A DNA stretch of 64,000 bases, from positions 62,001-126,000 of the forward strand of contig NZ_NIHB01000005.1 in the NCBI RefSeq assembly GCF_002591915.1. The letters are read 5' to 3'. The translations under genes and the position numbers were made by a program. The stretch comes from Marinicella litoralis (lineage in GTDB: Bacteria > Pseudomonadota > Gammaproteobacteria > Xanthomonadales > Marinicellaceae). Each line of letters starts with the position of its first letter. The first letter of the stretch is position 1. Positions 1 to 64,000 of this stretch are shown piece by piece. A model generated the notes under the pieces. It saw nothing but the letters and a program-made list of their open reading frames with translations, was not told the origin of the DNA and did not search any database.

Positions 1-22
1 TACTGCTTTTCATAGAAAGTTT

Positions 23-52
23 AAAAGGGCTGCCTATTGGGTGGCCCTTTTT
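23..52 (+). terminator. Rho-independent terminator of an upstream gene
   Basis: An inverted repeat of about 12 bp (arms 23-34 and 40-51, two G-T wobbles, loop TATTG) is followed by a run of T. It probably ends a gene lying left of the window. Bases 53-168 hold no gene I can support. Confidence 0.75.
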
Positions 53-168
53 TTGTCTCTCTATTAATGATTAACCGACGCCTTGTATTGAATCAACAGT
101 TCAGCAGGCCACTTGCCGAGCCAGATTTTACCTGGTAAATTATTTGTCTTCATCAGGTTTACAAATAC

Positions 169-480
169 ATGAATTCAATGAGCAATGAAAAAGCCAAGAA
201 ACTAGCCAGACAATTGCGCAATGTTGGGCCCAAATTGGCCCAACGGTTAATTGATTCAGGAATAGAAACACCTGCAGCGTTGCGAAAGTTAGGCGCTCAA
301 GAGGCCTTTTTGAAAATGTATCAAACAGGTGATGCCTATGGTGATTATAATGCCGCTTATTTATATGCACTGGAGGGTGCAATCCAAGATTGTGATTGGC
401 TGGGAATTGGTGATGATCTCAAAACAAAACATCAAAAATTTGCACATGCATTACAAGCCCAAAAAAAGCCGAGTCAATAA
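169..480 (+). CDS. TfoX C-terminal domain protein
   Basis: A 103-residue protein matching the TfoX/Sxy C-terminal domain, a small helix-hairpin-helix-like fold. The core 'RNVGPKLAQRLIDSGIETP' followed by 'LRKLGAQEAFLKMY' and 'YALEGAIQDCDW' is the recognisable signature. The TfoX N-terminal domain is absent, so this is a stand-alone C-terminal-domain protein rather than a full competence regulator. In the full-length family TfoX induces competence genes through CRP; the role of stand-alone versions is not established. ATG at 169 is used; an in-frame ATG at 178 is possible, and neither has a strong Shine-Dalgarno sequence. It lies 37 bp before dgt on the same strand and could be co-transcribed. 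Confidence 0.75.
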   Translation: MNSMSNEKAKKLARQLRNVGPKLAQRLIDSGIETPAALRKLGAQEAFLKMYQTGDAYGDYNAAYLYALEGAIQDCDWLGIGDDLKTKHQKFAHALQAQKKPSQ

Positions 481-517
481 GTCAGTTATTGATTCTTGAA
501 TGGATTAAAATGGTGCC

Positions 518-2011
518 ATGGAATCCAAACAAGCAATTAACTTCAAAACCAAACTCAATGTCAACCGACCTTATGACAACAGCAAAAAGGCCAGTGAAGA
601 TCCTGTACGCATTGAATATGCCTTGGAGTCTGATCGTGGGCGCATCATTAATTCAGCATCAGTCAGGCGCTTACAACAGAAAACCCAAGTCTTTCCCTTA
701 GAACGCAATGCAGCGGTCAGGTCGCGCTTAACCCATTCGATGGAAGTGCAACAAAATGGGCGGTATATTGTGAAAACCCTGTTTAAAAAATTAGGCACAC
801 GAGTGGATGAGTTGGGACTCAATGGCTTACAACCAGCAGTTGAGTCGTTGGTTGAAATGGCTTGCTTGATGCATGACATTGGAAACCCTCCTTTTGGGCA
901 TTTTGGTGAAGTGGCGATTTCTGAATGGTTTGCGGCTCATATGGTGGATTTTCCTGCTTTGAAAAATGCAGGCAACCCAAGCTTGGCCAAGCAAATGCTC
1001 AATGACTTATTGCAGTTTGAGGGCAATGCCCAGGCCATCCGCCTGACATTTTCATTACAACAAATGAACCTGACTTATGCGCAATCGGCCAGTATATTAA
1101 AATACACCCGAGCGGCTTATGAACCCAAACCTCAAGCCAATGATCCATTGAGCTATCTTAAAAAGAAACCAGGTTTCTATTTATCAGAACAACGCTTTGT
1201 CCAAGCCATGAATCAGCTGCTGGATATGGAAATAGGGCACAGGCACCCGTTCAGTTATGTGATGGAAGCTGCCGATGACATAGCCTATTGTTTGGCTGAT
1301 TTAGAGGATGCTGTTGAAAAAGGGATTTTAAGTCTGGATGAATTAACTCGACTGTTGAAAACCACTTATGTGTTAAACGGTGGTAATTTGAATGAGTCCA
1401 ATGTGTTGTCTTTTATGGGAAACCACAACAGTTTAGAGTCGATTCTGGCTATGGCCAATGAAGCCGGTCACAGAGACACCATCAATCACAATCATGAGTA
1501 TTTTGTTAAGCTGCGAATTAACTTGATTCACCACTTAGTTGACCATGCCAGCAATCGATTTATAGAAAACATTGATGCTGTCTATAAAGGTAGCATGAAC
1601 CAAGCTTTGTTGGAAGATGGCAGTGTGGCCAATCAAATCATCAAAACATTCAAACAAGTGGGTTATGAACACGTGTTTAATCACCAAGAAGTTCAGGATT
1701 TGGAATTACAGGGGCACCGAATCATCACTGGCTTATTGGATATTTACCAATGTTTACTGCAATTATCCAAAAACCAATTTACTGAACTTTCACAAGGCGC
1801 CAATTATGGCATGAGCTACCAAGCATTGTTGTTGAATCGAATTGATTCAAAAATCATAAAAGCATACATCAAAAGTACCCAGGAACATCAGGCTGAAGAC
1901 AGTGGGCTATGGGAGTTCTATTATCGCTGTCGTTTGATTCAAGACCATGTCAGTGCGATGACTGATCACAGTGCATTGGACGAATTTAAATTATTAACCG
2001 TTGCCAACTAA
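518..2011 (+). CDS. dgt: Deoxyguanosinetriphosphate triphosphohydrolase
   Basis: A 497-residue HD-domain dNTP triphosphohydrolase, which cleaves dGTP to deoxyguanosine and triphosphate. The metal site is visible: H73 in 'RSRLTHS', then H119-D120 in 'MHDIGNPPFGHFGE' (residues 118-131), and the later 'MEAADDIAYCLADLEDA'. Length is close to the approximately 505 residues of E. coli Dgt. The N-terminal arginine-rich part 'SASVRRLQQKTQVFPL' is also typical. Start at ATG 518. The gene ends at a strong hairpin shared with the convergent nuclease gene. Nothing looks damaged. Confidence 0.93.
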   Translation: MESKQAINFKTKLNVNRPYDNSKKASEDPVRIEYALESDRGRIINSASVRRLQQKTQVFPLERNAAVRSRLTHSMEVQQNGRYIVKTLFKKLGTRVDELGLNGLQPAVESLVEMACLMHDIGNPPFGHFGEVAISEWFAAHMVDFPALKNAGNPSLAKQMLNDLLQFEGNAQAIRLTFSLQQMNLTYAQSASILKYTRAAYEPKPQANDPLSYLKKKPGFYLSEQRFVQAMNQLLDMEIGHRHPFSYVMEAADDIAYCLADLEDAVEKGILSLDELTRLLKTTYVLNGGNLNESNVLSFMGNHNSLESILAMANEAGHRDTINHNHEYFVKLRINLIHHLVDHASNRFIENIDAVYKGSMNQALLEDGSVANQIIKTFKQVGYEHVFNHQEVQDLELQGHRIITGLLDIYQCLLQLSKNQFTELSQGANYGMSYQALLLNRIDSKIIKAYIKSTQEHQAEDSGLWEFYYRCRLIQDHVSAMTDHSALDEFKLLTVAN

Positions 2012-2027
2012 ACTGATTATTTGCAGC

Positions 2028-2063
2028 CAGTAAAAAGGCAAACCTTGGTTTGCCTTTTTACTG
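2028..2063. terminator. Bidirectional terminator hairpin
   Basis: A perfect 17-bp inverted repeat (2028-2044 and 2047-2063) with a two-base centre. The arms carry A5 and T5 tracts, so the hairpin can end transcription from dgt (+) and from the convergent nuclease gene (-). Confidence 0.8.
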
Positions 2064-2077
2064 AGCTTTTGCAGTGA

Positions 2078-4291
2078 TTAAGGTTGAGGTGCTTCAAAGC
2101 CATTGCCAAAAATTAAATCATTGTCGGCAGTGTAACAAGCGCCACCATCAACAAAAATACACTCGACCCATTCAGGGTGATCAATGAAGGGGTTTCTGTT
2201 TTCTTGTTTGGTAAAGATGTAATTGTTGCGATTTCTTTCGATGTCATCGACTGGGTCAGCTGCATGCCATTGCAGCAATGTAGAAAGCAAACCCATATAG
2301 GGACCATAGCCATTGTTATTGGCAAGTAGGTTGGTGTCATCGGTTAAGACCAAATCAACTTCGTCGATGGCATCGCCTGAATACCGAACATCCATATAAA
2401 ACATGGCACGCGCAATGTCCCCTTTGCGAAAATTCCATACTTCAAACGAATCTGCGTCGAACCAATTTGAATTGCCTGGATAAACGCCAGAGCCACCACC
2501 AATGGTATCGACTTCAGGTGTATTGGGGTCGTCGTGGGTATCAGTAGGCCTTTCATTGCATTGGGCATTGCAGTTATCAAAATAGAGGTTGCCACGGTCT
2601 CCGTTATAACCTACATCAGACAACATCAAATGATGGGTGTCTGTTCTGGCTGCATTGTTATCGCCTAAAGAACCTGAGCTGAAACCACGGGATTGAGGCC
2701 ATGTGTGCTCGCGATTATAGGCTTGTTGTCCACCACCTTGGTAACAATAGTCATTGTTCTTATAAACCATCCAAACATATTCAATCACCTCGCTTGGGTC
2801 ATTGGTTGGGCAGTCATCTGTGGTTGGGGCTTGATCAGCATATGAAAGCACGTCCCAAGTGTCTTCTGCACCCGATGAATAAGGAAAAACAATGTGGTCA
2901 TCAATGATGTTATGTAATGAATCTCTGAGGGTTTGTGCATTGCTGGTGTCGGCTGAATCATAATAACCATCTAAGGTGACGCAGTTGATATTTTCAGTGC
3001 CAGGTGACGGGGTGAATGCCTTGAATGAAGAGGTGTTCAATTGACCACCTGAACCATTGGTACAACGAATCAATGATTCATTGGTGGCATTTCCATTGGC
3101 GTCCTCATCAACTTGTAATTGACCAGGATTAAGTAAGGTCAGCAACTCAGTATCAGGAGGGCCGGAACCATAGACCACGGCATCCATTAAATCGGTATAA
3201 GTGATTGGATCACCGGTCATATAATTAATAGAGTCTGCTGCATAAAGGGCCACTGCATCGGCACCATCTTGTAGTTCATTATTGATCAATAAATACCCAT
3301 TGGTATCTGTGGTCATGCTGTTTAAGCTGATGACACTGGTTGATAAATCAGTGTCACCGTCATACAAAACCAAAGTGTAACCATCCGTTGAGGTGTTTGG
3401 ATTGCCCAGCAGCTCAATAAAATCAGCAGCTACACTGATGGTATCAATTTCATTGATCACAAACTGTGCAATGGGAGGTGTGATGTTGGAGGCCGCATTC
3501 GGGGTCGGCATGCCTTCACCAAAAGTGAAATCTGTATTTTCTGATGTTTCGTCACTGCCAGCAAAACCATTGCCGCCAGATTGAATTTCACCACCTTCGC
3601 TTAAATCAATGCGTTGCCAGCTGTTGCCACTGTTGTGAGTACTGGTGCTGATGACCACTTGGTTGGCAATCGATGTGTCATTGAGGTATGTACTGGTATC
3701 AGAGTCGGCATCTGGGCCGTCTATGGCTACACTGGTTTTATCAATGGCCTCTACCTTATCCCCCCAAACCACATAGTCCAAGTCTTGTACCAAGTCAGTC
3801 ACACCATCCCAAGAAAATAAGACCACCACCTCGCCACTGTTGTCTGTTAAGTTTCCTTGACCATTGATAGAGCCAGCAAAAGCTTCTCGCATGTCGGCAA
3901 TGGCATCTGCTGTCCCGTCTTCATACAGCTCATAGGTGGGGTTTTCTCCATAAGCCGTGAAAAATGAGTTTGAGCCTGCAATTGCGACCGTTTGGTATTC
4001 GCCAGCATTGATGGTTGCACCAGCAGGAAATCGTGCAAAAAAATCGGAAAAACCACCGCCACCACCACCGCCGTTAACAATCTGATAATAATAAGTGCCA
4101 TCACCAGAAAAAGTGGCATCAGTTAAGTAAACGTCTGAAAGGTCAATGGGGTCATTACCGTTGTTATAAATTTCGATGAATTCGTTGCTGTTGGGTATGA
4201 TGCTGATTTCAGAAATCAATAGGTCTTCTACGCCTGATTGGGCAGAAAATGCCATGCCGATGCAAAGCATTAAGGTGGAGATTTTTTTCAT
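2078..4291 (-). CDS. Secreted lamin-tail-domain / endonuclease I family protein
   Basis: A 737-residue exported protein. It begins with a signal peptide (MKKISTLMLCIGMAFSAQSG). Residues about 22-150 form a lamin-tail domain ('LLISEISIIPNSNEFIEIYN'), and a second, weaker one starts near 275 ('FVINEIDTISVAADFIEL'). From about 440 there is an endonuclease I domain whose catalytic region reads 'YNREHTWPQSRG' (near 525) followed by 'TDTHHLMLSDVGYNGDRGN', as in secreted extracellular nucleases. The protein ends in DLIFGNGFEAPQP, a tail shared with the beta-helix protein ending at 62176. It probably degrades DNA outside the cell or at its surface; the lamin-tail domains may bind polymer or envelope. 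Glycine runs near residue 75 look like a linker. It has its own transcription unit. Confidence 0.85.
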   Translation of the reverse strand: MKKISTLMLCIGMAFSAQSGVEDLLISEISIIPNSNEFIEIYNNGNDPIDLSDVYLTDATFSGDGTYYYQIVNGGGGGGGFSDFFARFPAGATINAGEYQTVAIAGSNSFFTAYGENPTYELYEDGTADAIADMREAFAGSINGQGNLTDNSGEVVVLFSWDGVTDLVQDLDYVVWGDKVEAIDKTSVAIDGPDADSDTSTYLNDTSIANQVVISTSTHNSGNSWQRIDLSEGGEIQSGGNGFAGSDETSENTDFTFGEGMPTPNAASNITPPIAQFVINEIDTISVAADFIELLGNPNTSTDGYTLVLYDGDTDLSTSVISLNSMTTDTNGYLLINNELQDGADAVALYAADSINYMTGDPITYTDLMDAVVYGSGPPDTELLTLLNPGQLQVDEDANGNATNESLIRCTNGSGGQLNTSSFKAFTPSPGTENINCVTLDGYYDSADTSNAQTLRDSLHNIIDDHIVFPYSSGAEDTWDVLSYADQAPTTDDCPTNDPSEVIEYVWMVYKNNDYCYQGGGQQAYNREHTWPQSRGFSSGSLGDNNAARTDTHHLMLSDVGYNGDRGNLYFDNCNAQCNERPTDTHDDPNTPEVDTIGGGSGVYPGNSNWFDADSFEVWNFRKGDIARAMFYMDVRYSGDAIDEVDLVLTDDTNLLANNNGYGPYMGLLSTLLQWHAADPVDDIERNRNNYIFTKQENRNPFIDHPEWVECIFVDGGACYTADNDLIFGNGFEAPQP

Positions 4292-4392
4292 GTCATGTTT
4301 TCCGTCTTTTTTTCGAACACAGAATTTTACATGAATTGGGTTACATTTGTGTGACCGAATTAACAGCTGACATTTATTGTATATTGATGGAC

Positions 4393-4421
4393 AAAAAAGG
4401 CCGCAATTTATGCGGCCTTTT
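4393..4421 (-). terminator. Terminator of the hvf-doxX operon
   Basis: An 11-bp perfect stem (4395-4405 with 4411-4421, loop ATTTA). Read on the minus strand it is followed by a T run at 4398-4393. It lies 24 bp after the doxX-family stop. Confidence 0.8.
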
Positions 4422-4444
4422 GATGGTTGTTTTGGTGATTTGCA

Positions 4445-5110
4445 TTATCCGGTGGGTGTAATGAATCGATCGGCAATCATCAGGACAACTCCGGTGGCCA
4501 TGAAGGCGATGCCAGTGGTGGTCATCACGAAAAACAACGGCAAACCAATTACAATCAAGCCCAATCCTTTCGAAATAAAATCTGACTGGATGGGGTGATG
4601 AGTGTCACCTTTCATGAATTGAGTGAGGATGTGGTCCAAACTGAATTTTCCAGCGCCTGAGAATATCAGTGGTAATAACAAAATGACAAACAACAGTGGC
4701 AGTTTAAAGTTACCGGCACCTTTGTTTGTGATGGCATAGCCTTCCCACAGCTGACCCAATGATGCATAACTTTCAGGCCAATGCACGGCTGCTGTAGCCA
4801 CTGCAGTAATCACCAGCAATGACACGGCTGCAAATCGAGTGAATAAACCTAATAGCAGCAAAATGGCAAATATATATTCCCCCCATGCCGCCATAAACCA
4901 AGATACATCGGCTGGAATGTGGTTAAACGGGAATGGAAAGTTACTTTGGATGCCAGAGAACCAATTTTCCCCATTGATTTTTTGGCTGCCAGCTTCATAG
5001 AATTCCCAAAAAAGTATCAATCGAATCATCAGTGGTGGCACCCATTGCCCAACTGAATTCAGTCTACTGGTTACATTTTCCCACAGGGTTTGCGCATTGT
5101 TTAATGACAT
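4445..5110 (-). CDS. DoxX family membrane protein of the hvf operon
   Basis: A 221-residue integral membrane protein of the DoxX family, recognised by 'MIRLILFWEFYEAGSQKI' and 'WGEYIFAILLLLGLFTRFAAVSLL'. Four hydrophobic segments are followed by a further hydrophobic pair near the C-terminus (from about residue 190), making it somewhat longer than minimal DoxX proteins. It is the last gene of a four-gene minus-strand operon, 13 bp after hvfC. DoxX-like genes commonly accompany DUF692/DUF2063 pairs. Its role there is not settled; an electron-transfer or membrane-supporting function is a guess. Confidence 0.8.
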   Translation of the reverse strand: MSLNNAQTLWENVTSRLNSVGQWVPPLMIRLILFWEFYEAGSQKINGENWFSGIQSNFPFPFNHIPADVSWFMAAWGEYIFAILLLLGLFTRFAAVSLLVITAVATAAVHWPESYASLGQLWEGYAITNKGAGNFKLPLLFVILLLPLIFSGAGKFSLDHILTQFMKGDTHHPIQSDFISKGLGLIVIGLPLFFVMTTTGIAFMATGVVLMIADRFITPTG

Positions 5111-5123
5111 GGTTGGTTCCTCT

Positions 5124-5885
5124 TTATTTGTTTTTGACGGTTAAAATGATGTCTTGCTGGTGCCATTGGTTTAAGGTTTGCAGGCCAAATTGTACGAATT
5201 GGGCAAGGTCAGGGTGTTGATGTTGTTCACCCAATGTTTCCAGCACCTGTTGTCCTGTTGCTTTTTTGTTGTTAATCAATGTTTCTAACAGCAGGGCAGA
5301 AAAGGGGTTCAGTTCTGAAAAATGAACTTGGTATTCAGTGTCTCGCCAAATCAACATAAATAAGGGCTGGTCCAATGGTTGTTTGGGTTGATTACTGGCT
5401 TTTATTTGATGCACCGGAAATTGATAAGCCTGAACCTTCACCAGTGGTGAAACTTCGGGTATGGCCATCAATAAATCATTGGTATCAATTGCGGGGTTTT
5501 TATTGATTTCGATGTTGTGTTTTTCAAGGTGTAACTCAATCCATTCATAATGGGCCAACTCATAAAGAAAAGGTTTGTTTGGATCGGCTTGCCGGTGTTT
5601 TAAGTATTCGACAAATTCCCTGGGTATTTCAGGAAAGTGAGGGGTTTTGTTGTTTTCCATGCGATAAAAATCTCGCACTAAATTTTTCCATGCAGTTTCT
5701 TTGTACAAAGACCTGATAACCGGGAAAGAACCAGCAAGCAATCCAGCAATGCTGTTAATGAATAACTCCAGATAAATGGCCATTCGGCGGTGTTCAATCT
5801 GATCAGGTATTTTGTTGGCTTCAGGGTTTCTGATGTGTGCCGCGAAATCGACTTGAGCCTGTTTAAATGTTGGCTTGTTTGGCAT
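5124..5885 (-). CDS. hvfC: HvfC-like DUF2063 partner protein of the MNIO enzyme
   Basis: A 253-residue protein of the DUF2063/HvfC family (N-terminal 'putative DNA-binding' domain by Pfam tradition). Recognisable parts are 'QAQVDFAAHIRNP', 'HRRMAIYLELFINSIAGLLAGSFPVI' and 'DFYRMENNKTPHFPEIPREFVEYL'. In characterised systems this protein binds the DUF692 enzyme and helps recognise the precursor; it does not act as a DNA-binding regulator. The start at ATG 5885 (MPNKPTFKQ) is preferred over the longer frame because it matches the family's N-terminus. It overlaps the last 23 bases of hvfB, which suggests translational coupling and a fixed stoichiometry. Confidence 0.87.
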   Translation of the reverse strand: MPNKPTFKQAQVDFAAHIRNPEANKIPDQIEHRRMAIYLELFINSIAGLLAGSFPVIRSLYKETAWKNLVRDFYRMENNKTPHFPEIPREFVEYLKHRQADPNKPFLYELAHYEWIELHLEKHNIEINKNPAIDTNDLLMAIPEVSPLVKVQAYQFPVHQIKASNQPKQPLDQPLFMLIWRDTEYQVHFSELNPFSALLLETLINNKKATGQQVLETLGEQHQHPDLAQFVQFGLQTLNQWHQQDIILTVKNK

Positions 5886-6726
5886 GGTTGTTACTGTCGC
5901 TTTGATACTTTTGTTGTAACTGGTCAATTCTAGAAACTTCTGACAACAGTTCAGCAACTGGGGGAAAATTAAAATCACGCTCTAAGAGGGTGGGGAATAC
6001 GCCGTAATTTTTATAAGTGTATTCCAATATATCCCATACATTTTCTATGACCTTGGCACCATGGGTGTCAACAATCAAATCTTCGGCTTCATTATAATGG
6101 CCTGCAATGTGGATATAGGCGATTCGATCGGTGGGCAGTTGATCTAAAAACTGCAAGGGATCGTAACGGTGATTGATGCTGTTGACATGGATGTTATTGA
6201 CATCCAAATGCAACAAACAATCCGCTTTGGAGATCACTGCATTGATGAATTCAATTTCAGTCATTTCCGAATTTGGTTGAGTGAGGTAATAAGAGACATT
6301 TTCTAGTGCCATTTGTTCGCCAAGAATGTCTTGAACCCTCATGACCCGCTCGGCCACATGATTCACGGCTTCTTCAGTGAATGGTATGGGCATCAAGTCA
6401 TACAATTGTCCACCGTCTGTACAGTATGAAAGGTGTTCAGAGTAAATGGGGGCATTGATTTCGTCTTTGAATTTTTTAACAGCTTTGACAAATGGAATGT
6501 TCAGTTCATCGGGTCCACCGATTGATAAGGATAAACCATGAAGAATCATTGGGTAGCGTTCAGCAAAAGTTCGAAAGTCATGACGGGCTTTGCCACCAAC
6601 AGTCATCCAATTTTCTGGTGCCACTTCCATGATTTTTACTGGACTCAGGTCTCCGTAAGATTGAAACGGGGACACAAGTCCCCGTCTCAAACCGATACCG
6701 GCACCCGAAATGTTTAATAAACTCAT
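5863..6726 (-). CDS. hvfB: HvfB-like MNIO enzyme (DUF692)
   Basis: A 287-residue DUF692 protein, a multinuclear non-heme iron-dependent oxidative enzyme with a TIM-barrel fold. Candidate iron ligands and conserved stretches are H63 in 'ILHGLSLSIGG', E97-H98 in 'YSEHLSY', E142 in 'ALENVSYY', 'HLDVNNIHVNS' (173-183), H206 and H210 in 'YIHIAGH', D220 and H222 in 'VDTHG', and E249 in 'LLERD'. In Haemophilus influenzae HvfB with HvfC converts cysteines in EGKCG motifs of HvfA into oxazolone/thioamide pairs that bind copper. The gene lies 14 bp after hvfA, whose product here is full of EGKCG motifs, so the same chemistry is expected. No key residue seems missing. Confidence 0.92.
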   Translation of the reverse strand: MSLLNISGAGIGLRRGLVSPFQSYGDLSPVKIMEVAPENWMTVGGKARHDFRTFAERYPMILHGLSLSIGGPDELNIPFVKAVKKFKDEINAPIYSEHLSYCTDGGQLYDLMPIPFTEEAVNHVAERVMRVQDILGEQMALENVSYYLTQPNSEMTEIEFINAVISKADCLLHLDVNNIHVNSINHRYDPLQFLDQLPTDRIAYIHIAGHYNEAEDLIVDTHGAKVIENVWDILEYTYKNYGVFPTLLERDFNFPPVAELLSEVSRIDQLQQKYQSDSNNHAKQANI

Positions 6727-6740
6727 TTCAGATTATCCAG

Positions 6741-7325
6741 TTATTCGCCGCCGCACTTACCTTCGCCGCATTTACCTTCGGCTTTATCGGCTTTATCGGC
6801 TTTTTTGTCGTCGCCACATTTACCTTCACCGCATTTGCCTTCGGCTTTTTTGTCATCGCCACATTTGCCTTCACCGCATTTGCCTTCGGCTTTTTTGTCA
6901 TCGCCACATTTGCCTTCACCGCATTTGCCTTCGGCTTTTTTGTCGTCGCCACATTTACCTTCACCGCATTTACCTTCGGCTTTTTTGTCGTCGCCACATT
7001 TACCTTCACCACATTTGCCTTCGGCATCTTTGTCGCCGCCACATCTACCTTCGGCTTTTTTGTCGTCACCGCATTTGCCTTCGCCACATTTACCTTCGGC
7101 TTTATCACCTTTGGCTTTCTTGTCGTCGCCACATTTGCCTTCGCCACATTTGCCTTCTCCAGACCCATCGACTTTGGCAATGCGTCCATCAGCATTTTGG
7201 TAACCATCACTTAAGTCAGTTTGACCAAACGGGTTATCAGTACCGCTCATCAAAGCGCCAGCTCCAACAACAGTAACGGCTGCAGCAATAGCGGCATTGA
7301 CTGGTTTTATTTTAAAATTTTTCAT
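6741..7325 (-). CDS. hvfA: HvfA-like EGKCG-repeat precursor peptide
   Basis: A 194-residue exported precursor. Residues 1 to about 27 form a signal peptide with a hydrophobic core (AAIAAAVTVVGAGALMSG). A short leader (28-56) precedes a repeat domain from residue 57 to the end. That domain holds 16 EGKCG motifs and one EGRCG variant, 17 cysteines in all, mostly as EGKCGEGKCG pairs joined by DDKKA. There is no cysteine outside the repeats. In the known system each EGKCG cysteine is a modification site for the MNIO enzyme, giving a copper-binding peptide; that is inferred here from homology and the adjacent hvfB and hvfC. Start ATG 7325 follows a strong Shine-Dalgarno sequence. The number of motifs is unusual, see findings. 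Confidence 0.92.
   Translation of the reverse strand: MKNFKIKPVNAAIAAAVTVVGAGALMSGTDNPFGQTDLSDGYQNADGRIAKVDGSGEGKCGEGKCGDDKKAKGDKAEGKCGEGKCGDDKKAEGRCGGDKDAEGKCGEGKCGDDKKAEGKCGEGKCGDDKKAEGKCGEGKCGDDKKAEGKCGEGKCGDDKKAEGKCGEGKCGDDKKADKADKAEGKCGEGKCGGE
6744..7157 (-). repeat. In-frame 45-bp repeats encoding EGKCG pairs
   Basis: The 3' two-thirds of hvfA is a direct-repeat array of about 45 bp per unit (EGKCGEGKCGDDKKA), with one shortened degenerate unit (EGRCGGDKDA) and two units with lysine-rich insertions (KGDKA and DKADKA). Synonymous third-position differences occur between units, so not all copies are very recent. The array opens long meaningless frames on both strands. Confidence 0.9.
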
Positions 7326-7331
7326 AAATAT

Positions 7332-7432
7332 CTCCTCCGAGGGAATGATTAATTAATGTATTCGCAAAACGGTCATCGATTTCAATCGGTTAAATTACCA
7401 ACCATCAATAAATTGTTTCGGTGTTTATTATA
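7332..7432 (-). promoter_or_regulatory. hvfA promoter -10 and Shine-Dalgarno
   Basis: On the minus strand a perfect TATAAT lies at 7432-7427, with a TTGTTC candidate -35 about 19 bp before it. A strong GGAGGAG ribosome site lies at 7338-7332, six bases from the ATG. I see no obvious copper-regulator operator. Confidence 0.5.
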
Positions 7433-7470
7433 AGCACATAGAGTTGACCATGAACAATTTAATTTATTAC

Positions 7471-7505
7471 AAAAAAAACGCCCAATTTTTGCAAATTGGG
7501 CGTTT
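7471..7505 (-). terminator. Terminator of the 2-oxoacid dehydrogenase operon
   Basis: A 13-bp perfect stem (7476-7488 with 7493-7505, loop TTGC), read on the minus strand into a T run. It separates the E2 gene from the hvfA promoter. Confidence 0.88.
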
Positions 7506-7534
7506 CAATGGTGCAGTTAATGAAAAATTAACTA

Positions 7535-8866
7535 TTATCTGCTTTTTGCCAAATCTTTAATCATGGCAGCTAAAAACCTAGCAGCTTCACCACCGGTAAC
7601 TGCACGGTGATCAAATGTCAGCGAAAGAGGAATGATTCTATGCGCTTCCATGCCGCCTAATACGGGCACCACTTCATGTCTGAGTTTGCCTGCTGCAATG
7701 ATAGACACACATGGCGGGGTAATCACTGGCGTGGCGTAACGACCGGCATAAACGCCGAAGTTTGATAACATGATGGTGTAATCCTTCATGGCTTCGGGAG
7801 GGATACTGCGAGTTTTGACCTGTTGTTTAATGGTGTTCATTTCATTTCTGATGTCTTGTGGTGTTAAGGCATCACAATTTCTCATGGTAGGTACAAACAA
7901 ACCATCTTCAGTGTCTACGGCTATTCCGATGTCGACGTGACTGATCAGTCTTCTGGATAATTTGTCACCATCAAACCAAGCATTCAATGTAGGCTCAGCT
8001 TCTGCCGCCACCACCAGTGATCTGATCAATCGTGCTGTGATGTCTTCACCAACTTGCCAGTTGTTGATGTCAGCATCGTCCATGATGGTGGTAGGAACCA
8101 CGTTGGCATGGGCATTTTGCATCACTCGTGCCATGGTTCTGCGTGATCCTTTGACTTGTTGCCATTCACCATCGGCAACTACTTTGCTTTTGGCTGGTGC
8201 CGATTGTTGGGTTACCGCTTGTACGGCTGGTGGTGCTTTGGCTGGTGTTGCCGTTTTTTCAACGGTAGGTTCAGCTTTTGGTGCCGATTTGGGTGTTGCT
8301 GTTTTTGCAGGGTTGGCAGCGGCAGATTTAACATCTGAAGGGCGAATCACTCCGCCTGCACCAGTGGCTTCAACCGTGCTCAAGTCTACGCCCAATTTTT
8401 TCGCCAAGGCTCTGACCGCTGGGGCGGCTTTTTTGCCACCAAAATCGGTCATGCTGTCAACCACATTGTCAGATGATTCCATTTGTCCTACCACAGTACC
8501 GATGGCTTCCTTGGCTTTGGGTGTTTCGTCACTGTCTTTGTCAAGGTCCATCAATACTTGTTCGGCTTCAGCCCTCAGTTTGGCTGGGGTGTCAACTTCA
8601 TCAGAAGTTTCAGATGCAGTTGAGCTTTCTCCATCAATGCTGAATTCGACCAATGGTGAGCCGGTGTCAATCACGTCACCAGGTTCGCCGTAAAGTTTGA
8701 CTACAATGCCTGCAGTAGGAACCGGAACATCTACCACGGCTTTTGCTGTTTCCATAGAAACCATGGGCTGGTCAACTTCGACTTTGTCGCCAACCTTAAT
8801 ATGCCATTCAACAATTTCAGCATCAGGTAAACCTTCGCCTAAGTCGGGTAATTTAAATACGCTCAT
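7535..8866 (-). CDS. pdhC: Dihydrolipoamide acyltransferase (E2) of a 2-oxoacid dehydrogenase complex
   Basis: A 443-residue E2 core subunit that passes acyl groups from lipoamide to CoA. The N-terminal lipoyl domain (1-78) carries the lipoylated K42 in 'METAKAVVDV'. A linker leads to a peripheral-subunit-binding domain (about 148-187, 'APAVRALAKKLGVDLSTVEA'), then a proline/alanine-rich hinge, then the catalytic domain from about 235. The active-site segment reads 'FDHRAVTGGEAARFL': the usual H-x-x-x-D-G motif has T in place of D. It is the third gene of the operon and overlaps the E1 beta gene by four bases (ATGA). Substrate (pyruvate or branched-chain 2-oxoacids) cannot be fixed from sequence alone, so the symbol is tentative. 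Confidence 0.9.
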   Translation of the reverse strand: MSVFKLPDLGEGLPDAEIVEWHIKVGDKVEVDQPMVSMETAKAVVDVPVPTAGIVVKLYGEPGDVIDTGSPLVEFSIDGESSTASETSDEVDTPAKLRAEAEQVLMDLDKDSDETPKAKEAIGTVVGQMESSDNVVDSMTDFGGKKAAPAVRALAKKLGVDLSTVEATGAGGVIRPSDVKSAAANPAKTATPKSAPKAEPTVEKTATPAKAPPAVQAVTQQSAPAKSKVVADGEWQQVKGSRRTMARVMQNAHANVVPTTIMDDADINNWQVGEDITARLIRSLVVAAEAEPTLNAWFDGDKLSRRLISHVDIGIAVDTEDGLFVPTMRNCDALTPQDIRNEMNTIKQQVKTRSIPPEAMKDYTIMLSNFGVYAGRYATPVITPPCVSIIAAGKLRHEVVPVLGGMEAHRIIPLSLTFDHRAVTGGEAARFLAAMIKDLAKSR

Positions 8867-9843
8867 GAAACCTCCATTACTTGATTGACTTTTTCTAATA
8901 TTCTGTCCACAGATGGCATGTATTTTTTCTCCAACTTGAACAGCGGCATAATGACATCATAACCGGTCACGCGCTTAACGGGTGCATTCAAGTTGTATAA
9001 ACCTTGGTCTGCCAAGTTAGCCGCAATTTCAGAAGAAACCGAACAGTGTTTGGCTGCTTCTTGAATAATCACACAGCGACCAGTTTTAGCCACTGATTCA
9101 TGAATGGTGTCCATGTCAATTGGGCTGATGGTTGCCACGTCAATGACTTCGGCTGAAATACCTTGTTCAGCCAGCTTGTCGGCGGCCTCCAGGGTTTCTT
9201 TCATCATGGCACCCCATGTCACTAGGGTCACGTCTGTCCCTTCACGAATAACAAAACACATGTCTAGTGGATATTCTTCACCGTCATCTTCCACTTCTTC
9301 CTTATTTAAATGGTAAACCCTTTTGGGTTCAAGGAATAATACGGGGTCTGGGTTTCTGATGGCAGCCAACAACAAGCCATAAGCCCTGCTGGGTGATGAG
9401 GCCACCACCACGCGGATACCCGGCATATGGGCAAACAAGGCCTCGGTGCTTTCAGAGTGGTGTTCAGGGGCATGGATACCACCGCCATAAGGCGCTCTGA
9501 TGACCAGGGGACATGTTAATCTGCCGCGGGTTCTGTTGCGCATTCTGGCCGCGTGACAAATGATGTGTTCAACCATGGGATAAATAAACCCCAAAAATTG
9601 TGCTTCAGCAACAGGTCTCATGCCTTGAGTTGCCATGCCAACGGTCATACCCGCGATCATGGCTTCTGCCAACGGCGTGTCCAAAACCCGGTCTTCGCCA
9701 TACTTTTGAGCCAAACCACTGGTGGCTCTGAAAACGCCGCCATTGATACCGACATCTTCACCCAAAACAATCACGTCTTTGTCATGTTCCAACTCATGGG
9801 CCAGCGCCATGGTGACGGCTTCTACCATTGTAATTTTAGCCAT
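8863..9843 (-). CDS. pdhB: 2-oxoacid dehydrogenase E1 component, beta subunit
   Basis: A 326-residue transketolase-like beta subunit. Family landmarks are 'MVEAVTMALAHELEHD' at the N-terminus, 'VIVLGEDVGINGGVFRAT', 'VLDTPLAEAMIAG', 'RAPYGGGIHAPEHHSES' and the C-terminal 'AKHCSVSSEIAANL'. With the alpha subunit it forms the thiamine-diphosphate enzyme that decarboxylates the oxoacid and loads lipoamide. ATG 9843 (MAKITMVEA) is chosen because it matches the family start; a longer frame to 9936 runs inside the alpha gene. It overlaps the alpha gene by eight bases and the E2 gene by four, a tightly coupled operon. Confidence 0.92.
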   Translation of the reverse strand: MAKITMVEAVTMALAHELEHDKDVIVLGEDVGINGGVFRATSGLAQKYGEDRVLDTPLAEAMIAGMTVGMATQGMRPVAEAQFLGFIYPMVEHIICHAARMRNRTRGRLTCPLVIRAPYGGGIHAPEHHSESTEALFAHMPGIRVVVASSPSRAYGLLLAAIRNPDPVLFLEPKRVYHLNKEEVEDDGEEYPLDMCFVIREGTDVTLVTWGAMMKETLEAADKLAEQGISAEVIDVATISPIDMDTIHESVAKTGRCVIIQEAAKHCSVSSEIAANLADQGLYNLNAPVKRVTGYDVIMPLFKLEKKYMPSVDRILEKVNQVMEVS

Positions 9844-10918
9844 TAGACTTCTCCTCCAATGCCATCGCATAAGCTTTTTGTTCTGCCAAATCATGTGGCA
9901 ACTCTTCATACATATAATCAAACATATCCGCCACACTCAAATCAGAAGCATTCTGATACTCTTCTACAGCCGCATCAACTTCAATTTTACAGGTGTTCAA
10001 TAATTGATTTTCTAACTGTTCATTCCATTGACCTTGGCTGGTCAAGTATTTGCGCATGCGTTTGATGGGCTCAAACTGTCTGGCGTTTTCTACTTCGTCG
10101 TCAGGACGGTACCTTGATGCATCGTCAGCTGTGGTGTGATCACTTAATCGATAAGTGATTGCTTCGATGACCGAGGCACCTTTGCCTTCATAGGCCCTTC
10201 TTAGTGCAGCTTTAACCGCTGTATAAACAGCAATGTAATCATTGCCATCAACTTGAATCGAGGGTAAACCACCGGCCAGGCCTTTTTGTGCCAAGGTTCT
10301 GCCTTGGCTTTGTTTTTTACGTGGGACCGAAATGGCCCATTGGTTATTTACAATCATCAGTACCATGGGTAACTGAAATGCACTGGCTGCATTGATGGCT
10401 TCAAGGAAGTCGCCTTTTGAGCTGCCACCATCGCCCACCACTGAAACAGCGGCCCGTTTTTCACCACGCAATTTAAATGCCAATGCAGCGCCTGCCGCGT
10501 GGGTGCATTGCGTGGCAATGGGTACACACCAAGGAAAATCGTGCTGCGGACCTGAGAAATTGCTGCCGCGTTCGTCGCCGCCCCAATACAATAAAACTTC
10601 AGAGAGTTTGACTCCTCGAAAAAATTGGGCGCCATATTCACGGTACATGGGAGCAAACACATCGGCTTCTGCCATGGCAGATCCGATTCCAATATGGACT
10701 GCTTCGTGGCCTAAGCAAGAAGCATAAGTGCCTAGTTTACCGGTTCTTTGTAATGCCACAGCTTTGGTGTCAAAGGTGCGGGTCAAAACCATCAATTCAT
10801 AGATTGATTTTAACTGTTCAAAGTCGGTTGCGATGGCAGGTTTTTTGTCTCCAACCAGTTCCCCATTGGGCGTCAGATACTGCAAATAGTCGATGTTAAA
10901 TGATGCAACTGTGGTCAA
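9836..10918 (-). CDS. pdhA: 2-oxoacid dehydrogenase E1 component, alpha subunit
   Basis: A 360-residue alpha subunit with the thiamine-diphosphate motif 'GDGGSSKGDFLEAINAASA' ending in 'VLMIVNN'. The phosphorylation-loop region 'YRLSDHTTADDASRY' and 'SCLGHEAVHIGIGSAM' also fit. No ATG fits the N-terminus. The frame contains TTG at 10963, GTG at 10924 and TTG at 10918. The TTG at 10918 lies seven bases after GGAG and gives MTTVASFNIDYLQYL, the usual family start, so it is preferred. The N-terminal 'QYLTPNGE' resembles PdhA rather than BkdA1, but the assignment to pyruvate is not certain. It is the first gene of the operon. Confidence 0.9.
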   Translation of the reverse strand: MTTVASFNIDYLQYLTPNGELVGDKKPAIATDFEQLKSIYELMVLTRTFDTKAVALQRTGKLGTYASCLGHEAVHIGIGSAMAEADVFAPMYREYGAQFFRGVKLSEVLLYWGGDERGSNFSGPQHDFPWCVPIATQCTHAAGAALAFKLRGEKRAAVSVVGDGGSSKGDFLEAINAASAFQLPMVLMIVNNQWAISVPRKKQSQGRTLAQKGLAGGLPSIQVDGNDYIAVYTAVKAALRRAYEGKGASVIEAITYRLSDHTTADDASRYRPDDEVENARQFEPIKRMRKYLTSQGQWNEQLENQLLNTCKIEVDAAVEEYQNASDLSVADMFDYMYEELPHDLAEQKAYAMALEEKSNG

Positions 10919-11109
10919 TTTCACTCTCCGAAAATGTTGGCAAAGGGTGTCTCTATAGCGCAACTGTTAAACCAGCGAATGGTGTATTCGTCGCATGGGT
11001 TTAATAGCTTGTCACTTTGAGTGAAAGAAATCTCAATTATTTATGCACAATAAATATGAATAAAAGGTCATTGTGAAGACTTCAATCATTATAATGCTTG
11101 CAGAACTTG

Positions 11110-11123
11110 GAGTATATATACTC
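11110..11123. promoter_or_regulatory. 14-bp palindrome in the pdhA-kynA divergent region
   Basis: The 339-bp gap between the divergent E1 alpha and kynA starts contains a perfect palindrome GAGTATATATACTC. Its flanks ACTTG and CAAGT pair imperfectly and extend it. It may be an operator for one or both genes. The rest of the gap is AT-rich, with no complete consensus promoter I would defend. Confidence 0.4.
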
Positions 11124-11257
11124 AAGTTGAGCGGCCAGTATTATATAGGAACGAGCCTTTTTAATAAATGCCATATAGCACATATTATTCGCTTATTTTG
11201 TCGGACTTAGGGTTTGTATTGATAAAATAATCGATTGAATTGAATTTAGAATTTGTT

Positions 11258-12106
11258 ATGACTGAGAAAAAAAATATCAGGAAGTTAGAAGAAGGGATTA
11301 AATTAGAAGTTTCTGAGCGAAATAATTATGGAGGTTATCTTTGTTTGGATACCTTGTTTTCAGCGCAAAAGCCCATCAGTGACCCTGAACATCATGATGA
11401 AATGCTGTTTATTATCCAGCACCAAACCTCTGAATTGTGGATGAAGTTAATCATTCATGAGCTGAATGAAGCGATCCATTGTGTACAAATCAAACGATTG
11501 GGTAGGGCTTCAAAAATTTTGGCTAGGGTGAAGCAAATTCAAAAACAACTGTATGAACAATGGTCGGTATTAGAAACTTTAACGCCCAGTGAGTACATGC
11601 AGTTCCGACATGTCCTTGGCAATGCCTCTGGATTTCAGTCAGTACATTACCGTCAGGTTGAGTTTTTACTCGGTAATAAAAATGAAAAAATGGTCAATGT
11701 TTTTCCCGCAGGATCTGAGTCAAGAAAAGTATTGGAGACGGTCTTGGATTCACCCAGTATTTATGACGTGTTTATTAAGCACTTGTTTGATGAAGGCTAT
11801 AGTGTGCCAGAAAAATTAGTCAACCGGGATTTGCGCAAACCGCATGTTTTTAACCAAGCATTGATGGAAGTTTTGGTGGTGATTTATAAGCGACCCGATC
11901 AGCATTGGGCGATGTATGCTTTGTGTGAACAATTGGTGGATGTTGAACAATCCTTTCAACAATGGCGTTTCAGACACATGAAAACGGTCGAGCGGATCAT
12001 CGGCTTTAAACAAGGAACCGGCGGCTCATCAGGTGTGGGCTTTTTGAAAAAAGCTTTGGAGTTGACATTTTTCCCTGAACTGCTGCGCTTAAGAACTGAG
12101 TTGTAA
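11258..12106 (+). CDS. kynA: Tryptophan 2,3-dioxygenase
   Basis: A 282-residue heme dioxygenase that opens the indole ring of tryptophan to N-formylkynurenine. Signatures: 'GGYLCLDTLFSAQKP', 'FIIQHQTSELWMKL' (includes the distal-pocket histidine), 'NASGFQSVHYRQVEFLLG' and 'RHMKTVERIIGFKQGTGGSSG', whose histidine is the heme ligand. ATG 11258 (MTEKKNIR) is used; the frame opens at a TTG 18 bases earlier. No kynB or kynU lies beside it, so in this window the pathway step stands alone. Confidence 0.93.
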   Translation: MTEKKNIRKLEEGIKLEVSERNNYGGYLCLDTLFSAQKPISDPEHHDEMLFIIQHQTSELWMKLIIHELNEAIHCVQIKRLGRASKILARVKQIQKQLYEQWSVLETLTPSEYMQFRHVLGNASGFQSVHYRQVEFLLGNKNEKMVNVFPAGSESRKVLETVLDSPSIYDVFIKHLFDEGYSVPEKLVNRDLRKPHVFNQALMEVLVVIYKRPDQHWAMYALCEQLVDVEQSFQQWRFRHMKTVERIIGFKQGTGGSSGVGFLKKALELTFFPELLRLRTEL

Positions 12107-12183
12107 ATTTCAGAACACCATTGCTTCACATTGCTTTTCATTCTATTGACTAAAATAAAGTTTTCTTGAACCAAGGTTTTGTC

Positions 12184-12855
12184 ATGAGTCAACATGAAAG
12201 CATCGAAGTGGCTTTATTTCCAATCCCTGGAATGGTTGCATTTCCGGGCACCACTGCTCCATTACACGTGTTTGAGCCCAGGTACCGAGCCATGATCAAT
12301 CATTGCTTGGACACGGGTGCCTTGTTGGCAGTCAGTCACACCAGGAAAGCCTTACATGCAAACTCAAGCCCGAAAATTAAAAAGATACCAGTGAACAGTT
12401 TGGACTTGAACAGCAACTTGCAAACATATGAAGCATTTGAGGTGTTTTCAGCGGGCAATTGTGAATTAATTGAAACCACTGAGGATGGTAGGATGCATGT
12501 CGACATACCATTCAAGCATCGGTTGCGCCAACTGGAAGTTATACAACAAGTTCCTTTCAAGACGGTGCGCTGTGAAATATTTGAAGATGCGGAATCACTG
12601 CTGGCACCACAACAGCTTGATGACATGCTGGCGGGTTTGCAACAGTTGGTGCTGGCCCTCAGTCAAAAGGCCAATCCAGAGCTGCATGCGGTGTTGATGC
12701 AAGATGATTGGCAAAATTTAAGTGCAAAAGCATTCAGTTTTCAGCTGTTTACTTACTTTAAGTTTGAACCAGATTTTATGCAGACTGTGCTTGAACAAGA
12801 CCGGGTAGAGGATCGATTGAGGTTAATTTGGCAAGGATTCAGCCACAGCATCTGA
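12184..12855 (+). CDS. LON peptidase N-terminal (substrate-binding) domain protein
   Basis: A 223-residue protein made only of the LON N-terminal domain, beginning 'VALFPIPGMVAFPGTTAPLHVF' and 'EPRYRAMINHCL'. It has no ATPase or protease domain. Such proteins are widespread in proteobacteria; their function is unclear, possibly peptide or substrate binding. ATG 12184 is chosen; the frame opens at a TTG 18 bases upstream. Its stop is one base from the stop of the convergent DUF6502 gene. Confidence 0.85.
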   Translation: MSQHESIEVALFPIPGMVAFPGTTAPLHVFEPRYRAMINHCLDTGALLAVSHTRKALHANSSPKIKKIPVNSLDLNSNLQTYEAFEVFSAGNCELIETTEDGRMHVDIPFKHRLRQLEVIQQVPFKTVRCEIFEDAESLLAPQQLDDMLAGLQQLVLALSQKANPELHAVLMQDDWQNLSAKAFSFQLFTYFKFEPDFMQTVLEQDRVEDRLRLIWQGFSHSI

Positions 12856-12856
12856 A

Positions 12857-13612
12857 TTATTCAGTTGAATCGAACTGAAATTGAGAAAACCCCACATTTG
12901 AATAGGTTCCTTCCGGTACTTTGGTTTCATGCTCTTTAATCAATTCTGACATGTCTTTTTGGAATTGTTTCATCTTTAAGTCTATCAATTGATTGATTTC
13001 ATTGTGTTTGCTGTGTGGGATTTTGCTGGAATAAATCGTTGCTTGGTTCAAATTTTGTTTGTGGTCGGTGGCAAACATCTTTTTATAAAAAGTTTGGAAC
13101 AACCTTTTGGTGGTGACATCGACTTCTTCCGCCAATGCTGCTTGTTTGATCAATTGTTGATTCAATGATTCTGCAATGGTATATGAATTACCATGTTTGG
13201 TGATCATTTCATTGCTGATCAATTCTGTGATGACCGCTTTGGCTCTTATGTGATTGCCGTAGATGTTGTCAATCAATGAGCTGAGATTAGAATGTGAAAG
13301 CTGAGTGCTCTGAGATTTGGCTTTTTGTAATGCCAAAATTATCATGTCCATTTTGTTCAACACATCTTTTTGTTGATTGTCTTGGCCATAAAATTCAGCA
13401 ATGGCTCTTCTGTCAATACCTGTTTTGACCGCGATGGCTTGGTTGGTGGGTTTGATTGCTGCTTCTATCAACAGCTCTTCAGCTGCTTGGATGTAAGCTT
13501 TTTGAATGTTGGCTTTGAATTCCTGGCATTGTAAGCCAAACTTAATCACCATTTTACTCACAGGTATCAGTGCTTTTTGTAGTTGTACCAGGTGTCTTTT
13601 GTCTTGTTCCAT
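12857..13612 (-). CDS. DUF6502 family protein, probable DNA-binding regulator
   Basis: A 251-residue protein resembling DUF6502. The N-terminal half, 'LIPVSKMVIKFGLQCQEFKANIQKAYIQ' in outline and 'PTNQAIAVKTGIDRRAIAEF', looks like a helix-turn-helix region ('ISxxTGIxRxxI'-like). A second predicted winged-helix stretch spans about 95-150, and the C-terminal part is helical and charged. No signal peptide or membrane segment is present. A regulatory role is inference. Two inverted repeats lie immediately upstream of its ATG (13613-13697) and could be autoregulatory operators. Confidence 0.6.
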   Translation of the reverse strand: MEQDKRHLVQLQKALIPVSKMVIKFGLQCQEFKANIQKAYIQAAEELLIEAAIKPTNQAIAVKTGIDRRAIAEFYGQDNQQKDVLNKMDMIILALQKAKSQSTQLSHSNLSSLIDNIYGNHIRAKAVITELISNEMITKHGNSYTIAESLNQQLIKQAALAEEVDVTTKRLFQTFYKKMFATDHKQNLNQATIYSSKIPHSKHNEINQLIDLKMKQFQKDMSELIKEHETKVPEGTYSNVGFSQFQFDSTE

Positions 13613-13697
13613 AATATTTTGCGCGCATATTTGTACGCAATATTATCACGACACGTAATTGATGTACAATTTACTTAACCTGTACGTTGATACATCA
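13613..13697. promoter_or_regulatory. Inverted repeats upstream of the DUF6502 gene
   Basis: Two inverted repeats lie in the 318-bp gap before pdxJ. The first pairs AATATTTTGCG (13613-13623) with CGCAATATT (13636-13644). The second pairs TGATGTA (13660-13666) with TACATCA (13691-13697). Their position right at the regulator's start suggests operators. In the rest of the gap (13700-13930) I see nothing I can name. Confidence 0.35.
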
Positions 13698-13930
13698 TTT
13701 TTATCTCATTTCGCAATATGTGAAACGAACAGGGGGAGGTCAAATTTATCTCCAAATCGTGGGACTTAAACAATCCTACACCAGCGGGGCAATACAGAGT
13801 TTTGTGGGTTGACGTTTTCTCTCTGTATTGTCCTTGCTATTTTCAGTTCGAATTTTCATTCGACATTAATCATTCTCAATTCATATTTCATCATGTAAAA
13901 TTCGGACTTTGAATCAGTTTGAATATTTCA

Positions 13931-14659
13931 ATGACTGCACTCAGTGTTAATTTAAATAAAATTGCGCTTTTAAGAAACTCACGTGGAAGGAATTACCCGC
14001 ATGTGGTTGGTTATGGCGAAAAATTGATTCAGTTGGGTGTTCAAGGATTGACGGTACACCCAAGACAAGATGAAAGGCATGCCACCAGGCAAGACACTCG
14101 AGATTTGGCTTTGTTAACCAAACAACACAGTCATGTGGAGTTCAATGTTGAGGGATACCCGGGTGATCAATTTCTGCAACTGATTGAAGAAACCAAGCCA
14201 GACCAGTGTACCTTGGTACCAGATGCACCTGATCAATTGACCTCGGACCACGGTTGGAATTTAACCGAGCATTTTGCATGGGTCACTGATTTGGCACAAC
14301 AGCTCAAAACCATGGGCGTCAGGTCTTCCTTATTTATTGATCCGGATGTGGCACAAATTAAATTGGCAGCTGGAACTGGCGTGGATAGGATTGAACTCTA
14401 TACCGAATCGTTTGCCAACAGTTTCGCCGCTGGGAATCATGCTGCCGTATTGGCCCAATATGCCGAAGCGGCAGGGTTGGCCCAAGCTTTGGGTTTAGGC
14501 GTTAATGCAGGCCATGATTTGGATTTACAAAACCTGGCTGAATTTTTGACCATTCCGGGGATTTTGGAGGTTTCTATTGGTCATGCTTTGACTGTTGAAT
14601 CACTGGAGTTTGGCGTGGCTGAAGTGATTAAAAGGTACCTGAAGATTTGTACCCCTTAA
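13931..14659 (+). CDS. pdxJ: Pyridoxine 5'-phosphate synthase
   Basis: A 242-residue TIM-barrel enzyme that condenses 1-deoxy-xylulose 5-phosphate with 3-amino-2-oxopropyl phosphate to give pyridoxine 5'-phosphate. Recognised by 'LSVNLNKIALLRNSRG', the active-site block 'TVHPRQDERH' (H43, R45, H50), 'EFNVEGYP', 'QCTLVPDAPDQLTSDHGW' and 'GLGVNAGHDLDLQNL'. Length equals that of typical PdxJ. ATG 13931 is used; the frame opens at a TTG 12 bases earlier. It is separate from pdxA and recO, which often neighbour it in other gammaproteobacteria. Confidence 0.94.
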   Translation: MTALSVNLNKIALLRNSRGRNYPHVVGYGEKLIQLGVQGLTVHPRQDERHATRQDTRDLALLTKQHSHVEFNVEGYPGDQFLQLIEETKPDQCTLVPDAPDQLTSDHGWNLTEHFAWVTDLAQQLKTMGVRSSLFIDPDVAQIKLAAGTGVDRIELYTESFANSFAAGNHAAVLAQYAEAAGLAQALGLGVNAGHDLDLQNLAEFLTIPGILEVSIGHALTVESLEFGVAEVIKRYLKICTP

Positions 14660-14698
14660 TCTGCTGTAATAATTAGTAATGACAACTTTTTAACATGT

Positions 14699-14704
14699 TA
14701 TAAT
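14699..14704 (+). promoter_or_regulatory. Candidate -10 box of thrS
   Basis: A perfect TATAAT lies 67 bp before the thrS ATG, without a convincing -35. Between it and the gene, GGGGATTGTCCC (near 14741-14752) could form a small leader hairpin. ThrS autoregulation through leader structure is known in E. coli, but I cannot show it here. Confidence 0.35.
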
Positions 14705-14771
14705 TTCCCGCCTTTTAATAACCATCGAAATTGATAAGAATGGGGATTGTCCCTTTTCATTGGAATACATC

Positions 14772-16679
14772 ATGATTACTGTAACTTTGGCTGATGGAAC
14801 TCAGCGTAAATTTGATCAAGCATTGACTGTTCAGGCAGTGGCTGAAGACATTGGACCTGGTTTGGCCAATGCGGCTTTGGCTGCCCGCGTAGACGGTGAA
14901 ATGGTTGACCTGTCACACATCATCAATAAGGACGTTGAATTAACGATAGTGACCGGTAACACCGAAGATGGTTTAGAAGTCATCAGGCACTCTGCTGCCC
15001 ATTTAATGGCGCAAGCAGTACAGCGACTTTTTCCTAAAGTGGAAGTCACCATTGGACCGGTGATTGAAAATGGCTTTTACTATGACTTTGCGTCAAAAGA
15101 TCCGTTTCATGAAGATGATTTGGTCAAAATAACCGCTGAAATGAAAAAAATTGTCAAAGAAAAGTTGCCCGTTGAACGGTTTGAGATGTCTCGCGATGAA
15201 GCCATCGAATTTTTTGAGCAAAAAGGTGAGAAATATAAGGCTGAAATCATCAGAGACATCCCTGAGGATCAGGTTTTATCTATGTACCGCCAAGGTGAAT
15301 TTACCGACTTGTGTCGTGGCCCACATGTTCCCAACACAGGGAAAATCAAAGTCTTTAAGCTGATGAGCATCGCTGGCGCTTATTGGCGTGGTAACAGCGA
15401 CAATGAAATGTTGCAACGGGTCTATGGAACCGCGTGGAGCGACAAAAAAGAACTGAAAACATATTTACATCTGTTGGAAGAAGCTGAAAAGCGTGACCAT
15501 CGTAAGTTAGGCAAGAAAATGGATTTGTTTCATTTTCAAGAAGAAGCGCCTGGAATGGTATTCTGGCATGATCGTGGCTGGTCAATTTACCAGTCAATCC
15601 AGCAGTACATGCGTAAAAAATTAAATGCCCGCGATTACAAAGAGATCAACACCCCATCTGTGGTTGAATACACTTTGTGGGAAAAGTCAGGTCATGCCGA
15701 TAAATTTGGTGATGACATGTTCAGCGTTGAGTCTGAAAACAGACAATTTGCTGTCAAACCAATGAATTGTCCATGTCATGTTCAAGTGTACAACCAAGGT
15801 TTGAAGTCTTATCGGGATTTACCGATACGATTGGCAGAATTTGGATCCTGTCACAGGAATGAGCCTTCAGGGGCTTTGCATGGTTTGATGCGGGTTCGTG
15901 GATTTGTTCAAGATGATGCCCATATTTTCTGTCAAGAAAATCAAATCAGTGGCGAAGTTTCACAGTTCATTGATTTCCTGCATGAAGTTTATGCTGACTT
16001 TGGCTTTGATGAAATCATTTATCGAATTTCAACCCGTCCTGAAAAACGTGTGGGCAGTGATGAAGTTTGGGATAAATCTGAAAAAGCATTGGCCGATGCT
16101 TTGGATGCCAAGGGCATAGATTGGGAAGAGTTGCCAGGTGAAGGCGCTTTTTACGGGCCGAAGATTGAATTTTCGTTGAAAGATTGCTTGGGCAGGGTTT
16201 GGCAATGCGGCACCATTCAGGTTGATTTTTCGATGCCCAATCGATTAGAAGCCACTTATATTGATGAAAATGGTGATAAGGTGACACCGGTCATGTTGCA
16301 CCGAGCCATCCTGGGTTCTTTTGAAAGATTCATCGGTATTTTGTTGGAACATCACGCTGGTAATATGCCTTTGTGGTTGGCGCCAACTCAGGTCGCAATT
16401 TTGAATATTACGGGTCAACAGTCGGAATATGCTGAAAAAGTAGGCAAAAAGTTGAAAAATCAGGGCTTTAGGGCAATTTATGACTTGAGAAACGAAAAGA
16501 TCGGCTATAAAATTCGCCAGCACACATTAAACAAGACAAATTATTTGGTTATTGTGGGCAACAATGAACTGGAAAGTGAAACCATCACTGTGAGATCACA
16601 TGATGGACAAGACTTGGGTTCAATGAAAGTTGAGGAGTTGGTTCAATTGATGGACCTTCAAATCAACGAGAAAAAATAA
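14772..16679 (+). CDS. thrS: Threonyl-tRNA synthetase
   Basis: A 635-residue class II synthetase. Order of domains: TGS (1-60, '[15 protein letters not shown]'), second additional/editing domain ('[18 protein letters not shown]', about 70-220), catalytic core and anticodon-binding domain (from about 535). Zinc-site and active-site segments include '[11 protein letters not shown]', '[14 protein letters not shown]' and '[18 protein letters not shown]'. Length matches E. coli ThrS (642). ATG 14772 is chosen over the TTG at 14760. It heads the thrS-infC-rpmI-rplT-pheST-ihfA gene set. Confidence 0.96.
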
Positions 16680-16685
16680 TTATTT

Positions 16686-16702
16686 AGGAGGATTGACTAA
16701 TC
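16686..16702 (+). promoter_or_regulatory. Shine-Dalgarno and AUC start codon of infC
   Basis: A perfect AGGAGG (16686-16691) is followed after eight bases by ATC at 16700. An in-frame TGA lies at 16694-16696, and no ATG, GTG or TTG occurs in frame until 16832. ATC is therefore the likely start. This parallels the AUU start of E. coli infC, on which IF-3 autoregulation depends. Confidence 0.85.
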
Positions 16703-17224
16703 GCTAGAAATGACAAAGTACGCAGGAACAACCAAATCAGGGTTCCTGAAGTTAGGCTAATAGACCAACATGGTGAACAAGTAGGTATCGTATCAACATC
16801 GGAAGCTCAGGACAGGGCTCGAGGTGCGGGGTTGGATTTGGTGGAAATTTCACCCAAAGCAGCACCGCCGGTATGTAAGATTATGGATTATGGTAAGTTC
16901 AAGTTTGAACAAGCCAAGAAAAATCAAATAGCCAAGAAGAAACAAAAGAAAGTTCAGTTGAAAGAGGTTAAGTTCAGACCCAATACTGAAGAAGCGGATT
17001 ATCAAGTCAAGCTCAGGAATTTGAGAAAATTCATTGATCAAGGTAATAAAGTCAAAGTGACCATCATGTTCAGAGGACGTGAGTTGGCACACAGAGACAT
17101 CGGTTCAAATATGTTGGATCGATTGGAAAAAGATTTAGTGGATGAAGTGGTTGTTGAACAACGGCCAGCGAAAATGGAAGGTCGATTTATGATTATGTTG
17201 TTGGCGCCGAAGCCAGCAAAATAA
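16700..17224 (+). CDS. infC: Translation initiation factor IF-3
   Basis: A 174-residue IF-3 when read from the AUC start. The N-terminal domain (to about residue 75) contains '[20 protein letters not shown]' and '[20 protein letters not shown]'. A lysine-rich linker ('[12 protein letters not shown]') leads to the C-terminal domain with 'VKEVKFRP'-like '[18 protein letters not shown]' and '[16 protein letters not shown]'. IF-3 binds the 30S subunit and checks start codon and initiator tRNA. Starting at the first conventional codon (TTG 16832) would remove a conserved part of the N-terminal domain. It begins 20 bp after thrS. Confidence 0.95.
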
Positions 17225-17230
17225 TCATGA

Positions 17231-17600
17231 CAAACCGCGTATCGATAAATACAGTTGGTGAGTGCAACGAATCAGCCGTATTTTCATAAACGCAGTCGCA
17301 GTGATTACGGTTTCGCGCAGCGAAGAAGTGGTCATGAAGACACTGAAGCCAAAAGCTTCAAACCGCGTAGCGATAAATACAGTTGGTGAGTACAACGAAT
17401 CAGCCGTATTTTCATAAACGCAGTCGCAGTGATTACGGTTTCGCGCAGCGAATAAGTGGTCATGAAGACACTGAAGCCAAAAGCTTCAAACCGCGTAGCG
17501 ATAAATACAGTTGGTGAGTGCAACGAATCAGCCGTATTTTCATAAACGCAGTCGCAGTGATTACGGTTTCGCGCAGCGAAGAAGTGGTCACGAAGACACA
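17231..17600. repeat. Tandem 128-bp repeat, almost three copies
   Basis: Three direct repeats begin at 17231, 17359 and 17487, an exact 128-bp period; the third ends near 17600. The copies differ at only a few positions. Each full unit holds a GAAGC-CAAAA-GCTTC hairpin and a TTCGC-GCA-GCGAA hairpin. The array fills the infC-rpmI gap, 487 bp in all. No gene is supported in it; the minus-strand frame across it is a by-product of the repeat. Confidence 0.93.
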
Positions 17601-17711
17601 TAAAATGGGTTTAAATACCTAATAAGAAAAAAGCTGACCAGTGAGTCAAGAACGATTAAAGCCTTAAGGGGCTACTTGCTGGAGTATATAAATAAAATAC
17701 AGGAGGGCTTT

Positions 17712-17906
17712 ATGCCTAAAATGAAAACCAAAAAGGGCGCTCAAAAGCGCTTCAGAAAAACGGCCAGTGGCTTCAAAAGAAAGCATGCTTTCAGAAGTCA
17801 TATCTTGACCAAGATGAGTACGAAACGTAAACGTAATTTACGTGGCACCAGCCTGGTGCATGAAGCTGATGAAGCATCAGTGAAAAGACTACTACCTTAC
17901 GCTTAA
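17712..17906 (+). CDS. rpmI: 50S ribosomal protein L35
   Basis: A 64-residue basic protein: '[20 protein letters not shown]' followed by 'RHAF'-like '[22 protein letters not shown]' in segments, the standard L35 layout. ATG 17712 follows AGGAGG by five bases. It precedes rplT by 16 bp. In E. coli the rpmI-rplT mRNA is controlled by L20; the repeats upstream replace the usual compact leader. Confidence 0.96.
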
Positions 17907-17922
17907 TTAAAGGAGAAACATC

Positions 17923-18279
17923 ATGGCAAGAGTTAAACGAGGCGTCACAGCACGCAAAAGACATAAAAAGATCCTTAAATTAGCAAAGGGTTACTACAAT
18001 GCACGTCGTAAAATTTACCGCGTTGCAAAACAAGCAGTCATTAAAGCTGGTCAATATGCTTACCGTGACCGCAGAACCAGAAAAAGAAACTTCCGCGCAT
18101 TGTGGATCACACGTATCAATGCGGGTGCTCGTAACAATGGCTTGAGCTACTCACGATTTATCAACGGTTTGAAAAAAGCTGATATCTCTTTAGATCGTAA
18201 AGTTCTGGCTGATATGGCTGTACACGACAAGGCAGGTTTTGCTGCTGTTGTTGAACAAGCCAAAGCCGCATTGTCATAG
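17923..18279 (+). CDS. rplT: 50S ribosomal protein L20
   Basis: A 118-residue rRNA-binding protein needed for early 50S assembly. The sequence '[20 protein letters not shown]' and '[20 protein letters not shown]' is diagnostic. Start ATG 17923 has AAGGAG upstream. It is followed by a terminator, so pheST may have its own transcript. Confidence 0.97.
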
Positions 18280-18324
18280 TAAACTGTCCCTACCAGGGAT
18301 ATTGACAATCAATAGATTAAGAAG

Positions 18325-18356
18325 AGGAATCAGTGGTATAGCTGATTCCTTTTTTT
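18325..18356 (+). terminator. Terminator after rplT
   Basis: A 9-bp perfect stem (18325-18333 with 18342-18350, loop TGGTATAG) followed by seven T. In enterobacteria an attenuator (pheL) lies at this place before pheST; no phenylalanine-rich leader peptide is visible here. Confidence 0.85.
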
Positions 18357-18417
18357 ATTGCCTGTTGATAAATAAATACAATACAACAACATAATTAACA
18401 ACCAACAGAGAATTAAA

Positions 18418-19413
18418 GTGAGTGATTTGAAACAAATCTTAGCAGATGGATTGCAGCAAATTGAATCAGCAGCGACCGTACAAGGATTGGATGACGTCAG
18501 GGTGCAGTTTTTAGGCCAAAAAGGCACGGTAACCGTCCAGTTGAAACAACTGGGTCAATTGGCACCTGAGGACAGGAAATCGGCAGGCGCTGAGATCAAC
18601 CAAATCAAACAGCAATTGTTCACAGCAATCCAAGCGAAAAAAACCACTTTGATGCAAGTTGAGTTGAATCAAAAGCTCATGGCAGAAGCCGTTGATGTGA
18701 CTTTGCCAGGTAGGTCTGGTGCCAAGGGTGGGGTTCACCCAGTAAGTCGTACCATGCAACGCATCATAGATTTGTTTTCTCAAGTCGGCTTTGATGTGGT
18801 GACGGGGCCAGAAATTGAAGATGATTTTCATAACTTTGAAGCTTTGAATTTTCCTGCGCACCATCCTGCGCGCGCCATGCACGACACCTTTTATTTCCCT
18901 GACGGTCATTTGTTAAGGACCCACACATCGCCAGTACAAATCCGGGCCATGAAAACCATGAAGCCGCCGATTAAAATCATTGCACCAGGTAAAGTTTATC
19001 GCAGTGATTCCGACCAAACACACACACCAATGTTTCATCAGGTTGAAGGTTTGGTGATTGGTGAAAATGTGACCTTTGCATCATTGAAAGGCGTGTTGAA
19101 TCAATTTGTTAATGCCTTTTTTGAAGATGATTTGCAAATCAGATTAAGGCCATCCTATTTTCCTTTCACTGAACCTTCTGCGGAAGTGGATGTGGAGTGG
19201 AAGAAAGAAGATGGTTCTATCGATTGGCTTGAAGTGCTTGGATGTGGCATGGTGCATCCCAATGTCTTGCGATCAGGTGGCATAGACCCTGAAAAATACA
19301 CTGGCTTTGCCTTTGGATTGGGTGTGGAGCGTTTCGCTATGTTGCGTTATGGCGTACAAGACTTGAGAAACTTTTTTGAAAATGACATGGCATTTTTACG
19401 CCAATTCCAATAA
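18418..19413 (+). CDS. pheS: Phenylalanyl-tRNA synthetase, alpha subunit
   Basis: A 331-residue catalytic alpha subunit. It has an N-terminal coiled-coil arm (1 to about 90, '[19 protein letters not shown]') and a class II core with '[14 protein letters not shown]', '[22 protein letters not shown]', '[13 protein letters not shown]' and '[17 protein letters not shown]'. The start is a GTG at 18418 giving [11 protein letters not shown]; no ATG fits. It pairs with PheT as an alpha2-beta2 tetramer. The genes are 15 bp apart. Confidence 0.96.
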
Positions 19414-19428
19414 ATAGGAACAGAAACA

Positions 19429-21804
19429 ATGAAGATAAGTGAGAATTGGTTAAAAGAATGGGTGGCAACAGATGCGTCGACTGAACAGTTGATGTCTGAA
19501 TTGACCATGCTTGGTTTGGAAGTCGATGGTGTAGAACCTGCTGGCGGTGAATTTTCTGGTGTGGTTGTGGCTGAAATTGTTTCTTGTGAGAAACACCCAG
19601 ACGCTGATAAGTTAAAAGTCTGTCAGGTCAATGCCGGTAATGAAACCTTGCAAATTGTTTGTGGTGCGCCGAATGCGCGTGTCGGTTTAAAAACAGCTTT
19701 GTCGAAAATTGGTGCGGTGTTACCTGGTGATTTTAAAATTAAAAAATCAAAGTTACGCGGTGTCGAATCAAAAGGGATGTTGTGTTCGGAGGTTGAACTG
19801 GGTATCAGTCAGGAATCGGATGGCATCATTGAATTGGCTGATGACGCCCCCGTTGGTGTTGATGTCAGTGAATATTTGGCATTGAATGACCAGATCATTG
19901 ATATTGATCTGACGCCCAACCGTGCAGATTGTTTTTGTATGCGCGGGGTAGCCAGAGATTTGGCTACATTGGGTAACTTAAAAGTTAACTTTCCTACAAT
20001 AAGCGAACAAAAAGTGACCATTGATGATCAAATCAATGTGTCGATGGAAGCGCCAAAACAATGCCCTAAATATGGTACCAGAGTCATTAAAGGGATTGAT
20101 AACAGTCAGTCATCACCCACATGGATGAAAGAAAAGCTCAGACGTTCTGGTATTCGGTCGATACACCCTGTAGTCGATGTGACCAATTATGTGATGCTTG
20201 AATTGGGTCAGCCCATGCATGCCTTTGATTTGGCTAAAATTGATGGCGATATTGTGGTCAGAATGGCTCAAGACAAAGAATCATTGGTGTTGCTTGATGG
20301 CAGCACAGCCGAATTGAATCCAGAGTTCTTACTGATTGCTGACCAAACCAAAGCGTTGGCAGTGGCTGGGGTCATTGGTGGTCAAGACAGTGGTGTTGGC
20401 AGTGAAACCCAGGACATCGTGCTGGAATCAGCCTATTTTGATCCAGCTACCATCATGGGCAAGTCAAGAAAGTTGGGTGTGCATACAGAATCAGGCATGC
20501 GTTTTGAGCGTGGTGTTGATTGGGGTTTACAGGCTGATGCCTTACAACGTGCCACTGAATTGATTCTGCAAATATGTGGCGGCTCTGTGGCCCCCATTAA
20601 TATGACTGAACTGACTGGTGAATTACCTAAACAACATCAGATTGCTTTGACAGAAGATAAATTGCAGCGTGTTTTGGGGTTTGTTGTCGAGGCCGATCGT
20701 GTGACTCAAATTTTCAATTCATTGGGACTGACTGCGACCTACCAAAACAACAGTTGGCAAGTGGTTTCTCCTTCGTGGCGTTTTGACATGGAGATTGCAG
20801 AAGATTTAATCGAAGAGGTTGTCAGGGTGGTTGGTTATGATCAGATGCCATCTCATCGGCTTCATTCTACAGATGCCATCAGGGTGATTCCTGAAGCCAT
20901 CAAACGCACCCATGTAATTAAATCACAATTGAGTGACTTGGCCTACCAAGAAGTGATCAACTATTCTTTCGTGGCGGAAAAACAATTGGCGGATTTAAAA
21001 TTAGCCGACCATGCCATTGCGTTGGCCAATCCATTGAATAAAGACATGGCTGTGATGCGTACGCATTTATTGCCAGGACTGCTGGCCAACATCAAATCAA
21101 ACCTGGCCAGGCAAGAGCAAGATTTAGCACTGTTTGAAATGGGCAAAGTATTTACTGCTGACAATGAAATTGTGCAAACCGATGAGTTGTTACTGGCAAA
21201 GACTGGTTTGCAGTCTCCTGAGCAGTGGAGCGCCAACAGTGCTAAAGTGGATTTTTATGACATCAAAGGTGATGTGGAAGTTTTACTTTCTTCGGCCTCG
21301 GAAACCATTGATTTTACAGCTGCTGATTATCCTTTTTTACACCCAGGTAGACAGGCTGAAGTTAAGCTCGCAGGAAAAACCGTGGGTTATTTGGGTCAGG
21401 TTCACCCGTCCATCTGTCAACAACTGAAAATAAAGCAAGATGTGTATGTGGCTAATTTGAATGTAAATGCCATACAAAACATTACTTTACCGCAATGGCA
21501 ATCCATTTCAAAATTCCCCAAAGTAAGACGTGATTTGTCAATTGTATTGAAAGATGAAGTGACTTGGGATCAAGTATCACAGGCGATTAACGACTGTTTG
21601 GGTGAGAGCCAACAGTTGTTGAATAGCTTGAGGTTGTTCGATGTATATAAGGGAGATAACATTGAAAAAGGATACAAAAGTCTCGCCATGGCTATGATTT
21701 TTCAGGAAAAAAATCGAACTTTAGAAGATAAAGATGTGGACAAACTGGTGTCAAAAGCGGTATCCTTTTTGGCAGAACAATTTAACGCAGAAGTAAGAAC
21801 ATGA
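19429..21804 (+). CDS. pheT: Phenylalanyl-tRNA synthetase, beta subunit
   Basis: A 791-residue beta subunit. Order of parts: N-terminal '[12 protein letters not shown]', tRNA-binding OB domain (about 39-150, '[20 protein letters not shown]'), B3/4 editing domain, B5 domain, catalytic-like core and C-terminal anticodon-recognition FDX-ACB domain ('[18 protein letters not shown]'). Length matches the approximately 795 residues of E. coli PheT. The stop overlaps the ihfA start (ATGA). Confidence 0.96.
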
Positions 21805-22109
21805 CAGAAACAGTCACAAAAACTGACTTAGCAGAAATATTATATATGGAAGTTGGGCTTAACAAGCGTGAGGCCAGTGAGTTTGTCAGTGTGTTTTTTG
21901 AAACCATAAAAGCACAGTTGTTAGATGGCCATGGTGTTAAGTTGTCTGGATTTGGTAATTTTGAATTACGTGATAAGAAATCAAGACCTGGTAGAAACCC
22001 AAAAACACTGGAAGAAATACCCATTTCAGCCAGAAGGGTGGTTGCATTTAAGCCGGGACAAAAATTGAGGAATACGATAGAGACATATGCTGGATCAAGG
22101 CCACAATAA
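21801..22109 (+). CDS. ihfA: Integration host factor alpha subunit
   Basis: A 102-residue DNA-bending protein of the HU/IHF family. The conserved parts 'LTKTDLAE'-like '[20 protein letters not shown]', '[20 protein letters not shown]' and '[20 protein letters not shown]' identify the alpha subunit, as does its position after pheT. It overlaps pheT by four bases, so it is translationally coupled. Confidence 0.95.
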
Positions 22110-22440
22110 GACCCTGCCTCCCATCCCCGCGAAAAGATATTTCACCATTGGTGAAGTGTCCACCTTGTGTGATGTTAAGCAACATGTGTTGCGATATTGG
22201 GAAAATGAATTTGACAATTTAAACCCAGTCAAAAGACGAGGCAATCGCAGGTATTATCAACGCAACGATGTGATGATGATTAGGCAGATTCGCAGTTTAT
22301 TGTATGATCATGGTTACACCATTTCAGGTGCCAGACAAAAGCTCAATGGTAAAGTCTCAGAAAAAGAAGCCAGTAAGTCATATCAAGTGATTCAACAAAC
22401 CCGCATTGAATTGGAAGAAATCCTGGATTTATTGAAGTAA
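22087..22440 (+). CDS. MerR family transcriptional regulator
   Basis: A 117-residue protein with an N-terminal MerR winged helix ('[20 protein letters not shown]' then 'YWENEF', '[13 protein letters not shown]'). The C-terminal helix ending '[10 protein letters not shown]' would form the dimer coiled coil. There are no cysteines placed for metal sensing. A MerR-like gene after ihfA is a conserved arrangement in Gammaproteobacteria; its targets are not known to me. It overlaps ihfA by 23 bases. Confidence 0.9.
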
Positions 22441-22524
22441 GCACGGTTCAACAAGCTGCCAATTTAATTACCTGTTTTAGCCCTTTAAATTACCAATCTT
22501 TGTGATAGAATACGCACGTTATTT

Positions 22525-22601
22525 CGGAACGTGGCGCAGCTTGGTAGCGCACTACAATGGGGTTGTAGGGGTCGGAGGTTCGAATCCTCTCGTTCCGACC
22601 A
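22525..22601 (+). tRNA. tRNA-Pro (GGG)
   Basis: A 77-base cloverleaf. Acceptor stem CGGAACG (22525-22531) pairs with CGTTCCG (22591-22597), followed by A and an encoded CCA. The anticodon arm is CTACA-ATGGGGT-TGTAG, giving anticodon GGG with G37. The T arm is GGAGG-TTCGAAT-CCTCT. All arms fold as expected. Confidence 0.95.
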
Positions 22602-22698
22602 ATAACATTTTGATGGTATTTTTGCTGTCATTTGAATCCTATTCAAACCTTCCTTGTACACCTTTAGCCTAATTAATATTTCAATATCTGACCATGAT

Positions 22699-22707
22699 TG
22701 ATATAAT
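22699..22707 (+). promoter_or_regulatory. Extended -10 promoter of mdh
   Basis: TGATATAAT is an extended -10 (TGnTATAAT) located 80 bp before the mdh ATG. The -35 region is weak, as extended -10 promoters allow. Confidence 0.5.
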
Positions 22708-22787
22708 CGCGCCAGCTATGAACCTTGGGCATTGTATTCAATGCATTTTAATCCTGGGTTTTTTCAAACCATCAATTGGAGACATCA

Positions 22788-23762
22788 ATGAAACAACCAG
22801 TTAGAGTCGTTGTTACTGGCGCAGCAGGACAAATCGGATACCAACTTTTATTCAGAATTGCAGCGGGTAATATGCTCGGTCCTGACCAACCTGTGATTTT
22901 GCATTTACTTGAAATTCCACCTGCCATGAACGCCGTGCAAGGTGTGGTGATGGAATTGGAAGATTGTGCCTTTCCATTGTTACATGGTGTGGTTGCTACC
23001 GATGATGCGAATGTTGCCTTCAAAGATGCCAATTACGCTTTATTGGTGGGTGCAATGCCACGTGGCCCTGGGATGGAACGCAGTGATTTATTGCAAGCCA
23101 ATGCCAAAATTTTCTCTGTGCAAGGAAAAGCGATGAATGATCATGCAGCCAAGGACATTAAAGTCTTGGTGGTTGGAAATCCTGCCAATACCAATGCCTT
23201 GATAGCTCAGCAAAATGCACCTGACATCGATCCTGGTCAGTTTACTGCCATGACTCGGCTAGACCACAACCGTGCCTTGGCTCAATTGTCCGGAAAATTC
23301 AATGTACAAACCAATGACCTGACTCGCATGACCATCTGGGGTAACCATTCATCAACCCAGTATCCTGATGTTTCACAAGTTCAAGTGAACGGTTGTGACT
23401 TAACGAATGTTGATCAAACTTGGTATGTTGACGAGTTTATTCCTACTGTACAACAACGCGGTGCAGCAATCATCAAAGCCAGAGGCGCATCCAGCGCGGC
23501 TTCAGCGGCATCGTCAGCAATTGACCACATGCGAAACTGGGCTTTGGGCACAGCAGCGGGTGACTGGGTCTCTATGGCGATTCCAAGTGATGGCAGTTAT
23601 GGTGTAGCACCAGGGATTATCTTTTCATACCCAGTCACTTGTGCCAATGGTCAATACAGCATTGTGCAAGATTTGCCAGTGAGTGAATTCTCACAAAGTC
23701 GCATCGATGCCACTGAAGCTGAATTACGTGAAGAACGTTCAGCGGTAGAACATTTGTTCTGA
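22788..23762 (+). CDS. mdh: Malate dehydrogenase
   Basis: A 324-residue NAD-dependent malate dehydrogenase of the MalDH type 2 group, catalysing malate to oxaloacetate in the TCA cycle. Features: NAD-binding '[19 protein letters not shown]', substrate-binding arginines in '[15 protein letters not shown]', '[12 protein letters not shown]', the aspartate of '[11 protein letters not shown]' and catalytic histidine in '[12 protein letters not shown]'. ATG 22788 is used; the frame opens at a TTG. It is a single-gene unit ending in a strong terminator. Confidence 0.96.
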
Positions 23763-23787
23763 TTGATTTATATCAAAGATGTTCAAC

Positions 23788-23818
23788 AAAAAACCGCCGG
23801 CTTGCTGGCGGTTTTTTT
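23788..23818 (+). terminator. Terminator after mdh
   Basis: An 11-bp stem (23788-23798 with 23807-23817, loop GGCTTGCT) with A and T tracts, followed by T. Confidence 0.88.
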
Positions 23819-23889
23819 ATGCGATATGCATTGAAACATGGTGTGTGTAACATTTATGATATATTGGTGTAATGGGTGGAAGTAATTAA

Positions 23890-24996
23890 ATGAATCAAAT
23901 GAAAGCAATCATCGATGAGGAAATGAAGTTGATTAATCAACTGATGAACTCGATGGTTTTGGTTTGGATGTTTCTTTCTACTTTTGCACTTATTTTTACT
24001 TTACTACGAACAGAACTGACTGGTTGGGGTGGCAAGGAAAATATGTTAATCCTCATCTACATTGCAATCATGTTGGTTGCGGTGTTCCGTAACAGGTTGT
24101 CGCCCTATATCAAAGTTTTTTTGTTTATTGCATCACAGGTTTTAGTGGCTATATTGGGGGTGCTTGAATTTGGTTTTATGGCACCGGCTATTTTGTTTTT
24201 ACCCATGACTGTCATGCTTTTGGCTTGTTTTTACAAGCAAGCCGTCATACTGTTTTTTGCTGGCTTGGTTTTGGTGTTTATTTCATGGGCTGCTTATGCT
24301 TTTCACAATGGCTATTTGTCTTTGTCACCTGATGCCAATGTCATATTCATGAATGTTGAACATTGGGTTGTCTATATCATTTGTTTGGCCAACCTGCTGC
24401 TTTTTTTACCGATTTCAATCTATAAATACCGAAACAACATGAATCAATTGTTGTTTGAAGTGATGGAACAAAAAAAAGAAATTGAACACTTGGCCAACCA
24501 TGATTTTTTAACCGGCTTGCCGTTGATTAAATTGTGCATGAGTCAATTCGATGCTTTTTTGGCCAGTGATTATCAAAATAACAAACACTTGGCGATGTTG
24601 TTTCTGGATATTGATAAGTTCAAGTTGGTGCTTGATCAATACGGACATGATGCAGGAGACATTTGTTTGATCCATGTGGCCAATAAGTTGAGTAAAGAGG
24701 TGAGGTCAGCGGGATTTGCCTGTCGCTTAGGTGGTGATGAGTTTATGGTGCTGTTAAACACCTTTAAGTCAAAAGATGAATTGATTGATAAGGCTGAGCG
24801 CATTGTTTCTGAAGTTTCTAGTACCTTTAAATTCAGAGGAAAACACCTGTCTGTTGGGGTGAGTGTTGGTATCGCTTTGTTTGGCGAACACGGAAAAAAA
24901 TTCCATGATTTAAAACGGGCTGCTGATCGAGCCATGTATCAAGCCAAGTCTTCAAACAACAATTCTATTTGCTTTGCTGAACCTGAAGCAAATTAA
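23890..24996 (+). CDS. Membrane GGDEF-domain protein (probable diguanylate cyclase)
   Basis: A 368-residue protein with six predicted membrane segments (about 18-38, 52-67, 73-91, 96-112, 117-136, 158-178) and a C-terminal GGDEF domain. The signature 'RLGGDEFMVLL' is intact (GGDEF at 281-285), as is the metal-binding aspartate of 'LDIDKFK'. Two positions differ from the usual pattern: 'DFLTGLPLIKL' lacks the NR of DxLTxLxNR, and 'FKLVLDQYGH' has L248 where the guanine-contacting asparagine is normal. No RxxD inhibitory site precedes the GGDEF. It would make cyclic di-GMP in response to a membrane signal, if active. It stands alone between mdh and pruA. Confidence 0.85.
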   Translation: MNQMKAIIDEEMKLINQLMNSMVLVWMFLSTFALIFTLLRTELTGWGGKENMLILIYIAIMLVAVFRNRLSPYIKVFLFIASQVLVAILGVLEFGFMAPAILFLPMTVMLLACFYKQAVILFFAGLVLVFISWAAYAFHNGYLSLSPDANVIFMNVEHWVVYIICLANLLLFLPISIYKYRNNMNQLLFEVMEQKKEIEHLANHDFLTGLPLIKLCMSQFDAFLASDYQNNKHLAMLFLDIDKFKLVLDQYGHDAGDICLIHVANKLSKEVRSAGFACRLGGDEFMVLLNTFKSKDELIDKAERIVSEVSSTFKFRGKHLSVGVSVGIALFGEHGKKFHDLKRAADRAMYQAKSSNNNSICFAEPEAN

Positions 24997-25060
24997 TGGG
25001 ATGGTTTTGCTCAATAGCAGATAAATCCGTATAATTCACATTTTTTACGAGATTTGTCCC

Positions 25061-26689
25061 ATGATCAGCGCCAACATCCCACAAACTCCAGCAGTTAAAA
25101 ATGAACCCATCAGTGAATTCCGACCAGGCAGTGCTGAAACCCTGTCCTTACAAAGTACCATGGACCACATGGCTGCTCAACAAGCGGACATACCCTGTTT
25201 CATCGGTGGCCAAGAAGTCAGAACCGGACAAGTTGAAAATGTAGTCATGCCACATGATCACAGTCATGTCTTGGGTCAGGCGCATGTGGGTGGCCATCAA
25301 GAGTTGAATCAGGCAGCAGACGCAGCCATCAAAGCCCAAAAAGATTGGGCGGCCTTGCCATGGCAATCTCGCGCCGCAGTGTTTTTAAAGGCAGCAGATT
25401 TGTTGGCAGGCCCTTACCGCAACATCATCAATGCAGCCACCATGCATGGGCAATCGAAAAACTGTTTTCAAGCTGAAATTGATGCAGCTTGTGAGTTGAT
25501 TGATTTTTTGCGGTTCAATGCCTATTTTTACCAACAAATCATGGAACAACAACCGGTTTCATCTCCCGGTGTTTGGAATCAATTGGACTGGCGTCCGTTG
25601 GAAGGATTTGTGATGGCCATTACACCGTTTAATTTTACGGCAATTGCTGGTAATTTACCGGCCACCCCTGCGATGTTGGGGAATGTGGTGGTTTGGAAGC
25701 CTTCGGGCACACAAATGTTGTCTGCTTATATCATCATGCAGGTGTTTAAAGAGGCAGGCTTGCCTGATGGTGTGATTAATATGGTGGCTGCAGACGGACC
25801 AGTGGCTGGTGCTGCTTTGTTACCCAGACCTGATTTGGCGGGTGTTCACTTCACTGGGTCGACACCTACATTCCAACATATTTTTGCTGAAGTGGGTGGA
25901 AACATAGGTCGTTATCACTCTTACCCGAGGTTGGTTGGTGAAACTGGTGGTAAAGATTTTGTCTTTGCCCATGAGTCTGCCAATCCGATTGCGGTGGCCA
26001 CTGCATTGGCTCGTGGGGCTTTTGAGTACCAGGGACAAAAGTGTTCAGCCGCTTCTCGTGCATACATTCCATCAGCCATCTGGCCAGAAGTTAAGGCCCA
26101 ATTGGTTGAAGACGTCAAATCATTCAAGATGGGAAGTACCCGTGATTTCGGTAATTTCATCAATGCAGTCATTGATGAACGCTCTTTTGACAAAATAAAA
26201 TCATATGTGGATTTTGCCTCAAATGCTGCCGATGCTGAAATTGTTGTTGGTGGGGTTTGCGATAAATCTGAAGGTTATTTTGTAGAACCCACAGTCATCG
26301 TAACCAGTAATCCGCAATTTAAAACCATGCAAGAAGAAATATTTGGTCCGGTATTAACCATTTATGTCTATGCTGAAGCAGACTTTGAGGATACCTTGGA
26401 ATTGTGTGACCAAGGATCAATCTATGCTTTGACCGGTGCTATTTTTGCGCAAGATCGATTCATGATTAATCACATGGCAGATCGTTTAAGGAATGCAGCG
26501 GGTAATTTTTATATCAATGATAAACCAACTGGAGCTGTGGTGGGTCAACAGCCGTTTGGCGGTGGACGTGCTTCAGGAACCAACGACAAAGCAGGCAGTG
26601 CTTTGAATTTATACCGTTGGTTGTCACCAAGAACCATCAAGGAAACTTTCGTTACACCAACTGATTATCGTTATCCGTTTTTAGGCTAA
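25061..26689 (+). CDS. pruA: L-glutamate gamma-semialdehyde dehydrogenase (P5C dehydrogenase)
   Basis: A 542-residue aldehyde dehydrogenase of the long, eukaryote-like P5C dehydrogenase group. It oxidises glutamate semialdehyde, in equilibrium with pyrroline-5-carboxylate, to glutamate in proline catabolism. The general base is the glutamate of 'LVGETGGKDFVF' and the nucleophile the cysteine of 'EYQGQKCSAASRAY'. 'ITPFNFTAIAGNLPATPA' and 'FGGGRASGTNDKAGS' are family hallmarks. There is no fused or adjacent proline dehydrogenase, so the first step must be encoded elsewhere. Confidence 0.94.
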   Translation: MISANIPQTPAVKNEPISEFRPGSAETLSLQSTMDHMAAQQADIPCFIGGQEVRTGQVENVVMPHDHSHVLGQAHVGGHQELNQAADAAIKAQKDWAALPWQSRAAVFLKAADLLAGPYRNIINAATMHGQSKNCFQAEIDAACELIDFLRFNAYFYQQIMEQQPVSSPGVWNQLDWRPLEGFVMAITPFNFTAIAGNLPATPAMLGNVVVWKPSGTQMLSAYIIMQVFKEAGLPDGVINMVAADGPVAGAALLPRPDLAGVHFTGSTPTFQHIFAEVGGNIGRYHSYPRLVGETGGKDFVFAHESANPIAVATALARGAFEYQGQKCSAASRAYIPSAIWPEVKAQLVEDVKSFKMGSTRDFGNFINAVIDERSFDKIKSYVDFASNAADAEIVVGGVCDKSEGYFVEPTVIVTSNPQFKTMQEEIFGPVLTIYVYAEADFEDTLELCDQGSIYALTGAIFAQDRFMINHMADRLRNAAGNFYINDKPTGAVVGQQPFGGGRASGTNDKAGSALNLYRWLSPRTIKETFVTPTDYRYPFLG

Positions 26690-26704
26690 TTGAATGGATC
26701 ATGT

Positions 26705-26734
26705 CACCAAAGGCCGCCTCTGCGGCCTTTGGTG
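26705..26734. terminator. Hairpin after pruA
   Basis: A perfect 13-bp stem (26705-26717 with 26722-26734, loop CTCT) 16 bp after the pruA stop. No strong T tract follows directly, so its efficiency as a terminator is uncertain. Confidence 0.6.
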
Positions 26735-26784
26735 CTTGTGGGTTTTGATGTCAAAGATGACAATAAAACAAATTGATGACAATG

Positions 26785-26802
26785 CTGTCACTAAGCTGTC
26801 AT
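26785..26802 (+). promoter_or_regulatory. Pho box upstream of phoB
   Basis: CTGTCAC-TAAG-CTGTCAT: two 7-bp direct repeats with a 4-bp linker, the architecture of the E. coli Pho box (CTGTCAT repeated every 11 bp), with one mismatch. It lies just before the PhoB-like gene, suggesting autoregulation. Confidence 0.75.
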
Positions 26803-26846
26803 AATATTTACTTATCATGGCGACTTTAACAGACAATTCTTCCGAA

Positions 26847-27530
26847 ATGAATAACAACATATTGATTGTTGAAGACGACATGGCCATACGTGAAATGATG
26901 GCTTTTTCATTGCGCAGGGAAGGCTTTGCAACATTCAAAGCCGCTTCAGGACATGAAGCATTAGAACAGTTGAACCAAGTCAATCCTGATTTAATCGTTA
27001 TTGATTGGGGGTTGCCTGATATGAGCGGTATTGAATTGATAGACATGATTCGCCGCGATGATGTGATCAAAGATGTGCCGATCATCATGTTAACTGCCAG
27101 GGCCGAGGAGGCCGATAAGGTCAAGGGGCTGGAACGAGGGGCTGATGATTACCTGACTAAACCGGCTTCCATGCTCGAACTTATGGCCAGAATCAGGGCG
27201 CATTTACGTCGATCCAAAGGCTTCGAATTAATTCAGAGTTTGGAATTTCAAGGTATTGTTATGAATTCGGATGCCCATGAAGTGAAAATTGATGGGGTGG
27301 CTATCAATTTGAGTTTGACTGAATTTAAGTTGTTGAAATTGTTTCTACAAAATCCCAATAAACTATTGGCCAGAGAACATATTTTGAATCATATTTGGGG
27401 TCGCAACACTTTTGTTGAAGACCGCACTGTAGATGTTCATGTGCTGCGCTTACGTAAGGCGTTAAAAACCCACAACAAGGACCAATGGATACAAACGGTC
27501 AGGGGTGTTGGTTATAAATTAGCCAGTTAG
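26847..27530 (+). CDS. phoB: Phosphate regulon response regulator PhoB-like
   Basis: A 227-residue OmpR/PhoB-type response regulator. The receiver domain 'NILIVEDDMAIREMMAFSLR' contains acidic D10-D11, phosphoacceptor D53 ('VIDWGLPDMSG') and K105 ('LTKPAS'). The C-terminal winged helix reads 'LSLTEFKLLKLFLQNPN' and 'VDVHVLRLRKALK' ending 'VRGVGYKLAS'. An ATG at 26817 would add ten residues, but that codon is only 14 bp from the Pho box and would sit at the expected promoter, so ATG 26847 is preferred. The PhoR sensor gene is not adjacent, which is unusual. Confidence 0.88.
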   Translation: MNNNILIVEDDMAIREMMAFSLRREGFATFKAASGHEALEQLNQVNPDLIVIDWGLPDMSGIELIDMIRRDDVIKDVPIIMLTARAEEADKVKGLERGADDYLTKPASMLELMARIRAHLRRSKGFELIQSLEFQGIVMNSDAHEVKIDGVAINLSLTEFKLLKLFLQNPNKLLAREHILNHIWGRNTFVEDRTVDVHVLRLRKALKTHNKDQWIQTVRGVGYKLAS

Positions 27531-27550
27531 CTTGTTATGAGGATAGGGAT

Positions 27551-27583
27551 TAAAAAAGCCACTGGATTAAAGTGGCTTTTTTA
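27551..27583. terminator. Bidirectional terminator
   Basis: A 13-bp stem (27551-27563 with 27571-27583, loop GGATTAA) with A6 and T6 tracts between convergent phoB and the repeat-protein gene. Confidence 0.85.
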
Positions 27584-27595
27584 TTTGAGTTGGAT

Positions 27596-28825
27596 TCAGT
27601 TAAATGCAATCGATTCAATGTCAGCCCAACGAATCCATTGGTGTTGGTCGCTTGTTTTAACCATCACACCGTTGTTGTCTCGAGAAACACTGCGGTTACC
27701 ATAAGCAAATATTTTTGTATCATCATGCAGCGTTAATTCCACCCCTGAATCGTTGACTCGAGTGAGTTTCTTGATGTTTTTGAATGGGATATGCCGATTT
27801 GACTCATCGACATCAGAATCTAACATTTCAAAAGGACTTTGTTGGTTCAGGTCAAAGGCCATGGTTTCAGCAACGACAGTCGATTCATCCTTCAGTGTGA
27901 TCAGTCCTTTAAGTGGTGATTGGATGGCTTGATAGTCATCGAAATCCATCCATTCAACATCCACTTCTTGAATGGTTAATTTTTGAAATTGAGCCCATCT
28001 GATTTCAATTCTGCCATGGTTGGGATTGTCCAGCCAAATGCCCCGGTTACCATTGTCAACGTCATTGGTGTCTCCTAACATCAAAACCGTACCATCCAGC
28101 AATTCCACCTTCGATTTATTGCCTTTGCGTTCGATGCTTCTGATCTCAGAAAACTTGAGGTTATATTCTTGGCCATTTTCATGCCCATCCAGTTTTTCGC
28201 TGACCATGCGCTCATCCTTGTCCCACATCACTCGGCCTTTTAAAGTACCCAAGTCGGAAGTGATGGTGCCGTATATGGCTTGATCAAACCTTTTGGCATC
28301 ATCAGGTGCTTTAGAAAATTCTATGGAAGACAATTCATCCAAGTCATATTCGATGGTGTCGCCTTCTGGGGTTAAAAAATAAACCTCATCGGATAAGTCA
28401 TTGGTGTCATTGTGTGATTTTATGACGGTGCCATCATGTAAAGTGGCTTGATATAAATCCTTGCTTTCATCAATCGTAAGTTTGGCGATTGAACCAAAGG
28501 GCAGGTTGAAATAAGGTCGCTTAATTTCTTTACCAAAAAATGACTTGAAGGTGACCTGTAAACCGCCAATTCTTGCTTGAGGACCGGGTTGATGGTCTTC
28601 TAGGGCTTCTTTTTCATCGTCAGTCAAATGTTCGACACCTATGGTCGCTATTTTGTTGCCATTATAGACATCGCTCAGAAAAGCTTCTTGGTCGCCCCAG
28701 CGAATGGTGCCGGTGACTTGCTTCCCATTGGTTTCGGTAGCAGTACCATAGATGACTGGCTCGGGGTTGGCAGCCCATATTGAAAAGGCAGTTGAGAGTA
28801 GGCCCAGTTGGATTAATTTTTTCAT
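27596..28825 (-). CDS. Exported protein of three internal repeats, function unknown
   Basis: A 409-residue protein with a signal peptide (residues 1-19, MKKLIQLGLLSTAFSIWAAN). I do not recognise the family. The mature part consists of three related units, about 25-170, 184-287 and 304-409. Each has an early strand pair ('GTIRWGDQEAFLSD', 'GRVMWDKDERMVSE', 'GLITLKDESTVVAE'), a middle 'PFGSIAKLTI', 'KFSEIRSIER' or 'PFKNIKKLTR', then 'LHDGT', 'LLDGT' or 'LHDDT', an asparagine-rich turn, and a closing 'LSSIEF', 'FQKLTI' or 'IESIAF'. The composition is acidic and beta-rich, without cysteines. It probably folds as a three-module beta structure in the periplasm or outside. It is followed by a strong terminator. 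Confidence 0.75.
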   Translation of the reverse strand: MKKLIQLGLLSTAFSIWAANPEPVIYGTATETNGKQVTGTIRWGDQEAFLSDVYNGNKIATIGVEHLTDDEKEALEDHQPGPQARIGGLQVTFKSFFGKEIKRPYFNLPFGSIAKLTIDESKDLYQATLHDGTVIKSHNDTNDLSDEVYFLTPEGDTIEYDLDELSSIEFSKAPDDAKRFDQAIYGTITSDLGTLKGRVMWDKDERMVSEKLDGHENGQEYNLKFSEIRSIERKGNKSKVELLDGTVLMLGDTNDVDNGNRGIWLDNPNHGRIEIRWAQFQKLTIQEVDVEWMDFDDYQAIQSPLKGLITLKDESTVVAETMAFDLNQQSPFEMLDSDVDESNRHIPFKNIKKLTRVNDSGVELTLHDDTKIFAYGNRSVSRDNNGVMVKTSDQHQWIRWADIESIAFN

Positions 28826-28906
28826 GTTGTATTTACTTGTTAACTTTAATGATTATGTCAGACTCTTGCTTGAATTACATGTAACAAAAGTCCTGATTGA
28901 GGGTGA

Positions 28907-29641
28907 TTAGGGCGATTGGTTTATCTGTTGCCATTTTTTGTCCCGATGTTTGTACAGTAGATAGCTGCTGGGGCCAAGCAAGGCATAAGTAAATCCAGTC
29001 AGCGGCAGCCATTGATCTGATACCAGCATGGGGAAAATGAATGCCAAAGCACAGACGGTCATCATATTCAATCGCATCATGATTTCTGTGCGGGTATGGA
29101 ACATTTCATAGTCAGACAGTTTTAATTCCTTTTGACGGTTCAAAGCATGCTTATACAGCGCCAAAAAGATCAGCGAGATAAGAAAAAAACCAGCAGCAAA
29201 ATATAAGAACAATATCCTCAACTCATCATAGTTACTTAAATTATACTGGCTGGGTAAATAGCCATCAGTGAGCCAGGCAAATAAACCCTGAAACATCATT
29301 TTCAAGGGATAAATGAATATCAACATGACTACCAACAAACTGCTGGATAAGAACACAGTCTTGCCATCTTCTAGGCCAAATTGCTTGCTCCAGGTGGCGT
29401 GAGAATGCCAAACAAAAACCAGTTGCGCCACACTCAAAACAAATCCAGGTATGTATTTTGATATTTCTATCAGTTCGGGCACGCTTCGTGGAATTTGGTC
29501 AATTGAAATGACCAGCATGGTCACCGCAAAAGCAAAGGCGGCATCGACAAACACCTCAATTCGAGTCATGTTCATGCCGCGCTGGCGAAAACCTTTTTCT
29601 GTTGGACAATCGGCCAGGAACTCGTCTTTCAATGCTTGCAT
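28907..29641 (-). CDS. TMEM175-like (DUF1211) membrane protein
   Basis: A 244-residue membrane protein whose first segment, 'RIEVFVDAAFAFAVTMLVIS', matches the RxxxFxDAxFAIAxTLL signature of the TMEM175 potassium-channel family. About six membrane segments are expected (near 30-48, 62-80, 92-115, 145-165, 190-207, 212-230). The usual FSD motif is FVD here. Bacterial members form tetrameric channels conducting K+; channel function here is inference. It lies 48 bp after uvrA on the same strand. Confidence 0.7.
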   Translation of the reverse strand: MQALKDEFLADCPTEKGFRQRGMNMTRIEVFVDAAFAFAVTMLVISIDQIPRSVPELIEISKYIPGFVLSVAQLVFVWHSHATWSKQFGLEDGKTVFLSSSLLVVMLIFIYPLKMMFQGLFAWLTDGYLPSQYNLSNYDELRILFLYFAAGFFLISLIFLALYKHALNRQKELKLSDYEMFHTRTEIMMRLNMMTVCALAFIFPMLVSDQWLPLTGFTYALLGPSSYLLYKHRDKKWQQINQSP

Positions 29642-29689
29642 GTTATTAATTGTAGCCTAAACCAAAGTTGATTTGGGTCCATAATCTGC

Positions 29690-32524
29690 TTAATCTTTTG
29701 CCAGAACTGATTTTAAGAATGCACCCGTATGGCTTTTTTTCACCTTAACCAAATCCTCGGGTGTGCCAGTGGCAATGATTTCACCGCCACCATTGCCGCC
29801 TTCAGGGCCTAAGTCTATGACCCAGTCGGCGGTCTTAATGACATCCAAGTTGTGTTCTATCACCATGATGGTGTTGCCATTGTCGCGCAGTCGATGCAAA
29901 ACTTTCAATAATTGTTTGATGTCAGCAAAATGCAAGCCAGTGGTGGGTTCATCCAATATATAAACGGTTTTGCCCGTGTCACGTTTCGATAATTCTTTGG
30001 CCAGTTTAACTCGCTGGGCTTCACCGCCAGACAGGGTGGTGGCATTTTGTCCCAAAGTGATGTAGCTCAAGCCCACATCCAACAATGTTTGCAATTTGGT
30101 CGCAATGGTGGGAATCGCAGAAAAGAATGGCAGGGCATCTTCAACGGTCATGTTCAGTACTTGATATATATTTTTGCCTTTATATTGAACATCAAGGGTT
30201 TCCCTGTTGTACCTTTTGCCTTTACAGGTGTCGCAAGTTACATATACATCTGGTAAGAAGTGCATTTCAACTTTAAGCAATCCATCGCCCTGACAGGCTT
30301 CACAGCGGCCGCCTTTTACATTGAAACTGAACCGCCCAGGTTTATAACCTCGGGTTCTGGCTTCTGGGGTGTTGGAAAACAGGTCTCTGATGGGGCCAAA
30401 TAATTGTGTATAAGTGGCAGGATTGGATCTGGGTGTTCGTCCAATGGGTTTTTGATCAATGTCGACCACTTTGTCAAACAAGTCTATGTTTTCAAAGCGT
30501 TCGTATTTCTGCGCTTGGTGAGAAGCTCGGTTCAAATGATTGGCCAGCACTTTGTAGACGGTTTCATTGATTAGGGTGGATTTGCCTGAACCAGATACCC
30601 CGGTGATACAAGTTAATAATCCGGTGGGAATTTCTATGTCGACCTTTTTGAGGTTATTGCCGCTGGCCCCGTACAGTTTAAACATTTTGTCTTTATCGAC
30701 CGGCAAACGTTTTTTCGGGATGTCAATTTTCAGTTTGCCTGTGAGGTATTGTCCGGTGATGGAGTTGGGGTTATTACAGATTTGTTCGGGGGTGCCTTGA
30801 GCCACAATATTGCCACCATGTACACCTGCACCAGGTCCAATGTCGACCACAAAATCTGCCATCCTGACAGCATCTTCATCGTGTTCTACCACGATAACGG
30901 TGTTGCCTAAGTTTTTTAAATTAACCAAGGTTTTCAATAATTTTTCATTGTCTCTTTGGTGTAACCCAATCGATGGCTCATCCAATACATACATCACCCC
31001 AACCAAACCGGCTCCAATTTGTGAAGCCAACCGAATCCTTTGTGCTTCACCACCTGACAAGGAATCGGCTTTGCGATCGACTGTTAAGTAGTTCAAACCC
31101 ACATTGACCAGGAAACTCAATCGTTCTTTGATTTCCTTGATGATTTTTTCAGCAATTTGCGCCTTTTGTCCAGTTAATTTAATCTCTTCAAAATGTTTCA
31201 ATGCACCGGCAATTGACAAAGCGTTGATCTTCGGCAAGGGCACATCATTAATGAATACATTGCGTGCACTGCGGTTCAGTCTTTGGCCTTCACAAGACGG
31301 GCAGGCCTTTTTGCTGATGTATTTATTCAGTTCTTCACGCACCATGGATGATTCTGTTTCTTGGTAGCGTCGCTTCATGTTATTCGCAATGCCTTCAAAA
31401 GGATGGTTGCGTTCGTACTGGCCTTTGTCGCTGTAATAGGTGAATTTGATGTTTTTATCACCGCTGCCGAAAAACAACACATCTTGAATTTTTTGTGGCA
31501 AGTCTTCTAATGGTGTATTGACGTCAAAATCATAGTTTTTGGCCACCGCTTGTAACAATTGAAAATACCAGCCATTGCGTTTATCCCAACCACGGACCGC
31601 GCCGTCAGCCATTGATAAAGACTTATTCAATATAATGCGTTCTGGATCAAAAAATTGACTCACACCCAAACCATCACATTCAGAACAAGCCCCATTGGGT
31701 GAATTGAATGAAAACAACCTGGGTTCGAGTTCACTGAGGGAGTAATTACAAACCGAACAGGAAAACAATGAACTGAACAACATCTCTATGGGTTCTTCAT
31801 CCTTGGCTTCATCAAATGAAACCACCATGGCCAAGCCTTCAGAAAGCGACAGCGCCGTTTCAAAAGATTCCGCCAAGCGCTGGGTGATGCCTGCTTTGAC
31901 TTTGAAACGATCAACCACAGCTTCAATGTGGTGTTTTTGTTTGGGATTCAATTGTGGTAAGTCGTCAATGTTGTACATGGCGCCATCAATGCGCACCCTG
32001 ACAAAACCACTGCCACGAAGTTGTTCTAACAACAGAACATGTTCACCTTTCCGATTGCGTACCACCGGCGCCAACAACATGAGTTTGCGTCCTTCATCCA
32101 GGGCCAGGACTTTGTCCACCATCTCAGACACTTCTTGTGCTTCCAATGAAATACCGTGATCCGGACACCGAGGGGTGCCTATCCTGGCATACAGTAATCG
32201 CAGGTAATCATAGATCTCTGTGATGGTGCCGACGGTAGACCGGGGGTTGTGAGAAGTGGATTTTTGTTCAATTGATATCGCAGGAGATAAACCTTCGATG
32301 TGGTCTAAATCGGGTTTGTCCATCATCGATAAAAATTGACGGGCGTATGCCGATAAGGACTCCACATAACGACGTTGTCCTTCGGCATAAATGGTGTCGA
32401 AAGCCAGTGAGGATTTGCCCGAACCCGATAAGCCGGTGATCACAATGAATTTATCACGGGGTAGGTCGATATCTATGTTTTTTAGGTTGTGCGTTCTGAC
32501 GCCGCGTAGCGAGATTGTTTTCAT
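29690..32524 (-). CDS. uvrA: Excinuclease ABC subunit A
   Basis: A 944-residue ABC-type ATPase that detects bulky DNA lesions with UvrB in nucleotide excision repair. Two ATPase halves are evident: Walker A 'GLSGSGKSS' (31-39) and 'GVSGSGKST', and signatures '[12 protein letters not shown]' and '[12 protein letters not shown]'. Two zinc modules are '[16 protein letters not shown]' with 'CSEC', and '[10 protein letters not shown]' with 'CDTCKG'. Length is standard (E. coli 940). ATG 32524 is chosen; the frame opens at a TTG nine bases upstream. I see no clear LexA box in the 156 bp upstream. Confidence 0.97.
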
Positions 32525-32680
32525 GTTGGTCAAGAGTCAATCAAACCCATCATTTTAACTAAAATAGGTGAACGGCATGTGGGTAAATTAAATATATTTG
32601 TATTCAGTGCCCCATGTATTGATTGACAAGCCATGAACGGATAATATGTATGGGTTATAATCATTCATTTGGACTGAAAT

Positions 32681-32854
32681 ATGAGTCGAAAATCATTGGT
32701 ACTGTTTGCTTTGGCCTTATTTGCTTTGGCGCTATATGCGGCAGGCTTTAAAACCGGCACTTTTGTTTTGTTTGCTGCGGCAGTGGTGGTTGAATCGTGG
32801 TTTTGGTTTAAATTTTTAAAAAGCAGACAGTCAAAAAAATCTAAAATGGATTGA
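32681..32854 (+). CDS. Small two-helix membrane protein, hypothetical
   Basis: A 57-residue reading frame from ATG 32681 to TGA 32854. The product starts 'MSRKSLVLFALALFALALYA', has a second hydrophobic segment ('GTFVLFAAAVVVESWFWFKF') and a basic tail ending 'KKSKMD'. A perfect TATAAT lies 20 bp upstream of the ATG. I do not know the family. The hydrophobic-pair layout and positive ends fit a genuine small membrane protein; the opposite-strand frame over it has no such order. Confidence 0.55.
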   Translation: MSRKSLVLFALALFALALYAAGFKTGTFVLFAAAVVVESWFWFKFLKSRQSKKSKMD

Positions 32855-32918
32855 TCCATCTATTCACAGCTTAAGATCAATCAGAATAAGTGCTGAATCA
32901 AGGGTTATTAATTAATTT

Positions 32919-33134
32919 ATGTTGGTAAAAATAGCGGTTCCAGTTTTCAGGTGCAAAGAAGATGAAAATATCTTTTTTTCGCGCTTATATGACCTGTCTG
33001 GCTTTGACCAAATCATCAGCAAAGGAGGGCAATTGTACTTAACCCTGGTCGATGTGGATGAGCAAGAAACGGAGGCAGAAATTCAAGAAATATGTGCTGC
33101 TTGGGGCGCCGTGTTTGAAGTTTTAAAATACTGA
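32919..33134 (+). CDS. Small hypothetical protein, 71 residues
   Basis: A soluble-looking small protein starting 'MLVKIAVPVFRCKEDENIFF' and ending 'AAWGAVFEVLKY'. It has one cysteine in each half, no signal peptide and no membrane segment. I do not recognise a family. It lies 64 bp after the small membrane protein gene, in the same direction, and is followed by the convergent tetR gene 22 bp away. Confidence 0.55.
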   Translation: MLVKIAVPVFRCKEDENIFFSRLYDLSGFDQIISKGGQLYLTLVDVDEQETEAEIQEICAAWGAVFEVLKY

Positions 33135-33156
33135 TTGATTAAATCCATCTTCTGAT

Positions 33157-33783
33157 TCATGGTTTGGCTTTATGACATTGATTGAGACCTTCAAAAAATT
33201 GGTTGATGAGTTTTGTCCCATCCTTTTTAATGTTGATCAGTTCAAGCCCACTGAGGTACTCAAACAAAAGGCCTTTTAAAAAACAATGTAAGGTTAAAGT
33301 CAGTATTTGAGGATCGGTCTTTGGGTTCAGTTGTTTCCTTTGTATGGCCCTTTCAAAATATTGTTCAAATAATTTCAAACTGTTTAACTTTTTGTCTTGG
33401 TGGGTTTTTTTGAATTGAGCCAAATGTCCAGAATAGTCACATTCAAAGAACAGTTTCATGATTCGTGTTTTGGTCTTATTTTCATCTAAGTTGTTTAATA
33501 GCTTGATACAAAGCAGCTTTAATTGACTGATGGGTTCTTCGGTGTCATGTTCCAAATCTTCTAGTATCAATTGAATAAAAGGTTCGTGCAACAAGCCGTG
33601 TAAGGCGTCGAAAATTTCAGGTTTGTTTTTGAAGTGCCAGTAGATGGCACCGCGTGTCACTGCAGCTCGTTTGGCTATTTCATCCAAGGAGGTGTTGAAA
33701 TACCCCTGTTCTGAAAAACAGTCCAATGCCCCAGTCAAAATTTTCTCTTTGGTTTTTTGTGCTTCTTCTTTGGTCTTTCTCAT
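33157..33783 (-). CDS. TetR family repressor of the adjacent RND pump
   Basis: A 208-residue AcrR-like TetR regulator. The N-terminal helix-turn-helix reads 'ILTGALDCFSEQGYFNTSLD' then 'EIAKRAAVTRGAIYWHFKNK', followed by a helical ligand-binding domain. It is divergent from an RND adaptor-pump pair, the classical acrR-acrAB arrangement. ATG 33783 (MRKTKEEAQ) is preferred: the in-frame ATG at 33822 lies inside the palindromic operator and promoter of the pump. It is expected to repress the pump and itself until a ligand binds. Confidence 0.9.
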   Translation of the reverse strand: MRKTKEEAQKTKEKILTGALDCFSEQGYFNTSLDEIAKRAAVTRGAIYWHFKNKPEIFDALHGLLHEPFIQLILEDLEHDTEEPISQLKLLCIKLLNNLDENKTKTRIMKLFFECDYSGHLAQFKKTHQDKKLNSLKLFEQYFERAIQRKQLNPKTDPQILTLTLHCFLKGLLFEYLSGLELINIKKDGTKLINQFFEGLNQCHKAKP

Positions 33784-33812
33784 ATTGACAAGTTTAACAG
33801 AAGTCAGATTGA

Positions 33813-33841
33813 TTGACAACATACATCCATGTATGTATAAT
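33813..33841 (+). promoter_or_regulatory. Consensus promoter with operator in the spacer (RND pump)
   Basis: TTGACA (33813-33818), a 17-bp spacer and TATAAT (33836-33841) form a perfect consensus promoter towards the pump genes. The inverted repeat ACATACAT-CC-ATGTATGT (33819-33836) fills the spacer. Its half-site ACATACAT also occurs in the E. coli AcrR operator, although the spacing differs. It explains repression by the divergent TetR protein. Confidence 0.85.
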
Positions 33842-33969
33842 TAAATTTTTTAACTATAACTGCGTTTAAAGCAGTTTGTAAAAGCAAAATCACATGAATT
33901 GTTGACTCTTAATATCTGAATTAACAAGACAGACAAGTCGTTCACCCATTACACAATGAGAATTAGAAA

Positions 33970-35130
33970 ATGAAAAACAAGATTGTCCTATTGATCATCA
34001 TTACATTGTTGGCCATTGCTGGATATTGGATTTATAGCCATTATTTCAATGTGACCCAATCACCACAAAATGGATCGGCAACAATCATGAAGGTCAATGT
34101 GACTGCTGTAGAAGTCCATCCTGAAGATGTCACCATGAAAATAGTGCTGCCTGGCAGAACAGCGGCTTATAAACAGTCTCAAGTGAGGCCACAAGTCAGT
34201 GGAATCATTAAACAGCGCATGTTTAAAGAAGGGTCACTGGTTGAAAAAGGGCAGCAATTGTATCAGCTGGATGGTGCCCGTTATGAAGCCAATTTGCGCA
34301 GTGCCAAAGCCAATTTACAAAGTGCCAAAGCCAACTTCAAAGCCATCAAGGCCAGGTACAATCGGATTTTGTTGTTGATTGAGAAAAAAGCCGTCAGCCA
34401 ACAAGATTTGGATGATGTTGAAGCGCAACTCGATCAAGCCAATGCAGCCATTTCAGTGGCTGAAGCCAATGTGGCATTGGAACAAATAAATGTGGATTAT
34501 AGTCACGTTTATGCACCCATTTCTGGACGCATTGGTAAATCAAATTTAACCGTTGGTGCATTGGTTACGGCTGGTCAAGCAGACAGTTTAGCTACCATCA
34601 CTCAATTGGATCCTATCTATGTTGACATGCAAGTGGCCGGTACAGAATCCGTGTGGGTACAGCAACAAATCAGTTCTGGTGCAGCAATCGAAGTGGCATT
34701 AAAGGGACAAGGGTATGAGGCATTCACCGGCGTTTTAGAATTTTCAGATGTCACAGTCAACGAAACCACGGGTTCAGTAGGACTTCGTGCGCTGATGGAT
34801 AACAGCGAAGGTGGTTTATTGCCAGGTTTGTTTGTTAATGCAGAGATTAACCTGGGACAACAAAAGCATATATTGGTGCCACAAAGGGCCACTACACGAA
34901 ACCCGTCTGGAGAACTTGTTGTCTGGTTGGTCGGGCCTGACAACCTGGCCAAGCCACAGGTCATTCAAGTCAATAAGGCACAAGGAAATTCTTGGATAGT
35001 GACTGCCGGCTTGAAGGCTGGTGATCGGGTCGTGGTTGAAGGTTATCAAAAATTACAGCCTGGTTCTGAAGTTATCGTGTCAAACTGGGACCATGAGTCT
35101 GTTTCAAATACCAAGGATCTCAGGGGATAA
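33970..35130 (+). CDS. RND efflux periplasmic adaptor subunit
   Basis: A 386-residue membrane-fusion protein of the AcrA/MexA family. It has an N-terminal membrane anchor (residues 4-22), a lipoyl/barrel-sandwich half ('GRTAAYKQSQVRPQVSGIIK'), an alpha-hairpin (about 105-160, 'YEANLRSAKANLQSAKANFK') and the returning half 'VDYSHVYAPISGRIGKSNLT'. AcrA and MexA are lipoproteins, but there is no lipobox cysteine here. It bridges the inner-membrane pump to a TolC-like channel, which is not encoded nearby. It is controlled by the TetR promoter and lies three bases before the pump gene. Confidence 0.92.
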   Translation: MKNKIVLLIIITLLAIAGYWIYSHYFNVTQSPQNGSATIMKVNVTAVEVHPEDVTMKIVLPGRTAAYKQSQVRPQVSGIIKQRMFKEGSLVEKGQQLYQLDGARYEANLRSAKANLQSAKANFKAIKARYNRILLLIEKKAVSQQDLDDVEAQLDQANAAISVAEANVALEQINVDYSHVYAPISGRIGKSNLTVGALVTAGQADSLATITQLDPIYVDMQVAGTESVWVQQQISSGAAIEVALKGQGYEAFTGVLEFSDVTVNETTGSVGLRALMDNSEGGLLPGLFVNAEINLGQQKHILVPQRATTRNPSGELVVWLVGPDNLAKPQVIQVNKAQGNSWIVTAGLKAGDRVVVEGYQKLQPGSEVIVSNWDHESVSNTKDLRG

Positions 35131-35133
35131 TTT

Positions 35134-38100
35134 ATGGCCAAGTTTTTTATAGAAAGACCTGTATTTGCCTGGGTGATTGCCATCATTATTATGTTGGCAG
35201 GCATCTTAGCGATTCGTACTTTGCCGGTTGAACAGTACCCCAAGATAGCGCCACCGACCGTGTCAATTACAGCGGCTTATCCTGGGGCATCGGCTGAAAC
35301 TGTAGAAAATGCAGTCACACAGGTGATAGAACAGCGTTTGACCGGCATTGATCAATTGCGTTATTACAATTCAAGCAGTCAAGACGGTTCTATGAGTATC
35401 AACATTACATTTGAACCAGGTGTTGATCCAGACATTGCACAGGTGCAAACTCAAAACAAAGTACAGGGTGCCGTCAGCTTGTTGCCCCAGGAAGTACAAG
35501 CCCAAGGGGTCACTGTCACCAAGTCAAACGATACGTTCTTGTTGGTGGTTGGTATTTACAGTGAAGATGGCAGTGTTTCTCAAGGGGATTTGGGTGATAT
35601 ATTGGCATCGAATTTCAGAGACCCTTTGTCCAGAATCAATGGCATCGGTAGTGTCACTGTCTTTGGTTCACAACATGCCATGCGCATTTGGTTGGATCCA
35701 GCCAAATTGTTCAGTTACAACATGACTCCAGTTGATGTGCAAAACGCCATCAGACAACAAAATACCGATATTTCTGCCGGTCAACTGGGTGCCTTGCCTG
35801 CGGTTAAAGGACAACAAATCAATGCCACAGTGACGGCTCAATCTAGGTTACAAACAGCTGAAGACTTTCAGAACATCATCCTGCGTGTCAATACGGATGG
35901 TGGCCAAGTGAGGCTAAGTGATGTGGCCAGGGTTGAATTGGGATCAGAGTCCTATGGCACCATTGCCAGGTACAAACGTCAACCCGCCACGGGATTGGCC
36001 GTTTCTTTGGCCACCGGTGCCAATGCCCTGGATACAGCCAATGAAGTGAAAGCCAAGGTGGCCGAGTTGTCAAAATTCTTACCTGAAAATGTCAAAGTCA
36101 TTTATCCATTTGACAGCACACCCTTTATTGAGTTATCAATCAATTCGGTGGTACAAACATTGATCGAGGCGGTGGTTTTGGTGTTTTTTGTGATGCTGTT
36201 GTTTTTACAAAATTTACGCGCCACATTGATTCCAACCATTGCTGTTCCTGTGGTATTGTTGGGTACTTTTGCCATCCTTTCAGCATTTGGTTTTTCAATC
36301 AACGTATTGACCATGTTTGCCATGGTGTTGGCAATTGGCTTGTTGGTGGATGATGCCATTGTGGTGGTGGAAAACGTAGAGCGGGTGATGAGCGAAGAAG
36401 GATTGTCACCCAAAGAAGCCACCAAAAAGTCAATGGAACAGATTACTGGCGCATTGGTCGGTATTGCGGTGGTGTTGTCGGCGGTTTTCATTCCAATGGC
36501 ATTTTTTGCCGGCTCAGCCGGTTCCATTTATCGTCAGTTTTCCATCACCATCGTATCTGCCATGGGCTTATCTGTTCTGGTGGCTTTGGTGTTATCCCCA
36601 TCATTATGCGCGACCTTCTTGAAACAAAGTCATGATGAACATCGCAGGAAATCCACGGGATTTTTTGGTTGGTTCAACCGCCACTTCAATGCCTTGAGAG
36701 CTGGTTATGAAAAAACCATCTCCTACATGGCCAGACGCATCCTGCGTTTCATGTTGCTTTATGGTTTGTTGTTGGCTGTCGTGGCTTATGTGTTTATCAG
36801 TTTGCCCAAATCCTTTTTACCCGATGAAGACCAAGGCACGATGTTCGTGATGGTCAATGCACCAGCAGGAGCAACGGCTGAGCGAACCTTGGAGTCGGTG
36901 AAACAAGTTGAAGACTATATGCTGGAACAGCAGGGTGACAATGTCGAGCATTTGTTTACCATTGTTGGTTTCAGTTTCAGTGGCGCTGCACAAAATGCCG
37001 CCCTTGGCTTTGTGCGCTTGAAAGATTGGTCATTGCGACCAGATGACAACCAAAGTGTGTTTGCCATTGCTGGTCAGGCATACGGTGCTTTTACTCAAAT
37101 AAAAGACGCCAGTGCTTTTGCTTTTTTTCCACCACCCATTCAAGAGCTTGGTAATGCTTCTGGTTTTGATTTTCAATTGGTAGACAAGGCCGGCTTGGGC
37201 CATGAAGCTTTGATGAATGCGCGCAATCAGTTTCTTGGGGCCGCAGCACAAAACTCTCAACTTGTAGGGGTTAGACCCAATGGCTTAAATGATGTACCAC
37301 AATTCAAAATCAACATAGACAATGAAAAAGCTTCGTCGATGGGTTTGTCATTAAGCGACATCAATGGCACCTTACAAATTGCTTGGGGTTCTCGCTATGT
37401 CAATGACTTCTTGGACAAAGGAAAAATCAAAAAAGTATTCCTTCAGTCTGATGCGCCGCATCGAATGAAACCAGAAGACTTGTCTTTGTGGTACGTAAAA
37501 AACAACCAAGGTGAGATGGTGGCTTTTAATCGCTTTGCTGAGACTGAGTGGGTTTATGGTTCACCTAAATTAGAGCGCTTTAATGGCGAGTCATCGGTCA
37601 ATGTGCAAGGTTCAGCAGCACCAGGGGTCAGTACCGGTGAAGCCATGGATGCGGTCCAAGGCTTGGTTGATCAATTGCCTGAAGGCATCGAGCTGGCCTG
37701 GTCAGGTCTGTCTTACGAAGAAAAACAAAGTGGTTCACAAGCGCCGGCATTGTATGCCTTGTCTGTGTTGATTGTCTTTTTGAGTTTAGCGGCTTTGTAT
37801 GAAAGTTGGGCGGTGCCAATTGCAGTTATTTTGGCGGTGCCCTTGGGCATTTTAGGTGCGGTGATAGCCAGTCGTATGTTTGGTTTGTCCAATGATGTGT
37901 ATTTTCAAGTGGCGCTGTTAACCACCGTTGGCTTGGCATCGAAGAACGCCATTTTGATTGTCGAATTTGCCAAAGAATTGAAAGACCAAGGTGTCGAATT
38001 GTTGGAAGCGGTGGCGACAGCAGCCAAGCAGCGATTCAGACCCATCATCATGACATCACTGGCCTTTATCTTGGGGGTTACACCTTTGGCACTGTCCAGT

Positions 38101-38238
38101 GGCGCAGGTGCCGCCAGTCAAAATGCCATAGGCATCGCAGTGATGGGTGGCATGATTGCATCAACAGTGCTGGCTATTTTGTTTGTTCCCATGTTTTATG
38201 TGTTGGTTCAAAAAGTATTCAGAAAACAAAAAGATTAA
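35134..38238 (+). CDS. RND multidrug efflux transporter, inner-membrane pump
   Basis: A 1034-residue HAE1-type RND pump of the AcrB/MexB family. The N-terminus 'FFIERPVFAWVIAIIIMLAG' and porter region 'GIGSVTVFGSQHAMRIWLDP' are typical. The proton-relay aspartates are present in membrane helix 4 ('GLLVDDAIVVVENVERVM'). 'FPIMAFFAGS'-like 'IPMAFFAGSAGSIYRQF' and the C-terminal 'ASKNAILIVEFAKEL' also match. It would export drugs or bile-like compounds using proton motive force. Substrates cannot be deduced. Confidence 0.95.
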   Translation: MAKFFIERPVFAWVIAIIIMLAGILAIRTLPVEQYPKIAPPTVSITAAYPGASAETVENAVTQVIEQRLTGIDQLRYYNSSSQDGSMSINITFEPGVDPDIAQVQTQNKVQGAVSLLPQEVQAQGVTVTKSNDTFLLVVGIYSEDGSVSQGDLGDILASNFRDPLSRINGIGSVTVFGSQHAMRIWLDPAKLFSYNMTPVDVQNAIRQQNTDISAGQLGALPAVKGQQINATVTAQSRLQTAEDFQNIILRVNTDGGQVRLSDVARVELGSESYGTIARYKRQPATGLAVSLATGANALDTANEVKAKVAELSKFLPENVKVIYPFDSTPFIELSINSVVQTLIEAVVLVFFVMLLFLQNLRATLIPTIAVPVVLLGTFAILSAFGFSINVLTMFAMVLAIGLLVDDAIVVVENVERVMSEEGLSPKEATKKSMEQITGALVGIAVVLSAVFIPMAFFAGSAGSIYRQFSITIVSAMGLSVLVALVLSPSLCATFLKQSHDEHRRKSTGFFGWFNRHFNALRAGYEKTISYMARRILRFMLLYGLLLAVVAYVFISLPKSFLPDEDQGTMFVMVNAPAGATAERTLESVKQVEDYMLEQQGDNVEHLFTIVGFSFSGAAQNAALGFVRLKDWSLRPDDNQSVFAIAGQAYGAFTQIKDASAFAFFPPPIQELGNASGFDFQLVDKAGLGHEALMNARNQFLGAAAQNSQLVGVRPNGLNDVPQFKINIDNEKASSMGLSLSDINGTLQIAWGSRYVNDFLDKGKIKKVFLQSDAPHRMKPEDLSLWYVKNNQGEMVAFNRFAETEWVYGSPKLERFNGESSVNVQGSAAPGVSTGEAMDAVQGLVDQLPEGIELAWSGLSYEEKQSGSQAPALYALSVLIVFLSLAALYESWAVPIAVILAVPLGILGAVIASRMFGLSNDVYFQVALLTTVGLASKNAILIVEFAKELKDQGVELLEAVATAAKQRFRPIIMTSLAFILGVTPLALSSGAGAASQNAIGIAVMGGMIASTVLAILFVPMFYVLVQKVFRKQKD

Positions 38239-38263
38239 TTACCCACAAGTTTGACCTTTTTGG

Positions 38264-38296
38264 CGCCCGTTTCATGCGAATGATTCGGGCGTTTTT
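38264..38296 (+). terminator. Terminator after the RND pump
   Basis: CGCCCG (38264-38269) pairs with CGGGCG (38286-38291), with an inner CAT/ATG pair in the loop, followed by five T. Confidence 0.7.
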
Positions 38297-38380
38297 GTCA
38301 GGAAAGAATTCATTCTGGCGGCCACTGTTTTTAGTTATAATCATTGGCATTCATAACAAAAAAATAAAGGGGTATCAGGT

Positions 38381-40405
38381 ATGAAGTCAGATCAACCAGT
38401 GGTTTCCGCTGACAGAAACATTGCAGAATTAACCATCAAAGCACTGATTTTAGGTGCCTTGTTATCGATGGTGTTGGCAGCGGCCAATGCTTACATTGGT
38501 TTGTTGGTGGGTTTAACGGTTTCAGCTTCGATTCCGGCTGCTGCGGTTTCAATGGGTTTATTGCGTATGTTCAAGCGATCGACCATCTTAGAAAACAACA
38601 TGGTACAGACTGCTGCATCGGCCGGTGAGTCGTTGGTGGCTGGCATTATATTCACCATTCCTGCTTTGGTGATGATGAAAGCATGGGCAGGTTACGAATA
38701 TGGACCGATGGTAGCGATTGCAATTGTTGGTGGTATTTTGGGTGTGGCATTCACCATTCCATTGCGTCGAGCCTTGATTGTTGAAGCCAAGTTAAAGTTT
38801 CCAGAAGGCGTCGCCACCGCAGCCGTTTTGCAGACTGGTGGGATTGAAAATGACCGCAGCAAGAAAATTGCCAATAAAATTGCAGATGCTGGCTTTGCCA
38901 CTTTGTTAAAAGGCGCCTTGATCGGTGGGGTGGTTAAACTGCTTGAATCTGGTTTAGGTGTATTGGCTTCTGGTGTTTCCGCAACCAAAGCATTTTTTGG
39001 CGGTAAATACCTGTTTATGGGCGATGTAACTTTGAGTCCTGCCTTGTTGGGTGTGGGTTATATTGTTGGTTTAAACATTGCGTTTTTGGTGTTTTTAGGT
39101 GGTGCCCTGGGTACTTTAATTGGGGTGCCATTGAATTGGGCCTTTAATGGTGATGCCATCATGTTAGCCACTGGCATTGATTCAGCCAAATCAATGGCCG
39201 AATTGAGCTCGGCAGAATGGGGACAAATTGCCGGTCAGTCGTGGCAAAATTGTCGACGCATTGGTGTGGGTGCAATGATGATAGGTGGATTGTGGTCACT
39301 GATCAGTTTGGCCAAACCCTTGTGGCAAGGTGTGGCAGCCAGTATCAAAGCCTACAAAGACAGCAAAGGCGAGGGTGGTGGTCTAGCAAGAACTGAATTT
39401 GATACGCCGATTCACTTTGTTGGCATCGTGGTATTGGTCGCCATTGTTCCGGTATTTTTAATCTTCAAAAATGCACTGGGGGTTTATCCTGATGCGAACT
39501 TCATCGCAGCGGTTATGACTGTGTTGATGTTGGTGTTTGGTTTTATTTTTGCTTCGGTGGCCGGTTACATGGCTGGCTTGGTCGGCTCATCAAACAATCC
39601 GATTTCAGGTGTGACCATTGCAACCGTCATTGTCTCTGCCCTGATTTTGTTACAGTTGATGGGCAATGATGGCATGGCTGCCACCTTAGGCCCCATAGCC
39701 GTTATATTTTTGGCTGGCTTGATTTGTTCGGCGGCAGCCATTGCTGGCGATAACATGCAAGACCTTAAATGTGGTCATGTGGTCGGGGCAACTCCTTGGA
39801 AACAGCAGGTGTTTCAAGTCGTGGGTGTGGTCGCAGCCGCCTTGGTGATTCCATTTGTCTTGAACATACTTGACCAAGGTTATGGCATTGGTCGTGTGTC
39901 ACCAATAAATCCAAGTGCAACCATGTTGGCAGCGCCACAAGCGGGATTGATGCAAGCATTGGCCAGCGGTATTTTTGGCGCCGGTATTGAATGGGGTTTC
40001 ATCTTTATTGGATTTGGCTTGGCTGTGGTATTGATTGTCTTGGATAAAATTCAAGAGAAACGCGGTTCAAGTTTCCGTTTTCCAGTTTTGGCAGTGGCGG
40101 TGGGCGTGTATCTACCCTTGGGTTTGTCAGTACCGATTTTCATTGGTGGTATATTGGCGCACCTATTGAAGAAAAAAGCGGCCCAACAATCGACTGAGAA
40201 ACAACAAGTCAAAGAATCCAGTGGTTTGTTATTGGCATCAGGTTTAATCACTGGAGAAGCCCTGATGGGTGTATTGGTGGCAGTGGCTGCGGTCAGCTTC
40301 CAAGGCATGGTGCCATTCCTGACATTCAGTGGGGCTTGGTGGTGTGGTGTGGCCGTGTTTGTTGCTGTTATTTACTACATATACAACAAAGTTCAGCGCA
40401 GTTAA
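38381..40405 (+). CDS. OPT family oligopeptide transporter
   Basis: A 674-residue polytopic membrane protein of the OPT superfamily. The signatures are 'LGALLSMVLAAANAYIGLLV' at the N-terminus, 'NNMVQTAASAGESLVAGIIF', 'KFPEGVATAAVLQTGG' and 'AGDNMQDLKCGHVVGATPWK'. About 14-16 membrane segments are expected. Members import small peptides or metal chelates using a proton gradient; the substrate is not deducible. It is a single-gene unit with GGGG upstream of the ATG and a terminator downstream. Confidence 0.92.
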   Translation: MKSDQPVVSADRNIAELTIKALILGALLSMVLAAANAYIGLLVGLTVSASIPAAAVSMGLLRMFKRSTILENNMVQTAASAGESLVAGIIFTIPALVMMKAWAGYEYGPMVAIAIVGGILGVAFTIPLRRALIVEAKLKFPEGVATAAVLQTGGIENDRSKKIANKIADAGFATLLKGALIGGVVKLLESGLGVLASGVSATKAFFGGKYLFMGDVTLSPALLGVGYIVGLNIAFLVFLGGALGTLIGVPLNWAFNGDAIMLATGIDSAKSMAELSSAEWGQIAGQSWQNCRRIGVGAMMIGGLWSLISLAKPLWQGVAASIKAYKDSKGEGGGLARTEFDTPIHFVGIVVLVAIVPVFLIFKNALGVYPDANFIAAVMTVLMLVFGFIFASVAGYMAGLVGSSNNPISGVTIATVIVSALILLQLMGNDGMAATLGPIAVIFLAGLICSAAAIAGDNMQDLKCGHVVGATPWKQQVFQVVGVVAAALVIPFVLNILDQGYGIGRVSPINPSATMLAAPQAGLMQALASGIFGAGIEWGFIFIGFGLAVVLIVLDKIQEKRGSSFRFPVLAVAVGVYLPLGLSVPIFIGGILAHLLKKKAAQQSTEKQQVKESSGLLLASGLITGEALMGVLVAVAAVSFQGMVPFLTFSGAWWCGVAVFVAVIYYIYNKVQRS

Positions 40406-40420
40406 GCGATTACAGCCGGT

Positions 40421-40447
40421 AAAAAGGGCGTTTTAAACGCCCTTTTT
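40421..40447. terminator. Bidirectional terminator
   Basis: An inverted repeat with arms AAAAAGGGCGTTT and AAACGCCCTTTTT between the convergent OPT and enoyl-CoA hydratase genes. The loop is very tight, so the innermost pairs open. Confidence 0.8.
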
Positions 40448-40475
40448 TGGTTTTCATTTAATGATTATTATGGCT

Positions 40476-41252
40476 TTATTTGCCTTGGAATTTGGCTTTG
40501 CGCTTTTCTAAAAATGCGCTGGTGCCTTCATTTTTGTCTGCTGAAGCACAGCAAATACCAAAGGCTTTGACTTCATAATCCAAAGCATCAGGTAGGGCGC
40601 ATTCCAGGCCTTTGTTGATGGCATCTATGGTCATGCTCAAAGCAATTGGCGCAGAGGCAGCCAACTGCTGTGCCACTTGCGTGACTGATGCCATTAACTC
40701 ACCTTGGGGTACCACCCAATTAATCAGGCCGATGTGTTCGGCTTTGTCAGCTGAAACCATGTCTCCCAATAAATTCATTTCCATGGATTTGCTTTTGCCG
40801 ACCAATCGAGTCAAGCGTTGGGTGCCACCAAATCCAGGTATGACGCCCAATTTGATTTCTGGTTGGCCAAATTTGGCATTGTCAGAGGCGATTCTTAAAT
40901 GACAAGCCATGGCCAGTTCACAGCCGCCACCCAAAGCAAAACCGTTGACGGCCGCGATGACCGGCTTGCCACAGTTTTCAATGTGATTGAACACGGATTG
41001 ACCAAAACGGGCAAATTTCATACCGGTCATGGCATCAGTGGTGGCCAATTCGGATATGTCCGCACCGGCAACAAACGCTTTATCACCAGAACCAGTGATG
41101 ACGATACAAGCGACGTTGTCATCATCCGCCGCACCTTGGATGATGGTGTCTAATTCCTTTAAGGTGGCTTGGTTTAAAGCATTCAATTTATCAGGTCGAT
41201 TGATGGTGATGGTTAAGATGTTGTTTTCAAGCTGTGATAGGACGTTGGCCAT
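40476..41252 (-). CDS. Enoyl-CoA hydratase/isomerase family protein
   Basis: A 258-residue crotonase-fold protein. The CoA-binding and oxyanion-hole segments 'AFVAGADISEL' and 'AVNGFALGGGCELAMACH' are clear. Both catalytic glutamates are present, one in 'GGGCELAMA' and one in 'FGQPEIKLGVIPGFGGTQRL'. It most resembles short-chain enoyl-CoA hydratase (crotonase, PaaF/FadB-like). It stands alone, so the pathway (fatty acid or amino acid degradation) cannot be fixed. Confidence 0.92.
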   Translation of the reverse strand: MANVLSQLENNILTITINRPDKLNALNQATLKELDTIIQGAADDDNVACIVITGSGDKAFVAGADISELATTDAMTGMKFARFGQSVFNHIENCGKPVIAAVNGFALGGGCELAMACHLRIASDNAKFGQPEIKLGVIPGFGGTQRLTRLVGKSKSMEMNLLGDMVSADKAEHIGLINWVVPQGELMASVTQVAQQLAASAPIALSMTIDAINKGLECALPDALDYEVKAFGICCASADKNEGTSAFLEKRKAKFQGK

Positions 41253-41391
41253 GATTGATTAGATTGATTTTAAGGAAGTGAAATTATACCAACAAACACG
41301 GTCTGGCCTCAATTCATTATGTTTTTGTTAAATCAAGGCTCATTCGGCGTTGATCCGTGGATTAAATGAACTTATTAGTTACTCGCTTGTC

Positions 41392-41420
41392 TTGTTTAAC
41401 TCTAATGCCTGACGTACAAT
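41392..41420 (+). promoter_or_regulatory. Candidate sigma-70 promoter of the FkpA-like gene
   Basis: TTGTTT (41392-41397), 17-bp spacer, TACAAT (41415-41420), 30 bp before the ATG. Confidence 0.55.
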
Positions 41421-41449
41421 ACGCGGCTGAATTTGTTAAGAGGTTTTGA

Positions 41450-42178
41450 ATGAAAAAATTAATTACATTGATGTTTTTGACCACAGCATTTATCGCTGTA
41501 GCTCAAACAGAACAAGCAATACCAAAAAGCGCAGACATCACGTTTGACAAGGCTGCTGCTTCTTATGCCATCGGTTTTCGCATGGGTTTGCAAATGGCTG
41601 GCCGTGAAGGCAGTGCTTTTGATGTTGATATTGACCAAGCCATCAAAGGCTTGAAAGAAGGTGCCGCCAAAAGTGAGCCAAGCATCGATAAAGAGGCGAT
41701 GGCTACTGCATACGCCAATTACCAACAAAAACTGCAATTGTTCCAACGTGAAGAATATTTGGCCATGGCTGCCCAAAGTCAAAAACGCAGTGACGACTTT
41801 TTGGCACAAAACAGATCTAAAACAGGCATCAAGGAATTGGCCTCAGGTATTCAATACCGTGTGATCGAAGCTGGTTCAGGTAAAAACGCCAGTTTAGACA
41901 ACACTGTTAAGGTTCATTACAGTGGTAAATTAATCGGCACAGAAGTGTTCGATAACTACCAAGAATTTGACAGCACTTACAAAAATGGTCAGCCATTAGA
42001 AATGGACATGAAACAAATTGGCATGCCAGGTTGGAGAGAAATCATTCCAATGATGAAAGCAGGCGATAAATGGCAAGTATTTATCCCACCAGAAATGGCA
42101 TACGGTGTGAAAGGACAAGGTCCTATCGGGCCTAATGAAGTTTTGGTTTTTGATGTGCACTTACTTGAAATCAAATAA
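41450..42178 (+). CDS. FKBP-type peptidyl-prolyl isomerase, FkpA/Mip-like
   Basis: A 242-residue exported proline isomerase. A signal peptide (residues 1-18, MKKLITLMFLTTAFIAVA) is followed by the helical dimerisation domain ('ASYAIGFRMGLQMAGREG', about 35-125) and the FKBP domain (about 130-242, 'NTVKVHYSGKLIGTEVFDN', 'MPGWREIIPMMKAGDKWQVF', 'IPPEMAYGVKG', 'VLVFDVHLLEIK'). It acts as a periplasmic folding helper. 'DSTYKNGQPLEM' replaces the more common DSSYxRGxPxxF. It is followed by a terminator. Confidence 0.93.
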   Translation: MKKLITLMFLTTAFIAVAQTEQAIPKSADITFDKAAASYAIGFRMGLQMAGREGSAFDVDIDQAIKGLKEGAAKSEPSIDKEAMATAYANYQQKLQLFQREEYLAMAAQSQKRSDDFLAQNRSKTGIKELASGIQYRVIEAGSGKNASLDNTVKVHYSGKLIGTEVFDNYQEFDSTYKNGQPLEMDMKQIGMPGWREIIPMMKAGDKWQVFIPPEMAYGVKGQGPIGPNEVLVFDVHLLEIK

Positions 42179-42205
42179 ATACAGCTGACACTGTAAAGAT
42201 CGAAG

Positions 42206-42232
42206 AGGCAAGTTGCAGAACTTGCCTTTTTT
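42206..42232 (+). terminator. Terminator after the FkpA-like gene
   Basis: A 9-bp perfect stem (42206-42214 with 42219-42227, loop GCAG) followed by T6, ten bases before the next ATG. Confidence 0.88.
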
Positions 42233-42242
42233 GCTTTCTGCC

Positions 42243-42821
42243 ATGGAAAATTTCAGTCAAAAAGTTAAGCCGCACCTCAATCAAAGTTTGATTGACGAAG
42301 ACCTGTGGACAGGTGCGCCTGGCGAGATGGAACGCGCGGCAGCGGTGTTGTTTCCATTTTATTGGAAACAGAATGAGCCTTGGGTCTTGTTGACGCAGAG
42401 GAATGCCGATTTAAAACACCATTCTGGGCAAGTCAGTTTTCCGGGTGGTGGTTATGAAGCCCATGATAAAAACATCAAACAAACCGCTTTGCGCGAGACC
42501 CATGAAGAAATTGGGATTGAAGCTGGCTTGGTTGATGTGTGGGGGTTTTTAGATGGAATTGCATCAATCAGTGGCTTTCATGTCACGCCATTTGTTGGCG
42601 AAATCAAGGACGTTTCACAGCTGGTGATTGATGAAAATGAAGTAGATAGGGCCTTTGGTGTACCGTTCTCGTTTTTCCAAAATCGAGACAACCGGGTTAA
42701 AAACAAAGTGAAGACACCTTTTGGTGATCGACATTACTATGTTTTTGATTACAAAGGTGATGTGATTTGGGGCTTAACTGCACAAATCATTGTACAATTA
42801 GTCGATAGAATAAATAAATAA
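42243..42821 (+). CDS. NUDIX CoA pyrophosphatase, NudL-like
   Basis: A 192-residue NUDIX hydrolase of the CoA pyrophosphatase group. The group-specific segment '[20 protein letters not shown]' precedes the Nudix box, whose core reads '[12 protein letters not shown]'. The first glutamate of the generic box (G-x5-E) is not at its usual place, as in related CoA pyrophosphatases. It is expected to cleave CoA to 3',5'-ADP and phosphopantetheine. ATG 42243 is used because the upstream TTG lies in the terminator. It lies four bases before miaB, so it probably shares that transcript. Confidence 0.88.
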
Positions 42822-42825
42822 GCTT

Positions 42826-44160
42826 ATGAGTGGTAAAGTTTTTATAAGAACACATGGTTGTCAGATGAATGAATACGATTCTGACAAGATGCAAGACGTG
42901 TTGCTGAAGTCGCATGGCTTAAGCATCACTGATGTGGAAGAAGATGCTGATGTGATTTTGATCAACACCTGTTCAATCCGTGAAAAAGCACAAGAAAAAG
43001 TATTTTCTCAATTAGGCCGTTGGCGCAAAATCAAAGAGAAAAATCCAGATGTCATCATTGGAGTGGGTGGCTGTGTCGCTTCACAAGAAGGGGAAGCCAT
43101 CATCAAGCGAGCGCCTTATGTGGATTTGGTGTTTGGGCCACAAACCATTCATCGATTGCCAGAATTGTTGAATGAGCGCAATAAACAACAAAAGCCGCAG
43201 GTAGACATTTCATTTCCTGAAATTGAAAAGTTCGATAACTTACCTAAACCCCGTAAAGACGGTCCATCTGCCTTTGTTTCAATCATGGAAGGATGCAGTA
43301 AATACTGTTCGTTTTGTGTGGTGCCCTATACCCGTGGTGAAGAAATGTCACGTCCAATGGATGGTGTGCTGTCTGAAATCATGCAATTGGCCGAACAAGG
43401 CGTAAAGGAAGTTAACTTATTGGGACAGAATGTCAATGCCTACAGGGGCTTATCACATGATGGTGACATTGTTGATTTGGCGTTGTTGATTCACTATGTG
43501 GCTGCCATTGAAGGCATTGAGCGCATTCGTTTCACCACTTCACATCCCGTTGAATTCACCGATGGCTTGATTGAAGCATTCCGTGATGTACCAGAGTTGG
43601 CCAACTACCTACACTTGCCAGTACAGAGTGGTTCTGATCGCGTTTTGTCAATGATGAAACGGGGACACACCGCTTTGGAATACAAACAGAAGATTCGTAA
43701 ATTACGTGAAGTCAGGCCTGACATCAGTTTGTCTTCTGATTTTATCGTAGGATTTCCTGGTGAGACTGCCAAGGATTTTGATGACACCATCAAATTAATC
43801 ACAGACATTGGCTTTGATCAATCATTCAGCTTTATTTATTCAGCGCGGCCTGGGACACCGGCCTCTTCGATGCCTGATTTGGTGTCTATGGAAGAGAAAA
43901 AAGCCCGCTTGCAAAAATTACAAGCCACCATCAATGAAATGGCGGCCAAAATCAGCCAAGAAATGGTAGGCAGCACCCAGAGAATACTGGTCGAAGGCAC
44001 CTCTAAGTGGTCTGATGAAGAATTGTCTGGTAAAACAGAAAACAACCGTGTGGTCAACTTTGCTGGCCCCAAACGTTTGGTAGGTGAAATGGTCGATGTG
44101 GTCATCACCGAAGCTTTAAGAAACTCATTAAGAGGTCGTATTCTAATCAATGATGAATGA
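42826..44160 (+). CDS. miaB: tRNA-2-methylthio-N6-dimethylallyladenosine synthase
   Basis: A 444-residue radical-SAM methylthiotransferase that adds the methylthio group to i6A37 of tRNAs. The N-terminal domain holds the auxiliary-cluster cysteines C12, C49 and C83 ('[12 protein letters not shown]', '[10 protein letters not shown]', 'GVGGCVASQ'). The SAM cluster is C157, C161 and C164 in '[17 protein letters not shown]'. A C-terminal TRAM domain ('[15 protein letters not shown]') binds RNA. Length and all cysteines are standard. Confidence 0.96.
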
Positions 44161-45124
44161 AATAAAAGAGCAGGGAAGCACGAACTCCACCGTTCGTAAC
44201 ATGGAAATTTCTGACTTAAGCAATGGTGCCTTGGCCAATTTATATGGCCACCATGATGCCCACCTTAAACAGTTGTCAGAACACACCCAAACTGACATTC
44301 ACGCCCGCGGCAATAAATTTCAAATAGAAGGCGGTGTTAGCCATGTAGAACATGCAGCCAAAATGCTGTTCTTGTTGGTTAAAGAAGCCAGAAAAGAGGC
44401 ATTGAATCCAGAAATTGTGCACGTTATTTTGGCAGGTAATGCCACCAAACCGGATTATGAGCCACAAGAAGTGGCGATCAAAACCAAAGCGGGTGTAATC
44501 ACCGGACGTTCTGACAATCAGAAAGAGTATCTACATAACATCGTCACCCATGACATCAATTTCGGCATTGGTCCGGCAGGCACCGGAAAAACCTACTTGG
44601 CCGTGGCTTGTGCGGTTGAAGCTTATATGAATGATCGGGTGCGCCGTTTGGTATTGGTCCGACCTGCTGTTGAAGCGGGTGAGCGATTGGGATTTCTGCC
44701 TGGTGATTTGAGCGACAAAGTGGACCCATATCTGCGTCCCTTGTACGATGCTTTGTATGACATGTTGGGTAACAACAAAGTTGAAAAAATGCTGGAAAAA
44801 AACGAAATCGAAATTGCACCATTGGCCTTTATGCGCGGTCGTACTTTGAATGATGCTTATGTGATTTTGGATGAAGCACAAAATACCACAGTCGAACAAA
44901 TGAAAATGTTCCTGACCCGTACCGGTTTCAACACCACGGTAGTGGTGACCGGTGACATCACCCAAGTTGATTTGCGCCCAGGTGAAAAATCTGGTTTGAA
45001 ACATGCCATGGATATCTTACAAGACATCAAAGGCATCAGCTTCAGCTGGTTTAAATCCAAAGACGTGGTCAGACATTCGTTGGTACAAAAAATTGTTGAT
45101 GCTTACGACAACCAGAAAAAATAA
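44150..45124 (+). CDS. ybeZ: PhoH family ATPase, YbeZ-like
   Basis: A 324-residue PhoH-like protein. Walker A is '[13 protein letters not shown]' (141-153) and Walker B '[11 protein letters not shown]'; '[18 protein letters not shown]' is the family hallmark. An N-terminal KH-like region precedes the ATPase. It overlaps miaB by 11 bases and lies 17 bp before ybeY, the conserved ybeZ-ybeY pair. YbeZ is thought to work with YbeY in RNA metabolism. Confidence 0.94.
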
Positions 45125-45141
45125 GCGTCAGAGGATTCAGT

Positions 45142-45585
45142 ATGATTAGCCTCGAATTAATCAACGAAAACAACTTGGCAGCACCTGATTCTGCCCAATT
45201 CCAAATTTGGTTGAATCAGGTTGCTGAAAAACTGAACATCACTGGCGAAATTTGTATCAAGATTGTGGATGAAACTGAAAGCCACGATTTAAACCACAGC
45301 TACCGTGGCATAGCCAAGCCGACCAATGTATTGTCCTTCCCTGCCGAAATACCTGATTTCGTTGAGTCCACCCATTTAGGCGACCTCGCGATTTGTGCGC
45401 CGGTGGTCATCAGAGAGTCAGTAGATCAAAACAAACCAGCGGTCAACCATTGGGCCCACATGAGCATCCACGGCACCTTGCATTTATTGGGTTATGATCA
45501 CATCGAAGATGTCGATGCTGAGGAGATGGAAACTCTGGAAATAGAGTTGTTGAAAGCATTGGGTATGGTTGATCCATACCATTGA
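45142..45585 (+). CDS. ybeY: Endoribonuclease YbeY
   Basis: A 147-residue zinc-dependent rRNA maturation and quality-control factor. The metal site is 'HGTLHLLGYDH' (H110, H114, H120). The conserved 'SYRGIAKPTNVLSFP' precedes 'LGDLAICAPVV'. In many relatives corC (ybeX) and lnt follow; here a DUF1428 gene follows instead, so the block is cut short. Confidence 0.95.
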   Translation: MISLELINENNLAAPDSAQFQIWLNQVAEKLNITGEICIKIVDETESHDLNHSYRGIAKPTNVLSFPAEIPDFVESTHLGDLAICAPVVIRESVDQNKPAVNHWAHMSIHGTLHLLGYDHIEDVDAEEMETLEIELLKALGMVDPYH

Positions 45586-45703
45586 ATTTTCAATCGTTTA
45601 AAAACCCCTGACACCCATGGTTGGTATTGGCCAATAGCTGATCAATCCTTGTTGTATAATTTACTGGACAATTTACCTGGCATAACGCCAGCAGGAGGAA
45701 ACG

Positions 45704-46057
45704 ATGAATTATATTGATGGTTTTGTGGCAGCAGTTCCAATTAAGAATAAAGATCAATACATTGAGCATGCCAAATTATGCGCTGAGGTCTTTAAGGACA
45801 ATGGGGCGCTAAAGATCATAGAGTCATGGGGTGAAAATGTCCCGGATGGAGAGGTGACTTCATTACCCATGGCAGTGAAATGTAAACCAGACGAAACAGT
45901 GGTTTTTTCAACCGTTGTTTGGCCTTCCAAGGAGGTCCGTGATGCAGGTTGGCAAGCAGTGATGGAAGACCCCAGAATGCATCCAGATCAAAACCCCATG
46001 CCTTTTGACGGCAAACGCATGATTTATGGTGGTTTTGATGTCATCTTAGACGTCTAG
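45704..46057 (+). CDS. DUF1428 family protein, YbaA-like
   Basis: A 117-residue dimeric alpha/beta-barrel-like protein of DUF1428. Signatures: 'MNYIDGFVAAVP', 'AEVFKDNGALKIIESWGENV' and 'MPFDGKRMIYGGFDVILD'. Its function is not known. A very strong AGGAGG precedes ATG 45704. It is probably monocistronic. Confidence 0.9.
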   Translation: MNYIDGFVAAVPIKNKDQYIEHAKLCAEVFKDNGALKIIESWGENVPDGEVTSLPMAVKCKPDETVVFSTVVWPSKEVRDAGWQAVMEDPRMHPDQNPMPFDGKRMIYGGFDVILDV

Positions 46058-46166
46058 GTTGGGTTGGTTTTTTGATCAATCAGGGTGTAAGTTCGATCTT
46101 GACGATGAACACAACAAATCTTGACGGAAAGGGTGTTATTCAGTCAAACTACTTAATTTAACCGGA

Positions 46167-46661
46167 ATGATTCAAATGATGAAATGGGTGTTTATGATTG
46201 CCAGTCTGTTGCTGATGACTTTTTCAGCTGGTATGGCTGCCGATCAGAAGTCAGGGGTGGAGGCTTTACCTTCTGATCTTAGGGCTTTGCTGCGGCAAGA
46301 AATGAGGGCGATTGAAACCGCCATGAAAGACATGGTTTCATTCATTGCCGCTGGAAACTATAAACAGACAGAACAATTGGCCAGCCAAATTGAAAACAGT
46401 TTTATTCTCAAACAAAACCTCACGCAAGCACAAATGCATCAATTGCATACCTTGTTGCCAGAAGATTTTTTACAACAAGACCTTCAATTTCATTACTATG
46501 CCGGCATGCTACAACATGTGGCCGCCAACAAAAAACCAGAATTGGTGGCATTTTATTATGGCCAGTTGCTTGAATCATGTGGCAGCTGTCACCAAGCCCA
46601 TGCCCAACACCAGTTTCCGTTGTATCAGAAAACGCCTGAGGCGAAACAACATGGGCATTGA
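46167..46661 (+). CDS. Exported protein with one c-type heme site
   Basis: A 164-residue exported protein. A signal peptide (residues 1 to about 24, ending SAGMAA) precedes a helical domain with a single CXXCH near the C-terminus ('LLESCGSCHQAH', C138, C141, H142). Helical content with a late heme site resembles cytochrome c' and related four-helix cytochromes. Heme attachment would occur in the periplasm. ATG 46167 is used, and two further methionines follow within five residues. The role could be sensing or electron transfer; I cannot decide. Confidence 0.75.
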   Translation: MIQMMKWVFMIASLLLMTFSAGMAADQKSGVEALPSDLRALLRQEMRAIETAMKDMVSFIAAGNYKQTEQLASQIENSFILKQNLTQAQMHQLHTLLPEDFLQQDLQFHYYAGMLQHVAANKKPELVAFYYGQLLESCGSCHQAHAQHQFPLYQKTPEAKQHGH

Positions 46662-46799
46662 AGCTTGAGCAGAAACTTTTCCCCCTGCGTTTCTAGGCGC
46701 TGTCTGTTAAGTGATTGACTGAGTCAAAGCTGAGATTCAATTAAACTTAACCACTGCTTGGGGGTCAATCTATACAAGTGTTCTTGATTTTGACAGGTG

Positions 46800-47522
46800 A
46801 TGGCTTTGAGTGTACGTGTTTATGTTATTTTGTTGTTATTTGGTGTGGCCTTGGTTGGCTATTTATTGGGCCGACCTTATTGGCACCCTGTTTACGTGAA
46901 AGCCTTTGGTGCCAGAACTGTGGCCGAGGTGATCAATCAATATGGCGATGCGGCTCGAAAGGTGCTCAAACCACAGTTTACATCTGTCGGTTTATCCTAT
47001 CCTCCGCAAAAGATCGCACTGTTGGCGTTCAAAGACCGCAATCAGCTTGAACTGTGGGCTTCCAGTCATGATCAATGGCGTCAGGTTACAGATTACACCA
47101 TCAGGGCAGCCAGTGGAGTGCTCGGGCCGAAATTACGTGAAGGTGACAGACAGGTTCCCGAAGGCCTGTACCAAATCATTGGACTCAATCCAAACAGTTC
47201 ATACCATTTGTCAATGAAACTCAATTACCCCAATTCCTTTGATCTTAAGTGGGCTCAGCTAGAAAACAGAGACCAGCCTGGCAGTGATATATTTATTCAT
47301 GGCAAAGCCGTTTCTATAGGATGTTTAGCGATGGGTGATGAGGTCATCGAACAATTATTTACTTTGGTGGCTGATGTGGGCAAACACAATGTTCAGGTCA
47401 TTATTGCGCCTACCGACCCCAGAAAAACCCCGCTTGTTCCAACTGTTGGATCACCTGCCTGGGTCACTGAGTTGTATCAAAACATCACAGCCGCTTTTAC
47501 CAGGTTCAGGCTGCAGTCTTGA
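46800..47522 (+). CDS. YafK-like L,D-transpeptidase family protein
   Basis: A 240-residue protein with an N-terminal membrane anchor (residues 4-22) and a YkuD-type L,D-transpeptidase domain. The active-site motif is 'IFIHGKAVSIGCLAMGD', with H167, S172 and the nucleophile C175. 'PEGLYQIIGLNPNSSYHLS' is the YafK-family lead-in. Such enzymes make or break peptidoglycan 3-3 links or detach Braun-type lipoprotein. ATG 46800 is used, with a GTG three bases before. Confidence 0.85.
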   Translation: MALSVRVYVILLLFGVALVGYLLGRPYWHPVYVKAFGARTVAEVINQYGDAARKVLKPQFTSVGLSYPPQKIALLAFKDRNQLELWASSHDQWRQVTDYTIRAASGVLGPKLREGDRQVPEGLYQIIGLNPNSSYHLSMKLNYPNSFDLKWAQLENRDQPGSDIFIHGKAVSIGCLAMGDEVIEQLFTLVADVGKHNVQVIIAPTDPRKTPLVPTVGSPAWVTELYQNITAAFTRFRLQS

Positions 47523-47594
47523 TACACCTTGACTTATGTAATGTAAATTAATTGATGCATTAAGTACATATACTGGCTTAAAGTAAAATTAAAT

Positions 47595-47615
47595 ATACAT
47601 TAAACCTAAATGTAT
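47595..47615. promoter_or_regulatory. Inverted repeat upstream of hipB, candidate operator
   Basis: ATACATT (47595-47601) and AATGTAT (47609-47615) are perfect inverted arms with a 7-bp spacer. They lie 91 bp before hipB, in an AT-rich region. HipB-type antitoxins bind inverted repeats upstream of their own gene. Confidence 0.4.
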
Positions 47616-47705
47616 TTGCTTTTAATGCAAAGATAAGTTACCATAACAAGGGTGATAACTATACAATGAATAGAAAACTATCCTTAACAATTGGTGAGAC
47701 AAGCA

Positions 47706-48068
47706 ATGAATTTCAACTCAATGACAGATCAAGCCGTGGCTAAAGAACTGGGTCGCAGGATTGAACAATTGCGCTTAGAGCGAGATTTAACTCAACAAGC
47801 TGTGGCTGATGAGGTGGGTTTGTCGCGAATCAGTTACCGCCGTCTGGAGGCCGGTGAAGCCAAATTAGTCAATGTGGTGGCGGTGTTGCGGGTTTTTGGA
47901 CAGGTGTCTTTGTTAGATCATGCCATTCCTGACACGGTATTCAGTCCGATGGAGCAGTTGAAGTTACAAGGCAAAAAACGACAAAGGGCATCTGGCAGCA
48001 GAAAGTTGTCAAGCCAAACAGAGTCGGGCGATGAAACGACCCACCAAGAAAAAGCTATGGACTGGTGA
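47706..48068 (+). CDS. hipB: HipB-like antitoxin (XRE helix-turn-helix)
   Basis: A 120-residue Cro/C1-type helix-turn-helix protein: 'LRLERDLTQQAVADEVGLSR' with 'ISYRRLEAGEAKL'. A lysine- and serine-rich tail (from about 85) follows. It is the expected antitoxin and autorepressor of the adjacent HipA kinase. ATG 47706 is used; the frame opens at a TTG. Its TGA overlaps the hipA ATG by one base. Confidence 0.88.
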   Translation: MNFNSMTDQAVAKELGRRIEQLRLERDLTQQAVADEVGLSRISYRRLEAGEAKLVNVVAVLRVFGQVSLLDHAIPDTVFSPMEQLKLQGKKRQRASGSRKLSSQTESGDETTHQEKAMDW

Positions 48069-49402
48069 TGAATCAATTGGCTGAAATCAGATTGTGGGGC
48101 CACTTGGTGGGTGCTTTGGCTTACCAACAAAAAACGGGGTTCAGTACTTTTGAATATTCGCCTGAATGGCGCCAATTGGGGGCAGAAATTGCACCGATTA
48201 CCATGCCATTGGCTGCCACCAAATACAGTTTTCCAAGCCTGAATTACGAAACATTTCATGGCTTACCAGGCATCTTTGCAGACGCATTACCCGATGACTT
48301 TGGCAATGCAGTGATCAATGCCTGGCTCAGTCGTCAAGGCAGGGACACAAAATCATTCTCTCCGGTGGAGCGCTTGTTGTATACCGGTACCAGAGGCATG
48401 GGTGCTTTGGAGTTCTTGCCGATGCTGGACAGGGGTTACCAAGCAGGGGAGGTGTTGGACATGACGTCTTTGATTGGTATGGCACAACACATACTGGATC
48501 AGCGCGCAGGTTTGAATAAGCACTTCGATGGCAACCAACAGAACAACAGCCAAAGCAACAACGAGCCCAATAACAGTGCCATGCATGCGATTCTTCAGGT
48601 AGGCACATCGGCCGGTGGTGCGCGAGCCAAAGCAGTGATTGCCATCAACCAAGAACGCAGTGAAATACGTTCAGGTCAAGTGCCAGCTCCAGCAGGGTTT
48701 GAGCATTATCTATTGAAGTTTGATGGGGTGGAAGAACACAAAACCAACAGCGAAACTTTTGGAGATCCACAAGGCTATGGACGAATGGAGTATGCTTATT
48801 ATTTGATGGCACTGGATGCCGGTATAAGCATGGCGCCCAGTGAATTGTTACTCGAGGGACGTCGCGCACACTTTATGACCAAGCGCTTTGATCGCATAGG
48901 CAACCACAAATGCCATTACCAGTCATTGTGTGGTATGGCCCATGCCGATTTTAAACAACCAGGTGCTTTCAGTTATGAAGAATTGTTGTCAGTGGCCAGA
49001 CAGTTACGCTTACCCCGAACTGACGCCATTGAGTTGTACCGGCGGATGGTGTTCAATGTGGTGGCACGGAACCACGATGACCATTGTAAAAATTTTGGTT
49101 TTGTGAAAAATGATTTAACCGATTCATGGCGTTTATCACCAGCTTTTGATGTGGCCTATAGTTATAAGCCAGGATCACCCTGGGTGTCATCACACCAACT
49201 GAGTCTCAATGGCAAGCGCGATCATTTTAAACGCTCTGACTTGCTTGAAGTAGCGAAAGCGATTGCCAACTTTCGAACCGCCGATGAGCTGATTGACGAA
49301 GTTTTGTCAGTGGTCGCCAAGTGGCCAGAGTATGCAGAAAAGGCTGGCGTAGATGAACGCTTTGCTGCTGATATTTTCAGCCACTTAAGGTTAACTATTT
49401 AG
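48068..49402 (+). CDS. hipA: HipA-like serine/threonine kinase toxin
   Basis: A 444-residue type II toxin of the HipA kinase family. The N-terminal 'couple-hipA' region contains 'LWGHLVGALAY'. The glycine-rich loop with regulatory serine is 'GTSAGGARAKAV' (about 179-190). Catalytic residues lie in 'RNHDDHCKNFGF' (D337, N342), followed by the metal-binding 'SPAFDVAYSY'. Between the N-terminal region and the glycine loop is a 14-residue N/Q-rich insertion (about 156-169). HipA in E. coli phosphorylates glutamyl-tRNA synthetase and induces growth arrest; the target here is not known. Confidence 0.92.
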   Translation: MNQLAEIRLWGHLVGALAYQQKTGFSTFEYSPEWRQLGAEIAPITMPLAATKYSFPSLNYETFHGLPGIFADALPDDFGNAVINAWLSRQGRDTKSFSPVERLLYTGTRGMGALEFLPMLDRGYQAGEVLDMTSLIGMAQHILDQRAGLNKHFDGNQQNNSQSNNEPNNSAMHAILQVGTSAGGARAKAVIAINQERSEIRSGQVPAPAGFEHYLLKFDGVEEHKTNSETFGDPQGYGRMEYAYYLMALDAGISMAPSELLLEGRRAHFMTKRFDRIGNHKCHYQSLCGMAHADFKQPGAFSYEELLSVARQLRLPRTDAIELYRRMVFNVVARNHDDHCKNFGFVKNDLTDSWRLSPAFDVAYSYKPGSPWVSSHQLSLNGKRDHFKRSDLLEVAKAIANFRTADELIDEVLSVVAKWPEYAEKAGVDERFAADIFSHLRLTI

Positions 49403-49411
49403 CAGTAAACC

Positions 49412-49909
49412 ATGACAATCCATTACCGAACTTACCGAACAAGTGATCAACAACAAGTCGTTGATTTAATCATCGGGATTCAAAGCGAAGAATTTGGCGT
49501 GGCGATTACAGTTGAGGATCAGCCAGATTTAAGTGACATCCCCGACTTTTATCAACAAGGCAATGGTCATTTTTGGGTCGCTATCTATGAGGATCGAGTG
49601 GTCGGCACCATCGCATTGCTTGACATCGGTAAACAACAGCTGGCGTTGCGAAAAATGTTTGTGGCAGCAGCCTTCCGAGGTTCAGCATCAGGTGTGGCCC
49701 AAAGCTTGCTCAAACGATCTCATCAATGGGCCATAGAACAAGGTGTTACCGATATATATTTGGGCACCATAGACGTGTATCAGGCGGCCATGCGGTTTTA
49801 TGAAAAAAATGGCTATAACAAAATCAAAAAATCAAACTTGCCTCAATCCTTTCCGTTGATCGCGGTGGATAATGTGTTTTATCGAAAACACTTACAGTAC
49901 AACTGCTGA
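49412..49909 (+). CDS. GNAT family acetyltransferase
   Basis: A 165-residue N-acetyltransferase. The acetyl-CoA region includes 'LRKMFVAAAFRGSASGVAQS' and the late motif 'AAMRFYEKNGYNKI'. The substrate is unknown. It starts nine bases after hipA and may be co-transcribed, but no known link exists. Confidence 0.88.
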   Translation: MTIHYRTYRTSDQQQVVDLIIGIQSEEFGVAITVEDQPDLSDIPDFYQQGNGHFWVAIYEDRVVGTIALLDIGKQQLALRKMFVAAAFRGSASGVAQSLLKRSHQWAIEQGVTDIYLGTIDVYQAAMRFYEKNGYNKIKKSNLPQSFPLIAVDNVFYRKHLQYNC

Positions 49910-49989
49910 GTTTGGGTGAAGGCTGTACTGATTCCCATCGCCAGATCCAGATAAACTTGCTGTGTTAGAATAATGACTCTGACCGGCCA

Positions 49990-50640
49990 ATGTCTGCGAT
50001 AAAAATCATGAAAAACTGCTGTAAACCATCACTTCATCCCGCAAAAACGACTGTGCGCCTTGGCCTATGCCTGTTGCTAATTATCTCCACTGCTGAAGTA
50101 TTGGCCCATGAACCTGATCAGGCTTCAATCGATGCCACCATGCGCGACATTGGAATCATGTACATCATCAGTGATGACAGAAAGCTGCCCAAAGAAAACC
50201 GCATCAAATGGGAAGCAGGGTTGGCAGAATACATTGATTTCGCGTCATTGAATCAGGGCATGAAAGAGCGGGTCAAAGCGGCCATTAAGCTTGCCGATGA
50301 AGCCAATATGGATGAAACAATGGCCACTCAAATAGCAGAAAAAGCGGTGCGGTTTTTAGTTCCCAGGGAATTGTCAAACTACATGCAGGCTTATCTGAGA
50401 GCGAAAGCCAAGGTGGCTGAGTTGCTACCTTGTGATCAAGTCTATGAACAGGAAACAGCCGATGGTTTTACCCTGTGTGTGCGACATGTATCAAAACATG
50501 AAAGGCATGTGGTTTTTATGGGTGACGATTTGTCACAACTGGTCAGTTTGGAGTTTCAAAAGCGAAAACGCTGGATGTTGGTTAACATCAATGCGCCCAT
50601 TTCAGAAAAAAAACTGTTAACCCTTACCATGTGGAAATAA
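49990..50640 (+). CDS. Exported or membrane-anchored protein of unknown function
   Basis: A 216-residue protein with an N-terminal hydrophobic segment ('RLGLCLLLIISTAEVLA', residues 23-39) that looks like a signal peptide. The mature part is helical and charged, with two cysteines ('LLPCDQVYEQ' and 'FTLCVRHVS') that could form a disulfide. I do not recognise the family. ATG 49990 is the first; ATG 50008 would give a tighter signal peptide. Confidence 0.65.
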   Translation: MSAIKIMKNCCKPSLHPAKTTVRLGLCLLLIISTAEVLAHEPDQASIDATMRDIGIMYIISDDRKLPKENRIKWEAGLAEYIDFASLNQGMKERVKAAIKLADEANMDETMATQIAEKAVRFLVPRELSNYMQAYLRAKAKVAELLPCDQVYEQETADGFTLCVRHVSKHERHVVFMGDDLSQLVSLEFQKRKRWMLVNINAPISEKKLLTLTMWK

Positions 50641-50690
50641 GCTTGGCTTTTTATCCAGTTGAGGGTTCAATAAAAGACCAAATCAAGCCA

Positions 50691-51530
50691 TCAATCTGAC
50701 TTTAAGTATTTGGCATGATAGACCAAATGATCTTCAATAAAGCTGCTGATAAAATAATAGCTGTGATCATAACCTTGTTGCATCCGGAGATTCAATGGGT
50801 GCTGATTGGCCTCACAGGCAGCGACCAATAACTCTGGTTTTAAATACGCTTCAAGAAATTCATCGTCAGTGCCTTGATCAATCAACAGCGGCATTTTATT
50901 TTGTGTGTTTTTGATCAATTCAACGGTGTCGTATTGTTCCCATTGGCTCCTATCTTCGCCTAAATATCCGCTAAATGCCTTGATTCCCCAATCGTTTTGG
51001 GTTGGGGCTACTATGGGTGCAAATGCACTGACCGATCGGTATTTGCCGGGATTCTTTAAAGCCATGGTTAAAGCACCATGACCACCCATGGAATGACCGA
51101 AAATGGATGAGCTATTGGTTTGGATTGGAAAGTTTTGTTCAATGATTTCAGGCAATTCATGCACCACGTAGTCGTACATCTGGTAATTTTTGGCCCAGGG
51201 TTCAGCCGTGGCATTCAAGTAAAACCCAGCTCCAGAGCCAAAATCATAACTGTCGTCCTCACCTTCAATCCCTAAATTTCGTGGGCTGGTGTCCATGGTC
51301 ACCAAGGCAATGCCATGTTCAGCTGCATATTTTTGTGCACCTGACTTGATCATGAAATTTTCTTCGGTACAAGTTAAACCAGAGAGGAAGTACAGCACAG
51401 GCACTTGATGCGTTTGTGCTTGAGGTGGCAAATAAACCGCAAAGCCCATCGAACAATTGTTCACTTTCGAAAGGTGTTGGTAAAAGGAAAGTTCGCCGCC
51501 GTGTAGTTTGTTTTTACTTTTCAATTCCAT
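50691..51530 (-). CDS. fghA: S-formylglutathione hydrolase
   Basis: A 279-residue esterase of the alpha/beta-hydrolase fold. The nucleophile is S147 in 'FGHSMGGHGAL'; the triad is completed by the aspartate region 'DQGTDDEFL' and the histidine in 'YDHSYYF'. It hydrolyses S-formylglutathione to formate and glutathione. ATG 51530 (MELKSKNK) has GGAG upstream and is preferred over a TTG six codons earlier. It lies 14 bp after frmA, forming a formaldehyde-detoxification operon. Confidence 0.94.
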   Translation of the reverse strand: MELKSKNKLHGGELSFYQHLSKVNNCSMGFAVYLPPQAQTHQVPVLYFLSGLTCTEENFMIKSGAQKYAAEHGIALVTMDTSPRNLGIEGEDDSYDFGSGAGFYLNATAEPWAKNYQMYDYVVHELPEIIEQNFPIQTNSSSIFGHSMGGHGALTMALKNPGKYRSVSAFAPIVAPTQNDWGIKAFSGYLGEDRSQWEQYDTVELIKNTQNKMPLLIDQGTDDEFLEAYLKPELLVAACEANQHPLNLRMQQGYDHSYYFISSFIEDHLVYHAKYLKSD

Positions 51531-51544
51531 GCATAAGCTCCGGT

Positions 51545-52666
<1,122 letters not shown>

Positions 52667-52728
52667 CTAAGAGTATGGCATTTAATAATAACACAGCTGA
52701 AATGTCGTTGCGCTTTCATGTGATCGTT

Positions 52729-53289
52729 TTAATGCTGTAAATTGAGCAAAACAATCCTCCACATGACCCCTTTACTTGAATATATATCTAAGGTCTCAAA
52801 CCCAACTTTTTCATGGGCTCTGATTGAACGTGTATTGGTTTCGGCAATTTCTGTGATGATGAATTTAAAATGCGGTGACATTTGCTGTTTCATGCCTTGA
52901 TAGAGTGCTGCAAAAACTCCTTGTGAGCGATGTGATTTTGCGATACAAATTTGACCCATGATAAAATATTGATCAGGTTGAATGATGTTGTTTTGGTATC
53001 GCAGGGCATTAATTCTTTTAAACATCGGTAACAGTACCGAAATTTTAGTTGAAAATTCTTGTAACATTACCAGCGCATAGCCCACCACTTCATCGCTATT
53101 TTTGGCGATGGTGTGTGGATGTTTCTGATTCATTTCATGCAAAATGGAAAAATCATGTTTGACCGTAACAAACCCTTGTGATTTGGCCTCTTCAGGTGAA
53201 ACGTTTGCGGCCAAGTTTTCTTTTTGAAGCTTTAATATTCCCAATATATCTTGTCTTGTTCTGGCGGCTGTGATTTTAATATGACTCAT
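52729..53289 (-). CDS. GNAT family acetyltransferase
   Basis: A 186-residue acetyltransferase. The acetyl-CoA segment is 'ICIAKSHRSQGVFAALYQGM', and the tail 'TRSIRAHEKVGFETLDIY' is typical. ATG 53289 (MSHIKITAAR) is used rather than the TTG at 53322, which lies inside the CDF gene. It is the last gene of a CMD-CDF-GNAT set, 20 bp after the CDF gene. The substrate is unknown. Confidence 0.85.
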   Translation of the reverse strand: MSHIKITAARTRQDILGILKLQKENLAANVSPEEAKSQGFVTVKHDFSILHEMNQKHPHTIAKNSDEVVGYALVMLQEFSTKISVLLPMFKRINALRYQNNIIQPDQYFIMGQICIAKSHRSQGVFAALYQGMKQQMSPHFKFIITEIAETNTRSIRAHEKVGFETLDIYSSKGVMWRIVLLNLQH

Positions 53290-53309
53290 GATGGTGTGGT
53301 AGTTGGAAT

Positions 53310-54251
53310 CTACATTTGGCAATCGTCATCAGGGCAAGGCAAATGCTCGACTTGGATGGTGGTGTGTTGAATCTCAAAATGTTGTTTTAGCGAGGTTTTA
53401 ATGGCTTTCAACACATCGGTTTCGGTTTGAATTTCATCAATGGTTACATGCAGTGTCATGAGGTTAATGTCATTGGTCAATGACCAAACATGGATGTGAT
53501 GGACATCAACCACAGAAGGTATGTCAGCAATCAATTGTTGTTTGACCTTTGCTTCATCAACTTCATCTGGAGAACCTTCAATCAGTATATGTGCCGATTT
53601 TTTCACCACATGCCAACCAGACCTTAGAATCAATACAGCCACCAACACCGACAACACCGGATCAGCCCAATACCAACCAAAGTACATAATAAGAATGGCA
53701 GCCACAATGGCGGCCACAGACCCCAGTAAATCGCCCAACACATGGATCATGGCAGATTTTAGGTTTAGGTTTTCTTGGTCACCACCGCTGAGAATTTTAA
53801 AAACCACGATGTTGACGATTAAGCCCAGAACCGCAATGACCAGCATGGGTGTGGCCATAACAGTCACTGGTTGAAAGAAGCGTTGGGCGGCTTCAATCAC
53901 AATCCAAGCTGCAATCACCAACAGACTCATACCATTGACAAAGGCTGCCAATATTTGAAATCGGTGCCAGCCAAAACTGCGGGCTTCATCAGCACCCTTG
54001 TCACTGTATTTAAAAGCTAACCAAGAAAGCAACAAAGCCAAGGCGTCACTGAACATGTGACCGGCATCAGCCAACAGTGCCAATGAACCAGAGATGAGAC
54101 CGCCGATGATTTCGGCAAACATGAAAGCAAAGGTCAATACCATGGCCCAAAGCACGCGCACTTTATTGTCTTGGTTAACTGCTACGCTGTGGTCATGGTG
54201 TCCATGATCATGATCATGTGAATGGTCTGAGTGATTATGTGGTTGATTCAT
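53310..54251 (-). CDS. Cation diffusion facilitator (Zn/Cd exporter, ZitB/CzcD-like)
   Basis: A 313-residue metal/proton antiporter with six membrane helices. The N-terminus is histidine-rich ('HSDHSHDHDHGHHDH', residues 7-21). The transport site is carried by 'DAGHMFSDALALLLS' in helix 2 and 'HVLGDLLGSVAAI' in helix 5, the HD-HD zinc pattern. A cytoplasmic C-terminal domain ('VDVHHIHVWSLTNDI') follows. It exports zinc or similar cations. It sits nine bases after the AhpD-like gene. Confidence 0.93.
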   Translation of the reverse strand: MNQPHNHSDHSHDHDHGHHDHSVAVNQDNKVRVLWAMVLTFAFMFAEIIGGLISGSLALLADAGHMFSDALALLLSWLAFKYSDKGADEARSFGWHRFQILAAFVNGMSLLVIAAWIVIEAAQRFFQPVTVMATPMLVIAVLGLIVNIVVFKILSGGDQENLNLKSAMIHVLGDLLGSVAAIVAAILIMYFGWYWADPVLSVLVAVLILRSGWHVVKKSAHILIEGSPDEVDEAKVKQQLIADIPSVVDVHHIHVWSLTNDINLMTLHVTIDEIQTETDVLKAIKTSLKQHFEIQHTTIQVEHLPCPDDDCQM

Positions 54252-54260
54252 TGGTGTAGT

Positions 54261-54851
54261 TTACTGGTGTTTGCCTTTGTCCCAACCTTTTTTGCCAAAA
54301 TATTTCATGCCAGCATCCTCAGCGCCAGTTTCCAAAGAGGTTCCCATGGAATCATTCCATCGATTCAAATACCCAAACAAGGCAATGACACCCAAAATTT
54401 CAACCACTTCACCATCATCCCAGTGTTTTTTAAGTTCAGATTCAATTTTTTGGTCCACTGCATTGGGCACACTGGATGCCGCCAATGCAAATTCAAACAT
54501 GGCTTTTTCTGCATCGGTGAATAAATCACTGCTTCTGAATTCCCAAATATGATCCAATCGCTGTTGTGATCCACCATAGCGTTCAGCTGCTAAAATGGTG
54601 TGAGCCTGACAGTAGCGACATCCGGTTTGGGCGCTGGTTAGATAACCCACCAAACGTTTTTGTTCGGCGGTGACCCGACCTTCATTGGCCATCACGGCCA
54701 TATTCAAATTGACAAAAGCTTCAGCAATGGCAGGTCTTCTTTGCATGGTCAGTACACTGTTGGGACAAAAGCCCAAAGTTTCATTAAAAAACTTTACCAG
54801 TCTTTCGACTTCAGGGTTGGCGAATTGATCAAGTGGGTCAATTAAAGGCAT
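54261..54851 (-). CDS. Carboxymuconolactone decarboxylase/AhpD-like protein
   Basis: A 196-residue CMD-family protein. The redox motif is 'GCRYCQAHTILA' (C78, C81, H84), the CxxC-x2-H pattern of alkylhydroperoxidase AhpD. It may reduce peroxides or act as a thiol-disulfide oxidoreductase. It heads the operon with the CDF exporter. Confidence 0.9.
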   Translation of the reverse strand: MPLIDPLDQFANPEVERLVKFFNETLGFCPNSVLTMQRRPAIAEAFVNLNMAVMANEGRVTAEQKRLVGYLTSAQTGCRYCQAHTILAAERYGGSQQRLDHIWEFRSSDLFTDAEKAMFEFALAASSVPNAVDQKIESELKKHWDDGEVVEILGVIALFGYLNRWNDSMGTSLETGAEDAGMKYFGKKGWDKGKHQ

Positions 54852-54985
54852 GTGGTCTCACTTATTTTTAAAAGGATTAGGCTAAACGGGGCGTAGATAA
54901 AATTCAAGGATTATTCATCACTCATGCTTTAATTTTCTATACAGTGACACCATAATATAGTTTGATCATTAATCCAGAGAATCCC

Positions 54986-55468
54986 ATGACAACATTTTAT
55001 GACCTGAAAGCCGAAACCTTGAACGGCAAAGAACAACCACTTGACGCTTACAAAGGCAAAGTGGTCTTGGTGGTTAATACAGCCAGTAAATGCGGCCTGA
55101 CTCCACAGTATGAAGGTTTACAAGCCTTGTATGCTGAATACAAAGAACAAGGTCTGGAAATACTGGGTTTTCCATGTAACCAATTCGGCAAACAAGAGCC
55201 CGGTGATGCAGACCAAATCAGTGAGTTTTGTGAGATCAATTATGGTGTAGGTTTTCCCATGTTTGGTAAAATTGACGTCAATGGCAAAGACACCCACCCA
55301 GTTTTTGAATACTTGAAAGATGAGTTACCAGGAACCTTGGGTAAGAAAGTGAAATGGAATTTCACTAAATTCTTGGTCGGTAAAGACGGCCAACCCATCA
55401 AAAGATTTGCCCCAACCACCAAACCAGAAGACCTCAAGAAATACATTGAAAAAGCCTTGGCTGCCTAA
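54986..55468 (+). CDS. Glutathione peroxidase (cysteine type)
   Basis: A 160-residue thiol peroxidase of the BtuE/GPx family. The peroxidatic residue is C36 in 'VNTASKCGLTPQY', encoded by TGC, so this is not a selenoprotein. The remaining catalytic residues are Q in 'GFPCNQFGKQEPG' and W-N in 'VKWNFTKFLV'. It reduces hydroperoxides with thioredoxin or glutathione. ATG 54986 is used; the frame opens at a TTG. Confidence 0.95.
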   Translation: MTTFYDLKAETLNGKEQPLDAYKGKVVLVVNTASKCGLTPQYEGLQALYAEYKEQGLEILGFPCNQFGKQEPGDADQISEFCEINYGVGFPMFGKIDVNGKDTHPVFEYLKDELPGTLGKKVKWNFTKFLVGKDGQPIKRFAPTTKPEDLKKYIEKALAA

Positions 55469-55489
55469 GTAACAAACGCACTGCCACCT

Positions 55490-55960
55490 GTCGACACCGC
55501 CAAGGATGGCGGTGCTAGAATCGAGACAGGATCAGAGATCGAAGTGTCATCCTGAGCGTAGCCGACGCCACCAAGGATGGTGGTGCTAGAAAGTCATCCT
55601 GAGCGTAGCCGAAGGATCTCCTAACGCTGGAATGGTCGAACAGGAAACAGAGACACTTCCAACTGTAGGTGCCTTAAGCGCGACAAGTGGCATCCTGAGC
55701 ACTTCGACAAGCTCATTGAGCTAACTACCTAGCCGACTGTGCACTTCGACAAGCTCAGTGACCTTCCTAGAAAGTCATCCTGAGCGTAGCCGAAGGATCT
55801 CGTTTGCGCAGCAAACATCCGAAGGATCTCCCAAAGCTGGTATGGTCGAACAGTAAACAGAAACACCTCCACCCAACAGTAGGGCCCTTAAGGCCAATAG
55901 GGGCTAAAGCACGATAAGTGGCATCTTGAGCCCAGTCTACGCCGCAAGAATGCTGTTGTT
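55490..55960. repeat. Mosaic dispersed-repeat island 1
   Basis: The 503-bp gap between the peroxidase and metalloprotease genes contains no credible gene. It is built from short modules: TCATCCTGAGCGTAGCCGAA with GGATCTC (several times), GTTTGCGCAGCAAAC hairpin, CCACCAAGGATGGTGG hairpin, a GAATCGAGAC-AGGATCAGAG module and two ACTTCGACAAGCTCA units. The same modules recur in another order at 62270-62705. Confidence 0.88.
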
Positions 55961-55971
55961 TTCCTCGAGCC

Positions 55972-58404
55972 TTAATCCATACCTATTGGTGAACCTGGTG
56001 GTATCGCAGATTCTGTGCTTTCAATCGGTGCGGTTGGGTTATCTAAAAATTGCACAATAGCAGCCGCTGCGGTTTGGTTAAAGGATTTGTGCTTTTTGCT
56101 TTTGCTTAAAACCTTTTGTTTGCTTTGTAAAAAACCGGTGACTGTGGCATGGGTGACTGGTGCTGCTTTTTTATCTACCGCCAAGGCCATGATTTGTTTG
56201 AGTGTGACCCAATTTATGCCTTGTTGGATGGTTTGGGCATAGTTATTTGTGTGGTTTTGCTCCCAAGTGTGCTGCCACAATTGCGACAACACTTCAGACA
56301 GACTAGGATAAGCTGCATTCCTTGCATGGTGTTCGACCAAACGGTTGGCACGTTCTGCGTTCAGTAATAATTGAAGTGAATGTTTGGCTGCGGTTTCAGC
56401 CACTCCCAAGGCATCGAAATTCAGCCCAGTGCGGTGAATAAAATGCTCACGGTCGCGGTAACTGCCCTCAGTCGGTGGCAGCAACAGAGGCAATAAATCT
56501 TCAGGCAGAGCCAAGGTTTCGACCGACAAAGTAGCCAGCACTGCATCCAATGCCTTTTGTTGTGCAGCGGCAGCAACAATTTGAGCTTTGACATCAGGTT
56601 CGCCTTTGATGGCGTAGCGGTAATTAACCCCAGCAATCAATTTAACCGCCGCTTCTGTTTGGTAACGATGAAACAAATAAACCGGCACCAAATGAAGTTC
56701 TAAACTGGCCACTGCTTGACCTGATTTAATGGTGCTCAAACCAAAATGATCCAATGCGATTTGGCGCACTTTAAGAACATCCATTAAGCCTTGTGCTGCA
56801 TCGGCTCCATTGTCCCACAGGTGGGCGAACGGTTGGCTGCCACCAGGGGTTCTGGCATCCCTGTCAGCGATGAAAACATGACCGTCTTCACGCGCCTTAT
56901 CTAACAACTGGTTGAGGGCTTGGTATTCATTGGATGTCCCAAAATCTTGGTATAAATAGGCCAAGGAGACTTTGTCCCATGAACCAATACCCACATCATA
57001 GGCGTCGGATAAATCCAAAGTGCCTTGGTCGGTTATTTTGATCAAGGGATGTGGATAATCCATCACCGAGGCGCGGTTTATGCTGCTGGTGTAAAAGTTG
57101 TGGATTAAACCCAATGTATGACCGACTTCATGGGCAGAAAGTTGACGCAAGCGAGCCAGCGCCATGTCCTGAATGTCTTTTTCAACGGCACTGACATCTT
57201 TTTGACCATCATACGGTGACAACAAACTTTGGGCCAACAACATGTCCTGACGAACCCTGAGAGAGCCTAAAGTCACATGACCTTTGAGTATTTCCCCACT
57301 GCGTGGATCAACAATGCTGGCGCCATAAGACCAACCGCGGGTTGAGCGGTGAACCCACTGTATGGTGTTGTACCGCATGTCCAAAGGATCGGCGTCTGCA
57401 GGCAACAACTTAACTTCAAAAGCATTGGAAAAACCTGTCGCTTCAAAAGCGTCTTCCCACCACCTGGCACCATCCAATAAAGCCGAGCGAACCGGTTCTG
57501 GCGTACCAGGATCCAAGTAATAAACGATGGGTTCAAGTGGGTCAGAGACCGCAGCTGTCGGGTCTTGTTTTTCCAATCGATGACGGATCACCCATTGTTG
57601 GTCCATGGATTCACCCAGTGGTACGGCGTAATCTTTGAAACTGATTGGGATGCCGCCTGAACGTGGGTCAAAACGTCTGGTTTTATAAGGAACATCAGGC
57701 AGTTTGACCAATGAATGGTGGGTTCTGATACTGAGGGTGTCACGGCTGGGTGCGACTGAACTGATGTGTTTACCTGGTTTGCTGCCTTGTAAGGTGATTA
57801 AGGCTTCGAACTCGGTGTTTTCTGGAAAATTCTTGCTGTTGTCCATGAATATGGCAGATCGGTTGCCATCTACAGTGAATTGGCCTTCGTTCATTTGAGC
57901 CAAACGGTCGGTGATGCCTTGTGAATCGCGCAATAAATAATCGGTCCAATCGACCAAGACATGTCCATCACTTTGTGCCATCACAGCACCACCCCACAGC
58001 ACAGATTGTGCAAAGCCATCTTCGACAGCTTGTCTTTCTGCCGCATTGTCAGAATAGGCACGGTAGGATTGGTTGGGTTCAACCATCATGACTTTGTGAC
58101 CCAAACGTTTGAATTGCACCAAACTGTAACCACCAATTTGTCCACGATCCAAACCGATGTCATTGGACCCGACACCAGACTGTAGGTAGTAAACATAAAG
58201 TAAATCGGTATTGAACTGGGCTATTTCTAAATAGATTTTACCTGAGGTCTCATCCCAATAAAAATCAACAAAACCGCTGTGTTTCTGCATGTCAGCCGTG
58301 AAAGTCGCAATGTCTTTTTTATCAGCTGCTGCGGGCTCAGGGGCTTCGGCCAAAGACGCAAAACTCATGAAAAGTAAGATCAGGATGGTGGTTTGAAAAC
58401 GCAT
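55972..58404 (-). CDS. Secreted zinc-dependent metalloprotease (DUF5117/DUF4953 type)
   Basis: An 810-residue exported protease. The signal peptide covers about residues 1-20 (MRFQTTILILLFMSFASLAE). The metzincin-type zinc motif 'HEVGHTLGLIHNF' (HExxHxxGxxH) is near residue 420, with a Met-turn-like 'ASVMDYPHP' about 25 residues later. The N-terminal half carries the DUF5117-like strands ('DFYWDETSGKIYLEIAQF') and 'RFDPRSGGIPISFKDYA'. The C-terminal part resembles DUF4953. Physiological substrates are unknown. It lies between two repeat-rich gaps. Confidence 0.87.
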   Translation of the reverse strand: MRFQTTILILLFMSFASLAEAPEPAAADKKDIATFTADMQKHSGFVDFYWDETSGKIYLEIAQFNTDLLYVYYLQSGVGSNDIGLDRGQIGGYSLVQFKRLGHKVMMVEPNQSYRAYSDNAAERQAVEDGFAQSVLWGGAVMAQSDGHVLVDWTDYLLRDSQGITDRLAQMNEGQFTVDGNRSAIFMDNSKNFPENTEFEALITLQGSKPGKHISSVAPSRDTLSIRTHHSLVKLPDVPYKTRRFDPRSGGIPISFKDYAVPLGESMDQQWVIRHRLEKQDPTAAVSDPLEPIVYYLDPGTPEPVRSALLDGARWWEDAFEATGFSNAFEVKLLPADADPLDMRYNTIQWVHRSTRGWSYGASIVDPRSGEILKGHVTLGSLRVRQDMLLAQSLLSPYDGQKDVSAVEKDIQDMALARLRQLSAHEVGHTLGLIHNFYTSSINRASVMDYPHPLIKITDQGTLDLSDAYDVGIGSWDKVSLAYLYQDFGTSNEYQALNQLLDKAREDGHVFIADRDARTPGGSQPFAHLWDNGADAAQGLMDVLKVRQIALDHFGLSTIKSGQAVASLELHLVPVYLFHRYQTEAAVKLIAGVNYRYAIKGEPDVKAQIVAAAAQQKALDAVLATLSVETLALPEDLLPLLLPPTEGSYRDREHFIHRTGLNFDALGVAETAAKHSLQLLLNAERANRLVEHHARNAAYPSLSEVLSQLWQHTWEQNHTNNYAQTIQQGINWVTLKQIMALAVDKKAAPVTHATVTGFLQSKQKVLSKSKKHKSFNQTAAAAIVQFLDNPTAPIESTESAIPPGSPIGMD

Positions 58405-58511
58405 AGATTCCTCTTGTCTGGGTCAAAATAATGGCATTTATTGTGCCAATCCTAACGTCAAAAGTCACCAATAAAGATTTGGCAATGTAACAAACTTAAG
58501 AATATTGTATC

Positions 58512-58885
58512 GGGTTGTTGGCTTCAGCCAACCCTTTTTCCTGGTAATCGGAGTATATAGGTCGACTGAAGTCGACAACCCAGGAGTAAGACATAAGGTT
58601 TGGGTTGTTGGCTTTAGCCAACCTTTTGCTTTTGCAATTGAGCCATACTGGTCGACTGAAGTCGACAACCCAGGGGTATGAAATAAAACTGAAGTGGATT
58701 ACCCGAAGGTAAGACATAAAGTTTGGGTTGTTGGCTTTAGCCAGCCTTTTGCTTTTGTAATCGAGCCACACAGGTCGACTGAAGTCGACAACCCAGGAGT
58801 AAGACATAAGGTTTGGGTTGTTGGCTTTAGCCAACCCTTTTCCCTTTGTAATCGAGCCACACAGGTCGACTGATGTCGATAACCC
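58512..58885. repeat. Array of four 70-bp nested-hairpin elements
   Basis: Four related elements at 58512-58581, 58602-58671, 58725-58794 and 58815-58885. Each starts GGGTTGT and ends ACAACCC (outer stem). It contains TTGGCTTTAGCCAA and GTCGACTGAAGTCGAC inner hairpins, the last copy being degenerate. Starts are 90, 123 and 90 bp apart, so the array is a 213-bp block of two elements, duplicated. It fills the 586-bp divergent gap between the metalloprotease and PhnA-domain genes; 58405-58511 and 58886-58990 hold the expected promoters but no clear consensus. Confidence 0.9.
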
Positions 58886-58990
58886 AGAGGCATGAAATAA
58901 AGCTGAGGTGGATTACCCGAAGGTATGAACTGAAATAAAATGGCAATTAAGTCTCAATAGAATTTAAATTAAACTGTGGTTGAAAGTATA

Positions 58991-59572
58991 ATGCGCCACA
59001 TGAAAATAGAAGCCATTTTACAAGACCGTTCGGGCGGTCAATGCGAGTTGTGTCAAGCAACGGATGACCTACAGGTTTATCAAGTTGAGCCGGTTGAACA
59101 GATTGATGTTGAGTCATGTGCATACCTTTGTGGTACCTGCAGAACTCAAATCGAAGACAAGGAACAAACAGCAGCCAACCATTGGCGGTGTTTGAATGAA
59201 AGCATGTGGAGCGAAGTACCCGCGGTTAAAGTTTTGGCTTGGCGGTTGTTGACCCGTTTATCAGCTGAAGGGTGGCCACAGGCTTTGTTGGACATGATGT
59301 ATTTGGAAGACGATCAATTGAAATGGGCCAAAGCCACCGGTGAAGGCACCGAAGAAGTGTTGCATACCGACTGTCATGGGGCCAAGCTGGAAGCAGGGGA
59401 CACGGTTACCTTGGTTAAAGATTTGAAAGTCAAAGGGGGTGGTTTCACCGCTAAACAAGGTACCGCCGTCAGGAACATTTCATTGGTGCCAGATAACCCG
59501 GGTCAAATCGAAGGCAAAGTTGAAAGCCAGCGCATCGTGATTTTAACTGAATATGTGAAGAAATCTTATTGA
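58991..59572 (+). CDS. PhnA/YjdM-like zinc-ribbon protein
   Basis: A 193-residue PhnA-domain protein. The N-terminal zinc ribbon has C18 and C21 ('QCELCQATDD') and C47 and C50 ('LCGTCRTQ'). The C-terminal PhnA domain contains 'GDTVTLVKDLKVKGGGFTAK' and 'GTAVRNISLV'. The biochemical role of PhnA-domain proteins is poorly known. ATG 58991 is used; GTG 58976 and ATG 59000 are alternatives. Confidence 0.85.
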   Translation: MRHMKIEAILQDRSGGQCELCQATDDLQVYQVEPVEQIDVESCAYLCGTCRTQIEDKEQTAANHWRCLNESMWSEVPAVKVLAWRLLTRLSAEGWPQALLDMMYLEDDQLKWAKATGEGTEEVLHTDCHGAKLEAGDTVTLVKDLKVKGGGFTAKQGTAVRNISLVPDNPGQIEGKVESQRIVILTEYVKKSY

Positions 59573-59593
59573 GTGCTTTGCTGTAACAGCAAA

Positions 59594-60064
59594 TCAACAA
59601 AAGTCATCTTCATAATAGCTCATCAAAGACAATCCAGATCGCTTGGTTTCTTTTTTTCCTGCGATCACGCCACGGCATTTTTTGTTGCCACAATTGCATT
59701 TGAATTGTCGAAACAAGTAATCCTCAGTGGCACTGTAATCGATACTGATGTACGAGCCAGGTTCGATGTCTGTCAGGGCAGTGGCAATCAATTCTTTGGT
59801 GTTGATGGCGGTATTGGGCACACAAGAGTGAATGAAGTAGCCGATAAAATACTTGTCATTCAAATGTTTCTTTTTGCTGATTCTGAAAGAATGGGGTCTG
59901 ATTGAAGTCACCACATCACCGGCCAGTTTGGCGATGATTTCGCCTTTTTTAAACCGTTTCAATGTCACCATGCCACTGCCTACGACATGATTTTTATATT
60001 CAATTTTAAAATCTTTTGCTTGTGGATACAAAGGATCTTGTCCATATTCTGGTGGATACAACAT
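59594..60064 (-). CDS. SET-domain protein (putative lysine methyltransferase)
   Basis: A 156-residue protein consisting almost wholly of a SET domain. The cofactor/knot motif is 'FIHSCVPNTAIN' (HSCxPN, 79-84), and the catalytic-tyrosine strand is 'GSYISIDYSATEDYL' (Y110). A post-SET cysteine cluster follows: 'CNCGNKKCRG' (C123, C125, C130), which normally binds zinc with the cysteine of the knot. The start is 'MLYPPEYGQDPLYPQ'. Such compact SET proteins occur sporadically in bacteria; the target is not known. A palindrome TTTGCTGT-A-ACAGCAAA (59577-59593) lies between its stop and the convergent gene. Confidence 0.85.
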   Translation of the reverse strand: MLYPPEYGQDPLYPQAKDFKIEYKNHVVGSGMVTLKRFKKGEIIAKLAGDVVTSIRPHSFRISKKKHLNDKYFIGYFIHSCVPNTAINTKELIATALTDIEPGSYISIDYSATEDYLFRQFKCNCGNKKCRGVIAGKKETKRSGLSLMSYYEDDFC

Positions 60065-60243
60065 GATTGCAAATCTTCCTCAAGAGCTTAGTAAAATGAG
60101 CCATTTTTGGCCCACTGCAAGATTGATAAATCAATAATGCATTTATACTAAAAAAAATTTGAAATGCAATAATTTTTTACTCCAAACCGAATTTTGACAG
60201 GCGCAAACATAGAAGGCTTATCTACCCAGCTGAGCAATCAGAT

Positions 60244-60615
60244 TTATGGTTCGGTTTGATTGATCCTTGGGTCGGCTTCGTGAGAATGTAAGGTTTTACC
60301 CGGTGTGAGGTAGTATTCTTTGGTTTTACAACGGATTTTTTGTCGGTGCCACAAACCCCTGGGAATGGTGATGAAATCACCTGTTTTGATGCTGTGACGG
60401 GTTTTTTTATCGCCTTCAAAGGGTAAAACTTCCAAGGTGATCTCACCTTCTATCACATGCAACAACTCCTCACAATCCGGGTGCATTTCCCACGGAGACC
60501 AGTCACTGGCAAGCGCCCAAAACACGCCGCTGCCACCTTCATTGAAGGCATCCAATTCATGAAATTCCATTTCATCCAATTGAGTCACAATGTGGTTTGG
60601 ATTAAAGACTTGCAT
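60244..60615 (-). CDS. Cupin-domain protein
   Basis: A 123-residue single cupin. Metal-binding candidates are H and E in 'EMHPDCEELLHVIEGE' and H in 'IPRGLWHRQKI'. The substrate is unknown; small cupins may be isomerases, dioxygenases or sensors. It stands alone between the SET gene and the beta-helix gene; the 179-bp gap before it shows no gene. Confidence 0.85.
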   Translation of the reverse strand: MQVFNPNHIVTQLDEMEFHELDAFNEGGSGVFWALASDWSPWEMHPDCEELLHVIEGEITLEVLPFEGDKKTRHSIKTGDFITIPRGLWHRQKIRCKTKEYYLTPGKTLHSHEADPRINQTEP

Positions 60616-60739
60616 ATTAAACCCCAGTAATAGATGAACATAAGATTATATAACAACTCAATAATTGGACGCACTTAACAATTATTAAATTCAAAGCACA
60701 CTATAATTTATGCTCAATGATGAACGGTGTTAGGTATAA

Positions 60740-62176
60740 ATGATTAAATTGAGCGGTTTGGGCATGGTGCTTTTGTTTGGTAGTTGTGCCCTGCAGGCGA
60801 CAGACTACCATGTGGATTCGAATCCACCTTATTTCAACATCGGCGATGTTCCTTGGGCGACGATACAAGCGGGTGACCGGGTCTTTATCCATTGGAGAAC
60901 CGCACCATATAAAGAAAAATGGGTGATCAATGCAGTGGGAACTGAGTTGAACCCCATCCATGTTATCGGCGTCAACGGACCCAATGGGGAACAAGCCGTT
61001 ATTGATGGCAATGGAGCGACCACAGTACCTGGAGTTAATTTTTGGAATGAACGGCGAGGCTTGATTAAAATTGGTGGATCCAACACGCCCAATAATCATT
61101 TGCCTGAACACATCATCATCGAAAACTTGGACATCCGTTCTGCCAGGCCACCCTACCAATTCACCAATGATGGTGGTGGCACAGAAACCTACGCCACCAA
61201 TGCAGCCAGCCTGTATGTCGAAATTGGTGCGAACATCACCTTCCGTAACAACACCATTCGTGATTCAGGCAATGGCATTTTTGTCGGGGCCAATGGCGGA
61301 CAAACCCAAAACATTTTGATTCAAAACAACCACATCTATGACAACGGCATCGACGGCCGTATTTATGAACACAATACCTACACCGCTGCGATTGGAATCG
61401 TCTATGAAGGCAACCGTTTTGGTGCTTTGCGCGAAGGTGCTTTGGGGAATAACTTGAAAGACCGTTCTGCAGGATTGGTGGTTAGGAACAACTGGATTGA
61501 AGACGGTAACCGCCAACTGGATTTGGTTGATGCAGAGGATTCTTCGGTGTTGGTCAATCATCCCAGTTATGCCACCACCCACGTCTATGGCAATGTGTTG
61601 ATAGAGTCTGACGGGCAGGGCAACTCACAAATGGTGCACTATGGTGGCGACAGTGGTACTGTGGCTGACTACCGCAAAGGCGACTTATATTTTTATAACA
61701 ACACCGTCATCAGCACCCGCACCGGAAACACCACTTTATTACGCCTCTCAACCAATGATGAAACAGCCCACGTGTTCAACAATGTCTATTATGGCACCGG
61801 CAACGGCGGTTTATTGGCTTTGATCGGCGGCAATGGCCAGGTCAACATGCAGCACAATTGGTTCAAAACTGGCTGGCAAGACTGCCACTGTACCCCAGCT
61901 GGCAGCATCACTGACCTGGGTAATAACCTCACCGGCACTGATCCCATGTTTTCCAACTTGGCAGGCCAAACCTGGTCACCAACCGCCAATTCAGACTTAA
62001 TCAATAATGGCATGCAACCCTTGGCTGCGGTACTGCCAGATCACACCTTACTCGAACAATACCAAGAACACCAATCCACCCAAAGCCGACCCATTTCAGG
62101 TACCACAGACATCGGTGCTTTCGAATATTGTGACGAATTGAGTTGTGACTTAATTTTCACCAATGGTTTTGAATAA
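60740..62176 (+). CDS. Secreted right-handed parallel beta-helix protein
   Basis: A 478-residue exported protein. A short signal peptide (residues 1 to about 20, MIKLSGLGMVLLFGSCALQA) is followed by a beta-helix of repeated asparagine-rich turns ('ITFRNNTIRDSGNGIFVG', 'NILIQNNHIYDNG', 'LVVRNNWIEDGN', 'LYFYNNTVISTRTGN'). This resembles polysaccharide lyases and related carbohydrate-active folds. No catalytic triad can be assigned. It ends 'CDELSCDLIFTNGFE', the same type of tail as the nuclease at 2078-4291. Confidence 0.85.
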   Translation: MIKLSGLGMVLLFGSCALQATDYHVDSNPPYFNIGDVPWATIQAGDRVFIHWRTAPYKEKWVINAVGTELNPIHVIGVNGPNGEQAVIDGNGATTVPGVNFWNERRGLIKIGGSNTPNNHLPEHIIIENLDIRSARPPYQFTNDGGGTETYATNAASLYVEIGANITFRNNTIRDSGNGIFVGANGGQTQNILIQNNHIYDNGIDGRIYEHNTYTAAIGIVYEGNRFGALREGALGNNLKDRSAGLVVRNNWIEDGNRQLDLVDAEDSSVLVNHPSYATTHVYGNVLIESDGQGNSQMVHYGGDSGTVADYRKGDLYFYNNTVISTRTGNTTLLRLSTNDETAHVFNNVYYGTGNGGLLALIGGNGQVNMQHNWFKTGWQDCHCTPAGSITDLGNNLTGTDPMFSNLAGQTWSPTANSDLINNGMQPLAAVLPDHTLLEQYQEHQSTQSRPISGTTDIGAFEYCDELSCDLIFTNGFE

Positions 62177-62269
62177 CAACCGCTTATCAAAGCGGTAAAC
62201 ACCTACAGTGGGCTGTTGATATGGATGTCATAAAGTAATATTGAAACCCAAAAAACACACCCCCAAACC

Positions 62270-62705
62270 CCTTGTCAAAACTGCCAAGGATGGTGGTGCT
62301 AGAATCGAAACTGGATCAGAGATCGAAGTGTCATCCTGAGCGTAGTCGACGCCGCCAAGGATGGTGGTGCTAGAATCGAGACTGGATCAGAGATCGAAGG
62401 ATCTCATTTGCGCAGCAAACATCCGAAGGGCCATTTACAATAAAAAACAAAACCCTCTGTACTGTCATCCTGAGCGTAGTCGAAGGATCTCCCAACGCTG
62501 GCATGGTCGAACAGAAAACAGAGACACTTCCAACTGTAGGCGCCTTAAGCGCGACAAGTGTCATCCTGAGCGTAGCCGACGCCACCAAGGATGGTGGCGC
62601 TAGAATCGAGACTGGATCAGAGATCGAAGGATCTCGTTTGCGCAGCAAACATCCGAAGGATCTCCTAAAGATGGATAGCTCAACCAGAAGGATCTCCTAA
62701 CACTG
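62270..62705. repeat. Mosaic dispersed-repeat island 2
   Basis: The 644-bp gap between the beta-helix and terC genes contains modules shared with 55490-55960: CCAAGGATGGTGGTGCTAGA, TCATCCTGAGCGTAGTCGAA with GGATCTC, the GTTTGCGCAGCAAAC hairpin, and a TGGTCGAACAG-CAGAGACACTTCCAACTGTA segment that is nearly identical in both islands. No gene is supported in the whole gap (62177-62820). Confidence 0.88.
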
Positions 62706-62820
62706 GAAAATACAAACTAAAAATAACATCATCCTGACCATTGAATTCAGTCCAATGAAACCACACTCATTTGATGTTGTTTAATCTATAATAAACCTTC
62801 AATTTAAAAGGCCTGAAACC

Positions 62821-63567
62821 ATGGAAGCTTTGATAACTTTGTTTGCTGATCCACACACTTGGCTGGCTTTGGCCACGCTGATATTGATGGAAGTTATATT
62901 GGGTATTGATAACCTGATATTTATCTCGATCCTGACCAATAAATTGCCGAAAGAAAAACAAGCCAATACCCGAAAAATCGGCATTATTTTGGCTTTGGTG
63001 TTGCGTCTGGGCTTACTGGCCACCATTGCATTCATCGTGTCATTGACCCAACCCTTGTTTGAACTTTTCGACCATCCGTTTTCTTGGCGTGATTTGATCA
63101 TGCTTGCAGGTGGTTTGTTCCTGGTTTGGAAAGCGACTAAAGAAATCAGGTACATGGTTGACCCTGATAAAATCAACAAAGCCGATTCTTTGAGTTCACA
63201 AGTGACTCAAGGTGTTGGTGCCGTGATGGCTCAAATCATCGTACTCGATTTGGTGTTTTCGATTGACAGCATCATCACTGCGGTCGGTATGACGGATCAT
63301 TTACCGATTATGGTGGTGGCGGTGGTTGTTGCTGTGTTGGTGATGTTACTGGCAGCCGAACCATTGTCTAAATTCATCGACAACAACCCAACCATCGTGA
63401 TGCTGGCTTTGGGCTTTTTGTTGGTGATTGGTACCACTTTAATTGCCGAAGGTTTTTCCATCCATTTCCCCAAACAATACATCTATGCAGCTATGGCCTT
63501 CTCAGTGTTTATAGAGACCTTGAATATGCTGGCCAAAAGGGCCAAGAAAAAAGCCAATGACGCTTGA
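62821..63567 (+). CDS. TerC family integral membrane protein
   Basis: A 248-residue membrane protein of the TerC family. The hallmarks '[20 protein letters not shown]' (with the conserved acidic GIDN) and '[19 protein letters not shown]' are clear, with about seven membrane segments. TerC homologues (e.g. Alx, MeeF/MeeY) move manganese or support metal loading of exported enzymes. The closest type seems YgdQ-like. It overlaps the next gene slightly, suggesting co-expression. Confidence 0.92.
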
Positions 63568-64000
63568 AATGAAAGCAGAAAAATGGCATTGGGTTGAAGG
63601 TGATTTGCATCATCAAGATGTTCGACAATTGTTAGAAGAACACCAGAGCCGAATGGCAGAGCATTCACCGCTTGAAAGCCGGCATGTGTTAAATATTCAA
63701 GCCTTGCAGCGTCCTGAAATCAGCTTTTATTCATTGTGGTCTGAGAATAAATTGCTCGGTTGTGTGGCTTTGAAACATTGGCAGGATCATCTGGCTGAAA
63801 TCAAATCAATGAAAACATCGCCCGCATTCGTCCGTCGCGGCGTCGGTCAAAGGTTACTTGAATACATCATCGAGACAGCCCAATCCAAGGGATACCAACA
63901 ACTTAAGCTAGAAACAGGCTCTATGGATTATTTTAAACCCGCCAGAAACCTCTACCTCAAGCATGGATTTGAATATTGCGAACCCTTCGGCGATTATGTG
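63557..64000 (+). CDS. GNAT family acetyltransferase, cut by window end
   Basis: An open frame of 148 codons running to the window edge. The GNAT core is visible: '[20 protein letters not shown]', the acetyl-CoA loop '[20 protein letters not shown]' and '[20 protein letters not shown]'. It resembles PaiA/YsnE-type acetyltransferases. ATG 63557 overlaps terC by 11 bases; ATG 63569, two bases after the terC stop, is also possible. The C-terminus is outside the window. Confidence 0.88.

Follow-up and report, generated by a model that had tools for sequence, protein, structure and literature searches.

The window analysed here is a stretch of 64,000 nucleotides from Marinicella litoralis. Near its start lie four genes in the order hvfA-hvfB-hvfC-hvfX, all on the minus strand. 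hvfA (6741-7325) is a 194-aa open reading frame for a precursor peptide, hvfB (5863-6726) encodes an MNIO (DUF692) maturase of 287 aa, hvfC (5124-5885) encodes a 253-aa DUF2063/RRE partner whose 5' end, at an ATG start, overlaps the end of hvfB, and hvfX (4445-5110) encodes a DoxX-family membrane protein. A longer alternative reading frame for hvfC begins at a GTG and extends to 5978.

The identity of these genes can be read directly from NCBIfam. HvfA matches the two-motif HvfA domain model NF050137 (E 2.8e-45, 151.6 bits, cut-off 19.5) and also reaches the equivalog model NF050188, with 95.2 bits against a cut-off of 95 and hence a margin of only 0.2 bits. HvfB matches NF003818 (415.5 bits, cut-off 360), HvfC matches NF050145 (280.3 bits, cut-off 142) and HvfX matches NF050144 (138.2 bits, cut-off 80). 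Because all four genes are assigned to this one system, each far beyond chance, the operon is by sequence match an ordinary captophorin (oxazolin / Buf_EGKCG) RiPP cluster, in line with the hvf-type operon that the first-pass annotation had read from the hvfA-hvfB-hvfC-doxX order; a DoxX-family HvfX is frequent, though not universal, in such operons. Two other MNIO systems were considered and rejected, namely bufferin 1 (BufB, DUF2282), for which the MNIO_BufB model gave 266 bits, below its cut-off of 310, and the precursor had no Pfam match, and methanobactin (MbnB), for which TIGR04159 gave 40 bits against a cut-off of 325. A search of the rest of the genome found no further MNIO or EGKCG precursor, leaving one of each. 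The operon belongs to a known RiPP class, of which it is a well-formed and long example.

HvfA contains 16 EGKCG motifs and one EGRCG motif, which account for all 17 of its cysteines. Along the chain the motifs occur in runs of 2, 2, 1, 2, 2, 2, 2, 2 and 2, mostly separated by DDKKA, so that most of them form EGKCGEGKCG doublets within a 45-bp tandem unit. Tandem Repeats Finder places this array at 6796-7157 (minus strand) with 8.0 copies and 82% matches, and with the translation this upholds the motif count and repeat length initially reported. The longest exact repeat inside hvfA is 77 bp. In the central units TGC GGT mostly ends the first motif of a doublet and TGT GGC the second; this retention of doublet phase in codon use implies that the duplicated unit is 45 bp and not 15 bp. 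Owing to its repetitive nature the array is open in further frames, for example 6710-7276 on the plus strand, and the EGKCG frame is the only one found with family matches and a conserved leader. The N-terminus of HvfA is hydrophobic and signal-like, with a weak cleavage site of its own, and the relatives carry AxA-type sites as judged by eye.

The leader element NPFGQTDLSDGY (7200-7235, minus strand; residues 31-42 of HvfA) follows the signal-like segment and precedes the core. It follows the pattern NPF-x4-[LMI]-x2-GY, which is strongly conserved across gammaproteobacterial EGKCG precursors and occurs with fixed spacing in 47 of 58 complete precursors, most of the others having near variants; its P, F, G and Y are invariant in our alignment A1. 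One of the two helices that AlphaFold2 predicts for HvfA (residues 9-17 and 38-45) overlaps the motif, at low confidence. Leader conservation has been described for Microbulbifer (PMC12538549), and the main text of the related literature searched does not mention the motif by sequence. We propose that it is a candidate recognition element for the RRE domain of HvfC. The homologous FonBC tolerated each single alanine change before the core of a short test substrate (PMC13097082), which may have lacked the motif. We regard this element as the best additional lead from the locus.

The enzymes have clear structural counterparts, HvfB matching 3BWW from Histophilus somni (3e-83) and HvfC matching 3DEE (1.2e-10). 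Residues N175, D242 and H244 are functionally essential in the characterised HvfB (PMC13419390). They correspond to N177, D220 and H222 of the Marinicella protein, and N174, D241 and H243 of 3BWW are spaced like the essential triad. The HvfA array offers such a cysteine-modifying iron enzyme, whether processive or distributive, a natural substrate of considerable length.

The oxazolin system HvfABCX of nontypeable Haemophilus influenzae is reportedly the subject of a study by Manley et al. 2024. The Marinicella operon resembles it in gene content, gene order and essential MNIO residues, and furthermore in its RRE/DUF2063 partner, DoxX protein and AEGKCGEGKCG doublets (PMC13419390), whereas the H. 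influenzae HvfA has six cysteines in three doublets and the Marinicella HvfA has 17, one of them in the EGRCG singlet. Fontiphorin FonABC of Fontimonas thermophila and gonophorin, the 'captophorins' (PMC13097082), likewise combine EGKCG repeats with an MNIO and a PME1 partner and are likely to share a 5-thiooxazole product with the present operon; FonA, on which enzyme work has been done in vitro, has seven sites, compared with 17 in the Marinicella HvfA. MmrABC of Microbulbifer (PMC12538549) is similarly a genus-wide cluster with a conserved leader and a variable EGKCG number, at five to eight cysteines compared with 8-18 motifs in resolved Marinicella arrays. The long Buf_EGKCG/oxazolin proteins (PMC12452194) also have arrays that are expanded and contain EGKCG twice in each repeat, but their repeat is 17 residues long and that of Marinicella HvfA 15, and Pseudoalteromonas piscicida ATD05916.1 has 58 cysteines, far more than the protein described here.

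The comparison of motif number across related genomes shows directly that counts differ between species. Resolved arrays of other Marinicella contain 8, 8, 9, 10, 11, 12, 12, 14, 16, 17 and 18 EGKCG motifs, and the 58 complete precursors found at 80 related loci, a set that does not include the window's own genome, range from 2 to 18. In a class-wide draw the HvfA domain was present in 103 of 370 gammaproteobacterial genomes. The window has six separate strong unit matches in a range of 1-7 among the 103 carriers, and only four other genomes equal or surpass it, although this is a crude measure because some of the genomes carry two such genes or contigs that are cut. Published Buf_EGKCG/oxazolin proteins span 31 to 506 residues with up to 58 cysteines (PMC12452194). 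Since Marinicella arrays reach 18 motifs and a published relative 58 cysteines, the 17-site array is long but not exceptional. The description 'highly expanded' in the first-pass annotation therefore holds in a relative sense, for a precursor that is among the longer ones of its neighbourhood and lies comfortably within the known range.

The single EGRCG motif (7038-7052, minus strand) uses the codon AGA, one base from AAA, and is the only unpaired motif in the array. No other Marinicella array showed it, and among the 524 cysteine contexts of the 58 complete precursors it appears once, in Thiohalophilus; the same contexts include EGSCG 85 times, EGNCG 12 times and EGACG five times. It had been suggested that this site tests whether the enzyme needs the lysine. 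FonBC accepted arginine, alanine and threonine at the lysine position in both repeats and left a single-repeat substrate unmodified, two repeats being required (PMC13097082), so that arginine tolerance has already been answered for a homologue. In HvfA the substitution coincides with the singlet, and its modification state would therefore not distinguish a role of the lysine from one of the doublet.

The EGKCG residues do not vary, so motif copies differ by synonymous changes, and these can be used to compare arrays. Copies within one genome differ by 1.42 (first in a run) and 1.34 (later) changes per 15 nt, compared with 1.81 and 1.76 across genomes. The gap of 0.41 changes per 15-nt motif was equalled in 0 of 2000 label permutations, a test that ignores the shared ancestry of the genomes. 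The spacers are uniform inside each genome and differ among genomes (DDKKA, GDKKA, GEKKA, EGHDKDA and ESxAKxDKxA), and their length varies from 5 to more than 20 residues both between and within relatives. In the HvfB tree few branches are resolved in the window's clade, where counts of 10, 16, 17, 17 and 18 follow no evident trend. These between-species comparisons support array change by duplication or unequal exchange, and to that extent the proposal that copy number changes stands, with 8-18 motifs among species and arrays homogenised within genomes.

The same repeats interrupt assemblies. Among the 19 family genomes with a full HvfB match, six have a contig that ends within the hvfA array (G004, G007, G009, G015, G016 and G031), and in four of these the remaining, leader-containing half was located on another contig. 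Such breaks also affect genomes of only 20-40 contigs, in which the chance of a break in a given 400-bp segment is about 0.2-0.4%. Copy numbers are hence censored in draft assemblies, and for this bacterial family about one third of the draft-genome repeat counts are cut short. On these grounds the number 17 might itself be partly an assembly product, near-identical 45-bp units having been collapsed from short reads and the real array being longer. We consider this highly unlikely, as the contig passes through the whole array, the longest exact repeat is below common read lengths and the units are set apart by synonymous changes. A bolder reading of the array, that hvfA is a contingency-type locus whose unit number shifts fast enough within a species to set how much copper the exported peptide can hold, the longest arrays being under-reported in public drafts because assemblies break inside them, is one that we entertain tentatively and think rather unlikely.

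Collectively, we think it very probable that this captophorin operon makes a periplasmic multi-site Cu(I) chelator whose array has grown by duplication of a 45-bp unit. By analogy with homologues, from which we infer the chemistry, copper binding and export, HvfC would present the HvfA leader to the di-iron MNIO HvfB, which would oxidise the cysteines of the EGKCG doublets in succession to 5-thiooxazoles. The modified chain would then leave via Sec and act in the periplasm as a flexible chelator of Cu(I), and the 17-site array has probably grown, and probably stays alike, through tandem duplication or unequal exchange of the doublet-plus-spacer unit. The oxazolone/thioamide pairs named at first have been superseded in the literature, two groups having reassigned the cysteine modification to 5-thiooxazole (PMC13097082, PMC13419390). 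About two sites would probably share each Cu. Native MS of the seven-site FonA showed as many as four bound Cu (PMC13097082), and extrapolating that ratio, should it hold, to 17 sites would give about 8-10 Cu. It is plausible that copy number is tied to copper-buffering capacity, and it may even be tuned to copper load. The arrays of the genus, which have 8-18 resolved sites and keep the same genomic position, could be used to test metal capacity against repeat number.

An AlphaFold2 beta-helix has been published for a mid-size Buf_EGKCG protein with 17-residue repeats (PMC12452194), and HvfA could in principle be a similarly folded copper store with its cysteines facing inward rather than a flexible string. 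Its repeat is however 15 residues, its spacers are of variable length, and its AlphaFold2 model has a mean pLDDT of 42 and zero strands, albeit from a shallow alignment and with a modification that cannot be modelled. We rejected the beta-helix on this model and regard such a fold as quite improbable. The metal itself may also be questioned, since DoxX homologues are linked to oxidative and sulphur stress and some related clusters are induced by gold and oxidants (PMC12452194, PMC13097082), so that the peptide might serve mainly for another soft metal or for oxidative or sulfur stress, a role at which DoxX would hint. Efflux would be otherwise covered, by a separate CopA-type Cu(I) ATPase of the genome, and no copper operator was recognised upstream of hvfA. 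CopA ATPases and periplasmic copper binders nevertheless occur together in many bacteria. The 5-thiooxazole peptides tested to date moreover generally bind copper (PMC13097082), and we judge a role other than copper buffering unlikely.

The region upstream of hvfA contains a conserved promoter-like near-palindrome, GTGCTTATAATAAACAC (7421-7437, minus strand), which spans a TATAAT that is likely to be the -10 box of hvfA. In the upstream alignment GGTCA together with GTGCTTATAATAAACAC is common to most close Marinicella relatives. It is not recognisable as a copper operator, and a copper regulon based on it was rejected, as the genome contains one exact copy and near matches are about as frequent as in a reversed control. 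A sigma-70 scan gave hits no higher than shuffled sequence, and the conserved TATAAT site was absent from its list. The best match to CueR in the genome was a MerR-type protein at 90 bits, under the cut-off of 147, and a literature search for copper in Marinicella found nothing relevant among the papers listed. A terminator-like hairpin (7475-7506, minus strand) separates hvfA from the E2 gene upstream of it and is also present in the upstream alignment of the relatives; another, with an 11-bp inverted repeat, follows hvfX (4395-4421, reported on the plus strand). A search for RNA elements found none near the operon and, in the whole window, only a tRNA at 22525.

The order E1beta-E2-hvfABCX, in which the first two are 2-oxoacid dehydrogenase genes, is kept in Marinicella wherever the contig reaches far enough. 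In several species the next gene after hvfX encodes an endonuclease I; in the window this is a 737-aa protein (2078-4291, minus strand) in which a signal-like N-terminus and a lamin-tail domain precede the endonuclease I domain. A second MNIO, scoring about 270 bits against the HvfB model, is present in three Marinicella genomes (L028, L029 and L030). In one of them (L030:895-3100) it comes after a 158-aa Cys-rich protein whose two halves are similar and which resembles precursors of the Cys-Lys type. Elsewhere in the window are a 128-bp tandem repeat of 2.9 copies, 97% alike and with no Rfam match (17231-17599), and tandem repeats of 90-123 bp with GGGTTGTTGGCTTCAGCCAACCC inverted repeats, which are REP-like (58512-58887).
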